Shown here piece by piece: positions 1 through 64,000 of a DNA stretch of 64,000 bases. The first letter of the stretch is position 1, and every line of letters begins with the position of its first letter. Source of the stretch: Clostridia bacterium (lineage in GTDB: Bacteria; Bacillota; Clostridia; Oscillospirales; CAG-272). Where the stretch lies: the NCBI GenBank assembly GCA_017472285.1, contig JAFUQQ010000006.1, positions 1-64,000 of the forward strand, read 5' to 3'. The notes beneath the pieces are model-generated. The model searched no databases, had not been told where the DNA came from, and was given only the letters and a program-made list of their open reading frames with translations. Made by a program: the position numbers and the translations under genes.

Positions 1-520
1 ATGATTCCTCCTTTTCTGAATTTTTCAGAGAAAAAGGCACGAAAAAAAGCGCAATACGCCCTTTCGTCATAAAAACAAAATAAACGTATTACGCTTTTCA
101 AGTGCAACCATTCCGATTTTACCCTCGGAACGACAGGCTCGTGCCTTTTTTTATTCGGCATCATCTAATCTACTCGGTCTGCCACTTTGTATACGGAACT
201 AACTTAACTAATCTAATCTTGACTTTTCCTTTTTCTATGAAATTGTGTGTTTATTGTAGCATAGAGCTTGATACAGATACAAGAAAGTCAACCCCAACAA
301 AATCAGTATTTTCCCAAACTTTCCAAAACTGAACCAAAACTCTACAGCTTTTAAAATAGAATAGCACGGATTTTTTGATTTGTCCACTTACGGAGCTGTC
401 CACTTTTGTGCTTTGGGTGGAGAGTTTTTGTTCAAAAGCTGACACTGCTATTTTGAGGGCTTACGGAAATCTGTATCGGCTCTATGCTTAGTTATAAAGA
501 TAACACATTCAATCTGTAAA

Positions 521-562
521 GTTAAGAACATTAGCTTGACAGTTTTATGATATGTTCTTAAC
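521..562. repeat. 11-bp perfect inverted repeat
   Basis: GTTAAGAACAT at 521-531 is matched exactly by ATGTTCTTAAC at 552-562, with a 20-bp centre. It could be a recombinase or regulator site, or the stem of a hairpin. No adjacent gene explains it. Confidence 0.6.
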
Positions 563-604
563 TCGTGCCGAACATTGACTTGCGCTATCTGCTATGAGGA
601 TAAC

Positions 605-632
605 AAAAAAGCTCCCTTTTGTAAAGGAAGCG
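605..632 (-). terminator. Probable intrinsic terminator, minus strand
   Basis: Read on the minus strand, a GCTTCCTTT / AAAGGGAGC stem with one bulge is followed by a run of six T. It would stop transcripts entering from the right. The gene it serves is not evident. Confidence 0.5.
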
Positions 633-725
633 AAAAAGGGGTTATGTAGGTAAAAAGGCAGTACGCGGAAGTTCATCAGATACCAAGCGGTAGCGCAACG
701 GTGCAAACGGTATAAAAACGATTAT

Positions 726-810
726 AAATCCAAAAAGCCGCCGAGCGTTTATGCGGGAGCTTGTGCAAGCGGATCAGCGCACAACTCCGCAACGCTCGGC
801 TTTGGATTTT
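726..810. repeat. Nested cruciform repeat 1
   Basis: The left arm at 726-749 pairs with the right arm at 791-810 around AACGCTCGG and its complement. Inside, GCGGGAGCTTGTGC pairs with GCGCACAACTCCGC. The result is a two-level hairpin about 85 bp long. Confidence 0.7.
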
Positions 811-827
811 TCTTTTTGTTCGGTTGT

Positions 828-894
828 CCGTGGCGTGTGCTTGGCTCGGCGAGCGTAGCGAGCCGACTTGTATCAAGACAAGCACACGCCACGG
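828..894. repeat. Nested cruciform repeat 2, 16-bp perfect outer stem
   Basis: CCGTGGCGTGTGCTTG at 828-843 is perfectly complementary to 879-894. The loop holds two smaller hairpins: GCTCG/CGAGC at 844-863 and CTTG/CAAG near 867-876. The folded form is a three-armed cruciform. It lies only 18 bp from cruciform 1, so the two probably belong to one mobile-element end. Confidence 0.75.
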
Positions 895-944
895 TGCCAA
901 AGTTATTATTTTTTCTTTATATTGGCTTTTTTCTTCCAAACGAC

Positions 945-973
945 TTGATATTCCGCAAAAAATATGGTATAAT
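945..973 (+). promoter_or_regulatory. Strong sigma-A promoter before structured leader
   Basis: TTGATA at 945-950 and TATAAT at 968-973 are separated by exactly 17 bp. Transcription would start near 980, at the first base of the long inverted repeat, and run towards the genes at 1202, 1424 and 2490. Confidence 0.75.
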
Positions 974-978
974 AAAAA

Positions 979-1179
979 CGCTAAACTAACTTAATAGAAA
1001 AACGCTCTTTCTATATCCAAGGGGGTACTATACCCTTTTGTATATTCCTATCGTTAGAATTTGATAAAAATGCAAATTCCACTTGATAGGATATACAGAA
1101 ATGTTTTTCTATGTAAGGTTAGTTTAGCGACTCGGAGTTTGCGTTTTTTGTGCGTTGGCTCCGGTCAGCGCACTTTTTA
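979..1179 (+). promoter_or_regulatory. Long structured 5' leader ending in an attenuator-like terminator
   Basis: The outer arm CGCTAAACTAAC at 979-990 pairs exactly with 1118-1129. The stem continues with ATAGAAAAAC (994-1003) against GTTTTTCTAT (1103-1112). Inner elements include GGGTACTATACCC at 1023-1035 and TGTATATTCCTATC against GATAGGATATACA, which compete with the outer pairing. A separate hairpin GTGCG...CGCAC followed by TTTTTAATTTT lies at 1150-1179, just before the first ribosome site. Promoter, alternative pairings and terminator in this order suggest conditional read-through, by analogy with attenuated leaders on resistance and transposon genes. I recognise no known riboswitch class. 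Confidence 0.6.
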
Positions 1180-1201
1180 ATTTTGCATAAGGAGAACAGC
1201 T

Positions 1202-1384
1202 ATGAGTTTTAGATCAAGAGTTTATCACACTACAAAAATTGGAAAAGGTAAAAGAATTGTATCCTCTGTTAGCACATCAGATTATTTCCTTTGGGAAATA
1301 ATCAAATTCATTTGTAAAGCTTGCTTCTATATTATGTTCTTTTGGCTGATAATCCCTATAAAATTGATTTTCAGAAAAAAATAA
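1202..1384 (+). CDS. Small membrane protein, 60 aa
   Basis: A short protein with a basic, polar N-terminal half containing KIGKGKRIVSSVS and one hydrophobic segment at about residues 33-55 (ICKACFYIMFFWLIIPIKLI), ending in a basic tail. The N-terminal pattern loosely resembles DUF4236-type small proteins, but this is only an impression. The ribosome site AAGGAG at 1189-1194 is well placed for the ATG. It is the first gene after the attenuated leader and probably shares a transcript with the lipoprotein at 1424. Function unknown. Confidence 0.6.
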   Translation: MSFRSRVYHTTKIGKGKRIVSSVSTSDYFLWEIIKFICKACFYIMFFWLIIPIKLIFRKK

Positions 1385-1423
1385 CCATTCTAAAAAATAA
1401 CCATTCTACAATAGGAGTATTTG

Positions 1424-2464
1424 ATGAAAAAGTTTATAGCTCTAATGATAGCAGTTCTTCTATGTTTCTGCTTTGTTTCTTGTGATGATGAATATGATTA
1501 TTCAAACGATTGGAACGACTTTGAAAATGATAATCAAGAAAACAATTCCAATAACACTCAGAACAATAACACAACAACCTCAAACGAAATAAGTTTACCC
1601 GCTTCGTCAAGTGATTATGAAAATCAAGCCTACACAGATGTACTCGATGATTTTGAAACGGCAGGATTTACAAATATAAAGTTAAAAGTCATATATGATT
1701 TAGTCACGGGATGGTTAACTTCTGATGGCGAGATAGAAGAAGTTTTAGTAAATGGTGCTTCATCGTTTACAAAGGGAGATGTTTATCCAAAAGATACGGA
1801 AATCATTATTGCATATCATACTTGGGCAAGTGATGAACCTCAAATAACAATGCCTAATTATTCGTGGTATTATGATGATGGTTGGACAGTAGAGGAATTG
1901 GTATCGCACTTTGAGCAACTTGGATTTACCAACATAGAAATTGCCACGACGATAGACTCTGGAACATTCTCAAAATTTCATCAAGAAGGCGAAATTTATA
2001 ATGTTGAAATAGAAGATACATTTCTTGGTGGATGGGATAGTGGCGATGTTTTCGGTGCTACCTCGCTAATCACCATTACATATTACGAAAGAACGCCTAC
2101 ATTGACGATAGATAATTGTCCCGATTTAGCAAGTGTTTTGTCAAGCAAAGATATGATGTATACAGACTTTGCAGAGAAATACGATGGACAATTCATTGAA
2201 TTTGATGGATATGTAACAACATCATACAGTTACATGGGTGGTACAAGCTATATTATTGAAGTTACTGGCGGCGATTACAGCGAAAATGGCTCAAATGGTT
2301 GGATTTTTAGAGTTGATGTAGAGCAAACTGTTGGTGATGAAGCATATATCAATAAAAATATCGAAAAAGGCGCAAATGTTAAAATAATCGGCAAAATTGA
2401 TGATTACCATACAGATTATTACGATATGATTTGTATTGATGCCGCCTATTTGATGGAAAGATAG
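1424..2464 (+). CDS. DUF4839-type lipoprotein with two PASTA-like repeats
   Basis: The protein begins with a lysine pair, a hydrophobic stretch and a lipobox ending in SC near residue 20, so it should be a lipid-anchored surface protein. A low-complexity Asp/Asn/Thr linker follows. Next come two related blocks of about 75 residues (roughly 60-135 and 140-225), each with a 'DxFExxGFTNI' helix, like the PASTA-like repeats found in clostridial surface lipoproteins. The last 115 residues (from NCPDLASVL) match the DUF4839 pattern: a cysteine-proline start, FAEKYDGQFIEFDGYV and a final beta-barrel-like section. I chose the ATG at 1424 rather than the TTG at 1421 because AGGAG at 1413-1417 is then 6 bp upstream. 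A tandem AACCATTCTA repeat lies just before the gene. Ligand unknown. Confidence 0.75.
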   Translation: MKKFIALMIAVLLCFCFVSCDDEYDYSNDWNDFENDNQENNSNNTQNNNTTTSNEISLPASSSDYENQAYTDVLDDFETAGFTNIKLKVIYDLVTGWLTSDGEIEEVLVNGASSFTKGDVYPKDTEIIIAYHTWASDEPQITMPNYSWYYDDGWTVEELVSHFEQLGFTNIEIATTIDSGTFSKFHQEGEIYNVEIEDTFLGGWDSGDVFGATSLITITYYERTPTLTIDNCPDLASVLSSKDMMYTDFAEKYDGQFIEFDGYVTTSYSYMGGTSYIIEVTGGDYSENGSNGWIFRVDVEQTVGDEAYINKNIEKGANVKIIGKIDDYHTDYYDMICIDAAYLMER

Positions 2465-2489
2465 TATCAAAAAGGAGCAGTGATTAAAT

Positions 2490-2702
2490 ATGGGAAAAGG
2501 GTTAGATTTCTTTCGGGAGATTGTCAACGGCGTGGTTGACGAAAGGGCTTTGAACTACGGAGTTTGCAAAGCAGTTGATATTTTGTTGGATTTGAAAATT
2601 GAGGACGAGCAAATTAAGCAGATATTAGTTAAGCACTTCGATATACGTTATAGTGAAGCAGAAAACGTACTTAACGAAGCCAAAGAATACCGCAAAAAAT
2701 AA
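2490..2702 (+). CDS. Small helical protein of unknown function, 70 aa
   Basis: A 70-residue acidic, wholly helical-looking protein with no membrane segment or cysteine cluster. The C-terminal half (DEQIKQILVKHFDIRYSEAENVLNEAKEYRKK) looks like a short helical bundle or DNA-binding accessory domain. A clear AGGAG at 2473-2477 precedes the ATG. It follows the lipoprotein by 25 bp and is followed by a strong terminator, so it is the last gene of the transcript. I do not recognise the family; similar small proteins are common cargo in clostridial mobile elements. Confidence 0.6.
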   Translation: MGKGLDFFREIVNGVVDERALNYGVCKAVDILLDLKIEDEQIKQILVKHFDIRYSEAENVLNEAKEYRKK

Positions 2703-2755
2703 TGGTCGTTTTACGTTCCAACCGCTCCGCCAAGAGCTTAACCGCTCAAAAATTT

Positions 2756-2794
2756 AGCCATCGTCTAAAAATATAGACGATGGCTATCTTTTTT
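2756..2794 (+). terminator. Intrinsic terminator after the 2490 gene
   Basis: A perfect 11-bp stem, AGCCATCGTCT (2756-2766) with AGACGATGGCT (2775-2785), is followed by ATCTTTTTTG. Confidence 0.85.
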
Positions 2795-2849
2795 GACTTT
2801 TTAAAGTTCTCGCAAACTTCTTGTTTTTCTCTCATTTTCGCTGTTTTCA

Positions 2850-2902
2850 GGGTGTCAAAACGGGTGTCAAAACACTTTTTGGGTGTCAAAATGGTGTCAA
2901 AT
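2850..2902. repeat. Four direct copies of GGTGTCAAA
   Basis: GGTGTCAAA occurs four times within 53 bp, at about 2851, 2864, 2882 and 2893, with irregular spacing. On the minus strand the segment reads as a Phe-Asp-Thr-rich open stretch. It could be the tail of a lost integrase or a protein-binding array; the sequence does not decide. Confidence 0.6.
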
Positions 2903-2924
2903 TTCTCTGAATTTTTTTCGACCA

Positions 2925-2976
2925 AAAATAAGGTCGCACAAGCCGCGAATCTGCGGTCCTTGTGCGACCTTATTTT
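2925..2976. terminator. 17-bp-stem hairpin, terminator-like both ways
   Basis: AAAATAAGGTCGCACAA at 2925-2941 is exactly complementary to 2960-2976, with an inner CCGC/GCGG stem. T-rich sequence follows on the plus strand (TTATTTTATTTTTG), so it may terminate transcription or mark an element boundary. Confidence 0.65.
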
Positions 2977-3229
2977 ATTTTTGCTTTGTGCGAAGGAGGG
3001 CGCGCAAGCGCGCCATGGCTTGGAAAGGCGGTCGATCTGTCGATTCTGACTTTTGCATTTAATGCACGGTTCTTTCCTTCTTGCGCCCTTGGCGGTAGGA
3101 GTTTTCTTCTTCCGCCTCTGCGGAGGCTATACATTTGCCTCGAGGCAAATGTGCATAAGAAACGAGCGTCTCTTCTTTTTTAACCTTTAAATTCAGTTTA
3201 TTTCTTTATTTAAACATGCTCATCAATTG

Positions 3230-3258
3230 TTGACAAAAAGTACTTTTTAATTTATAAT
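3230..3258 (+). promoter_or_regulatory. Consensus sigma-A promoter for the 3297 operon
   Basis: TTGACA at 3230-3235 and TATAAT at 3253-3258 are separated by 17 bp, about 40 bp upstream of the ATG at 3297. Confidence 0.85.
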
Positions 3259-3296
3259 AAAATAAAACTTTATTATTAAAAATTGGAGACACTTAT

Positions 3297-3809
3297 ATGA
3301 AAATTAAAGATTATCAATATTTTTATGAACAATCTATTGATCGAAATAAATCTTTGGATAGTAAACTTTTCGCAACATTTGCTGTCGAATGTGTACTAGC
3401 TAGCGCAATAGTATATTTTTCAAAAGATATCACATTAACCCCCAGTAATTTTCCAGAATCTTTATTTTTAATAACCGTTTTAGGTACTATCATTACATAT
3501 ATGATCGCCGTTGTATATATTTTAAAAGCAACATTGGACAGTGAATTTTCATATATTAATCTTGAAGAATTAGAACATACTATACAATACATAAATTCTT
3601 TACAAGCTCAAGTAACTGTAGACAAAAAAATTGTTAATAAAAAAATCAATAACATCATAAAAGAAACATATCGCAAACCAACTGTTTTTAATAAAGAGTA
3701 CAATATAAAAAAAGAAAAGAGAATAAATTACTGCATTTCCTGGACTTTTATAAGTTTTTGTTTATTTGTTTTATCGGTTTGCATCCACATAATTTTAATA
3801 AATATATAG
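3297..3809 (+). CDS. Small membrane protein with cytosolic helical region, 170 aa
   Basis: There are three predicted membrane segments: about residues 24-43, 56-78 and 148-169. The N-terminal 22 residues form an amphipathic helix (QYFYEQSIDRNKSLDSK), and a charged helical region of about 65 residues lies between the second and third segments. This layout recalls small multi-membrane proteins that act as effectors in bacterial defence or immunity operons, but no motif proves it. GGAG at 3284-3287 lies before the ATG and a perfect promoter is upstream. The gene is very AT-rich compared with the chromosome to the right, which indicates transfer. It is co-transcribed with the gene at 3821 across a gap of 11 bp. 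Confidence 0.65.
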   Translation: MKIKDYQYFYEQSIDRNKSLDSKLFATFAVECVLASAIVYFSKDITLTPSNFPESLFLITVLGTIITYMIAVVYILKATLDSEFSYINLEELEHTIQYINSLQAQVTVDKKIVNKKINNIIKETYRKPTVFNKEYNIKKEKRINYCISWTFISFCLFVLSVCIHIILINI

Positions 3810-3820
3810 AGGAGATTTCT

Positions 3821-4192
3821 ATGAGAACTACAAATAAAAAGAAAAAATTCCCTATAAGACAACACCAAGCTTTCTCAAAAATAGTCAAAGAAACAGTTAA
3901 TGAATCTATAAAAAAGAATCCTAATATTGTTTATATTAATAATGAGGATTATAACATTATAAAAAAAAGAGTGGAAAATGTAATAAAAAACCCATCATAT
4001 AATAGAAATAGAAGCAAGATGCTTAAAAGAAGGAACAATACAGATGTAAAATCCTGCCAAGTTGTTTTTGCACCTTCTGAAACAGTTAACACCAATTTAT
4101 CTTACGAACAGTTTAGCGCATTATGTCCTTCAGCACCTGACCCAATAATTGTCAAAGGGTCATTTTTCAAAAGCAATAAACAAAAAAGATGA
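3821..4192 (+). CDS. Basic protein of unknown function, 123 aa
   Basis: The start was set at the ATG at 3821 because GAGGAG ends 8 bp before it; an upstream in-frame start would overlap the previous gene by 52 bp. The product is strongly basic at the N-terminus (RTTNKKKKFPIRQHQ), has a helical middle with YNIIKKRVENVIKN, and a less charged C-terminal part with two cysteines. The basic character would fit nucleic acid binding. AT-rich like its partner at 3297, and clearly the second gene of that operon. Family not recognised. Confidence 0.6.
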   Translation: MRTTNKKKKFPIRQHQAFSKIVKETVNESIKKNPNIVYINNEDYNIIKKRVENVIKNPSYNRNRSKMLKRRNNTDVKSCQVVFAPSETVNTNLSYEQFSALCPSAPDPIIVKGSFFKSNKQKR

Positions 4193-4195
4193 GGA

Positions 4196-4462
4196 TTGAA
4201 AATCAATCCTCATCTCAGCCTGTCGAAAAAGTCCATCTTTAGAGGTGAACTTTTTTCAATAGTTGAAGGTATTTATATAGAATATTGGGGAATGAATACA
4301 CCAGAATATCTAAAAAACAAAAAAAGAAAAATCGAACAATACAAAAAATATGATATCCCTCTTATACAAATTGAAAAAGACGATATCAATGACATCAAAG
4401 GTTTAACAATACGTATTAAAAGAGAAATAGAATACTTAAAAAGTAAATATTTCAGCAGATAA
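4196..4462 (+). pseudogene. Fragment of a restriction-nuclease-like protein
   Basis: Only a TTG start is available and the first 28 codons look unrelated to the rest. From IYIEYWGM onward the sequence has the pattern of the C-terminal half of a PDDEXK-like nuclease domain often attached to helicases: a beta-strand ending in E-Y-W-G, then a charged helix (NKKRKIEQYKKYDIPLIQI) and a strand plus D-D-I-N-D-I. The upstream half of the catalytic core is absent, so I read it as a truncated remnant. It sits between the 3297 operon and the integrase remnant. It could instead be a short intact gene, but the start signals are weak. Confidence 0.45.
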
Positions 4463-4479
4463 ATACAAAGGAGGTCCCA

Positions 4480-4818
4480 ATGTTCAAACGCGCCGATGGT
4501 CGTTGGTGCGAAAAAAGACAAGATTTTGCAAAGAAAACCGTTACGACACAGCTTCTCGTTTTGAATCTTATCTTCAAATATGCGAAATTTAACGACCGAG
4601 GCTCTAACAACCCTTGCGAGCTGATAGAACCTCCCAAGAACCTCAAAAAGACCAAAAGACAAATGCCAACCGAAGCAGATATCCAAACTCTCCTTCTAAG
4701 CCAAGAGAAAAAAGCCTTGATTTTGTATCGGCATGATGCAATTCAGGTTTTTTCTTTGCATATTATGCCGAAATGCTTCCCCGCTTTTCTCATTTTGTTA
4801 TTAAAAATGTTTCAATAA
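4480..4818 (+). pseudogene. Tyrosine integrase remnant, internally deleted and truncated
   Basis: A strong AAGGAGG precedes the ATG, and the first codons (MFKRADGRWCEK) are the usual opening of clostridial phage- and transposon-type integrases. The frame then jumps directly into the SAM-like core-binding region (TVTTQLLVLNLIFKYAKF, then NPCELIEPPKNLKKTKR and PTEADIQ), so about 80-100 residues are missing. After about residue 75 the match ends in unrelated sequence, and the whole catalytic domain with its R-H-R-Y residues is absent. It cannot recombine DNA. It marks 1-4910 as a decayed integrated element. Confidence 0.75.
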
Positions 4819-4873
4819 ATTTTTCAAACATCAAAAGAAAAAATAAAATTCTCTCAAAAAATTTTGAGATTCA

Positions 4874-4912
4874 CCGAAACCCTGACAATTGCTTGTCAGG
4901 GTTTCGGCATAA
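4874..4912. terminator. Bidirectional intrinsic terminator
   Basis: CCGAAACCCTGACAA (4874-4888) pairs perfectly with 4893-4907 over a 4-base loop. It lies just past the stop of the minus-strand sigma factor and closes the mobile island on the left. It has few T residues on either side, so its strength is uncertain. Confidence 0.65.
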
Positions 4913-4914
4913 TT

Positions 4915-5478
4915 TCATCCATGATGAATACCTCTTTGCTTTAATTCTTCAACTAAAATATTCTTTCCTCTGTATAAACGTGTCCAAACCGTCTTTTCAT
5001 TGATATTCAATTGTTCTGCAATCGATTTTGCGTCAAAGCCTTGTAAATATGCCATTATCATAATATCTTTATATTTGTCATCCATATTATGTATCACTTT
5101 GACAATCGTTTCATGCCGTTCTCTGCTGCAAACCAGATACATCAGATCGTCAGAAACATATTCTTTCGGATTATATTCGATAGGCTCCAACATTCCGTTG
5201 TATGCATGATTGCTGTTCGCAACGTCGATCGCTTTATATTCTACGGTCTTCATGATATAGGTTGCAATCGCGGCATCCTCACGACATTGGATCTGAGAAA
5301 TATTTTGCGCGATCTGAAGCCATGCAGTCTGAAACGCATCTTCTGCATCGTATGGATTATGATTCAATAATTTTAAAGCACGACGCATTGTTGCATTTTT
5401 ATACCGTTCGTAAATATCATTAAAAATCAATTTGTCTTCTTCGGTTTCAATCGTCAATAGAAAAATTTGTAACATCAT
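4915..5478 (-). CDS. ECF-type sigma factor, 187 aa
   Basis: The protein has the two regions of extracytoplasmic-function sigma factors. Region 2 lies at about residues 15-85 (YERYKNATMRRALKLL, then YDAEDAFQTAWLQI) and recognises the -10 element. Region 4 lies at about 125-180 (LQGFDAKSIAEQLNINEK followed by VWTRLYRGKNIL), a helix-turn-helix for the -35 element. The ATG at 5478 was chosen because GAAAGGA lies 5 bp upstream. It is divergent from the ABC exporter pair at 5692, with about 210 bp between, so the exporter is a plausible target. A TATAAT lies upstream on the minus strand near 5523-5528. No anti-sigma gene is adjacent; a DUF4367 protein of the kind often paired with such factors is at 17774, but far away. 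Confidence 0.85.
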   Translation of the reverse strand: MMLQIFLLTIETEEDKLIFNDIYERYKNATMRRALKLLNHNPYDAEDAFQTAWLQIAQNISQIQCREDAAIATYIMKTVEYKAIDVANSNHAYNGMLEPIEYNPKEYVSDDLMYLVCSRERHETIVKVIHNMDDKYKDIMIMAYLQGFDAKSIAEQLNINEKTVWTRLYRGKNILVEELKQRGIHHG

Positions 5479-5621
5479 TGATATCCTTTCGCAAAAAAAT
5501 AATATAATCATTAATAATTGTATTATAACACAACTTTCTCCATTTTTCATCTCAAAATTTAAAAAATAAGTAGTTTTTATAGAAGAATTTTTATTCGTTA
5601 TGCAAAATCTTGTCAGTTCTA

Positions 5622-5650
5622 TTGTTTTTTTCGGTAAAATATGGTATGCT
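5622..5650 (+). promoter_or_regulatory. Probable promoter of the ABC exporter pair
   Basis: TTGTTT at 5622-5627, a 17-bp gap and TATGCT at 5645-5650 lie about 42 bp before the ATG at 5692. The -35 is weak, which would suit help from a regulator. Confidence 0.5.
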
Positions 5651-5691
5651 AAACTCATCGCTATATCATTGTGTCAAGAAAGGAATTTCTT

Positions 5692-7464
5692 ATGATTTTT
5701 GGAAAACACATCAATCGATACTATCTGAAATATGCATGGGCATTGCTGATCGGTCTTATCGCACTTGTTTTCGTGGATATTTTTCAGTTGAAAGTACCCG
5801 AATTTTATGGCATGGTCATCAACGGAATGACTTACGGAGAAGTGACCGTGGATGGCATTGTACATACGTTTGATATGGATTTTTTATTGGATAAAATCTG
5901 TGCGCCGATGTTGTTTGTCGTATTGTTTCTGGCATTCGGACGTTTTGTATGGCGCATATGCTTTTTCGGTTCGGGCATCCGTGTCGAAACGCATTTGCGA
6001 AGCAGAATGTTCGATCATTGCAAAAATCTTTCGCAGCATTATTATCAGGTCAATAAAGTCGGCAATCTGATGTCTCTTTTCACAAACGATCTGGAGACTG
6101 TACAGGATTGTTTTGGTTCGGGAATCATGATGGTCTTTGATGCACTCTTTCTCGGCGGACTTGCTATCATCAAAATGTTCCGCATGGATGCGTTTCTGAC
6201 GTTACTCTCCTTGATTCCGATGGCATTGCTTTTGGCGGTCGGCACGATCGTCGGCAAATATATGATGAAAAAATGGGAAGAAAGACAAGCGGCATTCTCT
6301 GCCCTTTCAGATTTTTCACAGGAAAGTTTTTCGGGTATTGCCGTTATCAAAGCCTTTGTCAAAGAATTTTTGGAGCTCTGGGCATTCAAAAAGCTCAATA
6401 AACAAAATGAAAAAGCCAATGTAGCATATACAAAAAGTTCTACACTTTTGCATATCTCCGTCACGCTTTTTGTGGAAAGTGTCATCTGTGTCATTCTCGG
6501 TTATGGTGGTTATCTCGTTTATAAAGATGCCTTCAATGCAGGACAGCTTGTGGAATTCATCGGTTATTTCACATCGATCATCTGGCCCATCATGGCAATT
6601 TCTCAATTGATCGATATGCGTGCGCGCGGTCAGGCATCTCTCGGAAGAATCAGCGCGCTTTTAGACGAAAAAATCGAAGTATTTGACAGAGATAACATCA
6701 AACAGATCGAAAAACTGGGCGGTAATATCGAATTCCGTGGTTTGACATTCCGTTATCCCGACGGCGATTATGATGTGCTCAAAAATGCCTCCTTTACGAT
6801 CAAAGCGGGTGAAAACGTCGGTATCATCGGTAAAACCGGTGCTGGCAAAACCACAATCGTGGATTTGATTCTGAGAACGTATAACGTCCCCGACGGAACG
6901 GTGTTCCTTGACGGAGAAGATGTCAACCGTATTCCCATTCGTACCGTCAGAAAATATGCCGCATACGTTCCGCAGGATAATTTCCTTTTCAGCGATACCA
7001 TTGAAAACAATATCGCCTTTGCCACGGACGGCGGTACGTTTGAAGACGTTCAGAAAGCGGCAATGCTTTCCGATATCCATCAGAATGTCACGGAATTCAG
7101 CGAAGGTTATCAGACCGTCCTCGGTGAACGAGGTGTGACGGTATCGGGCGGACAGAAACAGCGTATCTCTATCGCAAGAGCCTTGATGAAGGATGCCGCC
7201 ATTTTGATTCTGGACGATTCCGTTTCCGCCGTCGATACCAAAACGGAGCGCGCCATTCTTGGAAATCTCAGAAAAACAAGAAAAAATAAAACGACCATTC
7301 TGATCGCTCACCGTATTTCCACGGTGGAACAGATGGATAAGATCATTTTCATTGATGACGGAGAGATCCGTGCAGTCGGTACACATCAAGTGCTTTATGA
7401 AACGTGTGAAGAATACCGCACGATGGTCGAGCTGCAAAAGCTCGAAGAAGAAAAGGAGGGTTAA
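5692..7464 (+). CDS. Heterodimeric ABC exporter subunit with degenerate Walker B
   Basis: A fused membrane and ATPase half-transporter. The membrane domain with six helices covers about residues 1-300 and the nucleotide-binding domain about 340-590. Walker A is GKTGAGKTT, the signature is VSGGQKQR, and Walker B reads ILILDDSVSAVD: the catalytic glutamate is aspartate, exactly as in the degenerate subunit of BmrCD/TM287-288/LmrCD exporters. This subunit should bind ATP but hydrolyse it poorly at its own site. I chose the ATG at 5692 (AAAGGA 7 bp upstream) rather than the GTG at 5671. The next gene starts 3 bp after the stop and supplies the catalytic partner. Likely substrates in the family are drugs, lipids or peptides; none can be named here. 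Confidence 0.9.
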   Translation: MIFGKHINRYYLKYAWALLIGLIALVFVDIFQLKVPEFYGMVINGMTYGEVTVDGIVHTFDMDFLLDKICAPMLFVVLFLAFGRFVWRICFFGSGIRVETHLRSRMFDHCKNLSQHYYQVNKVGNLMSLFTNDLETVQDCFGSGIMMVFDALFLGGLAIIKMFRMDAFLTLLSLIPMALLLAVGTIVGKYMMKKWEERQAAFSALSDFSQESFSGIAVIKAFVKEFLELWAFKKLNKQNEKANVAYTKSSTLLHISVTLFVESVICVILGYGGYLVYKDAFNAGQLVEFIGYFTSIIWPIMAISQLIDMRARGQASLGRISALLDEKIEVFDRDNIKQIEKLGGNIEFRGLTFRYPDGDYDVLKNASFTIKAGENVGIIGKTGAGKTTIVDLILRTYNVPDGTVFLDGEDVNRIPIRTVRKYAAYVPQDNFLFSDTIENNIAFATDGGTFEDVQKAAMLSDIHQNVTEFSEGYQTVLGERGVTVSGGQKQRISIARALMKDAAILILDDSVSAVDTKTERAILGNLRKTRKNKTTILIAHRISTVEQMDKIIFIDDGEIRAVGTHQVLYETCEEYRTMVELQKLEEEKEG

Positions 7465-7467
7465 ACG

Positions 7468-9363
7468 ATGCGTGAATATTATCCCATTCTGATTCTTTTT
7501 GCCATTCTCGGTGTACTGGCCATCATTTTCATCGTTGCCTATCTGATGATGAAGGACAAAAAAACTGCGATCGGTTTTGACCGTAATATGAAAGACAGCG
7601 AGATTGCGAAAAGACTGCTGGTCTATGCCAAGCCTTATATTCCGAATTTCATTTTCGTCGGTTTTCTGATGTTGTTTTCCATCGCTTACGATATCATTGC
7701 CCCGCTGATCGTCGGTGAGATACAAAACGTCATCAAAGGCGATTTTGCATTGAAAGAGCTGTATATTATGGTTAGCATCTATGCAAGTATCCTGGTCGTT
7801 TCGCTGATCTGTACTTTTGTCCAAGCCATCGTTCTGCAAAAAACGGGACAAAAAATTCTTTCCGCGCTCCGTGAAGATATTTTTACTCATATCGAAAGTC
7901 TTTCCCATTCGCAATTGAACAGCATTCCCGTCGGTACACTCGTCACCCGTGTGACAAACGATACCAACGCGATTTCCATGATGTTTACCAATCTGATTGT
8001 AAACTTCGTAAAAAACTGCTTCGTGATCGTCGGTGTATTGGTAGCGATGCTGATTCTGAATTATCAACTGACGCTGATGGTGCTTGCCATCGTACCCTTT
8101 ATTGCGCTTTATTCCATCATTTTCCGCAGATTTTCCCGTAAGGTCTTCCGCACCGTAAAAGACGGTACGACGGGCATCAATACTTTCCTTTCGGAAAATC
8201 TTTCGGGCATGAAGATCATTCAGATCTTCAACCGCGAAGAACACAAAAAGGCAGAATTTGATGAAAAAAATGAATTTCTCGGCAGAGCGAAACGCCGTCA
8301 AATCTTCGTTTTCGGTATCTTCCGACCGATCATCTATATGCTCTACGTCGCAACGATCCTTTGTATTCTCTACCTCGGCGGTAAAGGCTATATTCAGGAT
8401 ACGGAATTTCTTGGGCAGACCATTGACGTGGCAACACTCGTTACGTTCTATATGTACGTTTCCAAATTTTTCAATCCCATTCAAAGCCTTGCCGAACAAT
8501 TCAACTTCCTGCAATCCGCCTTTGCTTCCGCCGAAAAAATCTTCTCCATACTGGATATCAGACCCGATGTGGTCGATGAAGAAGATGCCATCGAGATCGA
8601 AGAATTGAAGGGTGAGATCGAATTCCGTGACGTTTGGTTTGCCTACGTTCCTGATGAATGGGTTCTGAAAGGTGTTTCTTTCAAGGTAAATGCCAAAGAT
8701 ACCGTTGCTTTTGTCGGTTCAACGGGTTCGGGTAAAACAACGATCCTTTCTCTGCTCTGCCGTAATTATGACATTCAGAAAGGTGAGATTTTCGTTGACG
8801 GTATCAATATCCGTCATATCAAAATCGCATCTTTACGCCGTCATTTTGGTCAGATGCTGCAAGACGTATTCCTTTTTGCCGGAACGATCCGTTCCAATCT
8901 CGTCTTGCGTGACGAAAACTTTACCGATGAAGAAATCCTTGCTGCTTGTCGTTATGTCAATGCCGACCATTTCATTGATAAACTTTCGGGAGGACTTGAT
9001 GAAGAAGTACGTGAAAGAGGAAACAATTTCTCTGCCGGTCAACGTCAGCTCCTCTCTTTTGCAAGAACCATTCTGCATAAGCCGGAAGTCATGATTCTGG
9101 ATGAAGCGACCGCCAATATTGATACGGAAACGGAAGTTCTCATTCAGGATTCCCTTGAAAAAATGATGAATATCGGCACGATGCTAATGGTCGCACACCG
9201 TCTTTCCACCATCCAGCACGCAGATAATATCATCGTTCTTTCTCATGGCGAAATCATTGAACAAGGTACACATCAACAGTTGTTGGAGAAAAAAGGCACG
9301 TATTACGGTCTTTATACACTCCAACATACCAAAGAATTGTTGCAGAATAAAAGAACAGTTTAA
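7468..9363 (+). CDS. Heterodimeric ABC exporter subunit with catalytic Walker B
   Basis: The partner of the gene at 5692, 631 aa. It has an extra N-terminal membrane helix (about residues 3-28), then a six-helix exporter domain to about 350 and an ATPase domain at 380-620. Walker A is GSTGSGKTT and Walker B is MILDEATANID with the catalytic glutamate. The signature is FSAGQRQ instead of SGGQ, which completes the degenerate site formed with the partner. This reciprocal pattern is diagnostic of heterodimeric exporters. AAGGAGG overlaps the end of the previous gene, so translation is coupled. It is followed by a dispersed repeat and a terminator. Confidence 0.9.
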   Translation: MREYYPILILFAILGVLAIIFIVAYLMMKDKKTAIGFDRNMKDSEIAKRLLVYAKPYIPNFIFVGFLMLFSIAYDIIAPLIVGEIQNVIKGDFALKELYIMVSIYASILVVSLICTFVQAIVLQKTGQKILSALREDIFTHIESLSHSQLNSIPVGTLVTRVTNDTNAISMMFTNLIVNFVKNCFVIVGVLVAMLILNYQLTLMVLAIVPFIALYSIIFRRFSRKVFRTVKDGTTGINTFLSENLSGMKIIQIFNREEHKKAEFDEKNEFLGRAKRRQIFVFGIFRPIIYMLYVATILCILYLGGKGYIQDTEFLGQTIDVATLVTFYMYVSKFFNPIQSLAEQFNFLQSAFASAEKIFSILDIRPDVVDEEDAIEIEELKGEIEFRDVWFAYVPDEWVLKGVSFKVNAKDTVAFVGSTGSGKTTILSLLCRNYDIQKGEIFVDGINIRHIKIASLRRHFGQMLQDVFLFAGTIRSNLVLRDENFTDEEILAACRYVNADHFIDKLSGGLDEEVRERGNNFSAGQRQLLSFARTILHKPEVMILDEATANIDTETEVLIQDSLEKMMNIGTMLMVAHRLSTIQHADNIIVLSHGEIIEQGTHQQLLEKKGTYYGLYTLQHTKELLQNKRTV

Positions 9364-9366
9364 AAA

Positions 9367-9409
9367 AAGCGGCGAGGTCGATTTTGAGCAATTTCCTATA
9401 AAATAAAAA
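9367..9409. repeat. Dispersed repeat copy A
   Basis: This copy has GCGGCGAGGTCGATTTT, then GAGCAATTTCCTATA and AATAAAAA, directly after the exporter stop codon. The same module recurs at 12233, 14003 and 60130, each followed by a hairpin or AT-rich stem. On the minus strand it reads LFYRKLLKIDLA, also seen in the other copies. Confidence 0.8.
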
Positions 9410-9412
9410 CAG

Positions 9413-9450
9413 AAAAATACGAGAACATTTGATGTTTCTCGTATTTTCTT
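9413..9450 (+). terminator. Terminator of the ABC exporter operon
   Basis: AAAATACGAGAAC pairs with GTTTCTCGTATTTT around a short loop, followed by CTTT. The preceding A-run makes it usable on the other strand as well. Confidence 0.75.
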
Positions 9451-9489
9451 TATGGAAAGATCAATAAAAAAAGCGCAACCTGAACAGAG

Positions 9490-9518
9490 TTGACAAATAC
9501 CTTAAACCATGATATAAT
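9490..9518 (+). promoter_or_regulatory. Consensus promoter of the methyltransferase gene
   Basis: TTGACA at 9490-9495, 17 bp, then TATAAT at 9513-9518. The leader to the ATG at 9599 is about 75 nt. Such a strong promoter on a DNA methyltransferase suits constitutive protection. Confidence 0.85.
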
Positions 9519-9598
9519 AAGGTCAAAATTAAGCTAATCAAAGAAAACAACGAAATCGTTCTAAAAGTAGCAAACGAAAAACAGGAGAAAAGTATCTC

Positions 9599-12232
9599 AT
9601 GAATTGCGCAAAAATCATTTCCTCTTTTTTGTCAAATATAAATATCAGCAGCAATATATCCGATTCTTTATGCGAGCGTCTTGTTTCTTCTCAGGCAAGC
9701 AACGAAATTAATGTTTCGTTCGAAGAGGGCAACAGAACAATTCATAACATATTGGTTGACACATATTCATTAAACTCTGAAAAAGTGAAAAAGTGCGCTG
9801 ATATCATAGCAAAAAGATTTTGTCCGATCGGTCGATATGAAAAAGATCTAATTAAACATTATTTAGACTATAATGACCCCGATTCTCTTGATCTTTTATT
9901 CTCTTCTCTTGAATCTTCTGGCATCACATTTTCTGATTTGTCATCTATAATAGATCGCGAACGAGAAGATTTATCAAACATTGCGTCAGATAAATTTATT
10001 GATAATTGGAACAAAGCACTGACATCAGAAGATGAATCAAAATTATTTGATTTTCTTCAGGGGCTATACTCTCGTTTAACCGATATTTTGGGAAGCGGCA
10101 CATTATCTTTACTTGACATTTATAAGTATAATTCTGAATTCATTAAGAAAGAACTGAAGCCTGCCTACCAAACAGAGCTTATCAATTTTTGTTCAAACGA
10201 TAGACAAATATCCGCCAAGGATGCACGTAAACGGTTCTGTAAAAAATACGAAAATATTCTTGAAAAATCTCTGCAAGATGACTCAACTGCAAGCCGTCTT
10301 GAACAGGTTATGAATCTTGAGTCCAGTATAGGAACGCCCTTCTCTCAATATAAAGCAGAAGAGTTTGGTCTTGTTTTTATAAACATTAATCAGAAGTTAT
10401 ATGATGAATGTTCCGATGAAAACGCTTTTTATGATCGCGTTCTTTCTTTGCTGTATTATTCTTATCGCGTTTTAGATAATCACCGCGCACTTACCATCAA
10501 TATTGACAATATCTATACCACGCAAGCTCAAAATTTGAAATGGATGCTCTATAGCTATATAGGCATTTATGCCGAGCACTTCTTGCCTACCATTGAACAC
10601 AGAATGTTTTATAAACCCGAAGAACTTTGCTATGACAAATGCGAGTATCTAAATATTAACTTAACAGACGAAAAAAGGATCGCCATAAAACGCTATTTCA
10701 AGAAAGCGATTGACAAAGACATCCTCTTAAAGATTCTTGAAATGGATCGAGATACCCTCGATCAAATCTTGCTCGATTTTGATAAAATTTGGTACGGATA
10801 CACGTTTTCAGATTGCATTGCCATTGAATCCGGTAATTATAATCAAAATGAAGAAATATCGTTCATTGAAAACAAAAATCAAATTCTACTCATATTTAAC
10901 AAGTATCGACACGATGATCGAAAAATTCCTTGCCCTGAATGTGCTGGTCTTGATATCAGCGGAAATTCGTTTCCTGAGGTAGGCTTGAGAAGCTGGGAAT
11001 GCAAAAACCCAATCTGCCCCTCACGTAGCAAATCCAATCGAGGAAAGCGATATTCCAAAAAATCAAATTTCATGCAAGAAGGCTTTGACGTTGGCAACGA
11101 AAACGATCAAATTTCTCGTGAACTTATCAAAAATTGGCGCAGAGATATTGCTTCTGTAAAATCACAGTCTGAAATTCATCATATGTTAGTTAAATACTTT
11201 TCATTTAACAAAGACAAGGTTTTGTTTGTCAATACAGAGGATGATTGTTCTGCTACCATTCAAAACGCCAATAGAACACCATCAATCATACCGCTTAATC
11301 AAATCTCTTCGATGAAAGTTTTAAATGGCGAATTCAAAAATTATTTCAGCCGTGACGGATATACATATCGATATATAAACCAGATTACACATCATAGATC
11401 ATATCTCGATCTCTCGTTGAACAACACCCTCCAAAACACATCCTGTGCGATGTTGATTCACGGAAACAGCCGCGAAGTATTGGCAAAAATCAATGATAAT
11501 ACCTTCGCTGCTGCTGTTACATCACCGCCATATTACAATGCCAGACTATATTCTCAGTGGCCAAACTTATATCTCTACTTGTCCGATATGTATGAGATCA
11601 TAAAAGAAACATATCGAACTATAAAGCCGGGGGGAATATATCTTTATAACATTGGCGATATTTGCGGCAATGAAAACACGGTCGTTAGCTCAACAATGGG
11701 CAACAAGAGAATCCTTCTCGGCGCGTATACAATTCATTTGTTTACTACCGCTGGTTTTGAATTGCTTGACAACATTCTTTGGGACAAAGGGAATCCACAA
11801 AGCAACCGCCAAAAAAATGACGGTAAATTCACGCCGTACTACCAAAAGCCCATGAATGTATATGAGCATATGTTTATTTTCAAGAAACCGGGTGCTCCTG
11901 CTATCATTTCCAATGATATAGCGAAGAAACTTCCTAAGGAATGGAAAACAAATATCGCCCCCTTCTCCCCTGTTATCAAAATCAATAGCAAAGGCGAAAA
12001 CACACTCGGACACACAGCCCCCTTCCCAGAAGATATTCCTAATTTTGTTGCCAAAGCATTTACGCAATCTCCTGATGATATTGTCCTTGAGCCGTTTGCA
12101 GGTTCTGGAACATCACTCATCGCTTGCAGCAAATGTGGAGTAAAATCGCTCGGAATTGAGCTGTGCGATGAATATGTGAATTTGATTTTAAGTCAAGGAA
12201 AACAAAACAATATAAAAATAGCCAAAATATAA
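9599..12232 (+). CDS. Large DNA methyltransferase with long N-terminal extension, 877 aa
   Basis: The C-terminal 260 residues are an N4-cytosine/N6-adenine methyltransferase domain in beta-class order: catalytic motif IV TSPPYYNAR at about residue 641, then the SAM-binding motif EPFAGSGTS at about 831. SPPY favours N4-cytosine but does not prove it. The first 600 residues are unusual. They are mostly helical, and near residues 445-475 they carry a likely zinc ribbon, CPEC...ECKNPICPSRSK. This part may recognise the DNA target or a partner. AGGAGA lies 9 bp before the ATG. The GC content is lower than in the flanking chromosome. The stop runs straight into dispersed repeat B, beyond which the 373-residue protein gene converges. 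A restriction-modification or phage-defence role is inferred from this setting. Confidence 0.85.
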   Translation: MNCAKIISSFLSNINISSNISDSLCERLVSSQASNEINVSFEEGNRTIHNILVDTYSLNSEKVKKCADIIAKRFCPIGRYEKDLIKHYLDYNDPDSLDLLFSSLESSGITFSDLSSIIDREREDLSNIASDKFIDNWNKALTSEDESKLFDFLQGLYSRLTDILGSGTLSLLDIYKYNSEFIKKELKPAYQTELINFCSNDRQISAKDARKRFCKKYENILEKSLQDDSTASRLEQVMNLESSIGTPFSQYKAEEFGLVFININQKLYDECSDENAFYDRVLSLLYYSYRVLDNHRALTINIDNIYTTQAQNLKWMLYSYIGIYAEHFLPTIEHRMFYKPEELCYDKCEYLNINLTDEKRIAIKRYFKKAIDKDILLKILEMDRDTLDQILLDFDKIWYGYTFSDCIAIESGNYNQNEEISFIENKNQILLIFNKYRHDDRKIPCPECAGLDISGNSFPEVGLRSWECKNPICPSRSKSNRGKRYSKKSNFMQEGFDVGNENDQISRELIKNWRRDIASVKSQSEIHHMLVKYFSFNKDKVLFVNTEDDCSATIQNANRTPSIIPLNQISSMKVLNGEFKNYFSRDGYTYRYINQITHHRSYLDLSLNNTLQNTSCAMLIHGNSREVLAKINDNTFAAAVTSPPYYNARLYSQWPNLYLYLSDMYEIIKETYRTIKPGGIYLYNIGDICGNENTVVSSTMGNKRILLGAYTIHLFTTAGFELLDNILWDKGNPQSNRQKNDGKFTPYYQKPMNVYEHMFIFKKPGAPAIISNDIAKKLPKEWKTNIAPFSPVIKINSKGENTLGHTAPFPEDIPNFVAKAFTQSPDDIVLEPFAGSGTSLIACSKCGVKSLGIELCDEYVNLILSQGKQNNIKIAKI

Positions 12233-12276
12233 CAAAGCGGCGAGGTATAATTTGTGCAATTTCCTATAGAATAAAA
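12233..12276. repeat. Dispersed repeat copy B
   Basis: This copy reads AAGCGGCGAGGTATAATTTG, then GCAATTTCCTATAGAATAAAAA, starting immediately after the methyltransferase stop. It differs from copy A at a few positions in the middle and is identical over CAATTTCCTATA. Confidence 0.8.
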
Positions 12277-12304
12277 ATAGAGGGGCTTGACCCCTCTATT
12301 TTTT
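12277..12304. terminator. Bidirectional terminator between convergent genes
   Basis: AGAGGGG-CTTGA-CCCCTCT (12279-12297) is followed by TTTTTT on the plus strand and preceded by an A-run. It serves both the methyltransferase and the converging 12306 gene. Confidence 0.85.
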
Positions 12305-12305
12305 C

Positions 12306-13427
12306 TCAATTATTTAACAACGCTTCCCTACGTTTCACAATTTCTTTCTCATGTTCAAAATATTCTGCAAGAGAAAAATTTTGCTGCATCATGTTAGAAA
12401 GATGCTTGGACCAGAAAACATTTGTAGGTCTTGCCGGGGACAATACGCACTGCTTTGCTTTATCCCAGTAATACTTACCTTTATTAACCGCCTCATCATG
12501 TGTGAAATCCAGATTACGCGGATCTTCTTTATTATCGATTGAAAAATCATCGATATGTATGGGTTCAACCTGTATCGGATCCGTAAGCTGCCCCGCAATC
12601 ATTTTCACACTCGGATGATTATCACAATAGCTAAGTAAATTTCCCGTATAGGATTCCGAATCATAATAAGACTCCGAAAGCACTTGACGAACATCTTCAA
12701 GGATTCTGTCATAATCGATCATTTGTCCTTGACTTAAAGAAGATCTATCTACGCTAATCAATGCGTAATACGACATAACAAGATCGATATCAAGGCAAAC
12801 TTCTTCATTAGCGAACTCGCAAGCAGGATTAAATAAAAGCAAATTTTCTCCTAAGTGTGTTTCTGTTGTATCCTGTTGACCGCCTCTTATACAAACATAT
12901 AAAAATCCAGACCAATTTGAGTTTCCTGTTCCACCACCGCAATCACGACGCAAAACATAATCCATATAGTTGTTCTCGTTTAATATCACCTTTTCGCTTC
13001 TATAAATAACACTTGTATTGCTTATTAAACGAGAAAAATATTCTCTCTGAATCGCAGACGAGGAGCTCCCCGATTCTGATCTTATAGTGATAACAGCCGA
13101 CACAAGTTCATCCCCACCGATTCGATTTTTCAATTCAACAAAAACCGGATGCTCCTGATTTTCAGGCAAAAAATAATCTTCATTTACAAACTCAACAACC
13201 ACTCCACCAGAAAAGGTTTCAAGCTGTTTTATCGTCAATCCATTATTTTTAACATCTTTCCAGGGCATCAGAACTCTATTCTTCCTAGAAGTTCTTTTTT
13301 GAAATAATTCACTGGGTACATCGTATTGCCCAGTTTTACCGCAGATGTTTCCAAACTTCGTTCTGATTTTATCGTCTATATGTCCTAAAAAATTAAATGC
13401 GGCTCGTCTTGCTCTGCTTTTATCCAT
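12306..13427 (-). CDS. Protein of unknown fold next to DNA methyltransferase, 373 aa
   Basis: I do not recognise this family. The protein is soluble, with a basic N-terminus (DKSRARRAAFNFLGH), a beta-rich middle containing a cysteine- and glycine-rich turn (RRDCGGGTGNSNWSGF) and FNPACEFANEEVCLDIDL. The C-terminal end is conserved-looking: FTHDEAVNKGKYYWD, then CVLSPARPTNVFWSKHLSNM. No Walker, HNH or clear PD-(D/E)xK motif is evident, though several acidic and lysine positions could form a nuclease site. GGAGG lies 5 bp before the ATG, inside the end of the Nudix gene, which it overlaps by 8 bp. Its position converging on a methyltransferase makes a cognate restriction or defence effector an attractive but unproven guess. 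Confidence 0.6.
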   Translation of the reverse strand: MDKSRARRAAFNFLGHIDDKIRTKFGNICGKTGQYDVPSELFQKRTSRKNRVLMPWKDVKNNGLTIKQLETFSGGVVVEFVNEDYFLPENQEHPVFVELKNRIGGDELVSAVITIRSESGSSSSAIQREYFSRLISNTSVIYRSEKVILNENNYMDYVLRRDCGGGTGNSNWSGFLYVCIRGGQQDTTETHLGENLLLFNPACEFANEEVCLDIDLVMSYYALISVDRSSLSQGQMIDYDRILEDVRQVLSESYYDSESYTGNLLSYCDNHPSVKMIAGQLTDPIQVEPIHIDDFSIDNKEDPRNLDFTHDEAVNKGKYYWDKAKQCVLSPARPTNVFWSKHLSNMMQQNFSLAEYFEHEKEIVKRREALLNN

Positions 13428-13893
13428 TGCATCCTCCTAATATGTTCTTTTGATAATATTCCAAAATTGCCAATGCAGTATTTTTTATATGCAGTTTTAT
13501 GTCATAGTCCTGAAGCTCTGCATATGAAAACCACTTAAATTCCTTGCTCTCATTGCTTTCGGGATGTGGAACGATTTCTGTTGTCACTGCAATATAAATA
13601 AAATCAAAAAAATGTTCAACACTTCCAATCCCTTCATGCAAAAGACAAAAAGGGGCCGGAATTCTTTTCACTCGAGCCAACTCTATTTCTGGAGCCAGCT
13701 CAGTTTCGATTAAAGTAACATCAAATCCTGATTCTTCCTTCACTTCTCTGAGAGCAGCTTCGTGTGGAAACTCATCTTCCTCAATATGTCCGCCAAGAGG
13801 GAACCACGTTTTATATTTTTTGTGTTGATGAAGCAATACCTTTTCGTTGTTTATAACATACACTGTTGCAGTTATTGATTTATTATATTTCAT
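13420..13893 (-). CDS. Nudix hydrolase, 157 aa
   Basis: The protein has a complete Nudix box at about residues 34-56: G-HIEED-E-FPHEAAL-REVKEESG, with the REVxEE core that binds metal. Such enzymes cleave nucleoside diphosphate-linked compounds (nucleotides, NAD derivatives, capped RNA); the substrate cannot be read from the motif. I placed the start at 13893 because GGAGA lies upstream at good distance; an in-frame ATG at 13911 lacks a ribosome site. It is the first gene of a two-gene operon and overlaps the 373-residue protein gene by 8 bp, so the two products probably act in one process. Next to a DNA methyltransferase, nucleotide-signal or NAD chemistry in defence is possible but speculative. 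Confidence 0.85.
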   Translation of the reverse strand: MKYNKSITATVYVINNEKVLLHQHKKYKTWFPLGGHIEEDEFPHEAALREVKEESGFDVTLIETELAPEIELARVKRIPAPFCLLHEGIGSVEHFFDFIYIAVTTEIVPHPESNESKEFKWFSYAELQDYDIKLHIKNTALAILEYYQKNILGGCNG

Positions 13894-13934
13894 CGGTTTA
13901 TTTTTCTCCATTTACGCCCAAGCTCTTTGACTCA

Positions 13935-14046
13935 TAAAAAAGCGGGCAGTATCCGCCCCCAAGTTCTCGCCTATCTCAGTTTTTTCCGCATTTGGATGCA
14001 GGGAAACAGCGAGGTCGATTTTGAGCAATTTTCTATAGAATAAAAT
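13935..14046. repeat. Dispersed repeat copy C, the most complete copy
   Basis: This copy contains a hairpin GGGCAGTATCCGCCC (13944-13958, with a T-run on the minus strand), TTCTCGCCTATC, a GCATTTGGATGC hairpin, then AGCGAGGTCGATTTTGAGCA and CTATAGAATAAAA. On the minus strand it is open for about 40 codons (reads FYRKLLKIDLAVSLHPNAEK and on to a TAA at 13912-13914) but has no good start. It shares TTCTCGCCTATC and the GCGAGGT end with the copy at 37839. The rest of the 318-bp gap to 14211 holds the terminator at 14164 and AT-rich sequence. Confidence 0.75.
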
Positions 14047-14163
14047 ATTTTTATATAAAATATATTATACTACTTTTTTCGTCAATTTGCAACAGAAAGA
14101 ACAATGAAAAATGTTTGGCTCTGAAAAACAGTATTCTATAATAATAAAGAAATAAATTGAAAC

Positions 14164-14200
14164 GAGTTGTGCAACTATTTGGATTTGCACAACTCTTTCT
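14164..14200 (-). terminator. Terminator of the GH92 gene
   Basis: GAGTTGTGCAA (14164-14174) pairs with TTGCACAACTC (14185-14195). It lies just beyond the stop of the minus-strand GH92 gene and can work in both directions. Confidence 0.75.
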
Positions 14201-14211
14201 TGTTTGTTATT

Positions 14212-16419
14212 TCAATGGATGGCTTCCATTTTTAATTTCAGCTTCAATTTTCCACCGTTCGTTATTTCCCCATAAGTCAAATAATTTCTCTGCAACGCTT
14301 CCCCATTGAGAATGATTTTTTCAATATAGGGATGCGTCAATGGGTCGTGATCGCATGATACAGAAAAAATAGGAGAAATCTTGCAAGCATGATATCCCGA
14401 ATCCAAACGAATTTGTGCCGATTGAAACAGCGGCGTATTGATATAAAAACGATCTGAACCCATACAAACCTCGGCAAATCCCAATACGGACAAAACGTAC
14501 CAAGCGGAAAGCTGACCAACGTCTTCATTTCCGCAAAAACCAAATGCCCCCAAGCGATATGCTTCCTTTTGCACACGGCGCGTCCAATACTGTGTCCGTT
14601 CAGGCTGACCTAACATGGTGAAATAATGCGTCAAATTGTGGCAAGGTTCATTGGAATGATTATAATTTTCGTTCCATAATGCCGTCAAATCTGCTTTTTC
14701 AAACAATTGTTCCAAAAGCGAAAGAAAGCGTTCTCTGCCAAATAGTGAAGCCAAGCCCTCAATGTCATAAGGAACAAACAGCGATTGCTGATAGATATTG
14801 CTTTCGATGCAACCGACCGTATCATATTCGTTTTTCACAGGAAGGAAATCCCCCACTTCATCCCTCGGTGCCATAAAACCTAAATCTTGATTATAATTTT
14901 CAAAATAACTTTCTGCTCTCCTGGAAAGAAAAGTATAATCATCTTCTTTTCCAAGCGCGAGAGCGAGCTGCGCCAAGGTATAATCTGCCAGCAAATATTC
15001 CAGCGTACTGCTTAAATCATTTGCTTGATATGCATTTGTTTGATATTCTTTTGTATGAGGACGTGCATTTTTAAACGGTCTTCCATACAGTTGGCTTGCA
15101 GATCTTGCAGATGCAAGCGCAATTTCATACGCTTTTTCAACGTCAAAATCCCGTATTCCTTTCAGATAAGCATCCGCCATCACGATCGTACCCGGATCAC
15201 CCGTCATACAACCCGAATCAAGTCCCATCAATTCCCATCTCGGAAAAGAAGAATTTTGAGAGATTGCGATATGAAGCAAGCTGTTCACTTCATCACTGAC
15301 TGTTTTCGGTGATAAGAGCGTCAGAAGCGGGAATTCGCTTCGGTATACATCCCATCCGCTAAACATCGTCCGATGCTCATAATCAGGTGTGGAGATTTCC
15401 CCTTTTGCATTCCGATACCGCCCGTCACAATCTGTTGCTGTTCTTGGGTCGAGCATCGTATGATACAAACAAGTATAAAACAAAGTCAGATCGGTTTCAT
15501 CAGAGCCTTCAACGACTGCACACTGTAAAACATCTTCCCAAGCCTTGTCTGCCTTTTCATACATACCATCGAAATCAAACGCGGGACACTCCTCTTTCAG
15601 ATTATTTTTTGCTCCGTCAAGATCGGTATAGGAGATGCCGCACCGTATCAAAACTTGCTCCGCTTTGACCGTGTCAAAACGGATAAGCAGATGAAGATCT
15701 TCCCCGCTCATTTTTTTGCATTCGGTCGCACATAAGGTTTCATTTTCAAAAAATACGGAATCGGTGATGGGTTTTGATATTTCCATGCAGAAATACAACG
15801 GATAATCAATACCGCCCTTACCTCTGCCAAAACCGCCGTATTTATGGTCGCAAGAAATATGACCATAAATATAATTACCGTCAATTTCCACTTCTTGAAA
15901 TGCAGACCGACCGGCAATTCGGCGTGAAAAGTTCAGTATCAGACCGCTTTTTTCATTTTCGGGATAAGTAAAGCGAAGTTGACCTGCGTGTTTTGAAACG
16001 GTTGCTTCACAAAAAACATCATATCTGTCCAATAAAACGGAATAATAACCCGCTTTCGCAACCTCGTTTTTATGATCGAATGATGATTTCCAACCCTCTG
16101 TCCCTTTTTCAAAAGGGATATAAGTATTGCTACCGCTTCTGAGCTCGGTATCTCCCACAATGGGCATGATCTGCAAATTTCCCAAATCGCCATACCAACC
16201 GATACCGCTCATGTGATTAAAGCTGAAGCCTTCGATCGTATTCTGGCAATAATTATATCCTGTTCCGTTATCTCCGCTCGTGGTAGTATCGGGCGAAAGC
16301 TGAACCATTCCGAAAGGATAACAAGCACCCGGATGTGTTTTACCGCCGCCATGAATGCTCGTCTGTTTTTCATCGCCTACGGTTCCGATTATGGGATCGA
16401 TATATGGCGTTTTTTTCAT
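14212..16419 (-). CDS. GH92 family exo-alpha-mannosidase, 735 aa
   Basis: The N-terminus has the classic GH92 opening: YIDPIIGT, then GGGKTHPGACYPFGMVQLSP. The typical later blocks are present: MFSGWDVYRSEFPLL, ELMGLDSGCMTGDPG, and GNEDVGQLSAWYVLSVLGF near the end, which supplies the acid/base and calcium-binding residues in known members. The family contains calcium-dependent exo-mannosidases that trim host or fungal N-glycans. There is no signal peptide, so the enzyme seems to act inside the cell on imported oligosaccharides. AGGAG lies 6 bp before the ATG. A phosphodiesterase gene lies 23 bp upstream on the same strand and is probably co-transcribed. Exact linkage preference cannot be read. 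Confidence 0.92.
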   Translation of the reverse strand: MKKTPYIDPIIGTVGDEKQTSIHGGGKTHPGACYPFGMVQLSPDTTTSGDNGTGYNYCQNTIEGFSFNHMSGIGWYGDLGNLQIMPIVGDTELRSGSNTYIPFEKGTEGWKSSFDHKNEVAKAGYYSVLLDRYDVFCEATVSKHAGQLRFTYPENEKSGLILNFSRRIAGRSAFQEVEIDGNYIYGHISCDHKYGGFGRGKGGIDYPLYFCMEISKPITDSVFFENETLCATECKKMSGEDLHLLIRFDTVKAEQVLIRCGISYTDLDGAKNNLKEECPAFDFDGMYEKADKAWEDVLQCAVVEGSDETDLTLFYTCLYHTMLDPRTATDCDGRYRNAKGEISTPDYEHRTMFSGWDVYRSEFPLLTLLSPKTVSDEVNSLLHIAISQNSSFPRWELMGLDSGCMTGDPGTIVMADAYLKGIRDFDVEKAYEIALASARSASQLYGRPFKNARPHTKEYQTNAYQANDLSSTLEYLLADYTLAQLALALGKEDDYTFLSRRAESYFENYNQDLGFMAPRDEVGDFLPVKNEYDTVGCIESNIYQQSLFVPYDIEGLASLFGRERFLSLLEQLFEKADLTALWNENYNHSNEPCHNLTHYFTMLGQPERTQYWTRRVQKEAYRLGAFGFCGNEDVGQLSAWYVLSVLGFAEVCMGSDRFYINTPLFQSAQIRLDSGYHACKISPIFSVSCDHDPLTHPYIEKIILNGEALQRNYLTYGEITNGGKLKLKLKMEAIH

Positions 16420-16442
16420 ATAAATCTCCTCAAAAATGTCCG

Positions 16443-17162
16443 TTATTCCAAAATATTGCTCGTGATATAATCAACGCCCCACGCGGAAAGCTCCTCTGCC
16501 ACTTCTTTATCATCAACCGTCCAGCAATTGACTTTCAGACCGTTTGCATGAAGCAGATCAATGATTTCTTTTGTAAGAGCCTTATAATGCACGTCAACAT
16601 CGATTCGGTCTGCAATCAGTTTTGCGATAATTTCATCATCAAATTTCGAGAAAAGGAACTGTACCGATTGTGTCGGCAGAATCTTTCTTATTTTTGTGAT
16701 ATTGGAATAAATGAAGGAAATAAACGTAACGCTTTCCAGATAATCAAAGCTTTTTATAATATCGATGATTGCAGAGATTTCTTCATCCGTAAAATCCGAT
16801 TTTAATTCCAAAACGCAGTGTTTTTCATACTTTTTACAAATACTGGTATAGTTTTCCAGAACGCTCACTCTTAAATCTTCTCTGCCCTTCGTGCCCTCTT
16901 TATCAAAAAGCACGATGCTTTGCAATTCCGCAAGATTTGTCGATTCCACAGGAAGATTTACACCGGCAATGCGTTTCAGATCATCGTCGTGACAAACAAC
17001 AAATTTGCCGTCAGCAGTTCTATGAATATCTGTTTCAATACCGTAATAAGAACGGTTTCCCGCCGCAACAAAAGCCGCATTTGTATTTTCCGTTTCGATA
17101 CCGGAAAGACCTCTGTGTGCAACGATTTTGGTGGATTGATTTTTAAATTTGATTGTGTTCAT
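16443..17162 (-). CDS. Glycerophosphodiester phosphodiesterase (UgpQ-like), 239 aa
   Basis: A TIM-barrel GDPD domain fills the protein. Visible catalytic elements are AHRG with the first histidine at about residue 15, IETDIHRTADGKFVVCHDD carrying the E-x-D metal site and the second histidine, and LELKSD further on. It hydrolyses glycerophosphodiesters from lipid turnover to glycerol-3-phosphate and an alcohol. No signal peptide, so it is cytosolic. A ribosome site AAAGG precedes the ATG. It is followed by the GH92 gene. About 116 bp separate it from the secreted-protein gene, with a terminator between, so it likely has its own promoter. Confidence 0.9.
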   Translation of the reverse strand: MNTIKFKNQSTKIVAHRGLSGIETENTNAAFVAAGNRSYYGIETDIHRTADGKFVVCHDDDLKRIAGVNLPVESTNLAELQSIVLFDKEGTKGREDLRVSVLENYTSICKKYEKHCVLELKSDFTDEEISAIIDIIKSFDYLESVTFISFIYSNITKIRKILPTQSVQFLFSKFDDEIIAKLIADRIDVDVHYKALTKEIIDLLHANGLKVNCWTVDDKEVAEELSAWGVDYITSNILE

Positions 17163-17238
17163 AATATCCCCGCCTTTCTGAAAGGTATTATATCATATGC
17201 TTACATTTTTTTCAAGATATTTTCTATAAGTCAAAAAA

Positions 17239-17274
17239 AGAACCCCTGACTTTCTGTCAGAGATTCTTTTTCAA
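17239..17274 (-). terminator. Terminator after the 17279 gene
   Basis: Read on the minus strand, AAGAATCTCTGAC and GTCAGGGGTTCTT form a stem followed by a T-run. Confidence 0.75.
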
Positions 17275-17278
17275 AAAA

Positions 17279-17689
17279 TCAACCATAAGTTACGAGATCT
17301 TCAAACGGGATGACATCGGGATCACCGGCTGTGCCGTAAATGACGTATTCCACTTCACATTTGTATGTGCCAGTTTCATGTAACTGACGTTCAAATATGT
17401 GATAATAACGAGTATCTGTTGCACTGTATGTAAAAGTAGTGATCTCGTCCCAGAAAAGAAGAAGCGTTCTCTTTTTGATCGTAAGCGTAACGACCGCTTC
17501 TGTCATAACGTCTTCATAAGCGTCATAACAAGTATACACTTCTGCCAAACCTGTGTCACTGATATAAAAATTGGTATTTGTTCTTATTGTATGATTGTTA
17601 TAAGTCGATATTGATTCCGCTTGGATAACAAGGGAAAAAGCAGAAACAAAAACAACAATCGCCATAAAAAATGCCACAATTTTTTTCAT
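17279..17689 (-). CDS. Secreted protein of unknown function, 136 aa
   Basis: A clear signal peptide opens the protein: two lysines, a hydrophobic core (IVAFFMAIVVFVSAFSLVI) and a likely cut after QAE near residue 25. The mature 110 residues are beta-rich, with an alternating hydrophobic pattern and three cysteines, and look like a small beta-sandwich. Small secreted proteins of this kind are frequent in Clostridia. GGAGGG lies 7 bp before the ATG. No function can be assigned. It stands alone between a terminator and the DUF4367 gene. Confidence 0.65.
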   Translation of the reverse strand: MKKIVAFFMAIVVFVSAFSLVIQAESISTYNNHTIRTNTNFYISDTGLAEVYTCYDAYEDVMTEAVVTLTIKKRTLLLFWDEITTFTYSATDTRYYHIFERQLHETGTYKCEVEYVIYGTAGDPDVIPFEDLVTYG

Positions 17690-17773
17690 AAAATGCCCTC
17701 CAAAAATATAGTATTATATAGAGCTTTGAAAAAACGGTATTTTTCTTCATTTCTATGAAAATTTTCAAAAAAT

Positions 17774-18457
17774 TTATACAAATGACTCGATTATTTTTTC
17801 AAGTTCATCATCAGCTACATCTTGAACGAGCAAAGTATATGCATATTGTTCGTTATTCCAGAACGTATAAATCATTCCATCTTTTTGAATCGTCGCAATT
17901 TGTAAGCCGTTAGACAAAATTTTCTTTTCACTATCTTCGCTATCAAGAGTTGTTTTGCTTGTTAACACAGATTGATAAAATACGATTTCTTTATCATCAT
18001 TGTTTTTCCAAACCGTGCACAATTCTTTGTCCTGACCTGTAAAAACTGTTTTTTCAATAATCTCATACCCCTCAGGCACATAAGTCAGCGTATGAACATC
18101 TTCAATCATCTTAGAAGCATCCTGTTTGTCTGCCGCGCCAAAGAAAAATTCAGTAAATTGCTCATAAACATCCGCGAAAAATTCAAAAATCGGTTCTCTA
18201 ATCGGCTTAAAGCCAAGCAAACCGACGACCAGAATCGCCGCCGCAAGACAAACCGCAATCGTTTTTTTCCAAGGCTTATTGATTAGTTTCCAATACGTTT
18301 TTTTTCTTAATTTCAATAAGTGCGCCATTTTTCTTTCAAATTTCGGAGAAAAATGAACGCTTTCTTCGGGCGCAAGCTCAAGATTTGCTAAATAATCTTC
18401 ACTGACTTCTAAAAGTGCTTTTTGTAACTTGATTTTTCCTGCTTTGATTTCGTCCAT
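17774..18457 (-). CDS. DUF4367-type single-pass membrane protein, 227 aa
   Basis: The cytosolic N-terminal 75 residues are charged and helical, a single membrane helix follows at about 77-97 (TIAVCLAAAILVVGLLGF), and the extracellular part ends in a DUF4367-like domain (about residues 120-227) with the typical LTYVPEGYEI and a TLLVQDVADDELEKIIES end. Such proteins are often regulators or anti-sigma-like sensors of the cell envelope. Here no sigma factor gene is adjacent, so a partner is not evident. AAGG before the ATG supports the start. Confidence 0.75.
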   Translation of the reverse strand: MDEIKAGKIKLQKALLEVSEDYLANLELAPEESVHFSPKFERKMAHLLKLRKKTYWKLINKPWKKTIAVCLAAAILVVGLLGFKPIREPIFEFFADVYEQFTEFFFGAADKQDASKMIEDVHTLTYVPEGYEIIEKTVFTGQDKELCTVWKNNDDKEIVFYQSVLTSKTTLDSEDSEKKILSNGLQIATIQKDGMIYTFWNNEQYAYTLLVQDVADDELEKIIESFV

Positions 18458-18528
18458 ATCTAAACCTTCTTTTCTCTTTTTTTATTATCATAACACAAAA
18501 ATGGGAAATTGTCAATCTTGCAAAAGAA

Positions 18529-18567
18529 AAACTCCGTTTTCATGCATCGCATGAAAACGGAGTTTCT
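18529..18567. terminator. Terminator at the end of the opp operon
   Basis: A 16-bp perfect stem (AAACTCCGTTTTCATG at 18529-18544 with 18550-18565) lies beyond the stop of the 18581 gene, which is the last gene of the operon. It is usable on both strands. Confidence 0.85.
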
Positions 18568-18580
18568 TATTTCACAGAAA

Positions 18581-18988
18581 TCATGATTCCATAATCAGAA
18601 AAATGACCGTCATAATGATTCCCAATACCAAAAAGGCTGTACCTGTCAAAAACATCGGAAGGTTAAAAGGCTTGCGGTTTTCATCTTTTTTCACGCGGTA
18701 ATCATAAAAAGTTTCCTGTTTTTGATAGGATTCTTTTTTCCAAAGATTCAGCAGTCCTTGAAAAGAGAAACCGAAGATGTCAAAAGCACCCTTTGAAGAT
18801 ACCCATCCAAGCAAAGAAATTCCGATGAAAAGCACACCCGGCAACGTAAAACTATCCGATACGATCTTCACAACCGTCAGCGCCTCTGTCTGAGAAAAAA
18901 CATCCCATATCGTAGCAGAGATCAGCGAAACGATCATGGCAACGGCAATATATAAACTATATGTCCATCGACTGTTTTTATCTTTCAT
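18581..18988 (-). CDS. DUF3899-type membrane protein, 135 aa
   Basis: Three hydrophobic segments lie at about residues 9-30, 43-62 and 108-131. The central motif FTLPGVLFIGISLLGWVSSK followed by GAFDIFGFSFQG matches the DUF3899 pattern. It begins 13 bp after the OppF-like gene stop, with GAGG before its ATG, and is followed by a strong terminator, so it is the last member of the transporter operon. DUF3899 proteins have no known activity; a link with peptide uptake is suggested only by position. Confidence 0.75.
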   Translation of the reverse strand: MKDKNSRWTYSLYIAVAMIVSLISATIWDVFSQTEALTVVKIVSDSFTLPGVLFIGISLLGWVSSKGAFDIFGFSFQGLLNLWKKESYQKQETFYDYRVKKDENRKPFNLPMFLTGTAFLVLGIIMTVIFLIMES

Positions 18989-19001
18989 ATCGACCTCGGA
19001 T

Positions 19002-20192
19002 TTATTTCAGCATTGCTTTATATTTTTTAAATTCTGCATCGTTGCATTGCACAAAATGTCCGGGAGCAATCTCGCGTAGAGAAGGCTTATCCACAGAATA
19101 ATCGTGTTCAGCAAGCGGTCTGTAAATGATTCTTTCCCTTTTCTTCTCATAGATCGGGTCAGGCAACGGAATCGCGGAAAGCAAAGATCTTGTATAAGGA
19201 TGAATCGGATTTTTAAAGAGTTCATCCGAAGAAGCAAGTTCGACGAGCTTACCGAAATACATAACGCCGATACGGTCGGAGAAATATTTGACAACGGAAA
19301 GGTCATGCGCGATGAAAAGGATCGTCAAACCAAGATCGTGGCGCAAATCGCTGAGAAGGTTGATAACCTGTGCCTGCACCGAAACGTCAAGCGCAGAAAC
19401 GGGTTCATCCGCAATAATCAACTCGGGATTCATGATGATCGCGCGGGCAACACCGATTCTCTGACGCTGACCGCCCGAAAATTCATGCGGATAACGGCTC
19501 GCGTGTTCGCGGACAAGACCGACACGCTCAAGCATCTGATAAACCTTTTCATCGATGACTTTCTTATCACGTTCGCCGCGAATAATCAAGCCTTCGGCAA
19601 TGATCTCACGAACCGTCATACGAGGGTCCAGAGATGCGATCGGATCCTGAAAAATCATCTGAATCTGTGTCGCAAGCTTGGCTTTTTTCGCTTTGCGGAG
19701 CGCATCACGGTAATCTTTCTTTACGCTTTCATCACCGTTTGCAAGAAGCGGCGCATATTTCTCTTTGACTTCCTGAATAAGCTTTTTAGAATATTCCTTA
19801 TCGCAGTTTTTCTGATCGAAACGTGCTTTTTTGATATCGTTCTGACGCGCGGCAATGAATTTTTTCAATTCGTTCGCCAGACGTGTCTTCTCCTCAGGAG
19901 AAGCAGAAGCGATTTTTTCTTTATATTCTTTTTTTGCTTCTTCAATGGCGACCTGATAGGAACGGATACCCGCGCCGATACGGATGCCTTTGAAAAAGAT
20001 ATTGCCGGAAGTAATATTATAAAGCTTGATGATGGAACGTCCCGTCGTCGTTTTACCGCAACCGGATTCACCGACAAGACCGAAAACTTCGCCTTTTTTG
20101 ATTTCGAAGCTAACGTCATCAACGGCACGGTTCGCGCCAAAATATTGGCAGAGATTTTCCACTCTCAAAAGTGTTTCGGCGTTATTACTCAT
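19002..20192 (-). CDS. Oligopeptide ABC transporter ATPase, OppF-like, with helical insert
   Basis: An ABC ATPase of 396 residues, about 70-80 longer than usual OppF. Walker [10 protein letters not shown] is at about 41-49, the Q-loop IFQDP near 180, signature FSGGQRQR near 230, and Walker [12 protein letters not shown]. Between the first beta-sheet and the Q-loop, about residues 72-173 form a lysine/glutamate-rich helical insert ([19 protein letters not shown] and more) that normal members lack. The C-terminal oligopeptide-transporter extension is present. The ATG overlaps the OppD-like stop by 4 bp. It powers import together with the OppD-like protein. The insert may contact the partner's much larger insert. 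Confidence 0.9.
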
Positions 20193-22363
20193 TGTTCCGC
20201 TCTCCTTTCTTTCATTCTCGCGATACGGTCCGTAATGATCTTGGGCGGATCGATTTTGGGTGCATCAGGATGAAGCAGCCATGTCGCGGCATAATGGGAA
20301 TCTGTGATCTTGAACATCGGAGGCTGACGTTCAAAATCGATCTGCATCGCATATTTATTTCTCGGCGCAAATGCATCACCGATAGGAGGATAGATCATAT
20401 TCGGAGGTGTTCCGGGGATCGCATCCAATTTTTCATTGGTATCAAGGTCAGGCATCGAAGAAAGAAGTGCCCATGTATACGGATGTGCGGAATGATAGAA
20501 GATATCTTCCGAAGTACCGTATTCCACGATCTTACCTGCATACATAACCGCGATTCTGTCTGCCATATTCGCAACGACACCGAGGTCATGGGTAATAAAG
20601 ATGATGGAAAGCTGTCTTTCCCTCTTGAGTTTATTGATAAGCTCAAGGATCTGCGACTGAATGGTTACGTCAAGCGCGGTCGTCGGTTCGTCACAGATCA
20701 GAATATCCGGGTCTGCGGCAAGTGCGATCGCGATAACGATTCTCTGGCGCATACCGCCCGAAAATTCAAAAGGATACTGATTGTATCTCTTGCGGGGGTT
20801 ATTGATACCAACCTCTTTCATCAACTTGATCGCTTTTGCTTTTGCCATGCTCTTGGTGATCTTATTGACGATACCGGAAGCATTTTCTTTCAGGAAGTCG
20901 ATCAGAGCCACGGTTTCCGCTTCAAAATCACGTGTTTCCTTATTATCGACAAGTTTGCCGAAATGCGCAATCATACGGTCGATCTGATTCAGAATATTGT
21001 CTCTGACAAGTTCAAGGTCGGTGACAGCAGCAGGAACGACTTCACCGCCCGGATCTTTTCCTTTCGCAACGATCCTGTCATATTCCGCTTTCTGTTTGTT
21101 ATAACGGGCAACCTCATCCACATTCTTTTTGATTGCATGGAAATAGGTTTCGATCTCAGACCTCAAGCCGCTTCCGAAGGTATATACCATACTGTCCTTC
21201 ACGATATTCAGACAGTCAACGGTTTCCATGATCTCTTTGGCAAGGATCTGATACGCTTCCATAGAGGTCTTTTTATCGAGTTTTTCCGCCTCAAATACGG
21301 GACGGTATTTTTTCAGACAGATCACGGCTTCCAACATTTCCTTATAGGATGCTTCAGCGGAATAAGCAATCGCGCTCTTGGCATCGGCAATGAAAGAAAG
21401 CATGAAATTATCGTCCAGATATTTGCGTAAAAACGCATTGAGTTCTTCAACGGATTCCAATTTGGGAATTTCCTTTTCGCCGCTGAACGTAAGATAATAA
21501 CCCATGGAGAAGAAATTCGGCTGAACGAAAGAAAGTGCTTCTGCAAGAACCCTTCTCAATATCTTGAGGTTTTCATAAACGGCAGTCCAATCGCCTTCTT
21601 TTTTAGCGATTTTCGTATCTGCAACGATCGTTTCGGTCGCAGTGCGGACTTCGCCTGCCGCTGCCCCCGTAACCATCCATTCATTGATGGACGCAAGGGC
21701 AAGTTTTTTGACTTGCTTGATACGTTCCACAGGATCGGTAAACGCTTTCTTTTCAATTTCAAAAAGGATCGTGTCGATCTCGGGAAGTGCATCGGATGCC
21801 GCCTGATGCGCGCGGTTATATGCGGATTCCAATTCAATATGTTTCTTCTCAAATGTATCGAAATCCTTGCATTTTTTTGTCAGCGCCTTGGCTTTTTCGG
21901 GATCGTCCTTTGCGAGCGCATCGATCATACGGTTATTAAGAGCCTTCAGATATTTATCAAAGGTTTCGCGGCTTTCCTTCTGTCTTGCCTTACCCTTGAG
22001 AAGCATTGCTTCTGTGAGCTGTTTACCGATCTTGATGATCGGATTCAGGCTGGACATTGGATCCTGGAAAATCATAGCGATCTTATCGCCGCGGATCTTA
22101 TGAAAATCTTCTTCAGGAATTTTCAGAAGGTCTTTGCCGTCGTAAATAATTTCGCCACCTTCCACAATGGAGTTACCAGCAAGAATACCGAGGATCGCTT
22201 TGGAGGTAACGGATTTACCGGAACCGGATTCACCGACGATCGCAAGGGTTTCACCTTTTGCAAGGTCGAAATCGATACCGCGGACAGCCTGTACCTTACC
22301 GTTGGAAGTACGGAAAGAAATGGTCAGATTTTTTACGTGAAGTTTATTTTCCATATCAGTCAT
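20189..22363 (-). CDS. Oligopeptide ABC transporter ATPase, OppD-like, with ~380-residue insert
   Basis: Walker A GESGSGKS is at about 44-51, the Q-loop [11 protein letters not shown] at about 98-108, signature FSGGMRQR at about 534-541, and Walker [13 protein letters not shown] follows. The two halves of the ATPase are separated by about 380 extra residues, mostly charged helix, after [12 protein letters not shown] normal OppD has about 330 residues; this one has 724. The C-terminal region keeps the oligopeptide-transporter pattern, but the usual cysteines (CxFxPRCxxAxxxC) are replaced: [15 protein letters not shown]. Start set at 22363 with AGGAG just upstream, overlapping the OppC stop by 8 bp. 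No frameshift is seen, so the insert appears real. Confidence 0.88.
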
Positions 22364-23915
22364 CCACTCCTCTCGTAGACGGGTTAAATGCATCTCTGAG
22401 ACCGTTACCAAAGAGGTTGAAGGAGATCAGAAGAAGCGAAATGAAGATAGACGGGAAGATCATCGCGTGAGGCGCGGAGGTCATGGCCGTCTGTCCCTGC
22501 GACATCAATACGCCGATGGTCGTACCGAAGGTTTCCTGCAGGTTAATGATACCAAGATAGGTCATTGTTGTTTCGGAGTTGATAACACCGGGAATGACAA
22601 GCGCACAGCTTGTAACGATCGTACCGAGCGAGTTCGGGAAGATATGCTTGAACATAAGTCGCCAGTCGGAAGCACCGAGAGTTCTTGCCGCAAGAACGAA
22701 TTCCTGTCCTTTAAAACGGTAGAACTGTTTACGTGTCAGCGCCGCCATGCCGAGCCAGCCCGTCAGAACGAACGCAAACAGGAACGATGGCAAAATACCG
22801 ACCTTTTGCGCCAAATGCAATTGGAAAAGTGTCGTTACAACGATAAACGGAATACCCGACAAAATATCGCTGATACGGTCGAGGATCATATCCACGGCAC
22901 CGCCATAATAACCCTGGATCGCACCGTAAACGGCACCGATGGTGAGGTTGATTGCAGAAACGAGAACTGCGAAAATCAAAGAGAATCTCGCGCCGATACC
23001 GATCGCGGTAAAAATGCACTGACCAAGAGTGTTCGTACCGAAGATAAACATCGGCTCGTGACCGTAAATATATTGGTAATAGTTATAAAAGCAGATTCTG
23101 ACGTGAAGCGAACCGGATTTCGCATAGCTGTAAATATAATCGCCGTTATCGCTTTCGATACGCAAGCTGTTATATTCAGTGCCTTCCATCGATTTGTTCG
23201 TGGAATAGGCGGGAACGAAATTGCCGTCCTTATCTAAATCGGGTGTACCCTTCGTATCAGATACCTTATACCAGATATTCGCATTGTTCTTGATATCCTT
23301 GATATCACGAGGTTCAACATAAGGATATACGACCTGAATACCCGTTTCGTTCTGATATCTCTGGATATCCGCAAATTCTTCATAAGAAAGAACCTTATAA
23401 ATAACGCCTTTTTCATAATACTTGTTGTTTTCAAGTTTATAATACGTTACGTCGCGCATCTGTCCGCGGTATTTTTCCTGCTGAACGTAAGTATCAGCAA
23501 CACGAATGACAGGATTGTAACCCGTTTCGATACCGATGGCTTCCCAGATCAGTTTTGCTGTTTCCGTCTGGCTGTCATGGATAACGGCACCGTCAAAAAT
23601 ACCGATATTCTTTTCCGCAATGGAACTGATATAAGGCGGATAGCTCAGATTATAGAGTGCTTGGGATTTGCGTGTATCCTTTATATCATTGATGTCATTG
23701 ATCGAAACGATAGGCGAAAAGATCGCAAAGATAACGAGAAACAGAATAATCCATGCGGCAACGACGGAAGATTTATTCTTTTTGAAACGAAGCATCGCAT
23801 CTGCAAAATAGCCGCGGGGTTTCGTTTCCAATTTTTTGTCATGAAGGTTGGCATCGAGCTGCTTAAACTCAAATTTCTCCTTCGGAATATGTTCGTATGT
23901 ATTCTGATGATCCAT
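22356..23915 (-). CDS. Oligopeptide ABC transporter permease, OppC-like, with ~200-residue outer insert
   Basis: The C-terminal half is a normal OppC permease with five helices and the EAA loop (FVLAARTLGASDWRLMFKHI), which docks to the ATPases. The N-terminal cytosolic tail is followed by the first helix at about 50-70. Then comes an extracytoplasmic insert of about 200 residues (IVSINDIND through YIYGHEP) rich in Tyr, Asn and Asp, where ordinary OppC has about 35. It could form an outer domain that contacts the enlarged binding protein. AAAGGAG precedes the ATG. It lies 20 bp after the OppB-like gene. Confidence 0.88.
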   Translation of the reverse strand: MDHQNTYEHIPKEKFEFKQLDANLHDKKLETKPRGYFADAMLRFKKNKSSVVAAWIILFLVIFAIFSPIVSINDINDIKDTRKSQALYNLSYPPYISSIAEKNIGIFDGAVIHDSQTETAKLIWEAIGIETGYNPVIRVADTYVQQEKYRGQMRDVTYYKLENNKYYEKGVIYKVLSYEEFADIQRYQNETGIQVVYPYVEPRDIKDIKNNANIWYKVSDTKGTPDLDKDGNFVPAYSTNKSMEGTEYNSLRIESDNGDYIYSYAKSGSLHVRICFYNYYQYIYGHEPMFIFGTNTLGQCIFTAIGIGARFSLIFAVLVSAINLTIGAVYGAIQGYYGGAVDMILDRISDILSGIPFIVVTTLFQLHLAQKVGILPSFLFAFVLTGWLGMAALTRKQFYRFKGQEFVLAARTLGASDWRLMFKHIFPNSLGTIVTSCALVIPGVINSETTMTYLGIINLQETFGTTIGVLMSQGQTAMTSAPHAMIFPSIFISLLLISFNLFGNGLRDAFNPSTRGVDD

Positions 23916-23935
23916 GAGAGAAACTCCTTTCCGCG

Positions 23936-24889
23936 TTATTTCTTGGAACCCATACGGATTCTGGGGTCGATAAGACCGTAACTGATATCAACAACGATGG
24001 ATGCGACAAGACCGATTGTCGTATAGAAAGCTGTATTCATAATGAACATCGGATAGTCGGGCGCGTTGATGGATTTGATATAAAGCTGACCGACACCGGG
24101 GATCGAGAAGATCTTTTCAATAATCAGTGAACCAGACATGATGCCGATGAACTGACCGAAGATCGAAGGCAGGATAACGACCATGCAGTTTTTGAGCGCA
24201 TGGCGGATGGTCGCCTGAGCTTTGGTAAGACCTTTGGTGCGGGCAAGAAGCATAAATTCACTTGTCAGCACTTCTGTAAGCTCCGCACGGGTGGTTCTGG
24301 CAAAGCCCGCGATAACGCCGAAAGAAAGGGACATGACGGCAGGGAGCATAGAAATGAACATTTTCCACGTGAAATAATCCGTTCCCGATTCCATAACAAA
24401 CGGCAGCCAACCGAGCTTATAAGAAAAGATGTATTGAATGACGAATGCATAAACGAAAGATGGTACGGAAATGACCACCATCGTCAGCGTGGAAATCGTA
24501 TGGTCGATCCAGGTATTTTTCTTGAGTGCGGCAAAAATACCGAGAAGAATACCGATCGGAATACTGAGAATGATCGAATACAGGTTTACGATAATGGTTG
24601 CGGGCATTTTTTCAGCAAAAATCGAGAAAACCTCGCGTCCGACGTAAAGCTTATCGGAAACACCCCAGTCCCATTTTGTGAAAACATCTCTGAGAAAGAT
24701 GCCAAATTGTACGAGAAGCGGCTTATTATAGCCCATTGCTTCACGGCGCGCCTCAATGGTTTCCCAATGTATGTCCGTCGGGTCAAGCGTTGCGGGAGGC
24801 AACAGACGAATCAACATAAAGCACATACCAATGATGATGAAGAGCGTCAGAAGCATGAATAAAACGCGCTGTATCGTGTACTTCAGCAT
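23936..24889 (-). CDS. Oligopeptide ABC transporter permease, OppB-like
   Basis: A normal-sized permease of 317 residues: first helix at about 9-30 (LFMLLTLFIIIGMCFMLIRL), then the usual periplasmic loop and a five-helix core with the EAA loop LLARTKGLTKAQATIRHALK. It is the only subunit of this transporter without an enlargement. AGGAGG is 6 bp before the ATG. It lies downstream of the binding-protein gene, from which it is separated by a partial terminator, a usual way to make more binding protein than permease. Confidence 0.92.
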   Translation of the reverse strand: MLKYTIQRVLFMLLTLFIIIGMCFMLIRLLPPATLDPTDIHWETIEARREAMGYNKPLLVQFGIFLRDVFTKWDWGVSDKLYVGREVFSIFAEKMPATIIVNLYSIILSIPIGILLGIFAALKKNTWIDHTISTLTMVVISVPSFVYAFVIQYIFSYKLGWLPFVMESGTDYFTWKMFISMLPAVMSLSFGVIAGFARTTRAELTEVLTSEFMLLARTKGLTKAQATIRHALKNCMVVILPSIFGQFIGIMSGSLIIEKIFSIPGVGQLYIKSINAPDYPMFIMNTAFYTTIGLVASIVVDISYGLIDPRIRMGSKK

Positions 24890-24962
24890 AATATGTCCTC
24901 CTTTGTTCTGATGATTATTCGGGAGAAATCACAGATATAAAGCTGGATCTCCTTTAAAAAGC

Positions 24963-25003
24963 AGATTACCGGAACAGTTTCTGCCCCGGTAATCTATCGT
25001 ATT
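24963..25003 (-). terminator. Partial terminator between binding protein and permease genes
   Basis: AGATTACCGG (24963-24972) pairs with CCGGTAATCT (24986-24995). On the minus strand GCTTTTTAAAGG follows, which leads into the OppB ribosome site. It probably lowers but does not abolish read-through. Confidence 0.65.
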
Positions 25004-25060
25004 ATTGCGTTTAGACGCAATAATTATAAATTCAGATGAAATCAAAATCAAGATTATATC

Positions 25061-27601
25061 TTAATATTTGAGTTCGCCGCCCTGTTCTGCAATGTAAGCT
25101 GCCCATTCAGCATCATTGTAGTTGTACTTGGTGTAAGCGATGCCACCACGACCCATAACAGGATTGTATTCTTCAACTACATAGTATACCTGCTGAGAAA
25201 GAAGAGCCATGGAGCCGTCTTCGAGCATGGGGAGGTAGTTATAACCGAGGAGAACCTTGGTTTCGATTGCAGCGAGGATGGAAAGACGTGTTTCAACGTC
25301 TGCCTGACCGTCACCGAAGTTGTAAGTCTTACCGTTAAGTTCAACAGCTGTACCGTTGAGCGCGTCAGACCACTGCTTGAGGTTCATGGTGATTTCTTCG
25401 CCTTTAACGGTGAAGGTGAGATCAACAGCTTCTGCGTTGAACCAAGCTGCGTCGTATGCACGAGAGGGGTTTACGTAGAGGTCTGTGAGAGAATAGGGGT
25501 TGAGCTGAGAGCCTTGCCAACCAGCAAGAACGGTGTCAGAAAGACCGGATTTAATCTTTGTGGACCAAGCGTTGCTGTAAGGAGCAGACTTGTAGAATTC
25601 GATTTTGCCTTCAAAAGGAGTACCAACAAGAACTTCAGCGAGCTTGGTGTTGAGGTAGTTGATGGTAGTTGTCATGAAGTCGGAGTCAGCAGAAATCGCA
25701 TATTCCATGCGGATCATCTGGTCAGACTTGCCGTCGCTGTCTGTATCGGTGATGTAGCCGAGTTCAACAGCTTCTGTGAATGCCTTTGCGAAGAAGTCGC
25801 GAGCACCTTCAACGTCGTAACCTGTGATGGAATCAACAGCTTCGTCGAGGGAGTTGTACTTGGAAACGTCTACGGAGTAGAAGTCACAGAGTGCCTGCTT
25901 AGCCTGATCGCTGTCACGGTATCTTGCACCGGTATCAGGGTCATAAACGTAAGCGGTACCGATAAGACCGTATGCGCCGGAACGAGCGGGAGATACGGTG
26001 CTTGCGAAGAGGTCTCTGTCATAAGAAAGAGCCATAGCTCTCTTGAAGCTTTCAAGAGTGAGAACCTGAAGGTCGTACTTTGTGGTGTCGAAGTCTTCTG
26101 CATCTTCACGAGTCTGGATAGCAGCGGCGTGACCGTTGAGGATGAGGAAGAATGTTGTGGTTGCGGGAGTTGCATGGCAGTAGTCGGAGTTACGGTAAGT
26201 ATCGAAGTCTGCTGCCTGGAGACCGTAGCCCATGAGCTGACCCTTGAGGAACATGAGTTTTCTGGTTTCAGCTTCTTCAACTACCTGGCAGTCGATTGCT
26301 GTGGTCTGGTACATGGGATATGTCTTGCCGTCTTCGGGGTCAACGTAAACGTGCTTGCCGTCGTTGTAACCGAACCAGTTTTCGTTTCTTTCAAAGCGCA
26401 TAGCTTTGTCTTCCTGGTAGGAAACGAGCTTGTAAGGACCGTAAGACATGGTTGTTTCTACGCTTGTGTTGTAAGTGGAAACGTAACCATCGCCAACCTG
26501 AGTGAGGCAGGATTCGTAAAGATCTTCATATACGAGCCAGTTGCCGGAGAGGTTGTAGAGGAGGTAGAAGCCGGAGAGGGATTTTTCAAGAACGAGAGTG
26601 ATCTGGTAGTCACCGGTCTTGAGGCAGCCAACGGTGTCCCAACCGTATTCGTCGTATGTTTTGTCGTATACGGTGTAGTAGCCGAGGTATTCTTCAGGTT
26701 CATTGCCCCAAACGTCGGAAGTGATGAACGCCTTGAGAAGTTCGATGGATTCATCGGTTACGGGAACGTAGCCTTCTTCATCAGCGAGTGCCATAAGAGC
26801 TTCGTGGTTGGGGTTGTAAGCTGCGTATGTTGTGAGGGAGTCGCCAAGGTAAGGAAGTGTTGCGGACATAGCAAAGTAAGCCTTTGCGCCATCAGGAGTG
26901 ATATAAGTACCATCACCAGACTTGGTGATGGTACTCCATTCGTATACGAATGCTTTACCGTCAACAGAGTTGTCTGCCTTTACGGAACGACCGCTGAGGG
27001 AATAGTTTTTACCGCCTGCGATTGCGAGATCGCCGTCAACATAGTCGGTAGCGCGGTAGTTAATGAGTTTGGAATCGAGGAGCTTCTGCATGGAATATAC
27101 ATATGTATCCGCATTGATGGGTGTACCGTCCTGCCATTTAGCATCGGGGTTGAGGTCGATTTTGTAAGCATAGCCGGAGGTAGCATCTGCGGGAATATTG
27201 AACTGAGGATATTGAGCCTTGATGTCTTCGGTTACATCGACGGGCATTTCAGCAGCCATTTCGGGAACGATTACGTAGCCCGCATAGGGATCTTTACCTT
27301 CAACAGGGTTGAGTTCATCGTTGTAGATGAAGGAGTAAAGACCGCTTACGATATAGTCGAGCGGGTAAGCGTCATCTGCTGTTTCATAAGTGTGGGGGTT
27401 CCAGTTTGTTGCGAGCGTGGAAACGGAGTCCTTCCATGTGAAGTCGCCTTCAAATGTTTCAACTTTGACTTCCGTTTTGGTGGTGTCATCTGTGCTGCTG
27501 CTTGCAGAAGTATCTGTGTCGCCTGTCTTTGTGCAGGAAACAACAGCGAACATCATTGCGAGAGCGAGCAACATAGCTACAATGGATTTGATCTTTCTCA
27601 T
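25061..27601 (-). CDS. Oversized oligopeptide-binding lipoprotein (SBP_bac_5 type), 846 aa
   Basis: The start was set at 27601 because AAGGAG lies upstream and the product then opens with a proper lipoprotein signal: MRKIKSIVAMLLALAMMFAV ending in VSC near residue 23. A Thr/Ser linker follows. The body has family 5 solute-binding features such as NWNPHTYETADDAYPLDYIV, DAKWQDGTPINADTYVYSMQ and FKRAMALSYDRDLFASTVSP. Family members usually have 520-600 residues; this one is about 250 longer, in line with the enlarged OppC and OppD. The gene uses a skewed, highly regular codon set (many AAG, GAG, ACC), a sign of high expression. It heads the transporter operon. Confidence 0.9.
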   Translation of the reverse strand: MRKIKSIVAMLLALAMMFAVVSCTKTGDTDTSASSSTDDTTKTEVKVETFEGDFTWKDSVSTLATNWNPHTYETADDAYPLDYIVSGLYSFIYNDELNPVEGKDPYAGYVIVPEMAAEMPVDVTEDIKAQYPQFNIPADATSGYAYKIDLNPDAKWQDGTPINADTYVYSMQKLLDSKLINYRATDYVDGDLAIAGGKNYSLSGRSVKADNSVDGKAFVYEWSTITKSGDGTYITPDGAKAYFAMSATLPYLGDSLTTYAAYNPNHEALMALADEEGYVPVTDESIELLKAFITSDVWGNEPEEYLGYYTVYDKTYDEYGWDTVGCLKTGDYQITLVLEKSLSGFYLLYNLSGNWLVYEDLYESCLTQVGDGYVSTYNTSVETTMSYGPYKLVSYQEDKAMRFERNENWFGYNDGKHVYVDPEDGKTYPMYQTTAIDCQVVEEAETRKLMFLKGQLMGYGLQAADFDTYRNSDYCHATPATTTFFLILNGHAAAIQTREDAEDFDTTKYDLQVLTLESFKRAMALSYDRDLFASTVSPARSGAYGLIGTAYVYDPDTGARYRDSDQAKQALCDFYSVDVSKYNSLDEAVDSITGYDVEGARDFFAKAFTEAVELGYITDTDSDGKSDQMIRMEYAISADSDFMTTTINYLNTKLAEVLVGTPFEGKIEFYKSAPYSNAWSTKIKSGLSDTVLAGWQGSQLNPYSLTDLYVNPSRAYDAAWFNAEAVDLTFTVKGEEITMNLKQWSDALNGTAVELNGKTYNFGDGQADVETRLSILAAIETKVLLGYNYLPMLEDGSMALLSQQVYYVVEEYNPVMGRGGIAYTKYNYNDAEWAAYIAEQGGELKY

Positions 27602-27652
27602 TGTGTCAATTTCTCCTTGTGGTTTAGAGTTAATGAATTTCAAATGGATCAT

Positions 27653-27722
27653 AACGAAAAAAAGAAGTGACCGACCTTGAGGCACCGAAACCGAAGAGGA
27701 TGCCCTAGGACGCGCACTTCTT
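27653..27722 (-). promoter_or_regulatory. Leader terminator (possible attenuator) upstream of the opp operon
   Basis: Within the leader of the binding-protein transcript, AAGAAGTG (27715-27722 read on the minus strand) pairs with CACTTCTT (27662-27669), closing an arm with an inner GGCA/TGCC and CCT/AGG stem, directly followed by a T-run. It lies between the promoter and the ribosome site, so it should stop many transcripts unless something refolds it. I do not recognise the class. Confidence 0.55.
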
Positions 27723-27747
27723 ACCGACATGATTCAATCTGTTTGTT

Positions 27748-27776
27748 ATTTTAGCAGATTTTTCTCTCCGTGTCAA
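27748..27776 (-). promoter_or_regulatory. Strong promoter of the opp operon
   Basis: Minus strand: TTGACA (27771-27776), 17 bp, TAAAAT (27748-27753). The start of transcription is expected near 27740, giving a leader of about 140 nt. Confidence 0.85.
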
Positions 27777-27946
27777 TCACTTTTTTCATTTTTGTGAACA
27801 TTCTGTTAAAATGTATCAAATTTTGTCCTTAATTTTGGAATGGTATTCAAAATAATTTGGTGATTCTTCACATATTTATCTTATGCAAATTGACACGGTT
27901 CCGACACAAAAAAGCTCCGACCGTACGCGATCAGGGAGAGATTCCA

Positions 27947-29059
27947 TCAATCAAAATATTTTGCGACAGTTTTCAGATGTGTGCGAATACGGAGTTTTTG
28001 CGGACATACCTTTTCGCATTTTGCGCATCCGATACAGTCGGAAGCCTTGCCTCTGCCGTCCGTGAATTTCGCATATGCCGTTTCGGGCGTACCGCTTCCC
28101 TGCTGTTTTTCATTCAAACAAGTGAAAAGATCAGGGATTGCGATCTTCTTGGGACAGCCTTCTTCACAATAACGACAAGCCGTACAAGCAACGAGGTCTT
28201 GTCTGCGAAGAATCGCGCAAACTTTAGTAACAGCGTCAAATTCTTCAGCTGTCAAAGGCTTGAAATCTTTCATATAAGAAAGATTGTCCATCATCTGTTC
28301 CATATTGCTCATACCGGAAAGCACCATCGTCATCCCGTCAAAACTTGCGGCATAACGGATCGCGTAACTTGCATTGCTACCGCCGTTCAGCGCATCAAAG
28401 ATCACCTGCGCTTCCTTGGGAAGATTCACAAGACGACCTCCTTTGACAGGTTCCATGATCCAGACGGGTTTACCATGCTTACGGCAGACTTCATAGCAAA
28501 GACGGCTCTGTACGCCCGCGTCTTCATAATCGAGATAATTGAATTGGATCTGCACAAATTCGATAAACGGCTTTTCGGTCAAGATCTGATCGAGGACATC
28601 CGAGCTGTCATGGAAAGACATACCGACGTGACGGATTTTTCCTTCTTCTTTGAGTTCTTTTGCGACCTCATATGCACGGCAAGCGTTATATTTTTCATAA
28701 TAACGTGCATTTTGTGCGTGCATCAGATAAAAATCGAAATAATCCACGCCGCAAAGCGCAAGCTGACTTTCAAAAAACGGACGGATATCTTCTTCTTTTT
28801 CAAAATAATTATTGGAGAGCTTATCGGCGAGCAGATATTCTTCTCTCGCATGGCGGGAAGTCAAACATTCGCGGAGCGCAGGCTCGCTTTTTCCGCTGAC
28901 ATACATATGCGCGGTATCAAAATAATTGAAACCTTCCATGATAAAGGTATCAATCATTTTGCAAAATTCCTCGTTATTCACCTCTCCGTTTTCGAGAAGC
29001 GGTAAACGCATACAGCCGAAGCCGAAATTTTTCTTGATTTCAGGGAATGTGGTATTCAT
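27947..29059 (-). CDS. Aldo/keto reductase with C-terminal 4Fe-4S domain, 370 aa
   Basis: The N-terminal 270 residues are an aldo/keto reductase barrel, with FGFGCMRLPL at the start, the catalytic aspartate and tyrosine in FDTAHMYV, and the active-site histidine in LMHAQN. The C-terminus holds two ferredoxin-like clusters: CTACRYCEEGCP and CIGCAKCEKVCP. Such fused reductases are common in anaerobic Clostridia and probably move electrons between NAD(P)H or ferredoxin and small carbonyl compounds. AAAGGA lies before the ATG. It is downstream of nadE but separated by repeats, so it may have its own promoter. Confidence 0.9.
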   Translation of the reverse strand: MNTTFPEIKKNFGFGCMRLPLLENGEVNNEEFCKMIDTFIMEGFNYFDTAHMYVSGKSEPALRECLTSRHAREEYLLADKLSNNYFEKEEDIRPFFESQLALCGVDYFDFYLMHAQNARYYEKYNACRAYEVAKELKEEGKIRHVGMSFHDSSDVLDQILTEKPFIEFVQIQFNYLDYEDAGVQSRLCYEVCRKHGKPVWIMEPVKGGRLVNLPKEAQVIFDALNGGSNASYAIRYAASFDGMTMVLSGMSNMEQMMDNLSYMKDFKPLTAEEFDAVTKVCAILRRQDLVACTACRYCEEGCPKKIAIPDLFTCLNEKQQGSGTPETAYAKFTDGRGKASDCIGCAKCEKVCPQKLRIRTHLKTVAKYFD

Positions 29060-29070
29060 AGTTTTCCTTT

Positions 29071-29125
29071 CTACCTTTTCTTTGCGAAAAGAAAAGGTAG
29101 AACCAAAAGAAACGAACTTTTGGTT
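29071..29125. repeat. Two adjacent hairpins downstream of nadE
   Basis: CTACCTTTTCTTT pairs with AAAGAAAAGGTAG (29071-29100) and AACCAAAAG pairs with CTTTTGGTT (29101-29125). Both are perfect stems; the second is followed by T-rich sequence. Confidence 0.75.
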
Positions 29126-29170
29126 CCTCTTTCTTTATTTTAGTATACTTTTTATTTTAAGAAAATGATT

Positions 29171-29226
29171 CCAAAAGCCTTCTCCTTTGGAGAAGGTGGA
29201 TTGCCGTAAGGCAAGACGGATGAGGT
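29171..29226. repeat. Dispersed clostridial repeat CCTTCTCC...GGAGAAGG
   Basis: CCTTCTCCTTTGGAGAAGG forms a perfect hairpin, followed by TTGCCGTAAGGCAA, a second hairpin, and GACGGATGAGG. I recall the same arrangement as a common dispersed repeat in Ruminococcus-type genomes. It abuts the nadE stop codon. Confidence 0.75.
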
Positions 29227-31152
29227 TTACGCCTCAATCTCATTCAATTCATTCATCCAGATAGTCGACATCGCATCACTAGGCATTTTCCAATCGCCTC
29301 TCGGAGAGAGTGCGACAGAACCGACCTTGGGCGCATCAGGTGTGCAAGAACGTTTGAATTGCTGTGTAAAGAAGCGGCTATAAAATTTCTTCTGCCATTT
29401 GAGAATGGTTTCACCGTCAAATTCGCCTTCAAATGCTTTTTTGGCAAGGCGGAACAATTTCTTGGGAGGATAAGCGTTACGGATGGTATAATAGAGGAAG
29501 AAGTCATGGAGATCGTAAGGACCGACGATATCTTCCGTAATCTGCGCGATCTGACCGTCTTTTGCGGGCAACAATTCGGGGCTGACGGGTGTATCAAGGA
29601 TATCGAGCAGACATTTTTTTGCATCGCCGTCCATGATATTTGCAAAATGCTCGACGAGGAAACGCACGAGTGTTTTCGGAACATCGGCATTGACACCGTA
29701 CATGGACATATGGTCGCCGTTATACGTTGCCCAACCGAGTGCAACTTCGGAAAGGTCGCCCGTACCGACGACAAGACCGCTCGTCTGGTTAGCAATATCC
29801 ATAATGACCTGTGTACGTTCGCGTGCCTGTGCGTTTTCGAACGTAACGTCATGGTTGGTTTCATCGTGGTCGATATCTTCAAAATGGACGGAAACGGCGC
29901 GTTTGATATCTACGGTACGAACCGTTGCGCCGAGTGCCTCGGAAAGCATAACGGCATTGCTCTTGGTGCGGACAGTCGTACCGAAGCAAGGCATGGTCAC
30001 GGCAATGATATCTTTTCTGTCGCGTCCGAGCAAGTCCATTGCACGAGCGGCGATTAGGAGAGCAAGCGTGGAATCCAGACCGCCGGAAATACCGATGACG
30101 GCAGTTTTTGCCCATGAATGAGCGATTCTCTTTTTCAGACCGTGCGCCTGAATATTGATAATGGTTTCCGCGCGTTCCGCATATTCATTTTTATCTGTGG
30201 GGAGGAAAGGACGTTTCGGGAGTCTCGGTGTTTCGGTTTCATGGAATTGAAATTTTACGATATCCCAAGCGTATTCAACAAATCTTTGATTGCCGTTATG
30301 AACCGCAGGATAGGTATTTTTCTTTGCACGCATATCCGCAAGAGAGACCACGTCGATAACAGCGGTCTGCATACCTTCGTCAAAAGGTTTTCTTTCGGAA
30401 AGGATGTGGCCGTTTTCGGCAATGATGCTATGACCTGCGAAAACACCGTCCGTTGTGGATTCCGCACTTCCCGCGTTGGCATAGATATAAGCCGCATGGA
30501 GCTTTGCGGACTGTGAAGATACAAGTGCGCGTCTTTTTGCCGCTCTGCCGACAATTTCCGCATTGGCGGAAAGATTAACGATGATCGTTGCACCTGCTTT
30601 TGCAAGAGCCGTGGACGGAGATTCCGGCACCCAAAGATCCTCACCGAGTTCGCAACCGATCGCAAATTCCGGCTTTTCCACATCCAAACCAAAGAGAATT
30701 TTATTGCCGAAATGCACCCATTTGCCGCCGAGACAGATCACGTCCTCCTGCGTGGGCACGGAGAACCAACGCATTTCATAATTTTCGCCGTAGTTTGCGA
30801 GATTCTTTTTCGGAACGACACCGATGAACTGTCCGTCAAACATGACGACCGCGCAATCGTAGATTTTACCCTGATGGCGAATGGGCGCGCCGACGAACGT
30901 CAGCATATTTTTACCTTCGGTCGCTTCCGCGATCTTTTCGAGAGCCATCATTGCCGCATCGATCAGCATTCTGTGTCCGAAAAGGTCGCCACAGGTATAA
31001 CCCGTCACACAAAGCTCGGGGAAAACGAGAAGAGCTGTGTTTTCCTTTGCCGCGTTTTCAATGGCAAGAATGATCTGCTCTGCATTATAGACCGTATCTG
31101 CCACGCGAAGCTCGGGCGTTGCTGTTGCAACCTTGAGAAATCCATCTTTCAT
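29227..31152 (-). CDS. nadE: NAD synthetase with glutaminase domain, 641 aa
   Basis: The N-terminal half is a carbon-nitrogen hydrolase domain (about residues 10-290) with the catalytic glutamate in FPELCVTGYTCGDLF and the lysine in VPKKNLANYGENYE. The C-terminal half is the synthetase, with the ATP loop GISGGLDSTLALL and GTGDLSEVALGW. It makes NAD from deamido-NAD, ATP and glutamine-derived ammonia. The nucleophile motif, normally E-[ILV]-C-E-D-L-W, reads GCELGEDLWVP, so glycine sits where cysteine is expected. The domain may therefore not hydrolyse glutamine, and the enzyme would use free ammonia. Start at 31152, with AAAGGA upstream; the ATG at 31164 has no room for a ribosome site. Confidence 0.9.
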   Translation of the reverse strand: MKDGFLKVATATPELRVADTVYNAEQIILAIENAAKENTALLVFPELCVTGYTCGDLFGHRMLIDAAMMALEKIAEATEGKNMLTFVGAPIRHQGKIYDCAVVMFDGQFIGVVPKKNLANYGENYEMRWFSVPTQEDVICLGGKWVHFGNKILFGLDVEKPEFAIGCELGEDLWVPESPSTALAKAGATIIVNLSANAEIVGRAAKRRALVSSQSAKLHAAYIYANAGSAESTTDGVFAGHSIIAENGHILSERKPFDEGMQTAVIDVVSLADMRAKKNTYPAVHNGNQRFVEYAWDIVKFQFHETETPRLPKRPFLPTDKNEYAERAETIINIQAHGLKKRIAHSWAKTAVIGISGGLDSTLALLIAARAMDLLGRDRKDIIAVTMPCFGTTVRTKSNAVMLSEALGATVRTVDIKRAVSVHFEDIDHDETNHDVTFENAQARERTQVIMDIANQTSGLVVGTGDLSEVALGWATYNGDHMSMYGVNADVPKTLVRFLVEHFANIMDGDAKKCLLDILDTPVSPELLPAKDGQIAQITEDIVGPYDLHDFFLYYTIRNAYPPKKLFRLAKKAFEGEFDGETILKWQKKFYSRFFTQQFKRSCTPDAPKVGSVALSPRGDWKMPSDAMSTIWMNELNEIEA

Positions 31153-31274
31153 ATTTAAATCCATCCTTTCAGAAATTCCGAGGTCTTTTTGATATTATAA
31201 ATACATTTTACGCCTACTGACTGTAAAAAGCAAGAAAATATTTGAATTTTTTCAGATAAATTTACAAATTCTTA

Positions 31275-31303
31275 TTGAAATATTTTGTTTTTTACGCTAT
31301 ACT
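31275..31303 (+). promoter_or_regulatory. Promoter of yajC
   Basis: TTGAAA at 31275-31280, 17 bp, TATACT at 31298-31303, about 68 bp before the yajC ATG. Confidence 0.7.
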
Positions 31304-31370
31304 AACATAGATAAGATTTTTATGGAGCGAAAGACCCTTTCGTTTCAAATATTTTCCGGAGGAACAAGCC

Positions 31371-31730
31371 ATGTTTTTTGACGCAACCACCCAAGCGGCA
31401 GGAGGCGGTCTTTCTCAGTACCTTTCCCTTCTCGTTTTCCCCGTACTTCTCATCATCATGTATTTCTTCATGATCCGTCCCCAGAGAAAGCAGGAAAAAG
31501 AAGCGGCAGCTATGAGAGATAGCCTTTCCGTTGGCGATGAAGTCACCACCATCGGCGGCATCATCGGCAGAGTCATCAACGTAAAAGACGATACGTTCGT
31601 TCTTGAAACCACAAGAGATCGTACACGTATCCGTTTCGAACGTACCGCAATCAAGCGTATCGATCGCAAGTATGATGCTCCCGAAACCGTCGCTGAAGAA
31701 GCGCCCGCTGAAGAAAAAGAAAGCAAATAA
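31371..31730 (+). CDS. yajC: Preprotein translocase subunit YajC, 119 aa
   Basis: One membrane helix at about residues 15-36 is followed by the family hallmark MIRPQRKQEKE and a small soluble domain with VGDEVTTIGGIIGRV. YajC associates with SecDF and the Sec channel and assists secretion. The C-terminal tail is acidic (EEAPAEEKE). GGAGG lies 9 bp before the ATG. The gene is followed by a hairpin and a TIGR04086-type membrane protein, a pairing seen in other Clostridia. Confidence 0.92.
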   Translation: MFFDATTQAAGGGLSQYLSLLVFPVLLIIMYFFMIRPQRKQEKEAAAMRDSLSVGDEVTTIGGIIGRVINVKDDTFVLETTRDRTRIRFERTAIKRIDRKYDAPETVAEEAPAEEKESK

Positions 31731-31741
31731 TCATAAATGAC

Positions 31742-31785
31742 CTCCGAGGCGCATAGGATATAGCAACTATGCAAAGACTCGGAGG
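31742..31785 (+). promoter_or_regulatory. Hairpin that covers the ribosome site of the 31796 gene
   Basis: CCTCCGAG (31742-31749) pairs with CTCGGAGG (31778-31785), with an inner GCATAG/CTATGC stem. The right arm contains the GGAGG ribosome site 10 bp before the ATG. It may limit translation, or act as a weak terminator followed by TTATTTATTT. Confidence 0.65.
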
Positions 31786-31795
31786 TTATTTATTT

Positions 31796-32236
31796 ATGAA
31801 AAAAATACGCGCACCCAAAGACCGTTCCCAACCGAAAAAAGAGAAGAATTTTCTTGTTTCCGTCATGATCGGTGTGACAACAGCCTTGCTTTCGGGCATA
31901 ATCCTGCTCGTGCTTTTCTGTTTTCCCGCGCTCATGCTGGAAGACCCTTTGCAATTTGCGCCCGCCTTTGCGATCGCTTCCCTTTTCCTTGCGACAATCT
32001 TCGGAAGTTATCTTTCCGCGCATATACATAGAAAAAGCGGACTTGCCTGTGGTGCGCTCTGCTCATTTTTAATGATCTTATTAATCATTTCCGTCTCCTT
32101 TATCCTTGATTGGAATATTCGTGTGACCGTTTTTGCCATTTGCGCGCCCGCGCTTCTGATCTGCTCCATGATTGCGGGAATCTGCGGTGTTTCCTCGGAA
32201 AAATCGGTGAAACCAAAACATAAGATTAAATTTTAG
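31796..32236 (+). CDS. TIGR04086-type membrane protein, 146 aa
   Basis: The start at 31796 follows GGAGG by 10 bp. After a basic N-terminal tail (KKIRAPKDRSQPKKEK), four hydrophobic segments lie at about residues 22-44, 53-72, 80-104 and 107-130, with a basic C-terminal tail. Length and layout match the clostridial TIGR04086 family, whose function is unknown and which is typically found downstream of yajC as here. Association with the secretion machinery is an inference from position. Confidence 0.75.
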   Translation: MKKIRAPKDRSQPKKEKNFLVSVMIGVTTALLSGIILLVLFCFPALMLEDPLQFAPAFAIASLFLATIFGSYLSAHIHRKSGLACGALCSFLMILLIISVSFILDWNIRVTVFAICAPALLICSMIAGICGVSSEKSVKPKHKIKF

Positions 32237-32617
32237 CGATAAGCCTCAGCCCACAAAAAAACGGACAAACCATAAAGGTGTGCCGGATAAGAAAACATTT
32301 CAATAGTCGAAAGATGGCACAGTGTTTATGCTGTGCCATCTTCTTTTCCTATCCATTCCTATCCGACCTTTCGTGAAAAATAAGTTTACAGCAAGCACAG
32401 CAAGTGAGTACCCACTTTCGTTGTACTTACTCATAGAGCAAGCACAGCGAGTGTAGCCACACATTATTGGGAAGCTCCCAAACCCTTGCTTTTGAGAGGT
32501 CAATTTGCTCATCTATCCTTACTACACTTGGCAGATGCCGTTTTGACGGATTTGGATAGAAACAGACCGCTGACATTAAAAAATGTCTGTCAACGGTCTG
32601 TTTTTGTGGTATTCGAT
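32237..32617. other. Gene-free stretch with mobile-element-like repeats and two terminators
   Basis: No gene is seen. AGATGGCACAG/CTGTGCCATCT (32312-32341) followed by TCTTTT ends the yajC transcript. Two imperfect copies of AGCAAGCACAGC(A/G)AGTG lie at 32390 and 32438. GTGAGTAC/GTACTTACTC and TTGGGA-AGC-TCCCAA (32467-32481) are inverted repeats. AAACAGACCG/CGGTCTGTTT (32560-32603) flanks the phosphotransferase stop. This resembles the residue of a mobilisable element. Confidence 0.55.
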
Positions 32618-33559
32618 TTAAAGTGATTTAAAAAAAGTGTTAATATCTTGGACTATGTCGGAAATCCATTCCTGTGGCGGGTTATCCGTATTTATCAATG
32701 CCAGCATAGCCGGTATATCGACTGATTTTGATAGTTGTATCCAGTTGTATGGCAATGGCTTGTTGGAAACAGAATTATATACTTCAAAGAAGCTATTATA
32801 GACAGTTTGATCAATCAGTATTTCCACATCATCGTCCTTACGGCGGAAGAAGTGTCCGATGTCATGGAAACGATTGGTAGCCAGCGAGTATTCAAAGTCA
32901 ATCAAATACACTTTTTCATTGTGATCGACTATGATATTGCTATATGAAAAGTCTCCATGCGACAAAACATAAGAGGACTCGATTGCCTGAAAAATATCAT
33001 CTCGATTATGAATGAAGTCGTATAATTTGTTTCTCAAAACGCCTGGTAAATGTCCTCCGGCCTTATCCGATAAGAGTGACGCTATTTGCTCTCTTACAGC
33101 TTGGAATGTTTCCTGCACCTGCAATTCTGCATCCAGAAGCCCTCTGCACGCATAACACTTGTTATGAATAGTAGCCAACGCCCTGGCAATTTGCGGAATC
33201 AATTCCATAGGATATTTTTTCTTGCTGCGAATGTATTTGTTAAGAGTAGTACCCTCGATATATTCAATAATTGCAAAAGAATATGGAATACCGGAACTTG
33301 CGTGGCTAAAATACAACAGAGACGGAACAGAAACACTCCCATGCAAAAAAGCGTACATGGAAGATTCGGTGTTGTTAGACCGTTCTGTATATATTTTCAG
33401 TAAATACTTTTTTTCATTGGCTGTCACAATGTAATTGCTGGTACTCATACCCTCATGAATTGGTAACAGCGATTCCAATTCCAGAGTGGAATCAAATTCC
33501 TTTAGCATTGTTGCTGCTGTTGAAAAATTTATTTCTACAAATCGGTGCAACCGCTCCAT
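32618..33559 (-). CDS. Aminoglycoside phosphotransferase-like kinase, 313 aa
   Basis: The protein has the APH/choline-kinase fold. The catalytic loop is SHGDFSYSNIIV (the HGDxxxxN motif) at about residue 195 and the metal-binding loop is YLIDFEYS at about residue 216. The N-lobe has KKYLLKIYTE with the ATP-binding lysine. Such kinases phosphorylate aminoglycosides, macrolides, homoserine or choline; the substrate cannot be named from the motifs. It stands alone between two gene-free stretches with repeats, is AT-richer than its neighbours and reads like transferred cargo, so an antibiotic-inactivating role is possible. No ribosome site of full strength is seen before the ATG (GGAAAGC). Confidence 0.8.
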   Translation of the reverse strand: MERLHRFVEINFSTAATMLKEFDSTLELESLLPIHEGMSTSNYIVTANEKKYLLKIYTERSNNTESSMYAFLHGSVSVPSLLYFSHASSGIPYSFAIIEYIEGTTLNKYIRSKKKYPMELIPQIARALATIHNKCYACRGLLDAELQVQETFQAVREQIASLLSDKAGGHLPGVLRNKLYDFIHNRDDIFQAIESSYVLSHGDFSYSNIIVDHNEKVYLIDFEYSLATNRFHDIGHFFRRKDDDVEILIDQTVYNSFFEVYNSVSNKPLPYNWIQLSKSVDIPAMLALINTDNPPQEWISDIVQDINTFFKSL

Positions 33560-33949
33560 ACTTTTGCTTTCCTTCGTACTTAGTTTTCCTTGATTTCAGT
33601 TTATAAAAGAATATCATAAGAATGTTAAAAATTCTACCATTGGCCATAAGAAACGTCCGAACAGCTAGCAAAGCCACTGAAAACAGTCAAGGATCGAGAT
33701 AAACAGATCCGCTGCCTTTGACAATTTTCTGTGTCCTTACTGTCGTTTCCGTTCCCTGTATGGACTTGAAATTATGGATAGCGAGATTATACTCCGTCCT
33801 TCAAAAATGCCGTCCTACTGCGAAAGAAACAAAAAATGAACACAAAAACAGAGTGTACCACAATTCTTGCAGTACACGCTGTTCTTTTGCGACTGTATAA
33901 GTTTTCTTATTAGGAACTCCCGTAGGTTCGCCCGTTTTTACATTATACA
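33560..33949. other. Gene-free stretch with a possible coding remnant
   Basis: No complete gene is seen. On the plus strand 33681-33839 is open without a start and reads DNFLCPYCRFRSLYGLEI, then ILRPSKMPSYCERNKK, which might be the tail of a zinc-ribbon protein. A hairpin AACAG-AGTGTAC/GTACACGCTGTT (33847-33882) followed by CTTTTG is terminator-like. The stretch probably belongs to the same inserted segment as the phosphotransferase. Confidence 0.45.
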
Positions 33950-34618
33950 TTATATCAAAGCACGAAGTTTATCGGAAACAAAGCTATACGCATCCTGTAC
34001 GCCATATTTTGTCAATCGGCCGAAAGCAACGGCTGTTGCGGCAAGACCTGTGGAAACAGGCATTTTCGTCTGAAAATCATCACCCGTCCAAACGTTTGCA
34101 GCGGGATACGCATTGGAACTGCCTTCAAAAATCATATAAGGATTGCATTTTTTCTCTAAATTCTGCAAAGAATGGAAACCACCGAATTCGATATTCTGAA
34201 AACCCGCAAGACCGAGCAGATCACCAACAAATTCCACGCAGGTATATGCGTTGCGGATACGGATACGCTGATGCAAAGGTGTGACGGCGGCGGAATAATA
34301 ATTATATACGTATTTCTCGGATTCTCCGAGCATTTTCTGAACGTATTTTTTCAGGATATCATATTTTTTATCCGAAATGGCAAGACGGCAAACTTTAATA
34401 TCGGAAAAATCGCCTTTCCATTCATATCGGCAAAACGATTCACGAACAAATCCTCCAAAGAACGGCGTATTGGCATGATGACGCGAAAATGTATACATAT
34501 CGGAAAGGTCTTCATCAAAACTGAGCGCAACGTGATTGTAACGGTTATTCAACATATGACGGATAAAAGAACCGGTTCTATAAGGGGTTGCCGAAAAAAG
34601 AATATATATGTATTTCAT
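33950..34618 (-). CDS. Permuted papain-like (YiiX/C92-type) amidase or peptidase, 222 aa
   Basis: The catalytic order is histidine first, cysteine later, as in circularly permuted NlpC/P60 enzymes. NHVALSFDEDL near residues 28-38 holds the histidine and YTCVEFVGDLLGL near 124-136 holds the cysteine. The opening KYIYILFSATPYRTGSFIRH is typical of the YiiX/C92 group. There is no signal peptide, so the target is probably inside the cell or reached after lysis; amidase, peptidase or thioesterase activity is possible. It is divergent from the dehydrogenase gene at 34776. Confidence 0.75.
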   Translation of the reverse strand: MKYIYILFSATPYRTGSFIRHMLNNRYNHVALSFDEDLSDMYTFSRHHANTPFFGGFVRESFCRYEWKGDFSDIKVCRLAISDKKYDILKKYVQKMLGESEKYVYNYYSAAVTPLHQRIRIRNAYTCVEFVGDLLGLAGFQNIEFGGFHSLQNLEKKCNPYMIFEGSSNAYPAANVWTGDDFQTKMPVSTGLAATAVAFGRLTKYGVQDAYSFVSDKLRALI

Positions 34619-34712
34619 ACGATCGCATTCTCCTTAAAAACATACTTTTAATTACTATCTTTTTAATTATATCATAAAATTTCTTATTTTTCAATATTTT
34701 TGCAAAAAAGTA

Positions 34713-34741
34713 TTTAACATTTCTTAAAAAAGTGATATAAT
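34713..34741 (+). promoter_or_regulatory. Promoter of the 34776 operon
   Basis: TTTAAC at 34713-34718, 17 bp, TATAAT at 34736-34741. Confidence 0.65.
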
Positions 34742-34775
34742 CTTTATACATTCTTTTTATGAAAGGAATTTTATC

Positions 34776-35723
34776 ATGAAAATTACCGTTCTTGACCGCT
34801 GCACCATCACAACGGGTGATGTTTCTCTTGCACCTCTGGATGCTGTCGGCGAAGTTACTTATTATGATCTTTTACCGCACGAACAGATCGCAGATGCGAT
34901 CGCAGACAGCGATGCCGTGATCGTCAACAAAGCACGTATCACCGACGAGATCATGGAACAATGCAAAAACCTCCGTTTCATCGGACTTTTTGCGACGGGA
35001 TATAATAATATTGATACGAAAGCTGCTGCAAAACGTGGAATTGTCGTTTGTAATGTTCCCGGGTATTCGACCGATTCCGTTGCGCAACATACGTTTGCCT
35101 TGATGTTACATTTCGCAAGCCGTGCGGATGATTACGCGGCATCCGTTGCAAACGGAGATTGGGCAAACGCAAAAGCATTTTCCTATCTTGCCTTTCCGAC
35201 GAGCGAACTTTGCGGAAAAACGCTTGCGATCTTTGGTTTCGGTACGATCGGAAAAGCCGTGGCAAAAATTGGACAAGCCTTCGGCATGAAGGTCATTGCT
35301 TCCGTGCGCCGTCCGCAAAGCTATGACGGAGTGGAATTCGTAAGCGTGGATGAATTGTTTGCGAGAGCGGATTATCTTTCGCTGCATTGTCCGTTGACAG
35401 AAGAAACACAGCATTTTGTCAACCGTGATACACTTGCCAAGATGAAACCCTCTGCCGTTATCATCAATACCGCACGCGGCGGCGTGATCGAAGAAGAAGC
35501 CCTCACAGAAGCACTCAACAGCGGAATGATACGCGGTGCGGGCATTGACGTTCTCGATACCGAACCGATGCGTCCGAATCATCCGTATCTCACAGCGAAA
35601 AATTGCTATATCACACCCCACGTCGCATGGGCATCCATCGAAGCAAGATCAAGACTGATCGGTCTTGTCGCGGAAAATCTGAAGGCTTTTCAGAACGGAA
35701 AGCCGATCAATCAAGTCAATTGA
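34776..35723 (+). CDS. D-2-hydroxyacid dehydrogenase (hydroxypyruvate/glycerate type), 315 aa
   Basis: The N- and C-terminal substrate domain surrounds a Rossmann NAD domain at about 105-290 with FGFGTIGKAVAKI. Catalytic residues are visible: arginine in INTARGGVI, glutamate in LDTEPM and histidine in TPHVAWAS. These enzymes interconvert 2-keto acids and D-2-hydroxy acids using NAD(P)H; the PHVAW signature is usual in the hydroxypyruvate/glycerate group. AAAGGA precedes the ATG. The SGNH hydrolase gene follows after 12 bp and is likely co-transcribed. Confidence 0.9.
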   Translation: MKITVLDRCTITTGDVSLAPLDAVGEVTYYDLLPHEQIADAIADSDAVIVNKARITDEIMEQCKNLRFIGLFATGYNNIDTKAAAKRGIVVCNVPGYSTDSVAQHTFALMLHFASRADDYAASVANGDWANAKAFSYLAFPTSELCGKTLAIFGFGTIGKAVAKIGQAFGMKVIASVRRPQSYDGVEFVSVDELFARADYLSLHCPLTEETQHFVNRDTLAKMKPSAVIINTARGGVIEEEALTEALNSGMIRGAGIDVLDTEPMRPNHPYLTAKNCYITPHVAWASIEARSRLIGLVAENLKAFQNGKPINQVN

Positions 35724-35735
35724 GAGGTAAATACA

Positions 35736-36815
35736 ATGTTGAATAATACGGTCTATCGACTCAGAAAAGAAAAAAAGCTGACCGTCGGCTATTTCGGCGG
35801 TTCGATCACGGAAGGCGCGGGCGCAACCTCATGGGATCACACCTCATGGAGAGGACTCATCAATAAACATCTGAAAGAAACGTATCCCGACGTGGAATTT
35901 AAGGAAGTTATGGCGGCAATCGGCGGCACAGGCACGGATTTCGGTCTCTGCCGCTGTCAGCACGATCTGCTTTCGGGCAAACCCGATCTTGTTTTCATTG
36001 AATTTGCAGTGAATGACAGCGGATTGGAGCTTACTGAACAAATGCCCTGTTATGAAAACTGCTTGCGCCAGATCCTTTCGTATGATGATACCGTGGATAT
36101 CATTTGCGTTTTCACGATCACCAAAGCATTGGAGAAAAAATTGCTTGAAACAGGCGCATTTTCTTCCCGTTCCATTCAATCCACCCTTGCACATCATTAC
36201 GGACTGCCGACCGTGGATCTTGGCGAACATATTCGTATTGCCGTTGCAAACGCAGGCGGTGATTGGCTCAAATATACAACAGATGAAACACATCCGAATG
36301 ATGACGGTTATATCGTTTACACAAACGTCATGAAAAAGGCACTTGCAAGACTTCTTGACGGTGAAACACCAGAAGCACTCATCCATCACGAGATTCCCCG
36401 TCAGCTTTCGCATGAAACGCTCGTAAATGGCAGAATGATCGAGCTTAGCGAATGTGAAGACACGCTTTCGGGCTTTACATTTATTAATAAGCCTTTTAAA
36501 AGACGTTTCCCGCATTATTATAAAGCAAACGGCATCGGCAGTACCATTGATTATACCTTTGAAGGCACGGGATTCGGTCTTTATTGGTTGATGGATAACA
36601 ACAGCGGTTGTATTTCTGTTACGCTTGACAGCAAAGAAACGAAAGTCCTTTCCGCATGGGATGATTACTGCAAATCCTTTAGCCGTGCGGGTTACGTTTT
36701 CCCTTTCAAAAATCTTGAGAATACGAAACATACTGTCCATATCCGTGTGATCGATGAAAAAAATCCCGAAAGCAAGGGCAATGATATTGCGATCTATGCG
36801 TTTTTATTGGTCTGA
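35736..36815 (+). CDS. SGNH/GDSL-family hydrolase, 359 aa
   Basis: The SGNH blocks are in order: the nucleophile serine in YFGGSITEGAGAT at about residue 24, a glycine in IGGTGTDFG, asparagine in IEFAVNDSG, and the D-x-x-H in TDETHPNDDGY at about residue 185. The last 130 residues form a beta-rich accessory domain like those in acetyl-xylan or carbohydrate esterases. No signal peptide, so it probably works on imported acylated sugars. GAGG lies just before the ATG. Second gene of the 34776 operon. Confidence 0.88.
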   Translation: MLNNTVYRLRKEKKLTVGYFGGSITEGAGATSWDHTSWRGLINKHLKETYPDVEFKEVMAAIGGTGTDFGLCRCQHDLLSGKPDLVFIEFAVNDSGLELTEQMPCYENCLRQILSYDDTVDIICVFTITKALEKKLLETGAFSSRSIQSTLAHHYGLPTVDLGEHIRIAVANAGGDWLKYTTDETHPNDDGYIVYTNVMKKALARLLDGETPEALIHHEIPRQLSHETLVNGRMIELSECEDTLSGFTFINKPFKRRFPHYYKANGIGSTIDYTFEGTGFGLYWLMDNNSGCISVTLDSKETKVLSAWDDYCKSFSRAGYVFPFKNLENTKHTVHIRVIDEKNPESKGNDIAIYAFLLV

Positions 36816-36861
36816 TAAAGTAACAAAATGCGACCATAATGTTTCATACCGATAAAACGGA

Positions 36862-36890
36862 TTGACAAAATTTGTTTTTTCGGGTATAAT
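36862..36890 (+). promoter_or_regulatory. Consensus promoter of the DegV-family gene
   Basis: TTGACA at 36862-36867, 17 bp, TATAAT at 36885-36890. Both hexamers are perfect, so strong expression is expected. Confidence 0.9.
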
Positions 36891-36950
36891 ATATTTGATA
36901 CTATATAGGAAAAATATGCGGGGGCTCCCGCAAAAGAAAGGATTTTAATT

Positions 36951-37838
36951 ATGGCAGATTACATCCTCAGCGGTTGTTCCACCGCAGACCTTACCGAAGC
37001 GCAATTCAATAAGAAAAATATCAAATATGCTTGCTTCCATTATATGCTCGACGGCGTTGATTATATCGACGATCTCGGCAAAACCATGCCTCTCGATAAA
37101 TTCTATGAAGCTATGCAGAACGGCGCGGAAACCAAAACCTCTCAGATCACAGCGGGCGAATTCGTAGCGCATTTCACACCTTTCCTCGAAGAAGGAAAAG
37201 ATATCATCCACGTTTGTCTTTCCTCCGGTATTTCAGGCACGGTAAACTCCGCAAACGTCGCAAAAGATGAATTACAGGAAAAATATCCCGACAGAAAAAT
37301 CTATATCGTTGACTCCCTCGGCGCATCCGCTGGTTACGGTCTTCTGCTTGATAAGATGGCTGACCTGCGCGATGAAGGTTATACCATCGACGAACTTTAC
37401 GCTTGGGTAGAAGAAAATAAGCTCAATATGCATTATTGGTTCTTCTCCACGGACCTTACCTTCTTCGTTAAGGGTGGCAGAATCTCCAAGGCTTCCGGCT
37501 GGTTCGGCACGATCCTCCAGATCTGTCCTCTCATGAATGTGGATAACAACGGTAAACTCATTCCCAGAGAAAAGATCCGCACAAAACCGAAGGTCATTCA
37601 GGCGATCGTGGGTAAAATGGTCGAACACGCACAGGGCGGCACGGAATACAATGATAAGTGTTACATCACACATTCCGGACGTTTCGAGGATGCCAAAGCA
37701 GTTGCGGCTCTCATCAACGAAAAGATCCCCGGCACAAAAGGCAAGATCGTTATCAATAATATCGGTACGACCATCGGCAGCCATACAGGTCCCGGAACCG
37801 TCGCAGTCTTCTTCTGGGGCGATAAGAGAGAAAATTAA
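36951..37838 (+). CDS. DegV-family fatty-acid-binding protein, 295 aa
   Basis: The DegV fold is recognised from ETKTSQITAGEF, LSSGISGTVNSAN, DSLGASAGYGLLL, FVKGGRISKASGW and the final GSHTGPGTVAVFFWG. Members bind a fatty acid in a deep pocket and, in Gram-positive bacteria, hand fatty acids to the FakA kinase. No FakA-like gene is in this window. AAAGGA precedes the ATG, behind a perfect promoter. Confidence 0.92.
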   Translation: MADYILSGCSTADLTEAQFNKKNIKYACFHYMLDGVDYIDDLGKTMPLDKFYEAMQNGAETKTSQITAGEFVAHFTPFLEEGKDIIHVCLSSGISGTVNSANVAKDELQEKYPDRKIYIVDSLGASAGYGLLLDKMADLRDEGYTIDELYAWVEENKLNMHYWFFSTDLTFFVKGGRISKASGWFGTILQICPLMNVDNNGKLIPREKIRTKPKVIQAIVGKMVEHAQGGTEYNDKCYITHSGRFEDAKAVAALINEKIPGTKGKIVINNIGTTIGSHTGPGTVAVFFWGDKREN

Positions 37839-37915
37839 GCGGACAACGTCCGCAGGAAAATTCTCGCCTATCGTCTTGCATCCGCATCGAATTTAAAACC
37901 AAACGGCGAGGTTTC
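37839..37915. repeat. Dispersed repeat copy E, same family as the copy at 13935
   Basis: GCGGACAACGTCCGC forms a hairpin, then TTCTCGCCTATC (identical in copy C), GCATCCGCAT and CGGCGAGGT. CTCGCC and GGCGAG can pair. The GAGG arm doubles as the ribosome site of the next gene, so pairing could control its translation. The GAGCAATTTCC half present in the other copies is missing. Confidence 0.6.
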
Positions 37916-37917
37916 AA

Positions 37918-38685
37918 TTGAAAAAAATTCCGAAAAATAAAAAAATACAAACGGTTATTTTGGGCGGACGTGAGATCACCTATGAATGTACGCGAAAAAA
38001 GGTCAAAAACATAAATCTTCGCGTACATTCGGACGGAAAACTTTTCGTTTCCGCCCCCTTTTTCGTTTCGGATCAGCAGATCGATGCTGTTTTGACGGAA
38101 AAGAAGGATTTTATTTTGCGCGCGCTTGCCCGTTTTGCCGAAGCGGAGAAAAACAAGCCGATGCCATTTTCCTTTGCCGACGGAGAAAAAATTTCTCTTT
38201 TCGGGAAAGAATACCGTCTGTATTTCACAGAAGAAAAATGTCGTTCATTTGCAGAAAACGACACCCTTATTCTATTCGTGCGCGACAAAAAAGACACGGA
38301 AATGAAGCGCAAAGCACTCAAAACGTATGCCGAAAACGAGCTTCGCTTGCTTCTCGATTCCCTTTGCGCCGATATCTATCCGCTTTTTGAAAAAGCAACG
38401 CCGATGCCCGAGATCAAGCTCCGCCTGATGCGTGCCCGTTGGGGAAGCTGTGCACCGAAGAAAGCTGTGCTCACCTTTAATACCAATCTTGCTTTTTATC
38501 CCATTTCCTGTATTGAATACGTTGTCATGCATGAGTTCACGCATTTTCTCCATGCGAATCACTCAAAAGCGTTCTACAATGCGCTCGCGGAAAAAATGCC
38601 CGATTGGAAGGAACGCAAGACAGGGCTCAACGCCGTACCGATGGTGGATATTTTAAGTAAAGATACGAAGGGAGATGCTTTTTAA
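37918..38685 (+). CDS. YgjP/DUF45-type zinc metalloprotease, 255 aa
   Basis: The C-terminal domain has the zinc motif VVMHEFTHFLHANHSKAF (H-E-x-x-H, third ligand in the following helix) and the usual RARWGSCAPKKAVLTFNTNL before it. Homologues are called YgjP-like or SprT-like metal-dependent hydrolases, often near restriction systems, but the role is unsettled. The start is TTG at 37918 with GAGG 6 bp upstream. The last codons (GDAF, stop) lie inside a palindromic repeat, so the C-terminus may have been changed by repeat insertion. Confidence 0.88.
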   Translation: MKKIPKNKKIQTVILGGREITYECTRKKVKNINLRVHSDGKLFVSAPFFVSDQQIDAVLTEKKDFILRALARFAEAEKNKPMPFSFADGEKISLFGKEYRLYFTEEKCRSFAENDTLILFVRDKKDTEMKRKALKTYAENELRLLLDSLCADIYPLFEKATPMPEIKLRLMRARWGSCAPKKAVLTFNTNLAFYPISCIEYVVMHEFTHFLHANHSKAFYNALAEKMPDWKERKTGLNAVPMVDILSKDTKGDAF

Positions 38686-38774
38686 AAAAAGCACCTCCCT
38701 AAAACCCTCCGCAAAAACTTTTATAATGAGAAAGCGTACCCGATTCTGACCAAGCAGCAGATTGGGTACGCTTT
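38670..38774. repeat. MITE-like palindrome end plus terminator
   Basis: GGGAGATGCTTTTT and AAAAAAAGCACCTCCC (38670-38699) form the palindrome also found at 44773, followed by CCCTCCGCAAAAACTTTTATA. A separate hairpin AAAGCGTACCC/GGGTACGCTTT (38731-38774) with flanking A- and T-runs ends transcripts from both sides. Confidence 0.75.
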
Positions 38775-38810
38775 TATTTTGGTTATTGATAGTTGATTTT
38801 AATTTCCCCA

Positions 38811-39356
38811 CTATTTATCGGAAAGCGCATCTGCCTTTTCATCAGAAATTTCCGATTCTTCCACCGTTGCGACACCGTTTTTGACGGAAATATCCATCTG
38901 AAGAAAAAAATCGAGATAATAGATCGTTCTTTCGTAATCACAAGGCTCGGCGGCATTGACGTAGGCGATCAATGCTTCTGCCGCTTGTTTCGCAAAACCG
39001 TCTTGCTCGGGAGCACCGATATGAAACATACCGACGTTATAGACCTCAAGGATCACGCTTTTTTTATCAGCATCTGTCGCTTTAATAATATAAGAGATGG
39101 AATTTTCAGAATTTTCACTCTGATACCACGGCTCACCGAAAACTGCACGCAGTTTTCCTTCCAGAATTGCCGTTTCCTCTGTGGTCATTACTTCCTGATT
39201 GCCGAAATCCATAAAATAACTGCTACCCTGTATAAGACTGTTATCCTGTAAAGATTCAAATTTAAAATTCATAGCATTTTCCTTTCCGCTGTCTGCACCT
39301 CCTGCAAACAAGAATACCGCACAAAATATGACTATCAAAATACGGTTAATTTTCAT
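38811..39356 (-). CDS. Putative secreted protein, 181 aa
   Basis: Read from the ATG at 39356, which overlaps the SIS-domain gene by 11 bp, the protein opens with a signal-like stretch (KINRILIVIFCAVFLFAGGA) without a lipobox cysteine. The rest is an alpha/beta domain of about 150 residues with no motif I recognise, ending in a Glu/Asp-rich tail. A second start at 39272 has the better ribosome site (GGAAAGGA, 8 bp upstream) and would give a cytosolic protein of 153 residues. It is the last gene of the TetR-acyltransferase-ROK-SIS operon. The choice of start decides its location and remains open. Confidence 0.55.
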   Translation of the reverse strand: MKINRILIVIFCAVFLFAGGADSGKENAMNFKFESLQDNSLIQGSSYFMDFGNQEVMTTEETAILEGKLRAVFGEPWYQSENSENSISYIIKATDADKKSVILEVYNVGMFHIGAPEQDGFAKQAAEALIAYVNAAEPCDYERTIYYLDFFLQMDISVKNGVATVEESEISDEKADALSDK

Positions 39357-39993
39357 CTGCACCAAAAATTCTTTCTTCCATCTCCGCGCAGAGATAATGG
39401 TAAACGGGCAGATGCAATTCCTGAACCTTGAAGGTTTCCGTTTCAGGAACACGGATCGCCACCGTTGCAAATGTAGACGATTTGCTTTCCTTGGCACCCG
39501 TAAGTGCAATGCTCTTAACGCCCATCGCTTTTGCGGCTTTCATCGCATTTACGACGTTTTTGGAGTTGCCCGAAGTGGAAATACCGATCAAAAGGTCGTT
39601 TTTCTGAGCGCAGGCAAAAACCTGCTGTGCATAAATATAATCCGCATCCACATCGTTTGCGTAAGCCGTCAGAAGTCCCGTCGCACCATCAAGAGCCATT
39701 GCGGGAATACCTCTTTGCATACGAGAGGCAAAATTTTCCGCATCTTCCGCACCGAGTGCCGTTTCAAACGTATTTTTCTGTTCCGCAGTCATCGGACGGC
39801 GAAGCAAAAAGCCTTTCATGAGTTCACCGACGATATGCTGTGCGTCCGCACAAGAACCACCGTTACCACAAACCATAATTTTGCCGCCGTTCTCATAAGT
39901 CTCCAACATCAATTTCAATGCATCAAGCAAATCTTCTTTGCAAAATACCAAAGAAGGATATCTTATAAGAAGTTCTTCCATTTTATTCATCAT
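39346..39993 (-). CDS. SIS-domain sugar-phosphate isomerase, GmhA-like, 215 aa
   Basis: The SIS domain is shown by CGNGGSCADAQHIVGELMKGF and GISTSGNSKNVVNAMKAAKA, which bind a sugar phosphate. The same motifs occur in D-sedoheptulose-7-phosphate isomerase (GmhA), together with the inserted segment (about residues 70-105) and the C-terminal histidine/glutamate helix VQELHLPVYHYLCAEMEE. Heptose or a related phosphosugar is the likely substrate. The gene starts 12 bp after the ROK kinase gene, so kinase and isomerase probably act on the same sugar. Confidence 0.82.
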   Translation of the reverse strand: MMNKMEELLIRYPSLVFCKEDLLDALKLMLETYENGGKIMVCGNGGSCADAQHIVGELMKGFLLRRPMTAEQKNTFETALGAEDAENFASRMQRGIPAMALDGATGLLTAYANDVDADYIYAQQVFACAQKNDLLIGISTSGNSKNVVNAMKAAKAMGVKSIALTGAKESKSSTFATVAIRVPETETFKVQELHLPVYHYLCAEMEERIFGADEN

Positions 39994-40005
39994 ATCCGTT
40001 TCCTT

Positions 40006-40926
40006 TCAACTGTTATCCGCAACCGCAAGCGCGGCATAATCTCCGATACTGTCCCCGAGCGCCGCAGGAACGATCCGGCACGTTTCATACGAAAAGGCAA
40101 GTGCTTCCCTTTTCAGCGTTTTTTCCATATGAGGCCGCAAAAGTGTTTCCGCACGGGCAAAAATACTACCAATGACAATCCGTTCAGGATTCAGAATATC
40201 CACAAGCACCGCAAGTCCCCGTCCGAGCGTTTCCCCGCAGATACGATACGTTTCCAGCGCAATTTCATCACCCTGATACGCATATTCAGCAAGAATTTTC
40301 GCCGTAATTCCATCAAGTTCGTTGATATTCTTACAATAAGGCAAACTTTCACCCATCTGCAATTTTTCTCTTATAAGCATCTTGCCAAGCTGTGCAATAC
40401 CGCCGCCACTGCAAAATCCTTCAAAAGAGCCCGCTTTGCCGTAACCAACAGGACCGAAATTTGTCATTCTCATATGACCGACCTCTCCCGCCATACCGTT
40501 CGTGCCGCTGTATAATTTTCCGTTCAGAATCAGTCCCGCACCCATGCCCGTGCCAAAAGTCAGAAAGATCATATTTTCCGTACCCTTGCCCGCACCGAAT
40601 TTCCATTCCGCAAGCGCCGAGGCATCCGCATCGTTACAAAGATATACAGGTACTCCAAATTCTTCGGAAAGCATATCCGTGATCGGAATATGATCCCAAC
40701 CGGGAAGATTCGGCGGTGACATAATAATACCTTTTTTACTGTCCAAAGGGCCGCCGCAGCTGATGCCGATGGCATCACATTTGCCCATCTCACGCACAGC
40801 TTTGCGGATATTTTCCATCGTTTCCGCATAATCAGTCGTTGCGAAACGAATCTTCTTTCGGATGCCGCCCTCATCACCGAGAACAACGGCGCATTTCGTA
40901 CCGCCGATATCAATACCGATATTCAT
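40006..40926 (-). CDS. ROK-family sugar kinase, 306 aa
   Basis: The ATP motif GIDIGGTKCAVVL opens the protein; ISCGGPLDSKKG, CNDADASALAEWKFG (with the catalytic aspartate), LTFGTGMGAGLILNG and AGEVGHM follow in ROK order. The usual zinc motif CxCGxxGCxE is absent and replaced by GSFEGFCSGGG. Zinc-free ROK members exist, so activity is still likely; the sugar cannot be named. GGAGGG is close to the ATG. It sits between the acyltransferase and SIS genes with 12-bp gaps, clearly one operon. Confidence 0.85.
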   Translation of the reverse strand: MNIGIDIGGTKCAVVLGDEGGIRKKIRFATTDYAETMENIRKAVREMGKCDAIGISCGGPLDSKKGIIMSPPNLPGWDHIPITDMLSEEFGVPVYLCNDADASALAEWKFGAGKGTENMIFLTFGTGMGAGLILNGKLYSGTNGMAGEVGHMRMTNFGPVGYGKAGSFEGFCSGGGIAQLGKMLIREKLQMGESLPYCKNINELDGITAKILAEYAYQGDEIALETYRICGETLGRGLAVLVDILNPERIVIGSIFARAETLLRPHMEKTLKREALAFSYETCRIVPAALGDSIGDYAALAVADNS

Positions 40927-40938
40927 AAAATCCCTCCG

Positions 40939-42225
40939 TCAAGCCTTGGATCTTCTCGGTTTTTTCGCTTTTTCGATTTTATAAAGCTCCTCCGTTGCAA
41001 GTCTTGTTTTCGCAACGAAATCGCCCTCACATTTCGGGAAACAATAATAAAGCGTTTTGGAGTCACCGATACAGATTACATCCCCGATCTCATACCAATA
41101 AAAATCCGAATATACGCTGTAAGAAGCAATTGCCGCTTGTTTATATTCCAATTTACCGTCACAACCGACCAGATGGAAACCTTCGCAAGAATGATCCAGA
41201 ACACCTTCGCCAACCCGGTAAACGTGCTTGGTATCAAGAAGCATACAGATATCCACGGGAACATTCAGATGATACGTACCGTCAAGCAATTCTTTCTTGA
41301 CACATTCTCTTTCCCATTTATACCAATCGGGAATATGCGTGAAAGCCGCTTCCACATTCTCCGCGCGAAGTGTACCTTCCTCTGTCAATTCATAAGCCGC
41401 ACCGCAATGTTCACAATGAATCCGGATACCTTCCGCCTTCATCTGTCCTTCCGTTTCACAGTGAGGACATTTATAAAGAACACGGTTCAAACCTTCCGCA
41501 CGGAAATCTTCCGTGATCTTGATGCCGTTTTCCTGTTGCCAACGCCAATAGTCAAGATCAAAATTCTTTGCAAGGATCTCATTGAGTTCTTCCGCCGATT
41601 TTTCCTTGATCTCATCGGGAGAAAGGATATATTCCATATCCGCCGTAACTTTCACTTTGCGTCTTTTCAGATTATTATAAAGCGGATTGCGTGAAAAAGA
41701 ACCGTATGTACGGATCATAACGACAGGCACACCGAGCAGCTTCAGACAACCGCCGAGCGTTTCGGGAAGGGGCGTTGCTGTACCGTCAAAGCTGTAACTT
41801 GCTTCGGGATACATCAGAACCGAGCTTTTCAAAGTTTTGAGAGCATAACTCATATCGCGGATGAGATGCAGGTCGGATGCAAATTTATTCGTCGGAATAC
41901 AGCCGATCTTATGCATCAGCCAATCCTTGCCGACAAAACCATCCGATGTGGAAACGATATTAAATGACTTGGGATAAAGAAGTGTTGCCGCGATCTCAAG
42001 ATCAATAAAACTGCAATGATTCATCAGATAAAGACACGGTTCATTCTTACCGAGCTTTTCCATGCCGATCTTATTACAGGAAAAATCCGTCACCGCAAGA
42101 TCGGGAATGGATGCGACACGCATCAGTGTGCGGAAAAACATATTCGGGCGCACAGGTTTACGATGTTTCGCGCGAGGCATCGCCATGACTTCTTCATAAC
42201 TTTTTGGAATCGTTTTCAATTTCAT
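40939..42225 (-). CDS. PlsC-like acyltransferase with zinc ribbon, 428 aa
   Basis: The acyltransferase domain lies at about 45-230. Block I is LMNHCSFIDLE (H-x4-D) at about residue 69; block III is YPEASYSFDG, in which the usual EGT is EAS. A zinc ribbon CPHC...CEHC follows at about 248-270, then a beta-rich domain of 150 residues. Members acylate lyso-lipids or sugars. Similar proteins in Clostridia are encoded next to TetR regulators, as here. AAAGGA lies 11 bp before the ATG. It is the second gene of a five-gene operon. Confidence 0.8.
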   Translation of the reverse strand: MKLKTIPKSYEEVMAMPRAKHRKPVRPNMFFRTLMRVASIPDLAVTDFSCNKIGMEKLGKNEPCLYLMNHCSFIDLEIAATLLYPKSFNIVSTSDGFVGKDWLMHKIGCIPTNKFASDLHLIRDMSYALKTLKSSVLMYPEASYSFDGTATPLPETLGGCLKLLGVPVVMIRTYGSFSRNPLYNNLKRRKVKVTADMEYILSPDEIKEKSAEELNEILAKNFDLDYWRWQQENGIKITEDFRAEGLNRVLYKCPHCETEGQMKAEGIRIHCEHCGAAYELTEEGTLRAENVEAAFTHIPDWYKWERECVKKELLDGTYHLNVPVDICMLLDTKHVYRVGEGVLDHSCEGFHLVGCDGKLEYKQAAIASYSVYSDFYWYEIGDVICIGDSKTLYYCFPKCEGDFVAKTRLATEELYKIEKAKKPRRSKA

Positions 42226-42259
42226 AAAATCGCCATCCTTTTCACTGTCAACATCAAAA

Positions 42260-42880
42260 TTATTTCAAAGACAATTTTTTCGTATCCAAGGAATATTCTT
42301 CCAACATTGCATTCACCGTTCCAAGCGACATGACACCGACGTTTTTCGCAAGGACATCCACAGGAATTTTTTTGCCTGTTTGAGACCACTTGCGATATAC
42401 GGAAAACATTCCCGATACAACGTAATCCATGACAAGAGCGATCAAATCTTCATCCACGTCAAGATATCTTGAAAAATAATCTTTTCCCTTTTCTTTCAGA
42501 CGGGTTTCTACCTTGACAATCAGACGGGAAGTCTTGCTGATATTCAGAAGATAACCGAAAAATTCCATATTATTGCTTACCGCTTCTGTGACGCAAAGAA
42601 AGAGCTTATAAAAATCCAGCGTTTCGCCATTATACCAATCTGTCGCCTTGATCGCGGAAACAAATTTTTCGACCGCTTCATTTTCGATCTCCTCGATCAC
42701 CTGATAAATGCTCTGATAATAATTATAAAACGTCTTTCTGTTGATCTGTGCCTCTACAGCAAGTTCCGTAATGGAAATATCTTCGATCGATTTGTGCGAA
42801 AGTAAACGAAGGGTCGCTTCTCTGATTGCTTTTTTTGTCTTGATGATACGGATATCCGTCTTTTTGGTTGTGTTTTCCAT
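42260..42880 (-). CDS. TetR-family transcriptional regulator, 206 aa
   Basis: The N-terminal helix-turn-helix is typical: KKAIREATLRLLSHKS, then ISITELAVEAQINRKTFYNYYQS at about residues 38-60. The C-terminal helical ligand domain is not classifiable. The ATG at 42880 follows AAAGGA by 11 bp; an upstream in-frame start at 42934 has none. It heads the operon with acyltransferase, ROK kinase, SIS protein and a putative secreted protein, and probably regulates it in response to a lipid-like or sugar-derived signal. Confidence 0.88.
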   Translation of the reverse strand: MENTTKKTDIRIIKTKKAIREATLRLLSHKSIEDISITELAVEAQINRKTFYNYYQSIYQVIEEIENEAVEKFVSAIKATDWYNGETLDFYKLFLCVTEAVSNNMEFFGYLLNISKTSRLIVKVETRLKEKGKDYFSRYLDVDEDLIALVMDYVVSGMFSVYRKWSQTGKKIPVDVLAKNVGVMSLGTVNAMLEEYSLDTKKLSLK

Positions 42881-43025
42881 AAAAAAATATTCCTTTGTCC
42901 TTATATTATAAACCACAAACGTGTATGATGTCAACAGGAGAACATCATATGCATTTGAATATATAACGAATTAACAGACTAAAAAGGGACAAAATCCCAA
43001 AAATTTGTTGCGCGAATCCTTTCTC

Positions 43026-43577
43026 TTATAATGCAAAATGCTCTTTTATCATGCGAGCTGCCGTATCGGGTGATAACTCGGAATTATCGATTTTCATATA
43101 ATGATCAAACGGGATTTCCCCCTCTATGCTTTCCAAACGGTATTTTGCATCGTGATGCTTCAATAATTGATTGGAGAATGCAACATCACGCTTAGATGCC
43201 TTATTTTTCAAACGGTTTTCCGTCACGTTTCTTTCCAAACGAATTTCCTGCGGTGCAACAAGCTCGACATAATAAAACTCTGTACCGTAAGGCTCAAAAA
43301 TAGACTTGATACCTTCAATATAATCCCAATTAGACTTTTGATCGAAAGCCCACATAAATGTAAAGATCATGCCATACTGTTCAGATTTCGCAAATTCTTC
43401 AAAAATAACTGTACGAAGTCTTTCCGTGGCACGTCCATGATAACTTCCAAAAATTTCAATGACAGGCTCAATCATCATATGATTGTGAAATAACCGCAGT
43501 TCCGTTATTTTCATCAATTCCTGTCCCACCGTCATTTTGCCAACGGCGGTATTGCCAATTAAAAATAATAATTTCAT
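43026..43577 (-). CDS. P-loop kinase-like protein, 183 aa
   Basis: The N-terminal P-loop reads LFLIGNTAVGKMTVGQEL; the usual T/S after GK is replaced by M, with T next. Segments such as HNHMMIEPVIEIFG and YYVELVAPQEIRLERNVTENR have the look of shikimate/gluconate/chloramphenicol-type kinases with a lid helix rich in arginine. The substrate is unknown. I prefer the ATG at 43577, with GAAAGG 9 bp upstream. It stands alone beyond the leu operon. Confidence 0.75.
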   Translation of the reverse strand: MKLLFLIGNTAVGKMTVGQELMKITELRLFHNHMMIEPVIEIFGSYHGRATERLRTVIFEEFAKSEQYGMIFTFMWAFDQKSNWDYIEGIKSIFEPYGTEFYYVELVAPQEIRLERNVTENRLKNKASKRDVAFSNQLLKHHDAKYRLESIEGEIPFDHYMKIDNSELSPDTAARMIKEHFAL

Positions 43578-43600
43578 AATCATTTACCTTTCATTAAAAA

Positions 43601-43645
43601 CACAAAGGGACGGATTGATTCATCATCCGCCCCTTTGTGTTTCAT
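43601..43645. terminator. Terminator of the leu operon
   Basis: CACAAAGGG (43601-43609) pairs with CCCTTTGTG (43631-43639) with an inner GGAT/ATCC pairing, just past the leuB stop. Confidence 0.8.
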
Positions 43646-43662
43646 CTTTGTTATAAAAAGAA

Positions 43663-44730
43663 TCAAATATTTTCCAAAATTTTATCCGTCATCTCGACCG
43701 TACCGAGCGCATCGCCGCCGTGTGCGATATCTGCTGTACGGAAGCCAGCTTCGAGAACCCTGTCAACCGCATTTTCAATAGCAAGTGCTTCATTTTCAAG
43801 CGCGAACGCATAGCGAAGCATCATTGCCGCAGAAAGAATCGTTGCAATCGGATTTGCTTTGTTCTGACCCGCAATATCGGGCGCAGAACCGTGGATCGGT
43901 TCATAAAGACCTCTCTTTGTCGCACCGATGGATGCGGAAGGAAGCATACCGATCGAACCCGTGATCTGAGAAGCTTCATCGGAAAGGATATCGCCAAACA
44001 TATTGGAGGTCACAATCACGTCAAACTGAGAAGGATTGCGTACAAGCTGCATAGCCGCGTTATCAACAAGCATATCCGTAACGGTTACGTCGGGATATTC
44101 CGCTGCAATTTCATGCACGGTCTTTCTCCAAAGACGAGAAGTTTCCAGCACGTTTGCCTTATCGATGCTGATGACTCTCTTATTGCGAACACGAGCCGCC
44201 TCAAATGCCGCTCTTGCAATTCTTTCGATTTCCATACGGCTGTACTGTTCGGTATCGTAGGCTTCTTCGCCGTATTTACCCTCACGGTAGCCGCGGTCGC
44301 CAAAATAGATACCGCCTGTGAGTTCACGAACAATCATAATATCAAAACCTTTTTCAACAAGGTCAGGACGAAGGGGGGAATCGTCCTTGAGTGCCGCATA
44401 AAGACGAGCGGGACGGAGGTTGGTATAAAGCTCCATTGCCGCGCGGATGCCGAGAAGAGCCTTTTCGGGACGGCAATTGCCGGGGAGAGTATCCCACTTA
44501 GGACCGCCGACCGCGCCTAAAAGTACGCTATCGGAAGCAAGACAACCCTTTACGGTTTCTTCGGGAAGCGGTGCGCCCGTCGCATCGATGGCAGAACCGC
44601 CGATGAGATAAGGCGTGAAATTGAAAGTATGACCGAATTTTTCACCGATCTTTTCCAGAACGCGAACGGCAGAATCCACGATCTCGGGACCGATACCGTC
44701 GCCTTTGAGCAATGCAATATTCAAATTCAT
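43663..44730 (-). CDS. leuB: 3-isopropylmalate dehydrogenase, 355 aa
   Basis: NAD-dependent oxidative decarboxylation of 3-isopropylmalate, third step of leucine synthesis. Visible family blocks are [12 protein letters not shown] at the start, [14 protein letters not shown], the substrate arginines in [31 protein letters not shown], the catalytic lysine in [12 protein letters not shown], aspartates in [14 protein letters not shown], and the NAD loop [17 protein letters not shown]. Start at 44730, with GGAGA upstream. It is the last gene of the leuACDB operon and is separated from leuD by a MITE-like palindrome. Confidence 0.95.
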
Positions 44731-44772
44731 GGTTATTTTCTCCATTCTGTATTTTCAATAAGAGGTACGGTA

Positions 44773-44941
44773 GGGAGATGCTTTTTAAAAAAAGCACCTC
44801 CCCACACCCCTTCGCAAAAACTTTTCTCTGTGGCAAATCCCCGTTTGTTGCGGTGCGTGCCTCAATAAAGACAGTGCCACCACAGAGGAAGTTTTTTGAA
44901 AGGGGACTGGGGGAAACTTTTTTCCAAAAAAGTTTCCCCCA
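44773..44941. repeat. MITE-like compound palindrome between leuD and leuB
   Basis: One end is the GGGAGATGCTTTTT hairpin (44773-44802), the other the GGGGGAAACTTTTTT hairpin (44909-44940). Between them CAAAAACTTTTCTCTGTGG pairs with CCACAGAGGAAGTTTTTTG. The 170-bp unit has no coding capacity. The same layout recurs at 46769. Confidence 0.75.
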
Positions 44942-44949
44942 GAAAAAAG

Positions 44950-45444
44950 TTAGCGGATATTTCCCTTTTTGATGGATTCCATCAAGCCGCCGTCAGCGAT
45001 GATCTTGCCGATAAATTCCGGGAAAGGTTTCGTTGTATAAGTCGTGCCCGTGGTTTCGTCCTTGATGATACCCGTATCAGAATCGGATGTAATCATATCG
45101 CCGTCAACAATACCCTCTGCCGCTTCGGGACATTCATAGATGGCAAGACCGATATTGATCGCGTTGCGGTAGAAGATTCTTGCGAAGCTCTTTGCGATAA
45201 CGAGCGTTACGCCGCTTTCCTTGATGGCAAGGGGCGCGTGTTCACGGGAAGAACCGCAACCGAAGTTGTTGCCCGCAACGATGATGTTATGGGTCTTTAC
45301 TCTTTCCTGAAAAGATGCGTCAAGGTCTTCCATGCAGTGAGAAGCGAGTTCTTTTTTATCAATGGTATTGAGATATCTGGCGGGAATGATAACGTCTGTA
45401 TCCACGTTATCGCCGTATTTGATGACTTTTCCTTCAAATTTCAT
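44950..45444 (-). CDS. leuD: 3-isopropylmalate dehydratase small subunit, 164 aa
   Basis: With LeuC it isomerises 2- to 3-isopropylmalate. The swivelling domain motif [18 protein letters not shown] is complete, preceded by [11 protein letters not shown] and followed by [14 protein letters not shown]. The size is that of the archaeal/clostridial short type. AAAGGTAGG is before the ATG, and the gene begins 19 bp after leuC. Confidence 0.95.
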
Positions 45445-45463
45445 ATCAAGTTACCTACCTTTC

Positions 45464-46729
45464 TTATGCGTCAAGCTCGTCTGCGGAAGCAATTCTGCCG
45501 AGGATAGCGGAAGCAGCCGCAACAGCAGGAGATGCGAGATATACTTCGGAAGTGGGGTCGCCCATTCTGCCGACGAAGTTACGGTTTGTGGTCGCAACAG
45601 CTCTTTCATGAGGCGCAAGGATACCCATATGACCGCCAAGGCAAGGACCGCAAGTGGGGGTGGAAACCGCACAGCCGGCGTTAATAAAGACCTCAAGCAG
45701 ACCTTCCTTCATGGCACGGAGGTAAATTTCCTGTGTTGCGGGAATGATGATGGCACGAACGCCCTTTGCAACCTTTCTGCCGCGCATGATCTCAGCCGCT
45801 TCCTTGATATTTTCGTAATAACCGTTGGTGCAGGAGCCAATCACGACCTGATCGATCTTGATCTCATCGATTTCATCTGTGGTATGTGTATTTTCGGGAA
45901 GATGAGGGAATGCGACGGTAGGTTTGATCTGAGAGAGATCGATTTCAACAACTTCATCATAAATCGCGTCTTCGTCCGCCTTATAGATAACAGGCTGTCT
46001 GTCGGAGCGTTCTGCGATATAAGCGAGAGTCTTATCGTCGACCTCGAAGATACCGTTCTTTGCGCCCGCTTCGATTGCCATATTACAAATGGTAAGACGG
46101 TCGGTAACGGAGAGCGCGTGTGCGCCTTCGCCTGTAAATTCCATGGAACGATAAAGTGCGCCGTCAACGCCGATCTTACCGATGATATGGAGGATCACGT
46201 CCTTACCCGTAACATGAGGACGGGGTGTACCTGTGAGTACGAATTTGATGGCGGAAGGAACCTTGAACCAAGCCTTGCCGATCGCCATACCGCAAGCCAT
46301 ATCGCTGGAGCCGACACCTGTGGAGAACGCGCCGAGTGCGCCATATGTACAAGTATGAGAGTCTGCACCGATGACAACGTCACCGGAAACAACGAGACCT
46401 TTTTCGGGCAGAAGTGCGTGTTCAACGCCCATCTGACCAACGTCATAGAAGTTGACGACTTCCTTTTCTGCGCAGAAATCGCGGCACATTTTGCACTGGA
46501 TCGCCGCTTTGATATCCTTGTTGGGCGCGAAATGGTCCATGACCATCGTTACCTTTTCTTTGTCGTATACGTTATCAAAGCCGAGCTTATTGAATTCGCG
46601 GATGGCAACGGGAGAGGTGATATCGTTGCCGAGCACACGGTCGAGCGAAACGAGGATAAGTTCGCCTGCTTCTACTTTTTCAAGTCCCGCGTGTGCCGCG
46701 AGAATTTTTTGTGTCATTGTCATAGACAT
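45464..46729 (-). CDS. leuC: 3-isopropylmalate dehydratase large subunit, 421 aa
   Basis: Aconitase-type subunit carrying the 4Fe-4S cluster. The three cluster cysteines are visible in [13 protein letters not shown] and in [33 protein letters not shown] is the usual substrate-binding block. The short form (about 420 residues) is the type that pairs with a 160-residue LeuD. AAGG lies before the ATG. A MITE-like repeat separates it from leuA upstream. Confidence 0.95.
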
Positions 46730-46768
46730 AATGATGACCTTCTTTCTTTATTTTTAAGGAGGACGATA

Positions 46769-46917
46769 GGGGAAACTTTTTTATAAAAAAGTTTCCCCTA
46801 AAACCCTTTCAAAAAATTTTATAATATAAAATCTGCTTTTTATAATTGGGGATATTCATATGAAAAGTTTTTGCGGAGGGGGTTCGGGGATGTGCTTTTT
46901 TTAAAAAGCATCTTCCC
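46769..46917. repeat. MITE-like compound palindrome between leuA and leuC
   Basis: The ends are GGGGAAACTTTTTT...AAAAGTTTCCCC (46769-46798) and GGGATGTGCTTTTTT...AAAGCATCTTCCC (46887-46917). CCCTTTCAAAAAATTTT and AAAAGTTTTTGCGGAGGG between them are roughly complementary. It is the same unit as at 44773 but in the other orientation. Confidence 0.75.
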
Positions 46918-46929
46918 GAAAAAAGTCGC

Positions 46930-48588
46930 TTATTCCGAAAGCATTCTGTTGATCGCGCTGACTAGTGCCTTGACGGAGGAGAATACGATATCGCTGTCGA
47001 TACCTGCACCCCAGGATGTACCCTTTGCGTTCTTGATGGAAACGTAGGAAGCCGCACGGGAAGTCGAACCGTCGCTGAGGGCGTGTTCTGAATAAGTGTC
47101 GAGCGTATAGCATTTGCCGATCACAGAAATGATCGCGCCGGAAACCGCGTCCAAACTACCGTTACCAATGGAAGACACGGTATAAGGCTGACCGTTCCAT
47201 CTCATGAGAACTTCCGCAACGGTGATGCCGTTTTCCTTACGGAAATGCACTTCTCTGACAGCAAGCTTACCTTCGATATTGACGTAATTATCCATAAAGA
47301 TATCATAAACTTCTGCGGGAGAAAGCTCCTTGTGTGCGTGGTCGGAAACGCTCTTGACGTGATAACCGAACACTTCGCGCATCTTGGGAGGCAGAACGAG
47401 AGAATATTTGGTTTCAAGCAGATAACCGATACCGCCCTTACCCGACTGGGAGTTGATACGGATAACGTCCGCTTCATAAACACGACCGAGGTCGGTGGGG
47501 TCAATGGGGAGATAGGGGACGTTCCAGATACCGTTGCCCTTTGTTTCGCGGTAGTGCATACCTTTCGCGATAGCGTCCTGGTGAGAACCGCTGAACGCCG
47601 CGAAGACGAGCGCGCCGCTATACGGCTGACGTTCATAAACGTGCATACGGGTTACTTTTTCGTAAGTCGCGCAAATTTCGGGCATATTGGAGAAATCAAG
47701 CTCAGGATCGATACCCTGAGAATACATATTGAGCGCAAGCGTAATGATATCGACGTTACCCGTGCGTTCACCGTTACCGAAAAGCGTACCTTCGATACGG
47801 TCGCCGCCCGCAAGAAGTCCCATTTCGCTATCCGCAACGGCACAGCCGCGGTCATTATGCGGATGGAGAGAAATGATGAGATTTTCTCTGTTGTGGAGAT
47901 GGTTGCACATATATTCAACCTGATTTGCGTAAACATGAGGCATGGAGTGGGAAACGGTTACGGGAAGATTGATGATGACCTTGTCCTCTGCTGTGGGCTG
48001 CCAGATATCGATGACTTCGTTACAGATCTCTGCGGCAAATTCGGGCTCTGTACCTGTAAAGCTTTCGGGAGAATATTCAAAGGTGAAATGACCGGGAGTC
48101 TTTTCGCGGTACTGCTTGCAGAGGTTTGCGCCGAATTTCGCGATCTCAATGATTTCTTCCTTGGATTTTTTGAAAACCTGTTCACGCTGTGCCACAGAGG
48201 TGGAATTATAAAGATGAACGACAGCGTGTTTTGCGCCGCGGAGCGCTTCAAAAGTCTTGGCGATGATATGTTCACGGGACTGTGTGAGTACCTGAATGGT
48301 AACGTCATCGGGGATCATATCGTTTTCAATGAGTGTGCGGCAGAATTCATATTCCGTTTCGCTTGCCGCCGGGAAACCGATTTCGATTTCCTTGAAACCT
48401 ACTTTGACGAGAAGTTTGAAAAATTCAAGTTTTTCTTCCAGGCTCATCGGAATGATGAGTGCCTGATTGCCGTCACGGAGGTCAACGCTGCACCAGATCG
48501 GTGCTTTTTCAAGATGTGTTTTTTTCATCCATTCCCCGTTTGATTCTACGGGGAAAAACTGTTTGGTATATTTCTGATAACCGTTCAT
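46930..48588 (-). CDS. leuA: 2-isopropylmalate synthase (long LeuA type), 552 aa
   Basis: Condenses acetyl-CoA with 2-ketoisovalerate, the first committed step to leucine. The catalytic barrel shows CSVDLRDGNQALIIPMSLEE with the metal aspartate, SLHPHNDRGCAVADSE with the metal histidines, and GNGERTGNVDIITLALN. The C-terminal regulatory domain, which binds leucine, is present (about 430-552) with IGNGSLDAVSGAI. Length and motifs are those of the long type known from actinobacteria and many Clostridia. Start at 48588, after AAGGA. Expression is controlled by the T-box leader upstream. Confidence 0.95.
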   Translation of the reverse strand: MNGYQKYTKQFFPVESNGEWMKKTHLEKAPIWCSVDLRDGNQALIIPMSLEEKLEFFKLLVKVGFKEIEIGFPAASETEYEFCRTLIENDMIPDDVTIQVLTQSREHIIAKTFEALRGAKHAVVHLYNSTSVAQREQVFKKSKEEIIEIAKFGANLCKQYREKTPGHFTFEYSPESFTGTEPEFAAEICNEVIDIWQPTAEDKVIINLPVTVSHSMPHVYANQVEYMCNHLHNRENLIISLHPHNDRGCAVADSEMGLLAGGDRIEGTLFGNGERTGNVDIITLALNMYSQGIDPELDFSNMPEICATYEKVTRMHVYERQPYSGALVFAAFSGSHQDAIAKGMHYRETKGNGIWNVPYLPIDPTDLGRVYEADVIRINSQSGKGGIGYLLETKYSLVLPPKMREVFGYHVKSVSDHAHKELSPAEVYDIFMDNYVNIEGKLAVREVHFRKENGITVAEVLMRWNGQPYTVSSIGNGSLDAVSGAIISVIGKCYTLDTYSEHALSDGSTSRAASYVSIKNAKGTSWGAGIDSDIVFSSVKALVSAINRMLSE

Positions 48589-48674
48589 AGCAAAATCCTT
48601 TCCTGCTATCTTATATTTTACGAGTACAAAAAGTTTCGGCAATGCGAAACGCAGAGAAACGAGTCTATAAGAAC

Positions 48675-48925
48675 AAAAAATCTCTTTTGCAGACAGGGGT
48701 ATTCCCCATGCAAAAGAGACGAAGTTACATCATAACCCGCGGTACCACTCTTTTTTGATAACAAAGCCGTTATCCACTCTGCCCATGTCGCATTCAACAC
48801 AGTCACTCTGTAACGGGAGGAACCCGTTTCCGCCTACTCGAAAGTCTTTCGCCGAAACTGCTCAGGGGAGGAGTTATTCATCAAAACCGCCGCTGTCTTA
48901 CACCAACCGACAGCTCTCTGTGAGG
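48675..48925 (-). promoter_or_regulatory. T-box leader (leucine) of the leu operon
   Basis: On the minus strand: stem I begins with AGAGAGCTGTCGGTTGGTG (near 48920), the T-box sequence AGAGTGGTACCGCGGGTTAT lies at 48732-48751, and a terminator TCTCTTTTGCA...TGCAAAAGAGA with a T-run lies near 48682-48722. In the expected specifier loop, CTC at 48871-48873 is a leucine codon, matching the genes downstream. Uncharged tRNA-Leu would prevent termination. Confidence 0.92.
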
Positions 48926-48969
48926 CATTTTTGAAGTTTGTTTCCCCTTCAAACGCATTTAGTAAGAAC

Positions 48970-48998
48970 ATTATACTAAAAATTTATGCGTTTGTCAA
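48970..48998 (-). promoter_or_regulatory. Consensus promoter of the leu operon
   Basis: Minus strand: TTGACA (48993-48998), 17 bp, TATAAT (48970-48975). The transcript starts near 48963, about 40 nt before stem I of the T-box, and the whole leader to leuA is about 375 nt. The rest of the gap from 48589 to 49092 holds the GH3 terminator. Confidence 0.9.
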
Positions 48999-49050
48999 CA
49001 AACAAAACAAATTTTTTATCATAATTTATGTGAATTTTTTTACTTATCAA

Positions 49051-49082
49051 AAGAACCGCAGAAAAATTCTGCGGTTCTTCAT
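49051..49082. terminator. Terminator of the GH3 gene
   Basis: AAGAACCGCAGAA (49051-49063) pairs with TTCTGCGGTTCTT (49067-49079). It lies between the GH3 stop and the leu promoter, on the minus strand. Confidence 0.8.
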
Positions 49083-49092
49083 AAAAAAGGGG

Positions 49093-52000
49093 TTATTTCT
49101 TTTCGTTCTGAAGTGCGGTCAGAACAAGGAGTTCCAAAATACGTTTTACGGATTTACGAACGGTTTCGCGAGGCAAAGAACCGTCTTCCAAAGCGCGTAC
49201 AACGCTTCGTGTATCACCGAAATGCATCTTGAGGTCATGTCCCGCGCGAAGCTCCTTCACATGAACGGAGTCATTGGAGAAATCTGTCATGAGTACGCCG
49301 AGATAACCGAAATCTTCACGCATAACACCGCGGCAGATCACGGGATCTTCACAGACTTTCGTGCCGTTGATATGGTTATAGGAAGTCATGATCGAATACG
49401 GATTTGATTTTTTGATAACGATCTCAAAGGATCTCATATAGATTTCACGGAGTGCTCTTGCGGAAACGCGGCTGTTGGAACGCATACGCTGAAATTCCGT
49501 ATTATTGGCAGCAAAGTGCTTGACCGTTGCCGCAACGTCCTTTTCCTGAACGCCGTTGATGATGGCAGAAGCGATCTCACCGGAAACGACAGGATCTTCG
49601 GAATTGTATTCAAAGTTACGTCCGCAACAAGGATTTCTGTGAATATTGATCGCGGGGGCAAGCCATACGTCGATATTATACTGATGTGCTTCCTCACCGA
49701 TCGCGCGACCAAGTTCTCTTGCAAGCGATGTGTTGAAAGAAGAAGCAAGCATCGTACCGGAGGGATAAACCGTTGTATTGTCATTCAGACGCAGACCGAC
49801 GGGACCGTCAGCCCAACGTGCTTCGGGAATACCTCTGTTCGGCATATAACCGATTCGACCTTCCGCATTACCGCAGGAAAGGAGAGCCAATTCTTCATCG
49901 GAGAAGCTTTCTACAAAGTCATTCATGGAAAGCTTGCGTTCCAGAACGTCACGGAAGTCAAAACCGTGTCTTCTTTCAGAAAGAGGACGGCGTTCGTAGT
50001 TATCGATGCTATCACCGACCATACCCGTAACGAGAGCTTCCTTTGCACGTTCTTCGATCTTGACGTTCTTTCTCGTGCTGGGCGAAAACTCGAAATACGC
50101 AACGCGGGGTGTTACGGAGGATACGGAAACAACGTTGAGGAAAACGTCACCCTTCGGGAATGCCAGTCTGATGGGGTCGGAAGTTACATAATTGCCTTTG
50201 CCTGTATGTTTCAGGACAACCTTTTCAATATCCTGTGTGACGTTAGAAACGAGGAAGGAGAATGTATCGCGCAGATCAAGCTCCTGTGGATGACGGTTTT
50301 CATAACGCAAACGCACGTCATAATAGCCCGCCTTTTTGACGCTCAGATGATACATTGCGTAACGTCCCGGCGTATGCATTCGCGCAAGCTCACGACCGCT
50401 CTTGATGACACCTTCCGGGTCATAATAAGGCTTATTGAATACCCAAAGCGCCGCTTCAACGTATTTACCGCCCTGCATATAGGAGGTACCCGTTGCATCA
50501 ACAACGGTCGGTTCGTCATTCTTTTCGAGTGTAATCGAGCGAATGGCAAATTTTCCGTCTTTTTTCGCGCAGAAGGTAATCTCTGTCGTACCCATCGGAA
50601 GAATGATTTCCGCACCCTTATAATGTGCTTCCGCTTCGATCATCGGAAGACCGTTGAGAAGGATCTCGTAATCCGCCTCTGTGTTGGGGATGACGTGGAA
50701 GTGTGTACGGTACATACCCATCGCGGAAACGCTAAGTCTGTACGTTACTTTTTCGCCCGCGCGGAGATATTCGATATCGCCATCACAGGAATAGAAACCG
50801 TGAGCGGGGATACGGTTGGGTTTATTCGGTTCGATCGGGAAACCGAGATTGGGATCGGGAGGGATACAAGGAAGTTTTTCATAAGAACCGTCTGCTCTCA
50901 GACGCTCGGGGAGCTCCGTTTCCATATGTACGCACTGTTTGATCACCTGTGTTTCGGGATTGTCATACGTACCGATTTTCATCAGTTTTTCGACGTTATT
51001 ACCGAGATAGATAGCGTATTCGCCTGCGGGCATAACCCATGCATCGCGTGTACCGAGTACACCCGTATCATCAAAGGATGCCATATCGGCGATCGGAATC
51101 ACAAGAGAAAGATACGTTTCGTCACCGGGTTCGAGCAACGCGGTCTTATCAAAAGCGCGAAGCTCAAAAGCAGGTGCGCCGAGCGCGCTCGCGGGTGCAG
51201 ACGTATAGAGCATAACAACTTCTTTACCTGCGCGTTTGCCCGTATTCTTTACAGAAACAACGGCACGAATCTTACCCTTGATGGTGGGATCGTATTCAAA
51301 ATGCGCGCATCTGATTTCAAATTCCGTATAAGAAAGACCGTGACCGAAAGGATAAAGGACACTGTTTTTCATATAAGGGAAGGTTTCAAAATAACGGTAG
51401 CCAACGAAGATATCTTCGCTGTAATTCTGAACGATACCCGATCTTGCGCCAAATTCATAAGCGCAGGGATAGTCGCCGTAATGACGGGCAACGGTATCGG
51501 TCAGTTTTGCGGAAGGAGATACTTTGCCGACAAGGATATTGCCAAGCGCATTGCCGCCTTCCATACCGGGAAGATTCAGGAGAAGAACCGCTTTGATTTC
51601 TTCTCTTTCCGTAAAGGAAAGATCGATGAGGTTACCGGAGTTGACGACAATGATGACGTTTGCGAAATAACGGCAGACCGATTCGAGCAGACATTTTTCT
51701 TCAGAAGACAGCATATAGTCGCCTTCCATATAAACAACGTCATCGTTTTCACCGGCTGTACGTCCGAGCACGACGATTGCTTTTTTCGCGCCGCGCAGAG
51801 ATACTTCTTTCACGTCTTCATCCGTGATCGGCATTTCGGGATGGATATGCGAACCGCTTCCCCATACGCCAAAGGAGGGGATGGGATTTTCTTTTTCCCA
51901 AGCGATATATTTTTCCATCAAGGGTTCATCCACGACAACGCCTGCGTTACGGATACCGTCCAGCACGTTGACTTCATATTCGGAAAGACAAAAAGCCGAA

Positions 52001-52161
52001 CCTGTACCGCATTTGATCGTATTGATCTGCGTTCTGCCGAAAACGGCAACTTTTTCTTGACCAAGCGGCAAAACGCCGTCTTTATTTTTCAGAAGGACAA
52101 TGCCTTCTTCCGCGATCTCACGCGTCAGACGGTAACGTGCCGCTTTATTTTTATAATTCAT
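49093..52161 (-). CDS. Circularly permuted GH3 glycoside hydrolase, 1022 aa
   Basis: The domains of this beta-glycosidase are in reverse order: the GH3 C-terminal sandwich first (about 20-290, with LPGMEGGNALGNILVGKVSPSAKL and YPFGHGLSYTEF), then a fibronectin-III-like domain, a beta-rich carbohydrate-binding-like region of about 300 residues, and the catalytic barrel last (about 740-1010, with WADGPVGLR and TVKHFAANNTEF). The nucleophile aspartate is in GVLMTDFSND, where the usual SDW is TDF. Reversed GH3 enzymes are known from rumen Ruminococcus and Butyrivibrio. There is no signal peptide. Start at 52161 gives the best product; AAAGGA lies 13 bp upstream. Substrate (glucoside, xyloside, or other) is not evident. 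Confidence 0.9.
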   Translation of the reverse strand: MNYKNKAARYRLTREIAEEGIVLLKNKDGVLPLGQEKVAVFGRTQINTIKCGTGSAFCLSEYEVNVLDGIRNAGVVVDEPLMEKYIAWEKENPIPSFGVWGSGSHIHPEMPITDEDVKEVSLRGAKKAIVVLGRTAGENDDVVYMEGDYMLSSEEKCLLESVCRYFANVIIVVNSGNLIDLSFTEREEIKAVLLLNLPGMEGGNALGNILVGKVSPSAKLTDTVARHYGDYPCAYEFGARSGIVQNYSEDIFVGYRYFETFPYMKNSVLYPFGHGLSYTEFEIRCAHFEYDPTIKGKIRAVVSVKNTGKRAGKEVVMLYTSAPASALGAPAFELRAFDKTALLEPGDETYLSLVIPIADMASFDDTGVLGTRDAWVMPAGEYAIYLGNNVEKLMKIGTYDNPETQVIKQCVHMETELPERLRADGSYEKLPCIPPDPNLGFPIEPNKPNRIPAHGFYSCDGDIEYLRAGEKVTYRLSVSAMGMYRTHFHVIPNTEADYEILLNGLPMIEAEAHYKGAEIILPMGTTEITFCAKKDGKFAIRSITLEKNDEPTVVDATGTSYMQGGKYVEAALWVFNKPYYDPEGVIKSGRELARMHTPGRYAMYHLSVKKAGYYDVRLRYENRHPQELDLRDTFSFLVSNVTQDIEKVVLKHTGKGNYVTSDPIRLAFPKGDVFLNVVSVSSVTPRVAYFEFSPSTRKNVKIEERAKEALVTGMVGDSIDNYERRPLSERRHGFDFRDVLERKLSMNDFVESFSDEELALLSCGNAEGRIGYMPNRGIPEARWADGPVGLRLNDNTTVYPSGTMLASSFNTSLARELGRAIGEEAHQYNIDVWLAPAINIHRNPCCGRNFEYNSEDPVVSGEIASAIINGVQEKDVAATVKHFAANNTEFQRMRSNSRVSARALREIYMRSFEIVIKKSNPYSIMTSYNHINGTKVCEDPVICRGVMREDFGYLGVLMTDFSNDSVHVKELRAGHDLKMHFGDTRSVVRALEDGSLPRETVRKSVKRILELLVLTALQNEKK

Positions 52162-52256
52162 TGTAATAACCATTCCTTTCACAGCAGATAATAAATTTTT
52201 TTACGAGGTAAACTTTTTTACGTAGTAAAAAACGAAAAAATCCGCTGTCATTTCAA

Positions 52257-52285
52257 ACTATATCACAAAATATTTTTTTCGTCAA
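52257..52285 (-). promoter_or_regulatory. Promoter of the GH3 gene
   Basis: Minus strand: TTGACG (52280-52285), 17 bp, TATAGT (52257-52262). Confidence 0.75.
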
Positions 52286-52427
52286 CCCGCAAAAAGCAAT
52301 TTTTACAATGAAATCACAAAATTCATATTTTTTTAAATTTTTTTGCATTTGTATATACTTTTTTCATAATTTTATGATATAATCAAGAAACGATCATGAA
52401 TCTATTAAGAAAAGGAAGTGTTCTCAA

Positions 52428-53267
52428 TTGTTAACGAAAAAAATCATGAGCGCGTATTTTGCGTCTTCGCTGTTGCTCGGCATGGGCTTTGCCGTCTGGC
52501 GCATGGCATTGATGTTCCGATATTACGATCCTTATAATAATGAATATTCCACAGATGCCAAAACAAGTTTACAGGTCTTTGGTTATGTTCTTTGTTTTTC
52601 CTTGCTTGCGATGGCAACGTCTTATTTCTTTTTAAGAAAGCATACGTTTTCGGAATTTTCCGCATCCTCCAACCAGCTTTCCGTCTTTTCGAGCGCGTTA
52701 CTTGGCTTTGTCTTTGTTGCGATCGGATTTCTCGTCTTGCTTTATTATGCAAAAGAACTTTTCAGCGCGGATACCACACCGTTCTTCAAAGGAATGCGGA
52801 TCGTTTCGTTCGTTTTGCTTTTCCTCTCCGCGATTTATTTCATTCTGAGTGCCGCGGCTTCACGTATCTCCCTCAAAGCAAAGAAAAGCTGCTCTTTTTT
52901 CCCAACGCTTTTCGCATTGTCGCTACTCATCGTTTCGTACATCAATCCCGCTTATAATTATACCGATCCCAATCATAATCTTTGCAATATCTCGATCTGT
53001 GCGCTCCTTTTGTTCTTCCTTTATGAAACAAGATCCACTGTCACAGGCAATTCCACACCCATCCGTTTCGTCTTTTCCCTCGTTGCGCTCATCTGTCTGC
53101 TTGCATATATTCTGCCCATCTGTATCCTGATGGCATTCTGGGAGCTTTCCACAGGCATTGACGTTCTTTTTGAAGCGGTGGAATGTGGCGCACTTTTCTA
53201 TATCGTTGCCGTTCTCTATTCCATGATCCACGCGGTAAAACCCAAAACGATCACCGCAAAATCATAA
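52428..53267 (+). CDS. Polytopic membrane protein of unknown function, 279 aa
   Basis: About seven hydrophobic segments (near residues 9-30, 48-68, 86-107, 121-143, 157-172, 186-200 and 216-240, with another near the end) make this an integral membrane protein; no transporter, enzyme or receptor motif is visible. I use the TTG at 52428, with AAGGAAG about 8 bp upstream; an ATG 18 bp later is possible. It is divergent from GH3 and ends in a terminator hairpin (AATGCGAACC/GGTTCGCATT, 53270-53295) that also serves the converging XRE gene. Confidence 0.6.
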   Translation: MLTKKIMSAYFASSLLLGMGFAVWRMALMFRYYDPYNNEYSTDAKTSLQVFGYVLCFSLLAMATSYFFLRKHTFSEFSASSNQLSVFSSALLGFVFVAIGFLVLLYYAKELFSADTTPFFKGMRIVSFVLLFLSAIYFILSAAASRISLKAKKSCSFFPTLFALSLLIVSYINPAYNYTDPNHNLCNISICALLLFFLYETRSTVTGNSTPIRFVFSLVALICLLAYILPICILMAFWELSTGIDVLFEAVECGALFYIVAVLYSMIHAVKPKTITAKS

Positions 53268-53294
53268 AAAATGCGAACCTTTTACGGTTCGCAT

Positions 53295-53516
53295 TCATTT
53301 TTGTTCAAATTCTCTTCCATTGACCAAGAAATCGATAGAAACATTGAAATATTCAGAAAGTATACGAAGCATCTGTAAATCTGGACTTCGTTTTCCGTTT
53401 TCATAATAAGACAATGCTTCTCTGCTGATACAAAGATCCATCGCTACTTTCAACTGACTGTAATTTTTCTTTTTTCTTATTATTTTCAAGCCAAGCAACC
53501 CTTGTTTTTCATCCAT
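53295..53516 (-). CDS. XRE-family regulator, 73 aa
   Basis: A compact helix-turn-helix protein: LGLKIIRKKKNYSQLKVAMD, LCISREALSYYENGKRSPDL, then LRILSEYFNVSIDFLVNG, the standard XRE five-helix pattern. The ATG at 53516 follows AGGAG by 10 bp. It is divergent from the GIY-YIG gene across 112 bp that contain a promoter and two identical operators, so it most likely represses that gene and perhaps itself. Confidence 0.88.
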   Translation of the reverse strand: MDEKQGLLGLKIIRKKKNYSQLKVAMDLCISREALSYYENGKRSPDLQMLRILSEYFNVSIDFLVNGREFEQK

Positions 53517-53551
53517 TTTTTGAAATCTCCTAAAAAATTTTAAAAAATCAC

Positions 53552-53601
53552 TTGACTTCATTGTAACAAGCTGTTACAATGAAAATGTAACAATTTGTTA
53601 C
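53552..53601 (+). promoter_or_regulatory. Promoter with two GTAACA-N3-TGTTAC operators
   Basis: TTGACT (53552-53557), 17 bp, TACAAT (53575-53580). Operator 1, GTAACAagcTGTTAC at 53563-53577, overlaps the -10; operator 2, GTAACAattTGTTAC at 53587-53601, covers the start site. Centres are 24 bp apart, slightly over two helical turns. Both half-sites are perfect. The XRE protein divergently encoded is the natural ligand. Confidence 0.9.
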
Positions 53602-53628
53602 TCAAAACACATTACAAAGGAGCTCAAT

Positions 53629-54252
53629 ATGGGATTATTGGATTTTTTATCAGGTGTATTGTCTACCGCCGCACGCAATACGATTCAACAAAGGAATGAT
53701 TTTGCACGAAAATATGCACGGGAACATCCGAATATGGATGAATCAACCAAAGCAAAACTCGATGCGTTTAATACAAAAACTGAGAGTTTGCACACAGCAG
53801 GTGAAAAAATTTCTTCCTCTGTATCTTCAATTGCTACAGTAGCTTCTGCATTGTCATTCGATGATTCTCAATCTTATTTGGGAAAAACGATCTCTGGATG
53901 GGATACCGAATGGATCAGCATTGGTTATCTCAAAAATGCAGATCTAACACCTTATAATCATTGTGTTGGTCTTTACCGACACACAATTAACGGAGAAACG
54001 CGATATCTCGGCAGAGCTATCGAATTAAATAATGGCGGTTTCAGAAAAAGACTCAGTGATTACAGACGAGATAGCGAAAGTGCAAGAAAGCATCAATCCG
54101 GTCAGACAATCTATACTCATCTGGAAGAAATTGAAACATACATTTTAATCATCGGTGATACCGAAGAAGCGGTTCAGGCAACAAAAACATTGGAAAAAGC
54201 ATTCATCAATAAATATAATCCGGATTGGAACAAAGTAAAATATAATAGTTAA
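53629..54252 (+). CDS. GIY-YIG nuclease-like protein, 207 aa
   Basis: The C-terminal 110 residues have the GIY-YIG pattern: CVGLYRHTINGETRYLGRA (GLY and YLG in place of GIY and YIG), the arginine in FRKRLSDYRRD and the metal glutamate in KTLEKAFINKYNPDWNK. The N-terminal 75 residues are helical, with a short hydrophobic start (GLLDFLSGVLSTAA). Such nucleases cut DNA in repair, mobility or restriction. It has its own promoter and operators, with an XRE gene opposite; nuclease under tight repression fits a stress- or phage-induced effector. AAAGGAG lies before the ATG. A terminator CGAGGAGAAC/GTTCTCCTCG (54271-54300) follows. Confidence 0.8.
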   Translation: MGLLDFLSGVLSTAARNTIQQRNDFARKYAREHPNMDESTKAKLDAFNTKTESLHTAGEKISSSVSSIATVASALSFDDSQSYLGKTISGWDTEWISIGYLKNADLTPYNHCVGLYRHTINGETRYLGRAIELNNGGFRKRLSDYRRDSESARKHQSGQTIYTHLEEIETYILIIGDTEEAVQATKTLEKAFINKYNPDWNKVKYNS

Positions 54253-54270
54253 TTTTTTATCAATAAATAG

Positions 54271-54308
54271 CGAGGAGAACAATCAACCATGTTCTCCTCG
54301 TACTTTTT
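54271..54308 (+). terminator. Terminator of the GIY-YIG gene
   Basis: CGAGGAGAAC pairs with GTTCTCCTCG over a 10-nt loop, followed by TACTTTTTTG. Confidence 0.85.
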
Positions 54309-54445
54309 TGAAAGTCCCAAAAATCATATTTAAAATAAAAGTTAATCACTTCACATTTTTATAATCTCTGCATACGATATAGCGAGGGGAATTTTTGAGC
54401 CCTCTCATAAATTCCGAATCTTTCATGAAAGGAATGGTCATCATT

Positions 54446-55270
54446 ATGTCTGATACCAGAAATACGTCTTATTGCGGCGGCAATCGTGAATCGGTATATA
54501 TAGATACAAACAGAATTCTCGATAGCTGTCGGGATAAGGATTGCTTTGAGGACGTGATCGTTTATCTTTCCGATTGCGGAAATGAACTGATCGAAAGAGC
54601 AAGCAACGTCCGTACCAAATGCGCCAAGATCCTTTGCGCCAACATACACGTCGACAGCGTCCCGTTCAACCGCGGATTTTATCAGATTAATATTACAATG
54701 TATATCAAACTGACCGTTGAAGTTTGCGCCTGCCTTGGCAGACCGCAGGAATTTGACGGTATTGCAATCGTTGAAAAGAAAGTGATCCTTTACGGCGGAG
54801 AAGGCAACGTCAATATTTTCCGCAGTGAGATCGGTTCACAAAATTTCTGTGGTTGCGATCATACGGAAACCCCCGGCAATAATCTTCCGACTGCTGTTTT
54901 TGAAGTCGTTGACCCCATCGTTCTCAGCACAAAGATCATGGATGTTTGCGAATGTCAGCACCGTCCTTGCTGCATCAATCTTGACGATCTGCCCGAACGT
55001 GTCTGCAACTGTCTTGGCGGCAGACCCGCGCATGACAGAGGAAAAGTGCTTACCGTTGCGCTCGGCTTTTTCTCCGTCGTTCGTATCGAACGTCCCGCAC
55101 AATATCTCGTTCACGGAACGGAATACAGCATTCCCGAAAAAGAATGTATCTCCCCTTCCACAGACGATCCCTGCAAGATGTTCAAACACATGGCGTTTCC
55201 CACCAATGAATTTTATCCGCCTTCCCTTTGCGATATCAAAGGCGACGGTGATTACGGTTGCAAGCACTGA
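54446..55270 (+). CDS. Cysteine-rich conserved clostridial protein, 274 aa
   Basis: The product has 18 or more cysteines and opens with RNTSYCGGNRESVYIDTNRI and LDSCRDKDCFEDV, which I recall as a widely conserved clostridial family. The middle is beta-rich (FNRGFYQINITMYIKLTVEV, FDGIAIVEKKVILYGGEG). The spacing of cysteines suggests disulphides or metal binding, as in spore-coat-like proteins; the function is unproven. The ATG at 54446 follows AAAGGA; the upstream frame to 54395 adds no plausible sequence. A terminator follows at 55273. Confidence 0.75.
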   Translation: MSDTRNTSYCGGNRESVYIDTNRILDSCRDKDCFEDVIVYLSDCGNELIERASNVRTKCAKILCANIHVDSVPFNRGFYQINITMYIKLTVEVCACLGRPQEFDGIAIVEKKVILYGGEGNVNIFRSEIGSQNFCGCDHTETPGNNLPTAVFEVVDPIVLSTKIMDVCECQHRPCCINLDDLPERVCNCLGGRPAHDRGKVLTVALGFFSVVRIERPAQYLVHGTEYSIPEKECISPSTDDPCKMFKHMAFPTNEFYPPSLCDIKGDGDYGCKH

Positions 55271-55272
55271 AA

Positions 55273-55300
55273 AAAGACTCCCCTCGGGGAGTCTTTCTGC
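55273..55300. terminator. Terminator of the 54446 gene
   Basis: AAAGACTCCCC (55273-55283) pairs with GGGGAGTCTTT (55286-55296). Confidence 0.9.
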
Positions 55301-55328
55301 TATATCGGGCTGCCGCCCGAACCTGCTT

Positions 55329-55378
55329 CAAGGGAACTTTTTAAAAAAAGTTCCCTTGAAAATCCTTCAAAAACTTTC
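55329..55378. repeat. MITE-like palindrome end, solo copy
   Basis: CAAGGGAACTTTTTAAAA and its complement form a perfect palindrome (55329-55358), followed by ATCCTTCAAAAACTTTCTCT, which is the conserved tail of the MITE-like elements at 44773 and 46769. Convergent genes lie on both sides. Confidence 0.7.
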
Positions 55379-55397
55379 TCTGTTGGTGGGTTGAGGG

Positions 55398-56981
55398 TTA
55401 TTGAGGGTGGAAATTGATATGATTGGTTTTTGCATATGTTTCTGCGTAACTGCCGATAGGCGCGCAGATCGTCAGATGCGTACAACCCTCAAATGCATAT
55501 TGACCGATCTCTGTGATACTTTCAGAAAGGACAAGGCATCTCAAATTCCAGCACTGGTTGAAAGCAAAGCCACCGATCGTTTTCAAACCGGCAGGGAGCA
55601 TGATATCCTGCAATTGTCCGCAATTATTGAACGCCGCATAACCGATCTCAGTAAGCCCCTCCGCGCCCGTAACGCTTTCCAGCGCCGTACAAGAAGCAAA
55701 AGCCGACTGCCCGAGATGCGTTACGCTTTGAGAAATACTGACGGTTCTGAGATTGGGACAATAATCGAATGTCCGGTCAGGAATCGTTTGGATACCATCC
55801 TCGATATAAACGGTTTCGATCTGCGGACAAGAGACAAATGCCTCGTCACAAAGCTCCACAGGCAGTTTTCCAATCATTGCGGGAACGATGACGTGAGGGG
55901 AATCGCCTTTATAATTTCGGAGCAGATAACGGTAATTGACTTTTCTGATCGTAAAGAGCTTCTGATGGTCGGCGATCGTTTTTTTGCGAAAACCTAAGTC
56001 TTTTTCCATTTGGATGGATTCCATTTCGTCAAGAATTTCGGGCGGATACAAGCGTTTTTTGTAATTGATGAGCAAGAACCTTGCCTCTGCCATACCGTCT
56101 GCTTTTTTGATATAAGAATCGATCTCATCCGCGGGCATTTTAGGGACAAGCGAAAGCAGCCTTGCAAAAAGCGTATTTTCTCCCTTTTCAAGCAAAAGCG
56201 GGATAAGTTTGGAGCGGTTTTGCTTCAATATCATGCGTTTTAAGAGGACATCACGCAAAACGGGATTGGTTTCGAGTGTGTTTTTCAAAAACGGGATGGC
56301 GAGGATGCGTGTGCCGATGACACCAATGAGTTGTTTTGCTTCTTCCTCATCTGTAAGGTTCTTGGCAAGCGTACATTCTTCAAGCCACAGATTTTCAGAA
56401 AATGCATTTCTGCCGATTTTGACATTTCCAAAAACCGTCAAATTTTTTAAAAGATCATATTTTCGGAATACATATGCGCTGATTTCCGTTATGTTTTCGG
56501 GGATTTCGATATGTAGACTTTCGCCGATATAGCCGTATAAGATATCATTCAAAACGATCCTGCCGTTTTCATCGGCAAGTCCCGCGCAATCCACGAAAGC
56601 CCCGCAGCCGATTTCGGCATTCCTCGGCAGAGAAATTCCCCTCAGATTTTTACAGGAAATAAAAGCGTAATCGCCAATTGTTTTTACGCTTTCGGGAATA
56701 TTGATATTCACAAGGTTTTCGCAATTCATGAATGCATAACCGCCGATTTTTTGAATTGTATCGGGGAGATGCACGCTTTTCAGATTTTTGCATCCGCAGA
56801 ATGCCCAATAGCCGACCTCCGTCATGCTGTCGGGGAGTGTTACACCCGTGATGTTCCAATCATCCTCAAAAGTACCTATCTTGATATGTGTTACGCCTTC
56901 GGGGATCACGATGTCGCCGCCTGCTCCGTGATAGGCTGTTAAAACACCTTTTTCAATTTGAAAATCTTTGATATCGGACAT
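55398..56981 (-). CDS. BspA-type leucine-rich repeat protein, 527 aa
   Basis: The protein has two blocks of LRR_5/BspA repeats, about 22-23 residues each: residues 25-190 (VTLPDSMTEVGYWAFCGCKN, VHLPDTIQKIGGYAFMNCEN and so on) and 370-510. The middle 170 residues are helical. No signal peptide, so it is probably cytosolic, unlike the surface BspA adhesins. Such repeats bind proteins; the partner is unknown. AAAGGA is before the ATG. The gene stands alone between a palindromic repeat and the esterase-acyltransferase gene (divergent). Confidence 0.88.
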   Translation of the reverse strand: MSDIKDFQIEKGVLTAYHGAGGDIVIPEGVTHIKIGTFEDDWNITGVTLPDSMTEVGYWAFCGCKNLKSVHLPDTIQKIGGYAFMNCENLVNINIPESVKTIGDYAFISCKNLRGISLPRNAEIGCGAFVDCAGLADENGRIVLNDILYGYIGESLHIEIPENITEISAYVFRKYDLLKNLTVFGNVKIGRNAFSENLWLEECTLAKNLTDEEEAKQLIGVIGTRILAIPFLKNTLETNPVLRDVLLKRMILKQNRSKLIPLLLEKGENTLFARLLSLVPKMPADEIDSYIKKADGMAEARFLLINYKKRLYPPEILDEMESIQMEKDLGFRKKTIADHQKLFTIRKVNYRYLLRNYKGDSPHVIVPAMIGKLPVELCDEAFVSCPQIETVYIEDGIQTIPDRTFDYCPNLRTVSISQSVTHLGQSAFASCTALESVTGAEGLTEIGYAAFNNCGQLQDIMLPAGLKTIGGFAFNQCWNLRCLVLSESITEIGQYAFEGCTHLTICAPIGSYAETYAKTNHINFHPQ

Positions 56982-57153
56982 AAAAAATCCTTTCTTTTGT
57001 CTTTTTCTTGGTTATCAGTATAGCAAATTGGGGAGAGATTGTCAACGGAATCTTTTCCTTATGTCTAAAATCCGCTTGCTGTCTTGCATTATTATGATTT
57101 TTATGGTAAGATTATAATAATAAGAATAACCTTGATGAAAGGAATTTGAAATT

Positions 57154-59343
57154 ATGACGCTTTCCGCAAAATTTGCCCGAAAACAATTGGAACGCTTCAA
57201 GCCTCTGATGACAGAATCCGCCATTGAAACAGCACGGCGCGGACAGGAAAAGCTGGGGGAGCTGATGACGATGACCTGTAAAAAAACGCTCTCCTATGCG
57301 TCCGTATCGTTTGAAAACTTTGAAAGCGCATGGGTCATGCCCAAAGATGATACCCGTGACGGTGTCATGCTGTATTTGCATGGCGGCGGCTATTGCTGCG
57401 GCGATATCTCTTATACCAAAGGCGTGGCATCGATGCTGGCATCCCGTTTCGGCATTCGTGTCTTTGCGCCCGCGTACCGACTTGCGCCCGAACACCGCTT
57501 CCCTGCTCCGCTCGAAGATGCGTTGACCGCATACCGCTATCTTTTGGAAAACGGTTATGAGCGAACAAATATCGTTCTTTGCGGCGAAAGTGCAGGCGGT
57601 GGTCTTTTATATGCGCTTTGTCTGAAATTGCGTGAACTCGGCTTACCCATGCCCTGTGGTATTGTTGCGATTTCTCCATGGAGCGATCTGACCGCTTCGG
57701 GTGAATCATATCAAAAGAACAAAGAAAATGATCCATCGATCACGTTCGAAAGACTCAATTTTTATGCAACACTTTATACGTCGGAACGGGAAAATCCGCT
57801 CGTATCGCCTCTGTTCGGCGAGCTTCACGGAATCCCGCGTTCGCTGATTATCGTCGGCGGTGATGAAGTCATGCTGGACGATGCAAGGCTTTTGCATGAA
57901 AAATTGCTGTCCTACGGTTCCGAAAGTGAATTGATCGTAGCGGAAGGACTTTGGCATGCTTATATTCTTTATAATCTTCGTGAATGTGCGGAAGATTATG
58001 ATCGGATCAATGCGTTTTTAACAGAAGTGCTTCCCCGCCCGCGCAAATTGCGTTGGATGCGTTTGGATAACGCGGCAAAGATCTATCCTGCGGCAAGAAG
58101 ACGCACGTGGACGAACGTATTCCGTCTTTCCGCAACACTGACGGAACCAATCGATATTGAAATTCTGCAAAACGCATTGGATGTAACGGTGCGTCGTTTT
58201 CCTTCGATGGCAGTGCGTTTGTGCTCGGGGGTATTCTGGTATTATCTTGAGGAGCTTTCGGAAGCACCCGGTATCTGTGAAGACATCGGCTATCCGCTCG
58301 AACAGATGAAAGGCAGAGATATCCGAAAATGTGCTTTGCGCGTACTTGTTTATCAGAAGCGTATTGCCGTTGAACTCTTTCATTCCATCACGGACGGCAA
58401 TGGTGGACTTGTTTTTCTGAAGACCTTGATCGCGGAATATCTGGAACAGCTTTACGGCATTGAAATTCCCGCAGAAAAAGGAGTGCTTGACCGCAGAGAA
58501 GAACCGGAAGAAGCGGAAATGGAAGATAGTTTTCTGAAGCATCGCGGTGATGTTGCACTCAGCCGTAAGGATACGGATGCTTATCGCATCGTAGGCGAAA
58601 AAGAGCCTGACGGTTTTCTCAATAATATTGCGTTTCTTTTGCCTGTGGATATCATCCATAAAGAAGCAAAAAAATATGGTGTCAGTATCACAGCATTCCT
58701 GACAGCCGTTCTGATGCAAGCGATCATGGAAATCCAGGAAAAACACGTGCCGAAGATTCATAAGCGCAAGCCTGTCAAGGTCCTGCTCCCTGTCAATCTC
58801 CGCAAGATGTTCGGAAGCCGTACGCTTCGCAATTTTGTGCTTTATATGACACCTTTTGTCGATCCAGCCATGGGCGAATATACTTTTGAAGAAATTTGCC
58901 GCACAGTTTATTTTCAGATGGGCATGGAGCTGACGGAAAAACGTATGCGCGCAAAATTCACGGCAAACGTCAATAGTGAAATTTCTCCCATTATCAAAAT
59001 CATGCCGTTATTCATTAAAAATGTGGTCATGAAAATGGTCTTCAATGCCGTTGGCGAACGAAAATCAACGCTGACGCTTTCCAACCTCGGTGCGGTCGAT
59101 ATTCCCGATGCCATGAAGCCGTATATCACCCGTTTTGATTTCATTTTAAGTCCGCAATCCACAGCACCCTATAACTGTTCTGCGATCTCTTATAATGGCA
59201 CGCTCGTATTCAATTTTATCCGCAATACGAAAGAACCCGAATTGGAGGCCGCATTCCATTCCGTCCTGAAACGCATGGGCATCACGGCAAAAGTGGAAAG
59301 CAATATGCAAACGCGCGCGGATACGCTCCGCCACGCGCAATGA
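57154..59343 (+). CDS. Alpha/beta-hydrolase fused to condensation-type acyltransferase, 729 aa
   Basis: Residues 1-285 are a hormone-sensitive-lipase-like hydrolase: oxyanion motif LHGGGYCCG, nucleophile GESAGGG, and an acid/histidine end with DEVMLDDARLLHEK and EGLWHAYIL. Residues 300-720 look like an alcohol acetyltransferase/condensation domain with FHSITDGNGG (HxxxDG core) and a second lobe. The two activities could hydrolyse and transfer acyl groups on the same alcohol or sugar. GAAAGGA lies before the ATG. The next gene starts 25 bp downstream. I know the two parts as separate neighbouring genes in other Clostridia, which makes a fusion credible. Confidence 0.85.
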   Translation: MTLSAKFARKQLERFKPLMTESAIETARRGQEKLGELMTMTCKKTLSYASVSFENFESAWVMPKDDTRDGVMLYLHGGGYCCGDISYTKGVASMLASRFGIRVFAPAYRLAPEHRFPAPLEDALTAYRYLLENGYERTNIVLCGESAGGGLLYALCLKLRELGLPMPCGIVAISPWSDLTASGESYQKNKENDPSITFERLNFYATLYTSERENPLVSPLFGELHGIPRSLIIVGGDEVMLDDARLLHEKLLSYGSESELIVAEGLWHAYILYNLRECAEDYDRINAFLTEVLPRPRKLRWMRLDNAAKIYPAARRRTWTNVFRLSATLTEPIDIEILQNALDVTVRRFPSMAVRLCSGVFWYYLEELSEAPGICEDIGYPLEQMKGRDIRKCALRVLVYQKRIAVELFHSITDGNGGLVFLKTLIAEYLEQLYGIEIPAEKGVLDRREEPEEAEMEDSFLKHRGDVALSRKDTDAYRIVGEKEPDGFLNNIAFLLPVDIIHKEAKKYGVSITAFLTAVLMQAIMEIQEKHVPKIHKRKPVKVLLPVNLRKMFGSRTLRNFVLYMTPFVDPAMGEYTFEEICRTVYFQMGMELTEKRMRAKFTANVNSEISPIIKIMPLFIKNVVMKMVFNAVGERKSTLTLSNLGAVDIPDAMKPYITRFDFILSPQSTAPYNCSAISYNGTLVFNFIRNTKEPELEAAFHSVLKRMGITAKVESNMQTRADTLRHAQ

Positions 59344-59368
59344 TGTACAGTAAAGAAAGGAACTGCTT

Positions 59369-60067
59369 ATGTTTTGTATCAAATGCGGCGTTGAGCTTGC
59401 CGACAGCGAAAAGTGTTGCCCCCTTTGTGGCACGGTCGTATACCATCCCGAGCTGACGCAGAATCAAACCAATGCACCGTATCCGCCTTATCAAAAACCT
59501 CATTCCCGCATCAATTACCGCGGTGTACTTTTTCTCATCACCATGTTTTATGTCATATTGATCGCTGAACTTTTTGTTTGTGAAATCACGATCTTTGACG
59601 ATCTCAATTGGTCACTTTACGCAACCGGCGGACTTTTACTTTCCTATATCATTATTCTTTTACCGACATGGTTCAAAAAACCCAATCCCGTCATTTTCGT
59701 TCCCTGTGATTTTGCCGCAATCGCCGCATACCTTTGTTTTATCAGTTGGAAAACAGACGGTCATTGGTTTGTAAGCTTTGCTTTACCCGTTGTTTTGGGA
59801 TGCGCACTTATTATAACGGCAATCATTGCACTTTGCCGCTACGTCCGCCGAGGATATTTCTTCATTTTTGGCGGTGCTTCCGTTTTAACGGGATTATATA
59901 TCGTGATGCTGGAAATTTTCCTTACGATCACTTTCCCTGTTATTGACAGATTTTATTTTTGGTCAATCTATCCCCTGATCGGTTTTGTACTTCTCGGACT
60001 TGCCCTCATCATTATCGGAATTTGCAGACCGCTCCGTGATTCTCTTGCGAAGAAATTCTTCGTTTAA
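59369..60067 (+). CDS. Zinc-ribbon membrane protein, DUF6320-like, 232 aa
   Basis: The N-terminus carries a zinc ribbon, FCIKCGVELADSEKCCPLCG, followed by a Pro/Tyr-rich linker and six hydrophobic segments between about residues 50 and 225. This matches the layout of DUF6320 proteins found beside acetyltransferase genes in Clostridia. It probably supports lipid or sugar acylation at the membrane. AAAGGA lies 9 bp before the ATG. It is the second gene of the operon; a dispersed repeat and a terminator follow. Confidence 0.75.
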   Translation: MFCIKCGVELADSEKCCPLCGTVVYHPELTQNQTNAPYPPYQKPHSRINYRGVLFLITMFYVILIAELFVCEITIFDDLNWSLYATGGLLLSYIIILLPTWFKKPNPVIFVPCDFAAIAAYLCFISWKTDGHWFVSFALPVVLGCALIITAIIALCRYVRRGYFFIFGGASVLTGLYIVMLEIFLTITFPVIDRFYFWSIYPLIGFVLLGLALIIIGICRPLRDSLAKKFFV

Positions 60068-60113
60068 GACGCAAATTGCCACCCACCCAATTGCTCTCCT
60101 TTTTATAACTTTA

Positions 60114-60170
60114 CCGCATCCAAATGCGGCAAAACGGCTCTGTTTTGAGCAATTTCTTATAGAATAAAAA
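60114..60170. repeat. Dispersed repeat copy D
   Basis: CCGCATCCAAATGCGG forms a hairpin (60114-60129), then AAAACGGCTCTGTTTTGAGC and AATTTCTTATAGAATAAAAA. The minus strand reads LFYKKLLKTEPF, related to the other copies. As in copies A and B, a plus-strand gene ends just before it and a terminator follows directly. Confidence 0.75.
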
Positions 60171-60172
60171 CA

Positions 60173-60201
60173 AAAACCGATGGCAAACCATCGGTTTTTG
60201 G
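60173..60201. terminator. Bidirectional terminator between convergent genes
   Basis: AAAACCGATGG pairs with CCATCGGTTTT over a CAAA loop, with A- and T-runs on each side. Confidence 0.85.
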
Positions 60202-60217
60202 ATGTACATTTTTAATA

Positions 60218-60625
60218 TCAGAGATATTTTTTGAGGGATTCGGGAAGATCTTCTTCTTTGATGGAGGAAGTCATGAGAACTTCGCAGTTCCATTTTTCTG
60301 CCCAAGTGTTTACAACGTCAACGAAGCCCGCGAAAGCATCAACATCATTGCCAACGATCTTCAAAGCGGAGTCGATGAAGATGTGGGTGATATCGCTATT
60401 GGAAGCGTGGAGACCTGCAACGAAGCCCTGAAGACCGTGAGCGTCTGTGATATCGTATTCGACAACGTCGATGAGTCTTGCCTGATATTTAATATCAAAA
60501 CGGAGCTTATCGCCCTTTTCAAGACAAACAACAGAGCCATTGGAAACGTTGATCGCTTCGTTTACTTTTGCGATGAGGGTTTTTGTTTTACCGGTACCTT
60601 TAAGACCGACAATAAGTTTAACCAT
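60218..60625 (-). CDS. Small P-loop ATPase, 135 aa
   Basis: The protein begins with KLIVGLKGTGKTKTLI, a full Walker A motif. A likely Walker B follows at ITHIFIDSAL near residue 85. It has no DNA-binding or secretion-ATPase extension, so it is a minimal NTPase. Similar small proteins are common in Clostridia and have been labelled PilT-like, which is not justified by its size. AAGGAAAG lies upstream of the ATG; regular, biased codon use suggests good expression. Confidence 0.75.
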   Translation of the reverse strand: MVKLIVGLKGTGKTKTLIAKVNEAINVSNGSVVCLEKGDKLRFDIKYQARLIDVVEYDITDAHGLQGFVAGLHASNSDITHIFIDSALKIVGNDVDAFAGFVDVVNTWAEKWNCEVLMTSSIKEEDLPESLKKYL

Positions 60626-60797
60626 AATAAGCCTTCTTTCCTGACGAAAATATGATTTTGCGAGTGGTGCCGTTAGTCGTCATCACAGCACCAAAATCTT
60701 ATTTATATGATACACTCTTTTCGCGAGATTTTCAAGCATTTTATCAGAGAAAATCCCGTTTTTTTTGATTTTCAGCGAAAACTGCCAAATGGAACTC

Positions 60798-61016
60798 TCA
60801 ATTTTTGTCATTTTTTACAGCGATTTCATTACAAGAAATTACTTTTCGTATATTTTTTTCCAATTTTTCACGCGCAACTGTCATATCTCTACCGCAGCCA
60901 AGGCAAATCACTCGGATGTCCGAGCCGATTCTCATGACTTTCATACGTTTTTCGCCGCACGGATGCTGTTTTTTCATTTCCAAAATATCACCGACAGCAA
61001 ATTGCTTAATTTCCAT
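60798..61016 (-). CDS. DUF951 protein, 72 aa
   Basis: The short protein has the full DUF951 pattern: FAVGDILEMKKQHPCGEKRM, then IGSDIRVICLGCGRDM, with three cysteines that could bind zinc. The family is near-universal in Firmicutes, usually close to DNA replication or ribosome genes, but the role is unknown. AAGGATGG lies before the ATG at 61016; a longer frame from 61073 overlaps the ABC gene. It lies 19 bp downstream of the ABC exporter gene. Confidence 0.88.
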   Translation of the reverse strand: MEIKQFAVGDILEMKKQHPCGEKRMKVMRIGSDIRVICLGCGRDMTVAREKLEKNIRKVISCNEIAVKNDKN

Positions 61017-61035
61017 AAAAATCCATCCTTTCCTA

Positions 61036-62754
61036 TTACGCGACCGCGAATTGAGATTCGTAAAGTTCAGCATAAATGCCGCCGAGCTTCAAAAGTTCGC
61101 CGTGAGAACCGCGTTCCTTGATACCTTCATCCGTAATGACAACGATCTCATCCGCGTTTTTAACCGTGGACAAACGGTGCGCCACAACGATGGTCGTTCT
61201 TCCGTGACAAAGCTTTTCGAGCGATTTCTGGATCATGATCTCCGTTGCGTTATCGAGCGCGCTCGTCGCTTCATCAAGAATCAGGATCGCGGGATCTTTC
61301 AGAAATACGCGCGCAATGGAAATACGCTGCTTCTGACCACCCGAAAGTTTCACACCGCGTTCACCGACAAAGGTATCGTAACCATCGGGCAAGCCTTCAA
61401 TAAATTCATGGATATTTGCGAGTTTTGCGGCACGGACAACTTCTTCTTTGGTTGCCCCTTCCTTACCGTAAGCAATATTTTCAAAAATCGTACCTGTAAA
61501 AAGAAATACATCCTGTGTGACGATACCGATATGACGGCGCAAGGACGAACGGGTAACCCCCGTGATATCATTGCCATCCACGGATATCTTTCCTTCTTTG
61601 ATATCATAAAAACGAGGCAGAATATGACAGATCGTCGTTTTTCCCGCCCCCGAAGGACCAACGAGCGCGACCGTTTTACCGGGAGCGATATGCAGATCGA
61701 CACCGTGCAGAACATCCTCCGCACTTTCTTCATAAGCAAAGCTTACGTGATCAAAATCGATTTTACCGCGCACATCCGTCAGCTCTTTGGCATCAGGCGC
61801 ATCTTCTTCCACGGGAGTATCCATCAACTCACAGAAACGCGCAAAACCGCTCATACCGTCCTGTAACTGTTCGATCAGATTGATCAGATTGCGGATCGGA
61901 TTCATGAAGATATTGACAAAAATAATAAAAGAAGCAAAATCCGCGTAATCGATCCAACCGTTGTAAGTAAAAATACCGCCCGCTACCAGAATGACTACGT
62001 TCAGAAGATCGATGATAAAACCGTTTCCAGAGAAAAATTCCGCCATCGCACGATAAGAACGCGCCTTTGCTTCCACAAAACGCTGATTGAACGTATGGAA
62101 TTTTCTCGATTCATATTCGCTGTTCTCAAACGCTTTGGCAACACGGATACCCGCAATGCTGTTTTCAAGCGTGGCATTGACTTCCCCAACTTCTTCACGT
62201 GCCTTTGTGAATGCCGCACTCATTTTCAGGCGTTTTCTCGCCGCAAAAAATACGAGAAATGGAATAAACGCAAAAATGATGAGCGTCAGCCAAATATTGA
62301 TGCTTGCCATCAGAATAAACGAACCGATCAGCAGAAAACATGACAAAATAAAATCTTCGGGGCCGTGATGCGCAAGCTCCGCGATCTCCTGCAAATCGTT
62401 GATGATACGCGACATGATAGAGCCAGTCTTATTGTTATCAAAATATTTGAAAGGCAACTTTTCAATATGATCGAATGCCTCTTTTCTCATATCCGCCTGC
62501 ATCCGTACGCCGACAACGTGACCGAAATATTGAATAAAATATTTGAGCCCCATCTTCACGAAATAGATCACAAGCAAAATGAGTCCCCAAACCACAAGCA
62601 CACGAAGCTTTTTATTCGGAATATAATCGTTAAGCATCGAACGTGTAATCATCGGATAAAAAAGATCGCAAAGCGCAAGCAAGAACGCACAAAAAAGATC
62701 AAGCGTAAAAAGTTTTCTGTGCGGCTTATAATATTTGAAAAACCGTTTTATCAT
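61036..62754 (-). CDS. ABC exporter half-transporter, homodimer type, 572 aa
   Basis: Six membrane helices (about residues 15-300) are followed by an ATPase domain (about 330-565) with Walker A GPSGAGKTT, signature LSGGQKQR and Walker B ILILDEATSALD with the catalytic glutamate. All motifs are canonical, so it can act as a homodimer, unlike the pair at 5692-9363. Substrate not readable. I set the start at 62754 after GGAGGAG; the frame extends further upstream without support. Downstream are DUF951 and, upstream, an XRE-TPR regulator that may control it. Confidence 0.9.
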   Translation of the reverse strand: MIKRFFKYYKPHRKLFTLDLFCAFLLALCDLFYPMITRSMLNDYIPNKKLRVLVVWGLILLVIYFVKMGLKYFIQYFGHVVGVRMQADMRKEAFDHIEKLPFKYFDNNKTGSIMSRIINDLQEIAELAHHGPEDFILSCFLLIGSFILMASINIWLTLIIFAFIPFLVFFAARKRLKMSAAFTKAREEVGEVNATLENSIAGIRVAKAFENSEYESRKFHTFNQRFVEAKARSYRAMAEFFSGNGFIIDLLNVVILVAGGIFTYNGWIDYADFASFIIFVNIFMNPIRNLINLIEQLQDGMSGFARFCELMDTPVEEDAPDAKELTDVRGKIDFDHVSFAYEESAEDVLHGVDLHIAPGKTVALVGPSGAGKTTICHILPRFYDIKEGKISVDGNDITGVTRSSLRRHIGIVTQDVFLFTGTIFENIAYGKEGATKEEVVRAAKLANIHEFIEGLPDGYDTFVGERGVKLSGGQKQRISIARVFLKDPAILILDEATSALDNATEIMIQKSLEKLCHGRTTIVVAHRLSTVKNADEIVVITDEGIKERGSHGELLKLGGIYAELYESQFAVA

Positions 62755-62805
62755 ACAAAATCTCCTCCAAAAAAATAAATAAAACATCCAAGCGACCAAA
62801 AGTTT

Positions 62806-62872
62806 TGGTAGGATTCCCAAGGAGGCTTTTTTAAAAGTCATCTTTGGGCAGGGTGCGGGACAGCGTCCCGAT
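62806..62872. repeat. Degenerate palindrome of the MITE-like family
   Basis: CCCAAGGAGGCTTTTT and AAAAGTCATCTTTGGG (62817-62849) form an imperfect palindrome of the GGGAGATGC type, followed by CGGGACAGCGTCCCG, a small hairpin. It lies between the regulator and the exporter. Confidence 0.6.
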
Positions 62873-62876
62873 AAAC

Positions 62877-63746
62877 TTACTGATTCATTTTCTCCGCCAA
62901 AGCCAGACGGGCGGATGAACATTCATAAGCGCATTTGTAATCGCAAGTACGTCCCGCCAGCGTTTCCAAATCGCAAAGAACGTAATATTTCAGAACGGCA
63001 TACCGCGTTTCATCGGCGCGGGAAAGAATATCACGAAGCGTTTTCATCATCGCATCCATATCGTACTTCTCTTTTTGCATTTCTTTACGAACGGCAAGAT
63101 GTTCCGCATAGATCCCGTCCGTTTCATCGGATTCCAAAGGAATACTTTGTCCCGCGATCGAAGCGATATAAAAAAGATCCGCTTTCAGCTCATCAGTCTT
63201 TTTCATATCACATTCATAAATCGGACCGTCTTTTTCTTTGGAACGGATAAAACAGGAAGCGCAATGATATTTCTGCACGGCTGATATAAAAGAATCATCG
63301 GTATAGATCGTTTTTTCCGCATGAAGCAAGGCTTTTTCAAAATATGCCGAAGCTCCCGAAAGAAACCCTGCTCGATAAAGCTCCACGCCTTTATCAAACG
63401 CAGCGCGCGCAAAAAGATATTCCGTTTCATCATCAGAAACGCCGAGATTTTCCAAACGGGAAATGCATTTCCCGTAATCACCCGCCGTGTAAAGCTTTTT
63501 GATCTTCGCAATCGCTCCGATCTTACGGAACGCATCCAGATCACCGTTTTCCGAAAAGAAATATTCTGTCGGCACACCGAGTTTTTCCGCAAGCTCCATG
63601 ATCGTCGTTACGGACGGTTGTGCCACGCCGTTTTCGATCTGACTGAGCATATTGCGCGTGATGGTATCCCCCGCAAGTTCTGCCTGAGTCATCTTTTTTT
63701 GCAGGCGCAATTCCCTGATCTTTTTTCCGAGCGTTATCTGTTTCAA
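62877..63746 (-). CDS. XRE regulator with TPR-like C-terminal domain, 289 aa
   Basis: The N-terminal helix-turn-helix (LGKKIRELRLQKKMTQAELA through QPSVTTIMELAEKLGV, about 5-62) is followed by a long helical region with several TPR-like helix pairs (about 75-285). This is the layout of Rgg/PlcR/NprR-like or TPR-type regulators that respond to peptides or nutrients. I prefer the TTG at 63746, with AAAGGTGG 8 bp upstream, over the GTG at 63758. It is upstream of the ABC exporter, with a palindromic repeat in between. Confidence 0.82.
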   Translation of the reverse strand: MKQITLGKKIRELRLQKKMTQAELAGDTITRNMLSQIENGVAQPSVTTIMELAEKLGVPTEYFFSENGDLDAFRKIGAIAKIKKLYTAGDYGKCISRLENLGVSDDETEYLFARAAFDKGVELYRAGFLSGASAYFEKALLHAEKTIYTDDSFISAVQKYHCASCFIRSKEKDGPIYECDMKKTDELKADLFYIASIAGQSIPLESDETDGIYAEHLAVRKEMQKEKYDMDAMMKTLRDILSRADETRYAVLKYYVLCDLETLAGRTCDYKCAYECSSARLALAEKMNQ

Positions 63747-63789
63747 ATAACAAACCACCTTTTCTGTAAGATTGACCGTAAATTATATT

Positions 63790-64000
63790 TTAATCTTTTT
63801 CATCTGTTTTGTCAAGTTCTTTTTCATTGCCGTAAAGCATATTGACTTTATTTTTTCTGTTCCGATACAGTCCGTAAAAAAATCGGCAAAGCAAGATCGT
63901 CAGTACACCGCAAAGCGCGCCCGTACCGTCTAATAGTACGTCTTTCCATGAAGCCGAACGTCCGGGAATGAAATACTGATGCATCTCATCCAATACAGCA
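63790..64000 (-). CDS. VanZ-like membrane protein, C-terminal part
   Basis: The gene runs off the right end of the window, so its start is not visible. The visible end reads AVLDEMHQYFIPGRSASWKD, then VLLDGTGALCGVLTIL, matching the VanZ-like hallmark E-x-x-Q-x-x-x-P-x-R and D-x-x-x-N/D-x-x-G with a final membrane helix. A charged tail ends the protein. VanZ-like proteins are small membrane proteins linked to envelope stress or teicoplanin resistance. It is upstream of the XRE-TPR gene. Confidence 0.8.
   Translation of the reverse strand, partial: AVLDEMHQYFIPGRSASWKDVLLDGTGALCGVLTILLCRFFYGLYRNRKNKVNMLYGNEKELDKTDEKD

Follow-up and report, generated by a model that had tools for sequence, protein, structure and literature searches.

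Loss of the glutaminase nucleophile from a two-domain NAD(+) synthetase suggests a shift towards ammonia in a family of Clostridia

A two-domain NAD(+) synthetase (NadE) from a Clostridia bacterium of the Oscillospirales family CAG-272 carries glycine at the position of the cysteine on which glutamine hydrolysis depends. From sequence comparisons, we consider it very probable that this protein is a working NAD(+) synthetase that does not hydrolyse glutamine and is fed by ammonia, that its nitrilase domain is non-enzymatic and that it forms part of a wider shift within the family. The likeliest reading is that the enzyme makes NAD from free ammonia and that its nitrilase domain has been kept as a scaffold or as an ammonia conduit.

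Results

The stretch of DNA analysed here (referred to as the window) comprises 64,000 nucleotides, positions 1 to 64,000 of contig JAFUQQ010000006.1 in assembly GCA_017472285.1. It harbors nadE at 29227..31164 on the minus strand as one intact full open frame of 645 amino acids, which is also the frame with homology evidence at the site discussed below. The encoded protein belongs to the whole-protein family NCBIfam NF002730 / PRK02628, against which it scores 794 bits (cut-off 473), and Pfam recognizes CN_hydrolase at residues 12-279 (66.7 bits) and NAD_synthase at residues 339-508 (102.8 bits). These matches mark a nitrilase-type, formerly glutaminase, domain of approximately residues 8-279 (30328..31143, minus strand) and a synthetase (ATP-pyrophosphatase) domain of approximately residues 330-645 (29230..30177, minus strand). 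An AlphaFold2 model built from a 44-sequence alignment reached a mean pLDDT of 83.5 and a pTM of 0.82, and a fold search with this model returned Mycobacterium tuberculosis NadE (6OFC, TM 0.84) as the top PDB match, followed by the M. tuberculosis C176A laboratory mutant 3SEZ. Pfam, the predicted model and the fold search thus all point to the two-domain architecture in the M. tuberculosis NadE fold, and the full CN_hydrolase domain separates the protein from type N NadE, the single-domain ammonia-dependent form that has no glutaminase domain. Elsewhere in the window, a T-box leader (107.9 bits; 48712-48962, minus strand) lies just upstream of the gene for 2-isopropylmalate synthase (46930-48642, minus strand).

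The translation of the nadE frame contains EFAIGCELGEDLWVPESPS. In a phmmer alignment, Gly174 of this frame (codon GGT; 30643..30645, minus strand) lies opposite Cys176, the catalytic cysteine of M. tuberculosis NadE (cysteine in 3DLA/3SYT and alanine in the C176A entries), and the sequences of congeners agree with this placement, bearing out the claim of an initial annotation of this DNA that the glutaminase cysteine is absent. The same annotation was right that the other two members of the triad remain: the glutamate is Glu50 (31015..31017, minus strand), kept as Glu in 69 of 72 cysteine-less enzymes, and the lysine is Lys119 (30808..30810, minus strand), kept as Lys in 61 of the 72. With respect to EC 6.3.5.1, the enzyme therefore has the Glu and Lys of the triad and lacks its Cys. 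In the model, strand 169-173 gives way to a helix at 174, which predicts an elbow that is retained without its nucleophile. Replacement mostly by glycine would be consistent with a single-base substitution in a TGY codon, and perhaps with a strained backbone at the elbow.

The glycine is shared within the genus. Of the four other two-domain NadE proteins found there, three (L085, L086 and L087) share Gly, within the frame CEIGEDL, and the fourth (L088) has Cys; in two further members, G002 (75% complete) and G005 (87% complete), only a short NadE was seen. Recurrence of the glycine in three congeners rules out a sequencing error. More broadly, the idea that the glycine reflects a sequencing or assembly error or a gene decaying to a pseudogene draws on the draft state of the genome, which consists of 77 contigs, and is opposed by the full open frame, the common glycine and a conserved synthetase domain; we regard its probability as negligible. 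It could also be argued that Cys171 (30652..30654, minus strand), which is shared by the four genus members that have Gly, is now the nucleophile and that glutamine is still hydrolysed. The initial annotation had proposed such a takeover by a cysteine two residues before the glycine; Cys171 in fact stands three residues before it, with two residues between. We rejected this candidate because its occurrence is unspecific: Cys is found at position 171 in 18/72 cysteine-less and in 27/196 cysteine-bearing sequences, and its presence alongside the real nucleophile marks it as ordinary variation. At every other column within 12 residues, Cys occurs in at most 5 of the 72 cysteine-less sequences, and in the model Cys171 is predicted to lie in strand 169-173, ahead of the elbow at 174. 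A takeover by Cys171 thus appears highly improbable.

To place the glycine in a broader context, we gathered relatives from the best 80 loci of a named genome collection and from the family and order of the window, with duplicates removed. The family sample comprises 152 two-domain NadE proteins drawn from 395 family genomes, with 34 weaker two-domain matches (E < 1e-80) left out. Rows for the window's own gene (L001, L002 and L136), L251 (387 amino acids), L026 (identical to L117) and the duplicates L252-L254 were dropped, as was L153, a near-duplicate of L160, from the domain-retention comparison onward. Within the family, 69 of the 152 proteins are without the cysteine, the residues at position 174 being 83 Cys, 63 Gly, 3 Ser, 1 Glu, 1 Ala and 1 Tyr. 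Outside it, Cys is near-universal, with 36/38 sequences from other families of the order and 78/79 named sequences (fetched best-first, which may favour Cys types), and we therefore take Cys as ancestral. Both states occur within 14 of the 42 sampled family genera; in one of these, g12, both copies come from one genome, and another, g28, has 7 Gly and 6 Cys.

A Gly subfamily, as the initial annotation had suggested looking for, does exist among relatives; on the trees made, it is not one clade and seems to have arisen many times. Parsimony on the synthetase-domain tree of family two-domain NadE requires at least 29 state changes at position 174, and 23 are required on a whole-protein tree from which residues 160-190 were removed and 22 on a 72-genome tree. 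The counts on the synthetase-domain and whole-protein trees led us to reject a single Gly clade, and the cysteine appears to have been lost independently in many relatives, although gene transfer could mimic repeated loss because the tree is that of the NadE synthetase domain and not a species tree.

We compared 196 cysteine-bearing sequences with the 72 cysteine-less ones, of which 69 belong to the family, two come from f17 and f21 (one from each) and one is the named sequence L015. Any column at or above 95% in the cysteine-bearing set was defined as conserved. Mean retention in the cysteine-less set was 97.7% over 107 synthetase columns versus 74.5% over 42 nitrilase columns (76.3% without column 174). 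The nitrilase columns lost most were C174 (0% kept), K207 (8%), W178 (11%) and P123 (18%), and E175 (24%), Y56 (28%) and S199 (35%) were also often lost. Others were retained: E50 in 96%, K119 in 85%, E235 in 100%, S236 in 99% and D239 in 94%. Of the 11 sequences that lack K119, nine retain E50, indicating that E50 is not kept merely as the partner of K119. At the C-terminal end of the synthetase domain, D624 (58% kept) and K613 (64% kept) are also slipping. In the phmmer alignment, which has a two-residue offset, the M. tuberculosis NadE counterparts of W178, N128 and E130 of the window enzyme are Phe180, Phe130 and Glu132, respectively; in the accessible text of PMC6946656, Phe180 and Phe130 are at the glutamine site and Glu132 is in a loop that stabilizes the lysine of the triad. 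At column 128, Phe occurs in 167/196 cysteine-bearing versus 5/72 cysteine-less sequences, and the window enzyme has Asn. Across cysteine-less enzymes, then, alignment indicates that the glutamine pocket decays and that the synthetase domain does not.

Divergence between close relatives gives a similar picture. For close pairs within genera, the ratio of nitrilase to synthetase divergence has a median of 2.63 where both members are cysteine-less (21 pairs) versus 1.82 where both have Cys (28 pairs; p=7.6e-6). For the nitrilase domain, omega is approximately 0.17 in cysteine-less versus approximately 0.12 in Cys-type pairs, some dS values being saturated, and the nitrilase domain of cysteine-less enzymes is still under purifying selection. 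The window enzyme itself is lightly decayed, with changes at 7 of the 59 nitrilase columns that are conserved at a 90% threshold, versus 0/59 in its Cys-type congener L088. Besides Glu50 and Lys119, it keeps Tyr56, Glu130, Glu175, Trp178 and Ser199, and glutamine may consequently still bind. Such retained pocket residues, together with a fold that is predicted to be kept and the purifying selection on the domain, would be expected if the nitrilase domain were now a sensor of glutamine or another ligand that regulates the synthetase. The pocket nevertheless decays in other cysteine-less enzymes, where Y56, E175 and W178 are mostly gone, and we consider a sensor unlikely.

We also searched for another source of NAD or of glutaminase activity. 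In the 77-contig draft of the window's genome, nadE is the only full-size NAD synthetase found; a second was sought and none was seen. The same is usual in the family: in 63 of the 69 cysteine-less genomes, drafts of which many are incomplete, such that a missing second NadE, CarA or PyrG may reflect gaps or the search's first look, we saw no strong short NadE and know of no Cys-type copy (among these 63, G207 gave a second match in the family search). Five genomes (G123, G244, G343, G369 and G414) have a strong short NadE as well, and one, G260, has a cysteine-less (L229) and a Cys-type (L243) two-domain NadE together. Since usually no other strong NAD synthetase is seen in cysteine-less genomes, their NAD synthesis most likely runs on another donor. 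As a separate observation, genome G044 has a divergent second NAD-synthetase-like gene (L251, in a 573-amino acid frame) and a two-domain NadE elsewhere.

Glutaminase activity might instead be supplied in trans by another protein, and the window's genome does encode one other nitrilase-family protein, in a 546-amino acid frame (L135, 1405-3045), with an apparent catalytic cysteine. By its motif, we take its C-terminal half to be glycerophosphodiester phosphodiesterase-like, an unusual pairing with a nitrilase-family domain. This makes the protein unlike a NadE glutaminase subunit; as it was the sole candidate for a stand-alone subunit, we rejected this possibility for the window's genome and consider supply in trans quite improbable.

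A PF00117 scan of the window's genome gave two glutamine amidotransferase (GATase) proteins. One is CarA, the carbamoyl phosphate synthetase small subunit (L282, 964-2052, on contig C69), in which the elbow reads GIGLGHQ and Gly252 stands for the GATase cysteine; in some other family genomes this cysteine is likewise changed to Gly, Ala or Ser. The other, with GICLGMQ, is presumably HisH, a name we assign from the motifs of hisC-like and hisA-like neighbours. It keeps the GATase cysteine, and glutamine is thus probably still used there. GuaA (GMP synthetase, PF00958), encoded by a 326-amino acid frame (L288, 1495-2475, on contig C54), starts at the ATP-pyrophosphatase part and has no GATase domain, and the PF00117 scan revealed no separate GATase subunit for it in this genome. 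CTP synthase (PF06418) was found in one of seven genus genomes, G001, which is the one with the Cys-type NadE, and not in G000 or G002-G006, of which G000, G003 and G004 have a completeness of 93% or more. A scan with crude motifs over 413,535 bases (20 stretches of the window's genome, the window and six other loci) gave no convincing candidate for other amidotransferases, glutamine synthetase or ammonium transport among the matches listed, up to 12 for each motif.

We then scored GuaA and CarA in 80 family genomes picked for spread over genera, namely 37 of the 69 cysteine-less, 35 Cys-type and 8 short-NadE genomes. The GuaA alignment extended across the GATase region in 3/34 scorable cysteine-less versus 22/34 scorable Cys-type genomes (Fisher p=2.6e-6, kinship ignored), a count in which GuaA on fragments (G319, G222, G123, G316 and G067) was scored as GATase-lacking and which leaves out G006, G391, G230, G108 and G002, where there was no usable match. 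CarA with its cysteine, meaning at least one copy that has it, is present in 4/20 cysteine-less versus 22/26 Cys-type genomes (Fisher p=1.6e-5, kinship ignored); CarA was not found in 17 of the chosen cysteine-less and 9 of the Cys-type genomes. The two traits also go together: 22 genomes kept both, 18 lost both, 3 kept the CarA cysteine and lost the GATase domain and none showed the reverse (Fisher p=2.2e-9, kinship ignored).

Independent pairs taken along supported branches of the NadE synthetase-domain gene tree point the same way. For GuaA and NadE, 11 pairs gave about 6 differing in the same direction, about 5 (4.9) with no GuaA difference and about 0 opposite (median p 0.03, range 0.016-0.22); for CarA and NadE, 9 pairs gave about 6, about 3 and about 0, respectively (median p 0.03, range 0.03-0.22); and for GuaA and CarA, 8 pairs gave about 7, about 1 and 0 (median p 0.016). 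Where traits differ between supported pairs, they run the same way in nearly all draws. We regard these associations among NadE, GuaA and CarA as suggestive rather than strong.

The coupling is not strict. Twelve of the 34 Cys-type genomes are already without the GuaA GATase domain, which implies that the loss in NadE may be a later one, and four Cys-type genomes (G008, G225, G023 and G108) have only cysteine-less CarA. Conversely, in G414 and G171 a cysteine-less NadE occurs alongside a CarA that has its cysteine and a GuaA that has its GATase domain; in the CarA of G171, Gln replaces the glutamate of the triad. A further exception is G260, whose genome also encodes a Cys-type NadE, and the cysteine-bearing CarA of G391 likewise counts against strict coupling. 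In G414, a single 14-kb contig (C42) carries GuaA with its GATase domain, CarA with its cysteine and the short NadE, and the cysteine-less NadE is on a different contig, C7; transfer or contamination is possible there. Unexpectedly, glutaminase loss in NadE, CarA and GuaA looks concerted, which suggests that ammonia has repeatedly taken the place of glutamine as the amide donor.

Discussion

The initial annotation had offered ammonia use and takeover by a preceding cysteine as interpretations of the missing nucleophile. Our comparisons support the former, indirectly, through the loss of the nucleophile, the decay of the pocket, the conservation of the synthetase domain, the usual lack of another strong NAD synthetase and the tendency of CarA and GuaA to lose glutaminase function. 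In such an enzyme, the C-terminal domain would adenylate deamido-NAD in the ordinary way and free ammonia drawn from the cell would attack the product, while the nitrilase domain would act as a structural partner, perhaps forming the mouth of the ammonia tunnel. Judging from the associations described above, the change in NadE may be one step of a repeatedly evolved shift in the family that also involves loss of the GATase domain from GuaA and of the catalytic cysteine from CarA, such that several amidations would run on ammonia. We also put forward, tentatively and at less than even chances, a more far-reaching proposal: that, on repeated occasions, members of the family replaced glutamine by free ammonia as the amide donor in several core reactions simultaneously, GuaA shedding its glutaminase domain and CarA and NadE their nucleophiles, and that the dead nitrilase site of NadE, with its conserved Glu50 and nearly invariant ESxxD (E235, S236 and D239), might serve as an ammonium intake port for the tunnel.

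The window enzyme shares its whole-length fold, domain order, synthetase motifs and triad Glu and Lys with type F two-domain NadE, as in M. tuberculosis, but has Gly for the catalytic Cys, so that the residue defining the glutaminase is missing. With type N NadE it shares the predicted nitrogen donor, but it belongs to the two-domain lineage. The M. tuberculosis C176A mutants (3SDB, 3SEQ, 3SEZ and 3SZG) are likewise two-domain NadE proteins without the nucleophile that still fold, although theirs is an engineered Ala and not a natural Gly. Free ammonia is, according to the accessible parts of PMC6946656 and PMC3376133, a known substrate of two-domain NAD synthetases. By analogy, cysteine-less NadE may work most like vertebrate carbamoyl phosphate synthetase CPS1, an ammonia-only enzyme that has similarly kept an inactive glutaminase-like domain after losing its Cys; in human CPS1, Ser294 replaces the catalytic cysteine and external ammonia is used (available text of PMC4655335). 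CPS1 is a different enzyme with a different glutaminase fold and, in humans, Ser in place of the mostly Gly of family NadE, and the loss in NadE seems to recur many times in bacteria. We found no description of cysteine-less two-domain NadE or of concerted glutaminase loss in the open-licence PMC literature; the glutamine synthetase loss in an ant symbiont, described in the part of PMC3017870 available to us, is a different matter.

These observations bear on annotation and on the evolution of amide donors. PMC3376133, in its accessible text, classes two-domain (type F) enzymes as glutamine-using, states that all those characterised by then use glutamine and proposes sequence motifs by which two-domain NAD synthetases can be annotated as glutamine users. 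Because 69 of 152 sampled proteins in one family are without the nucleophile, such a rule would mislabel them. The 14 of 42 sampled genera with both states offer near-matched pairs for enzymology, and the linked losses in CarA and GuaA make it testable when free ammonia suffices as an amide donor and in what order glutaminase functions are lost.
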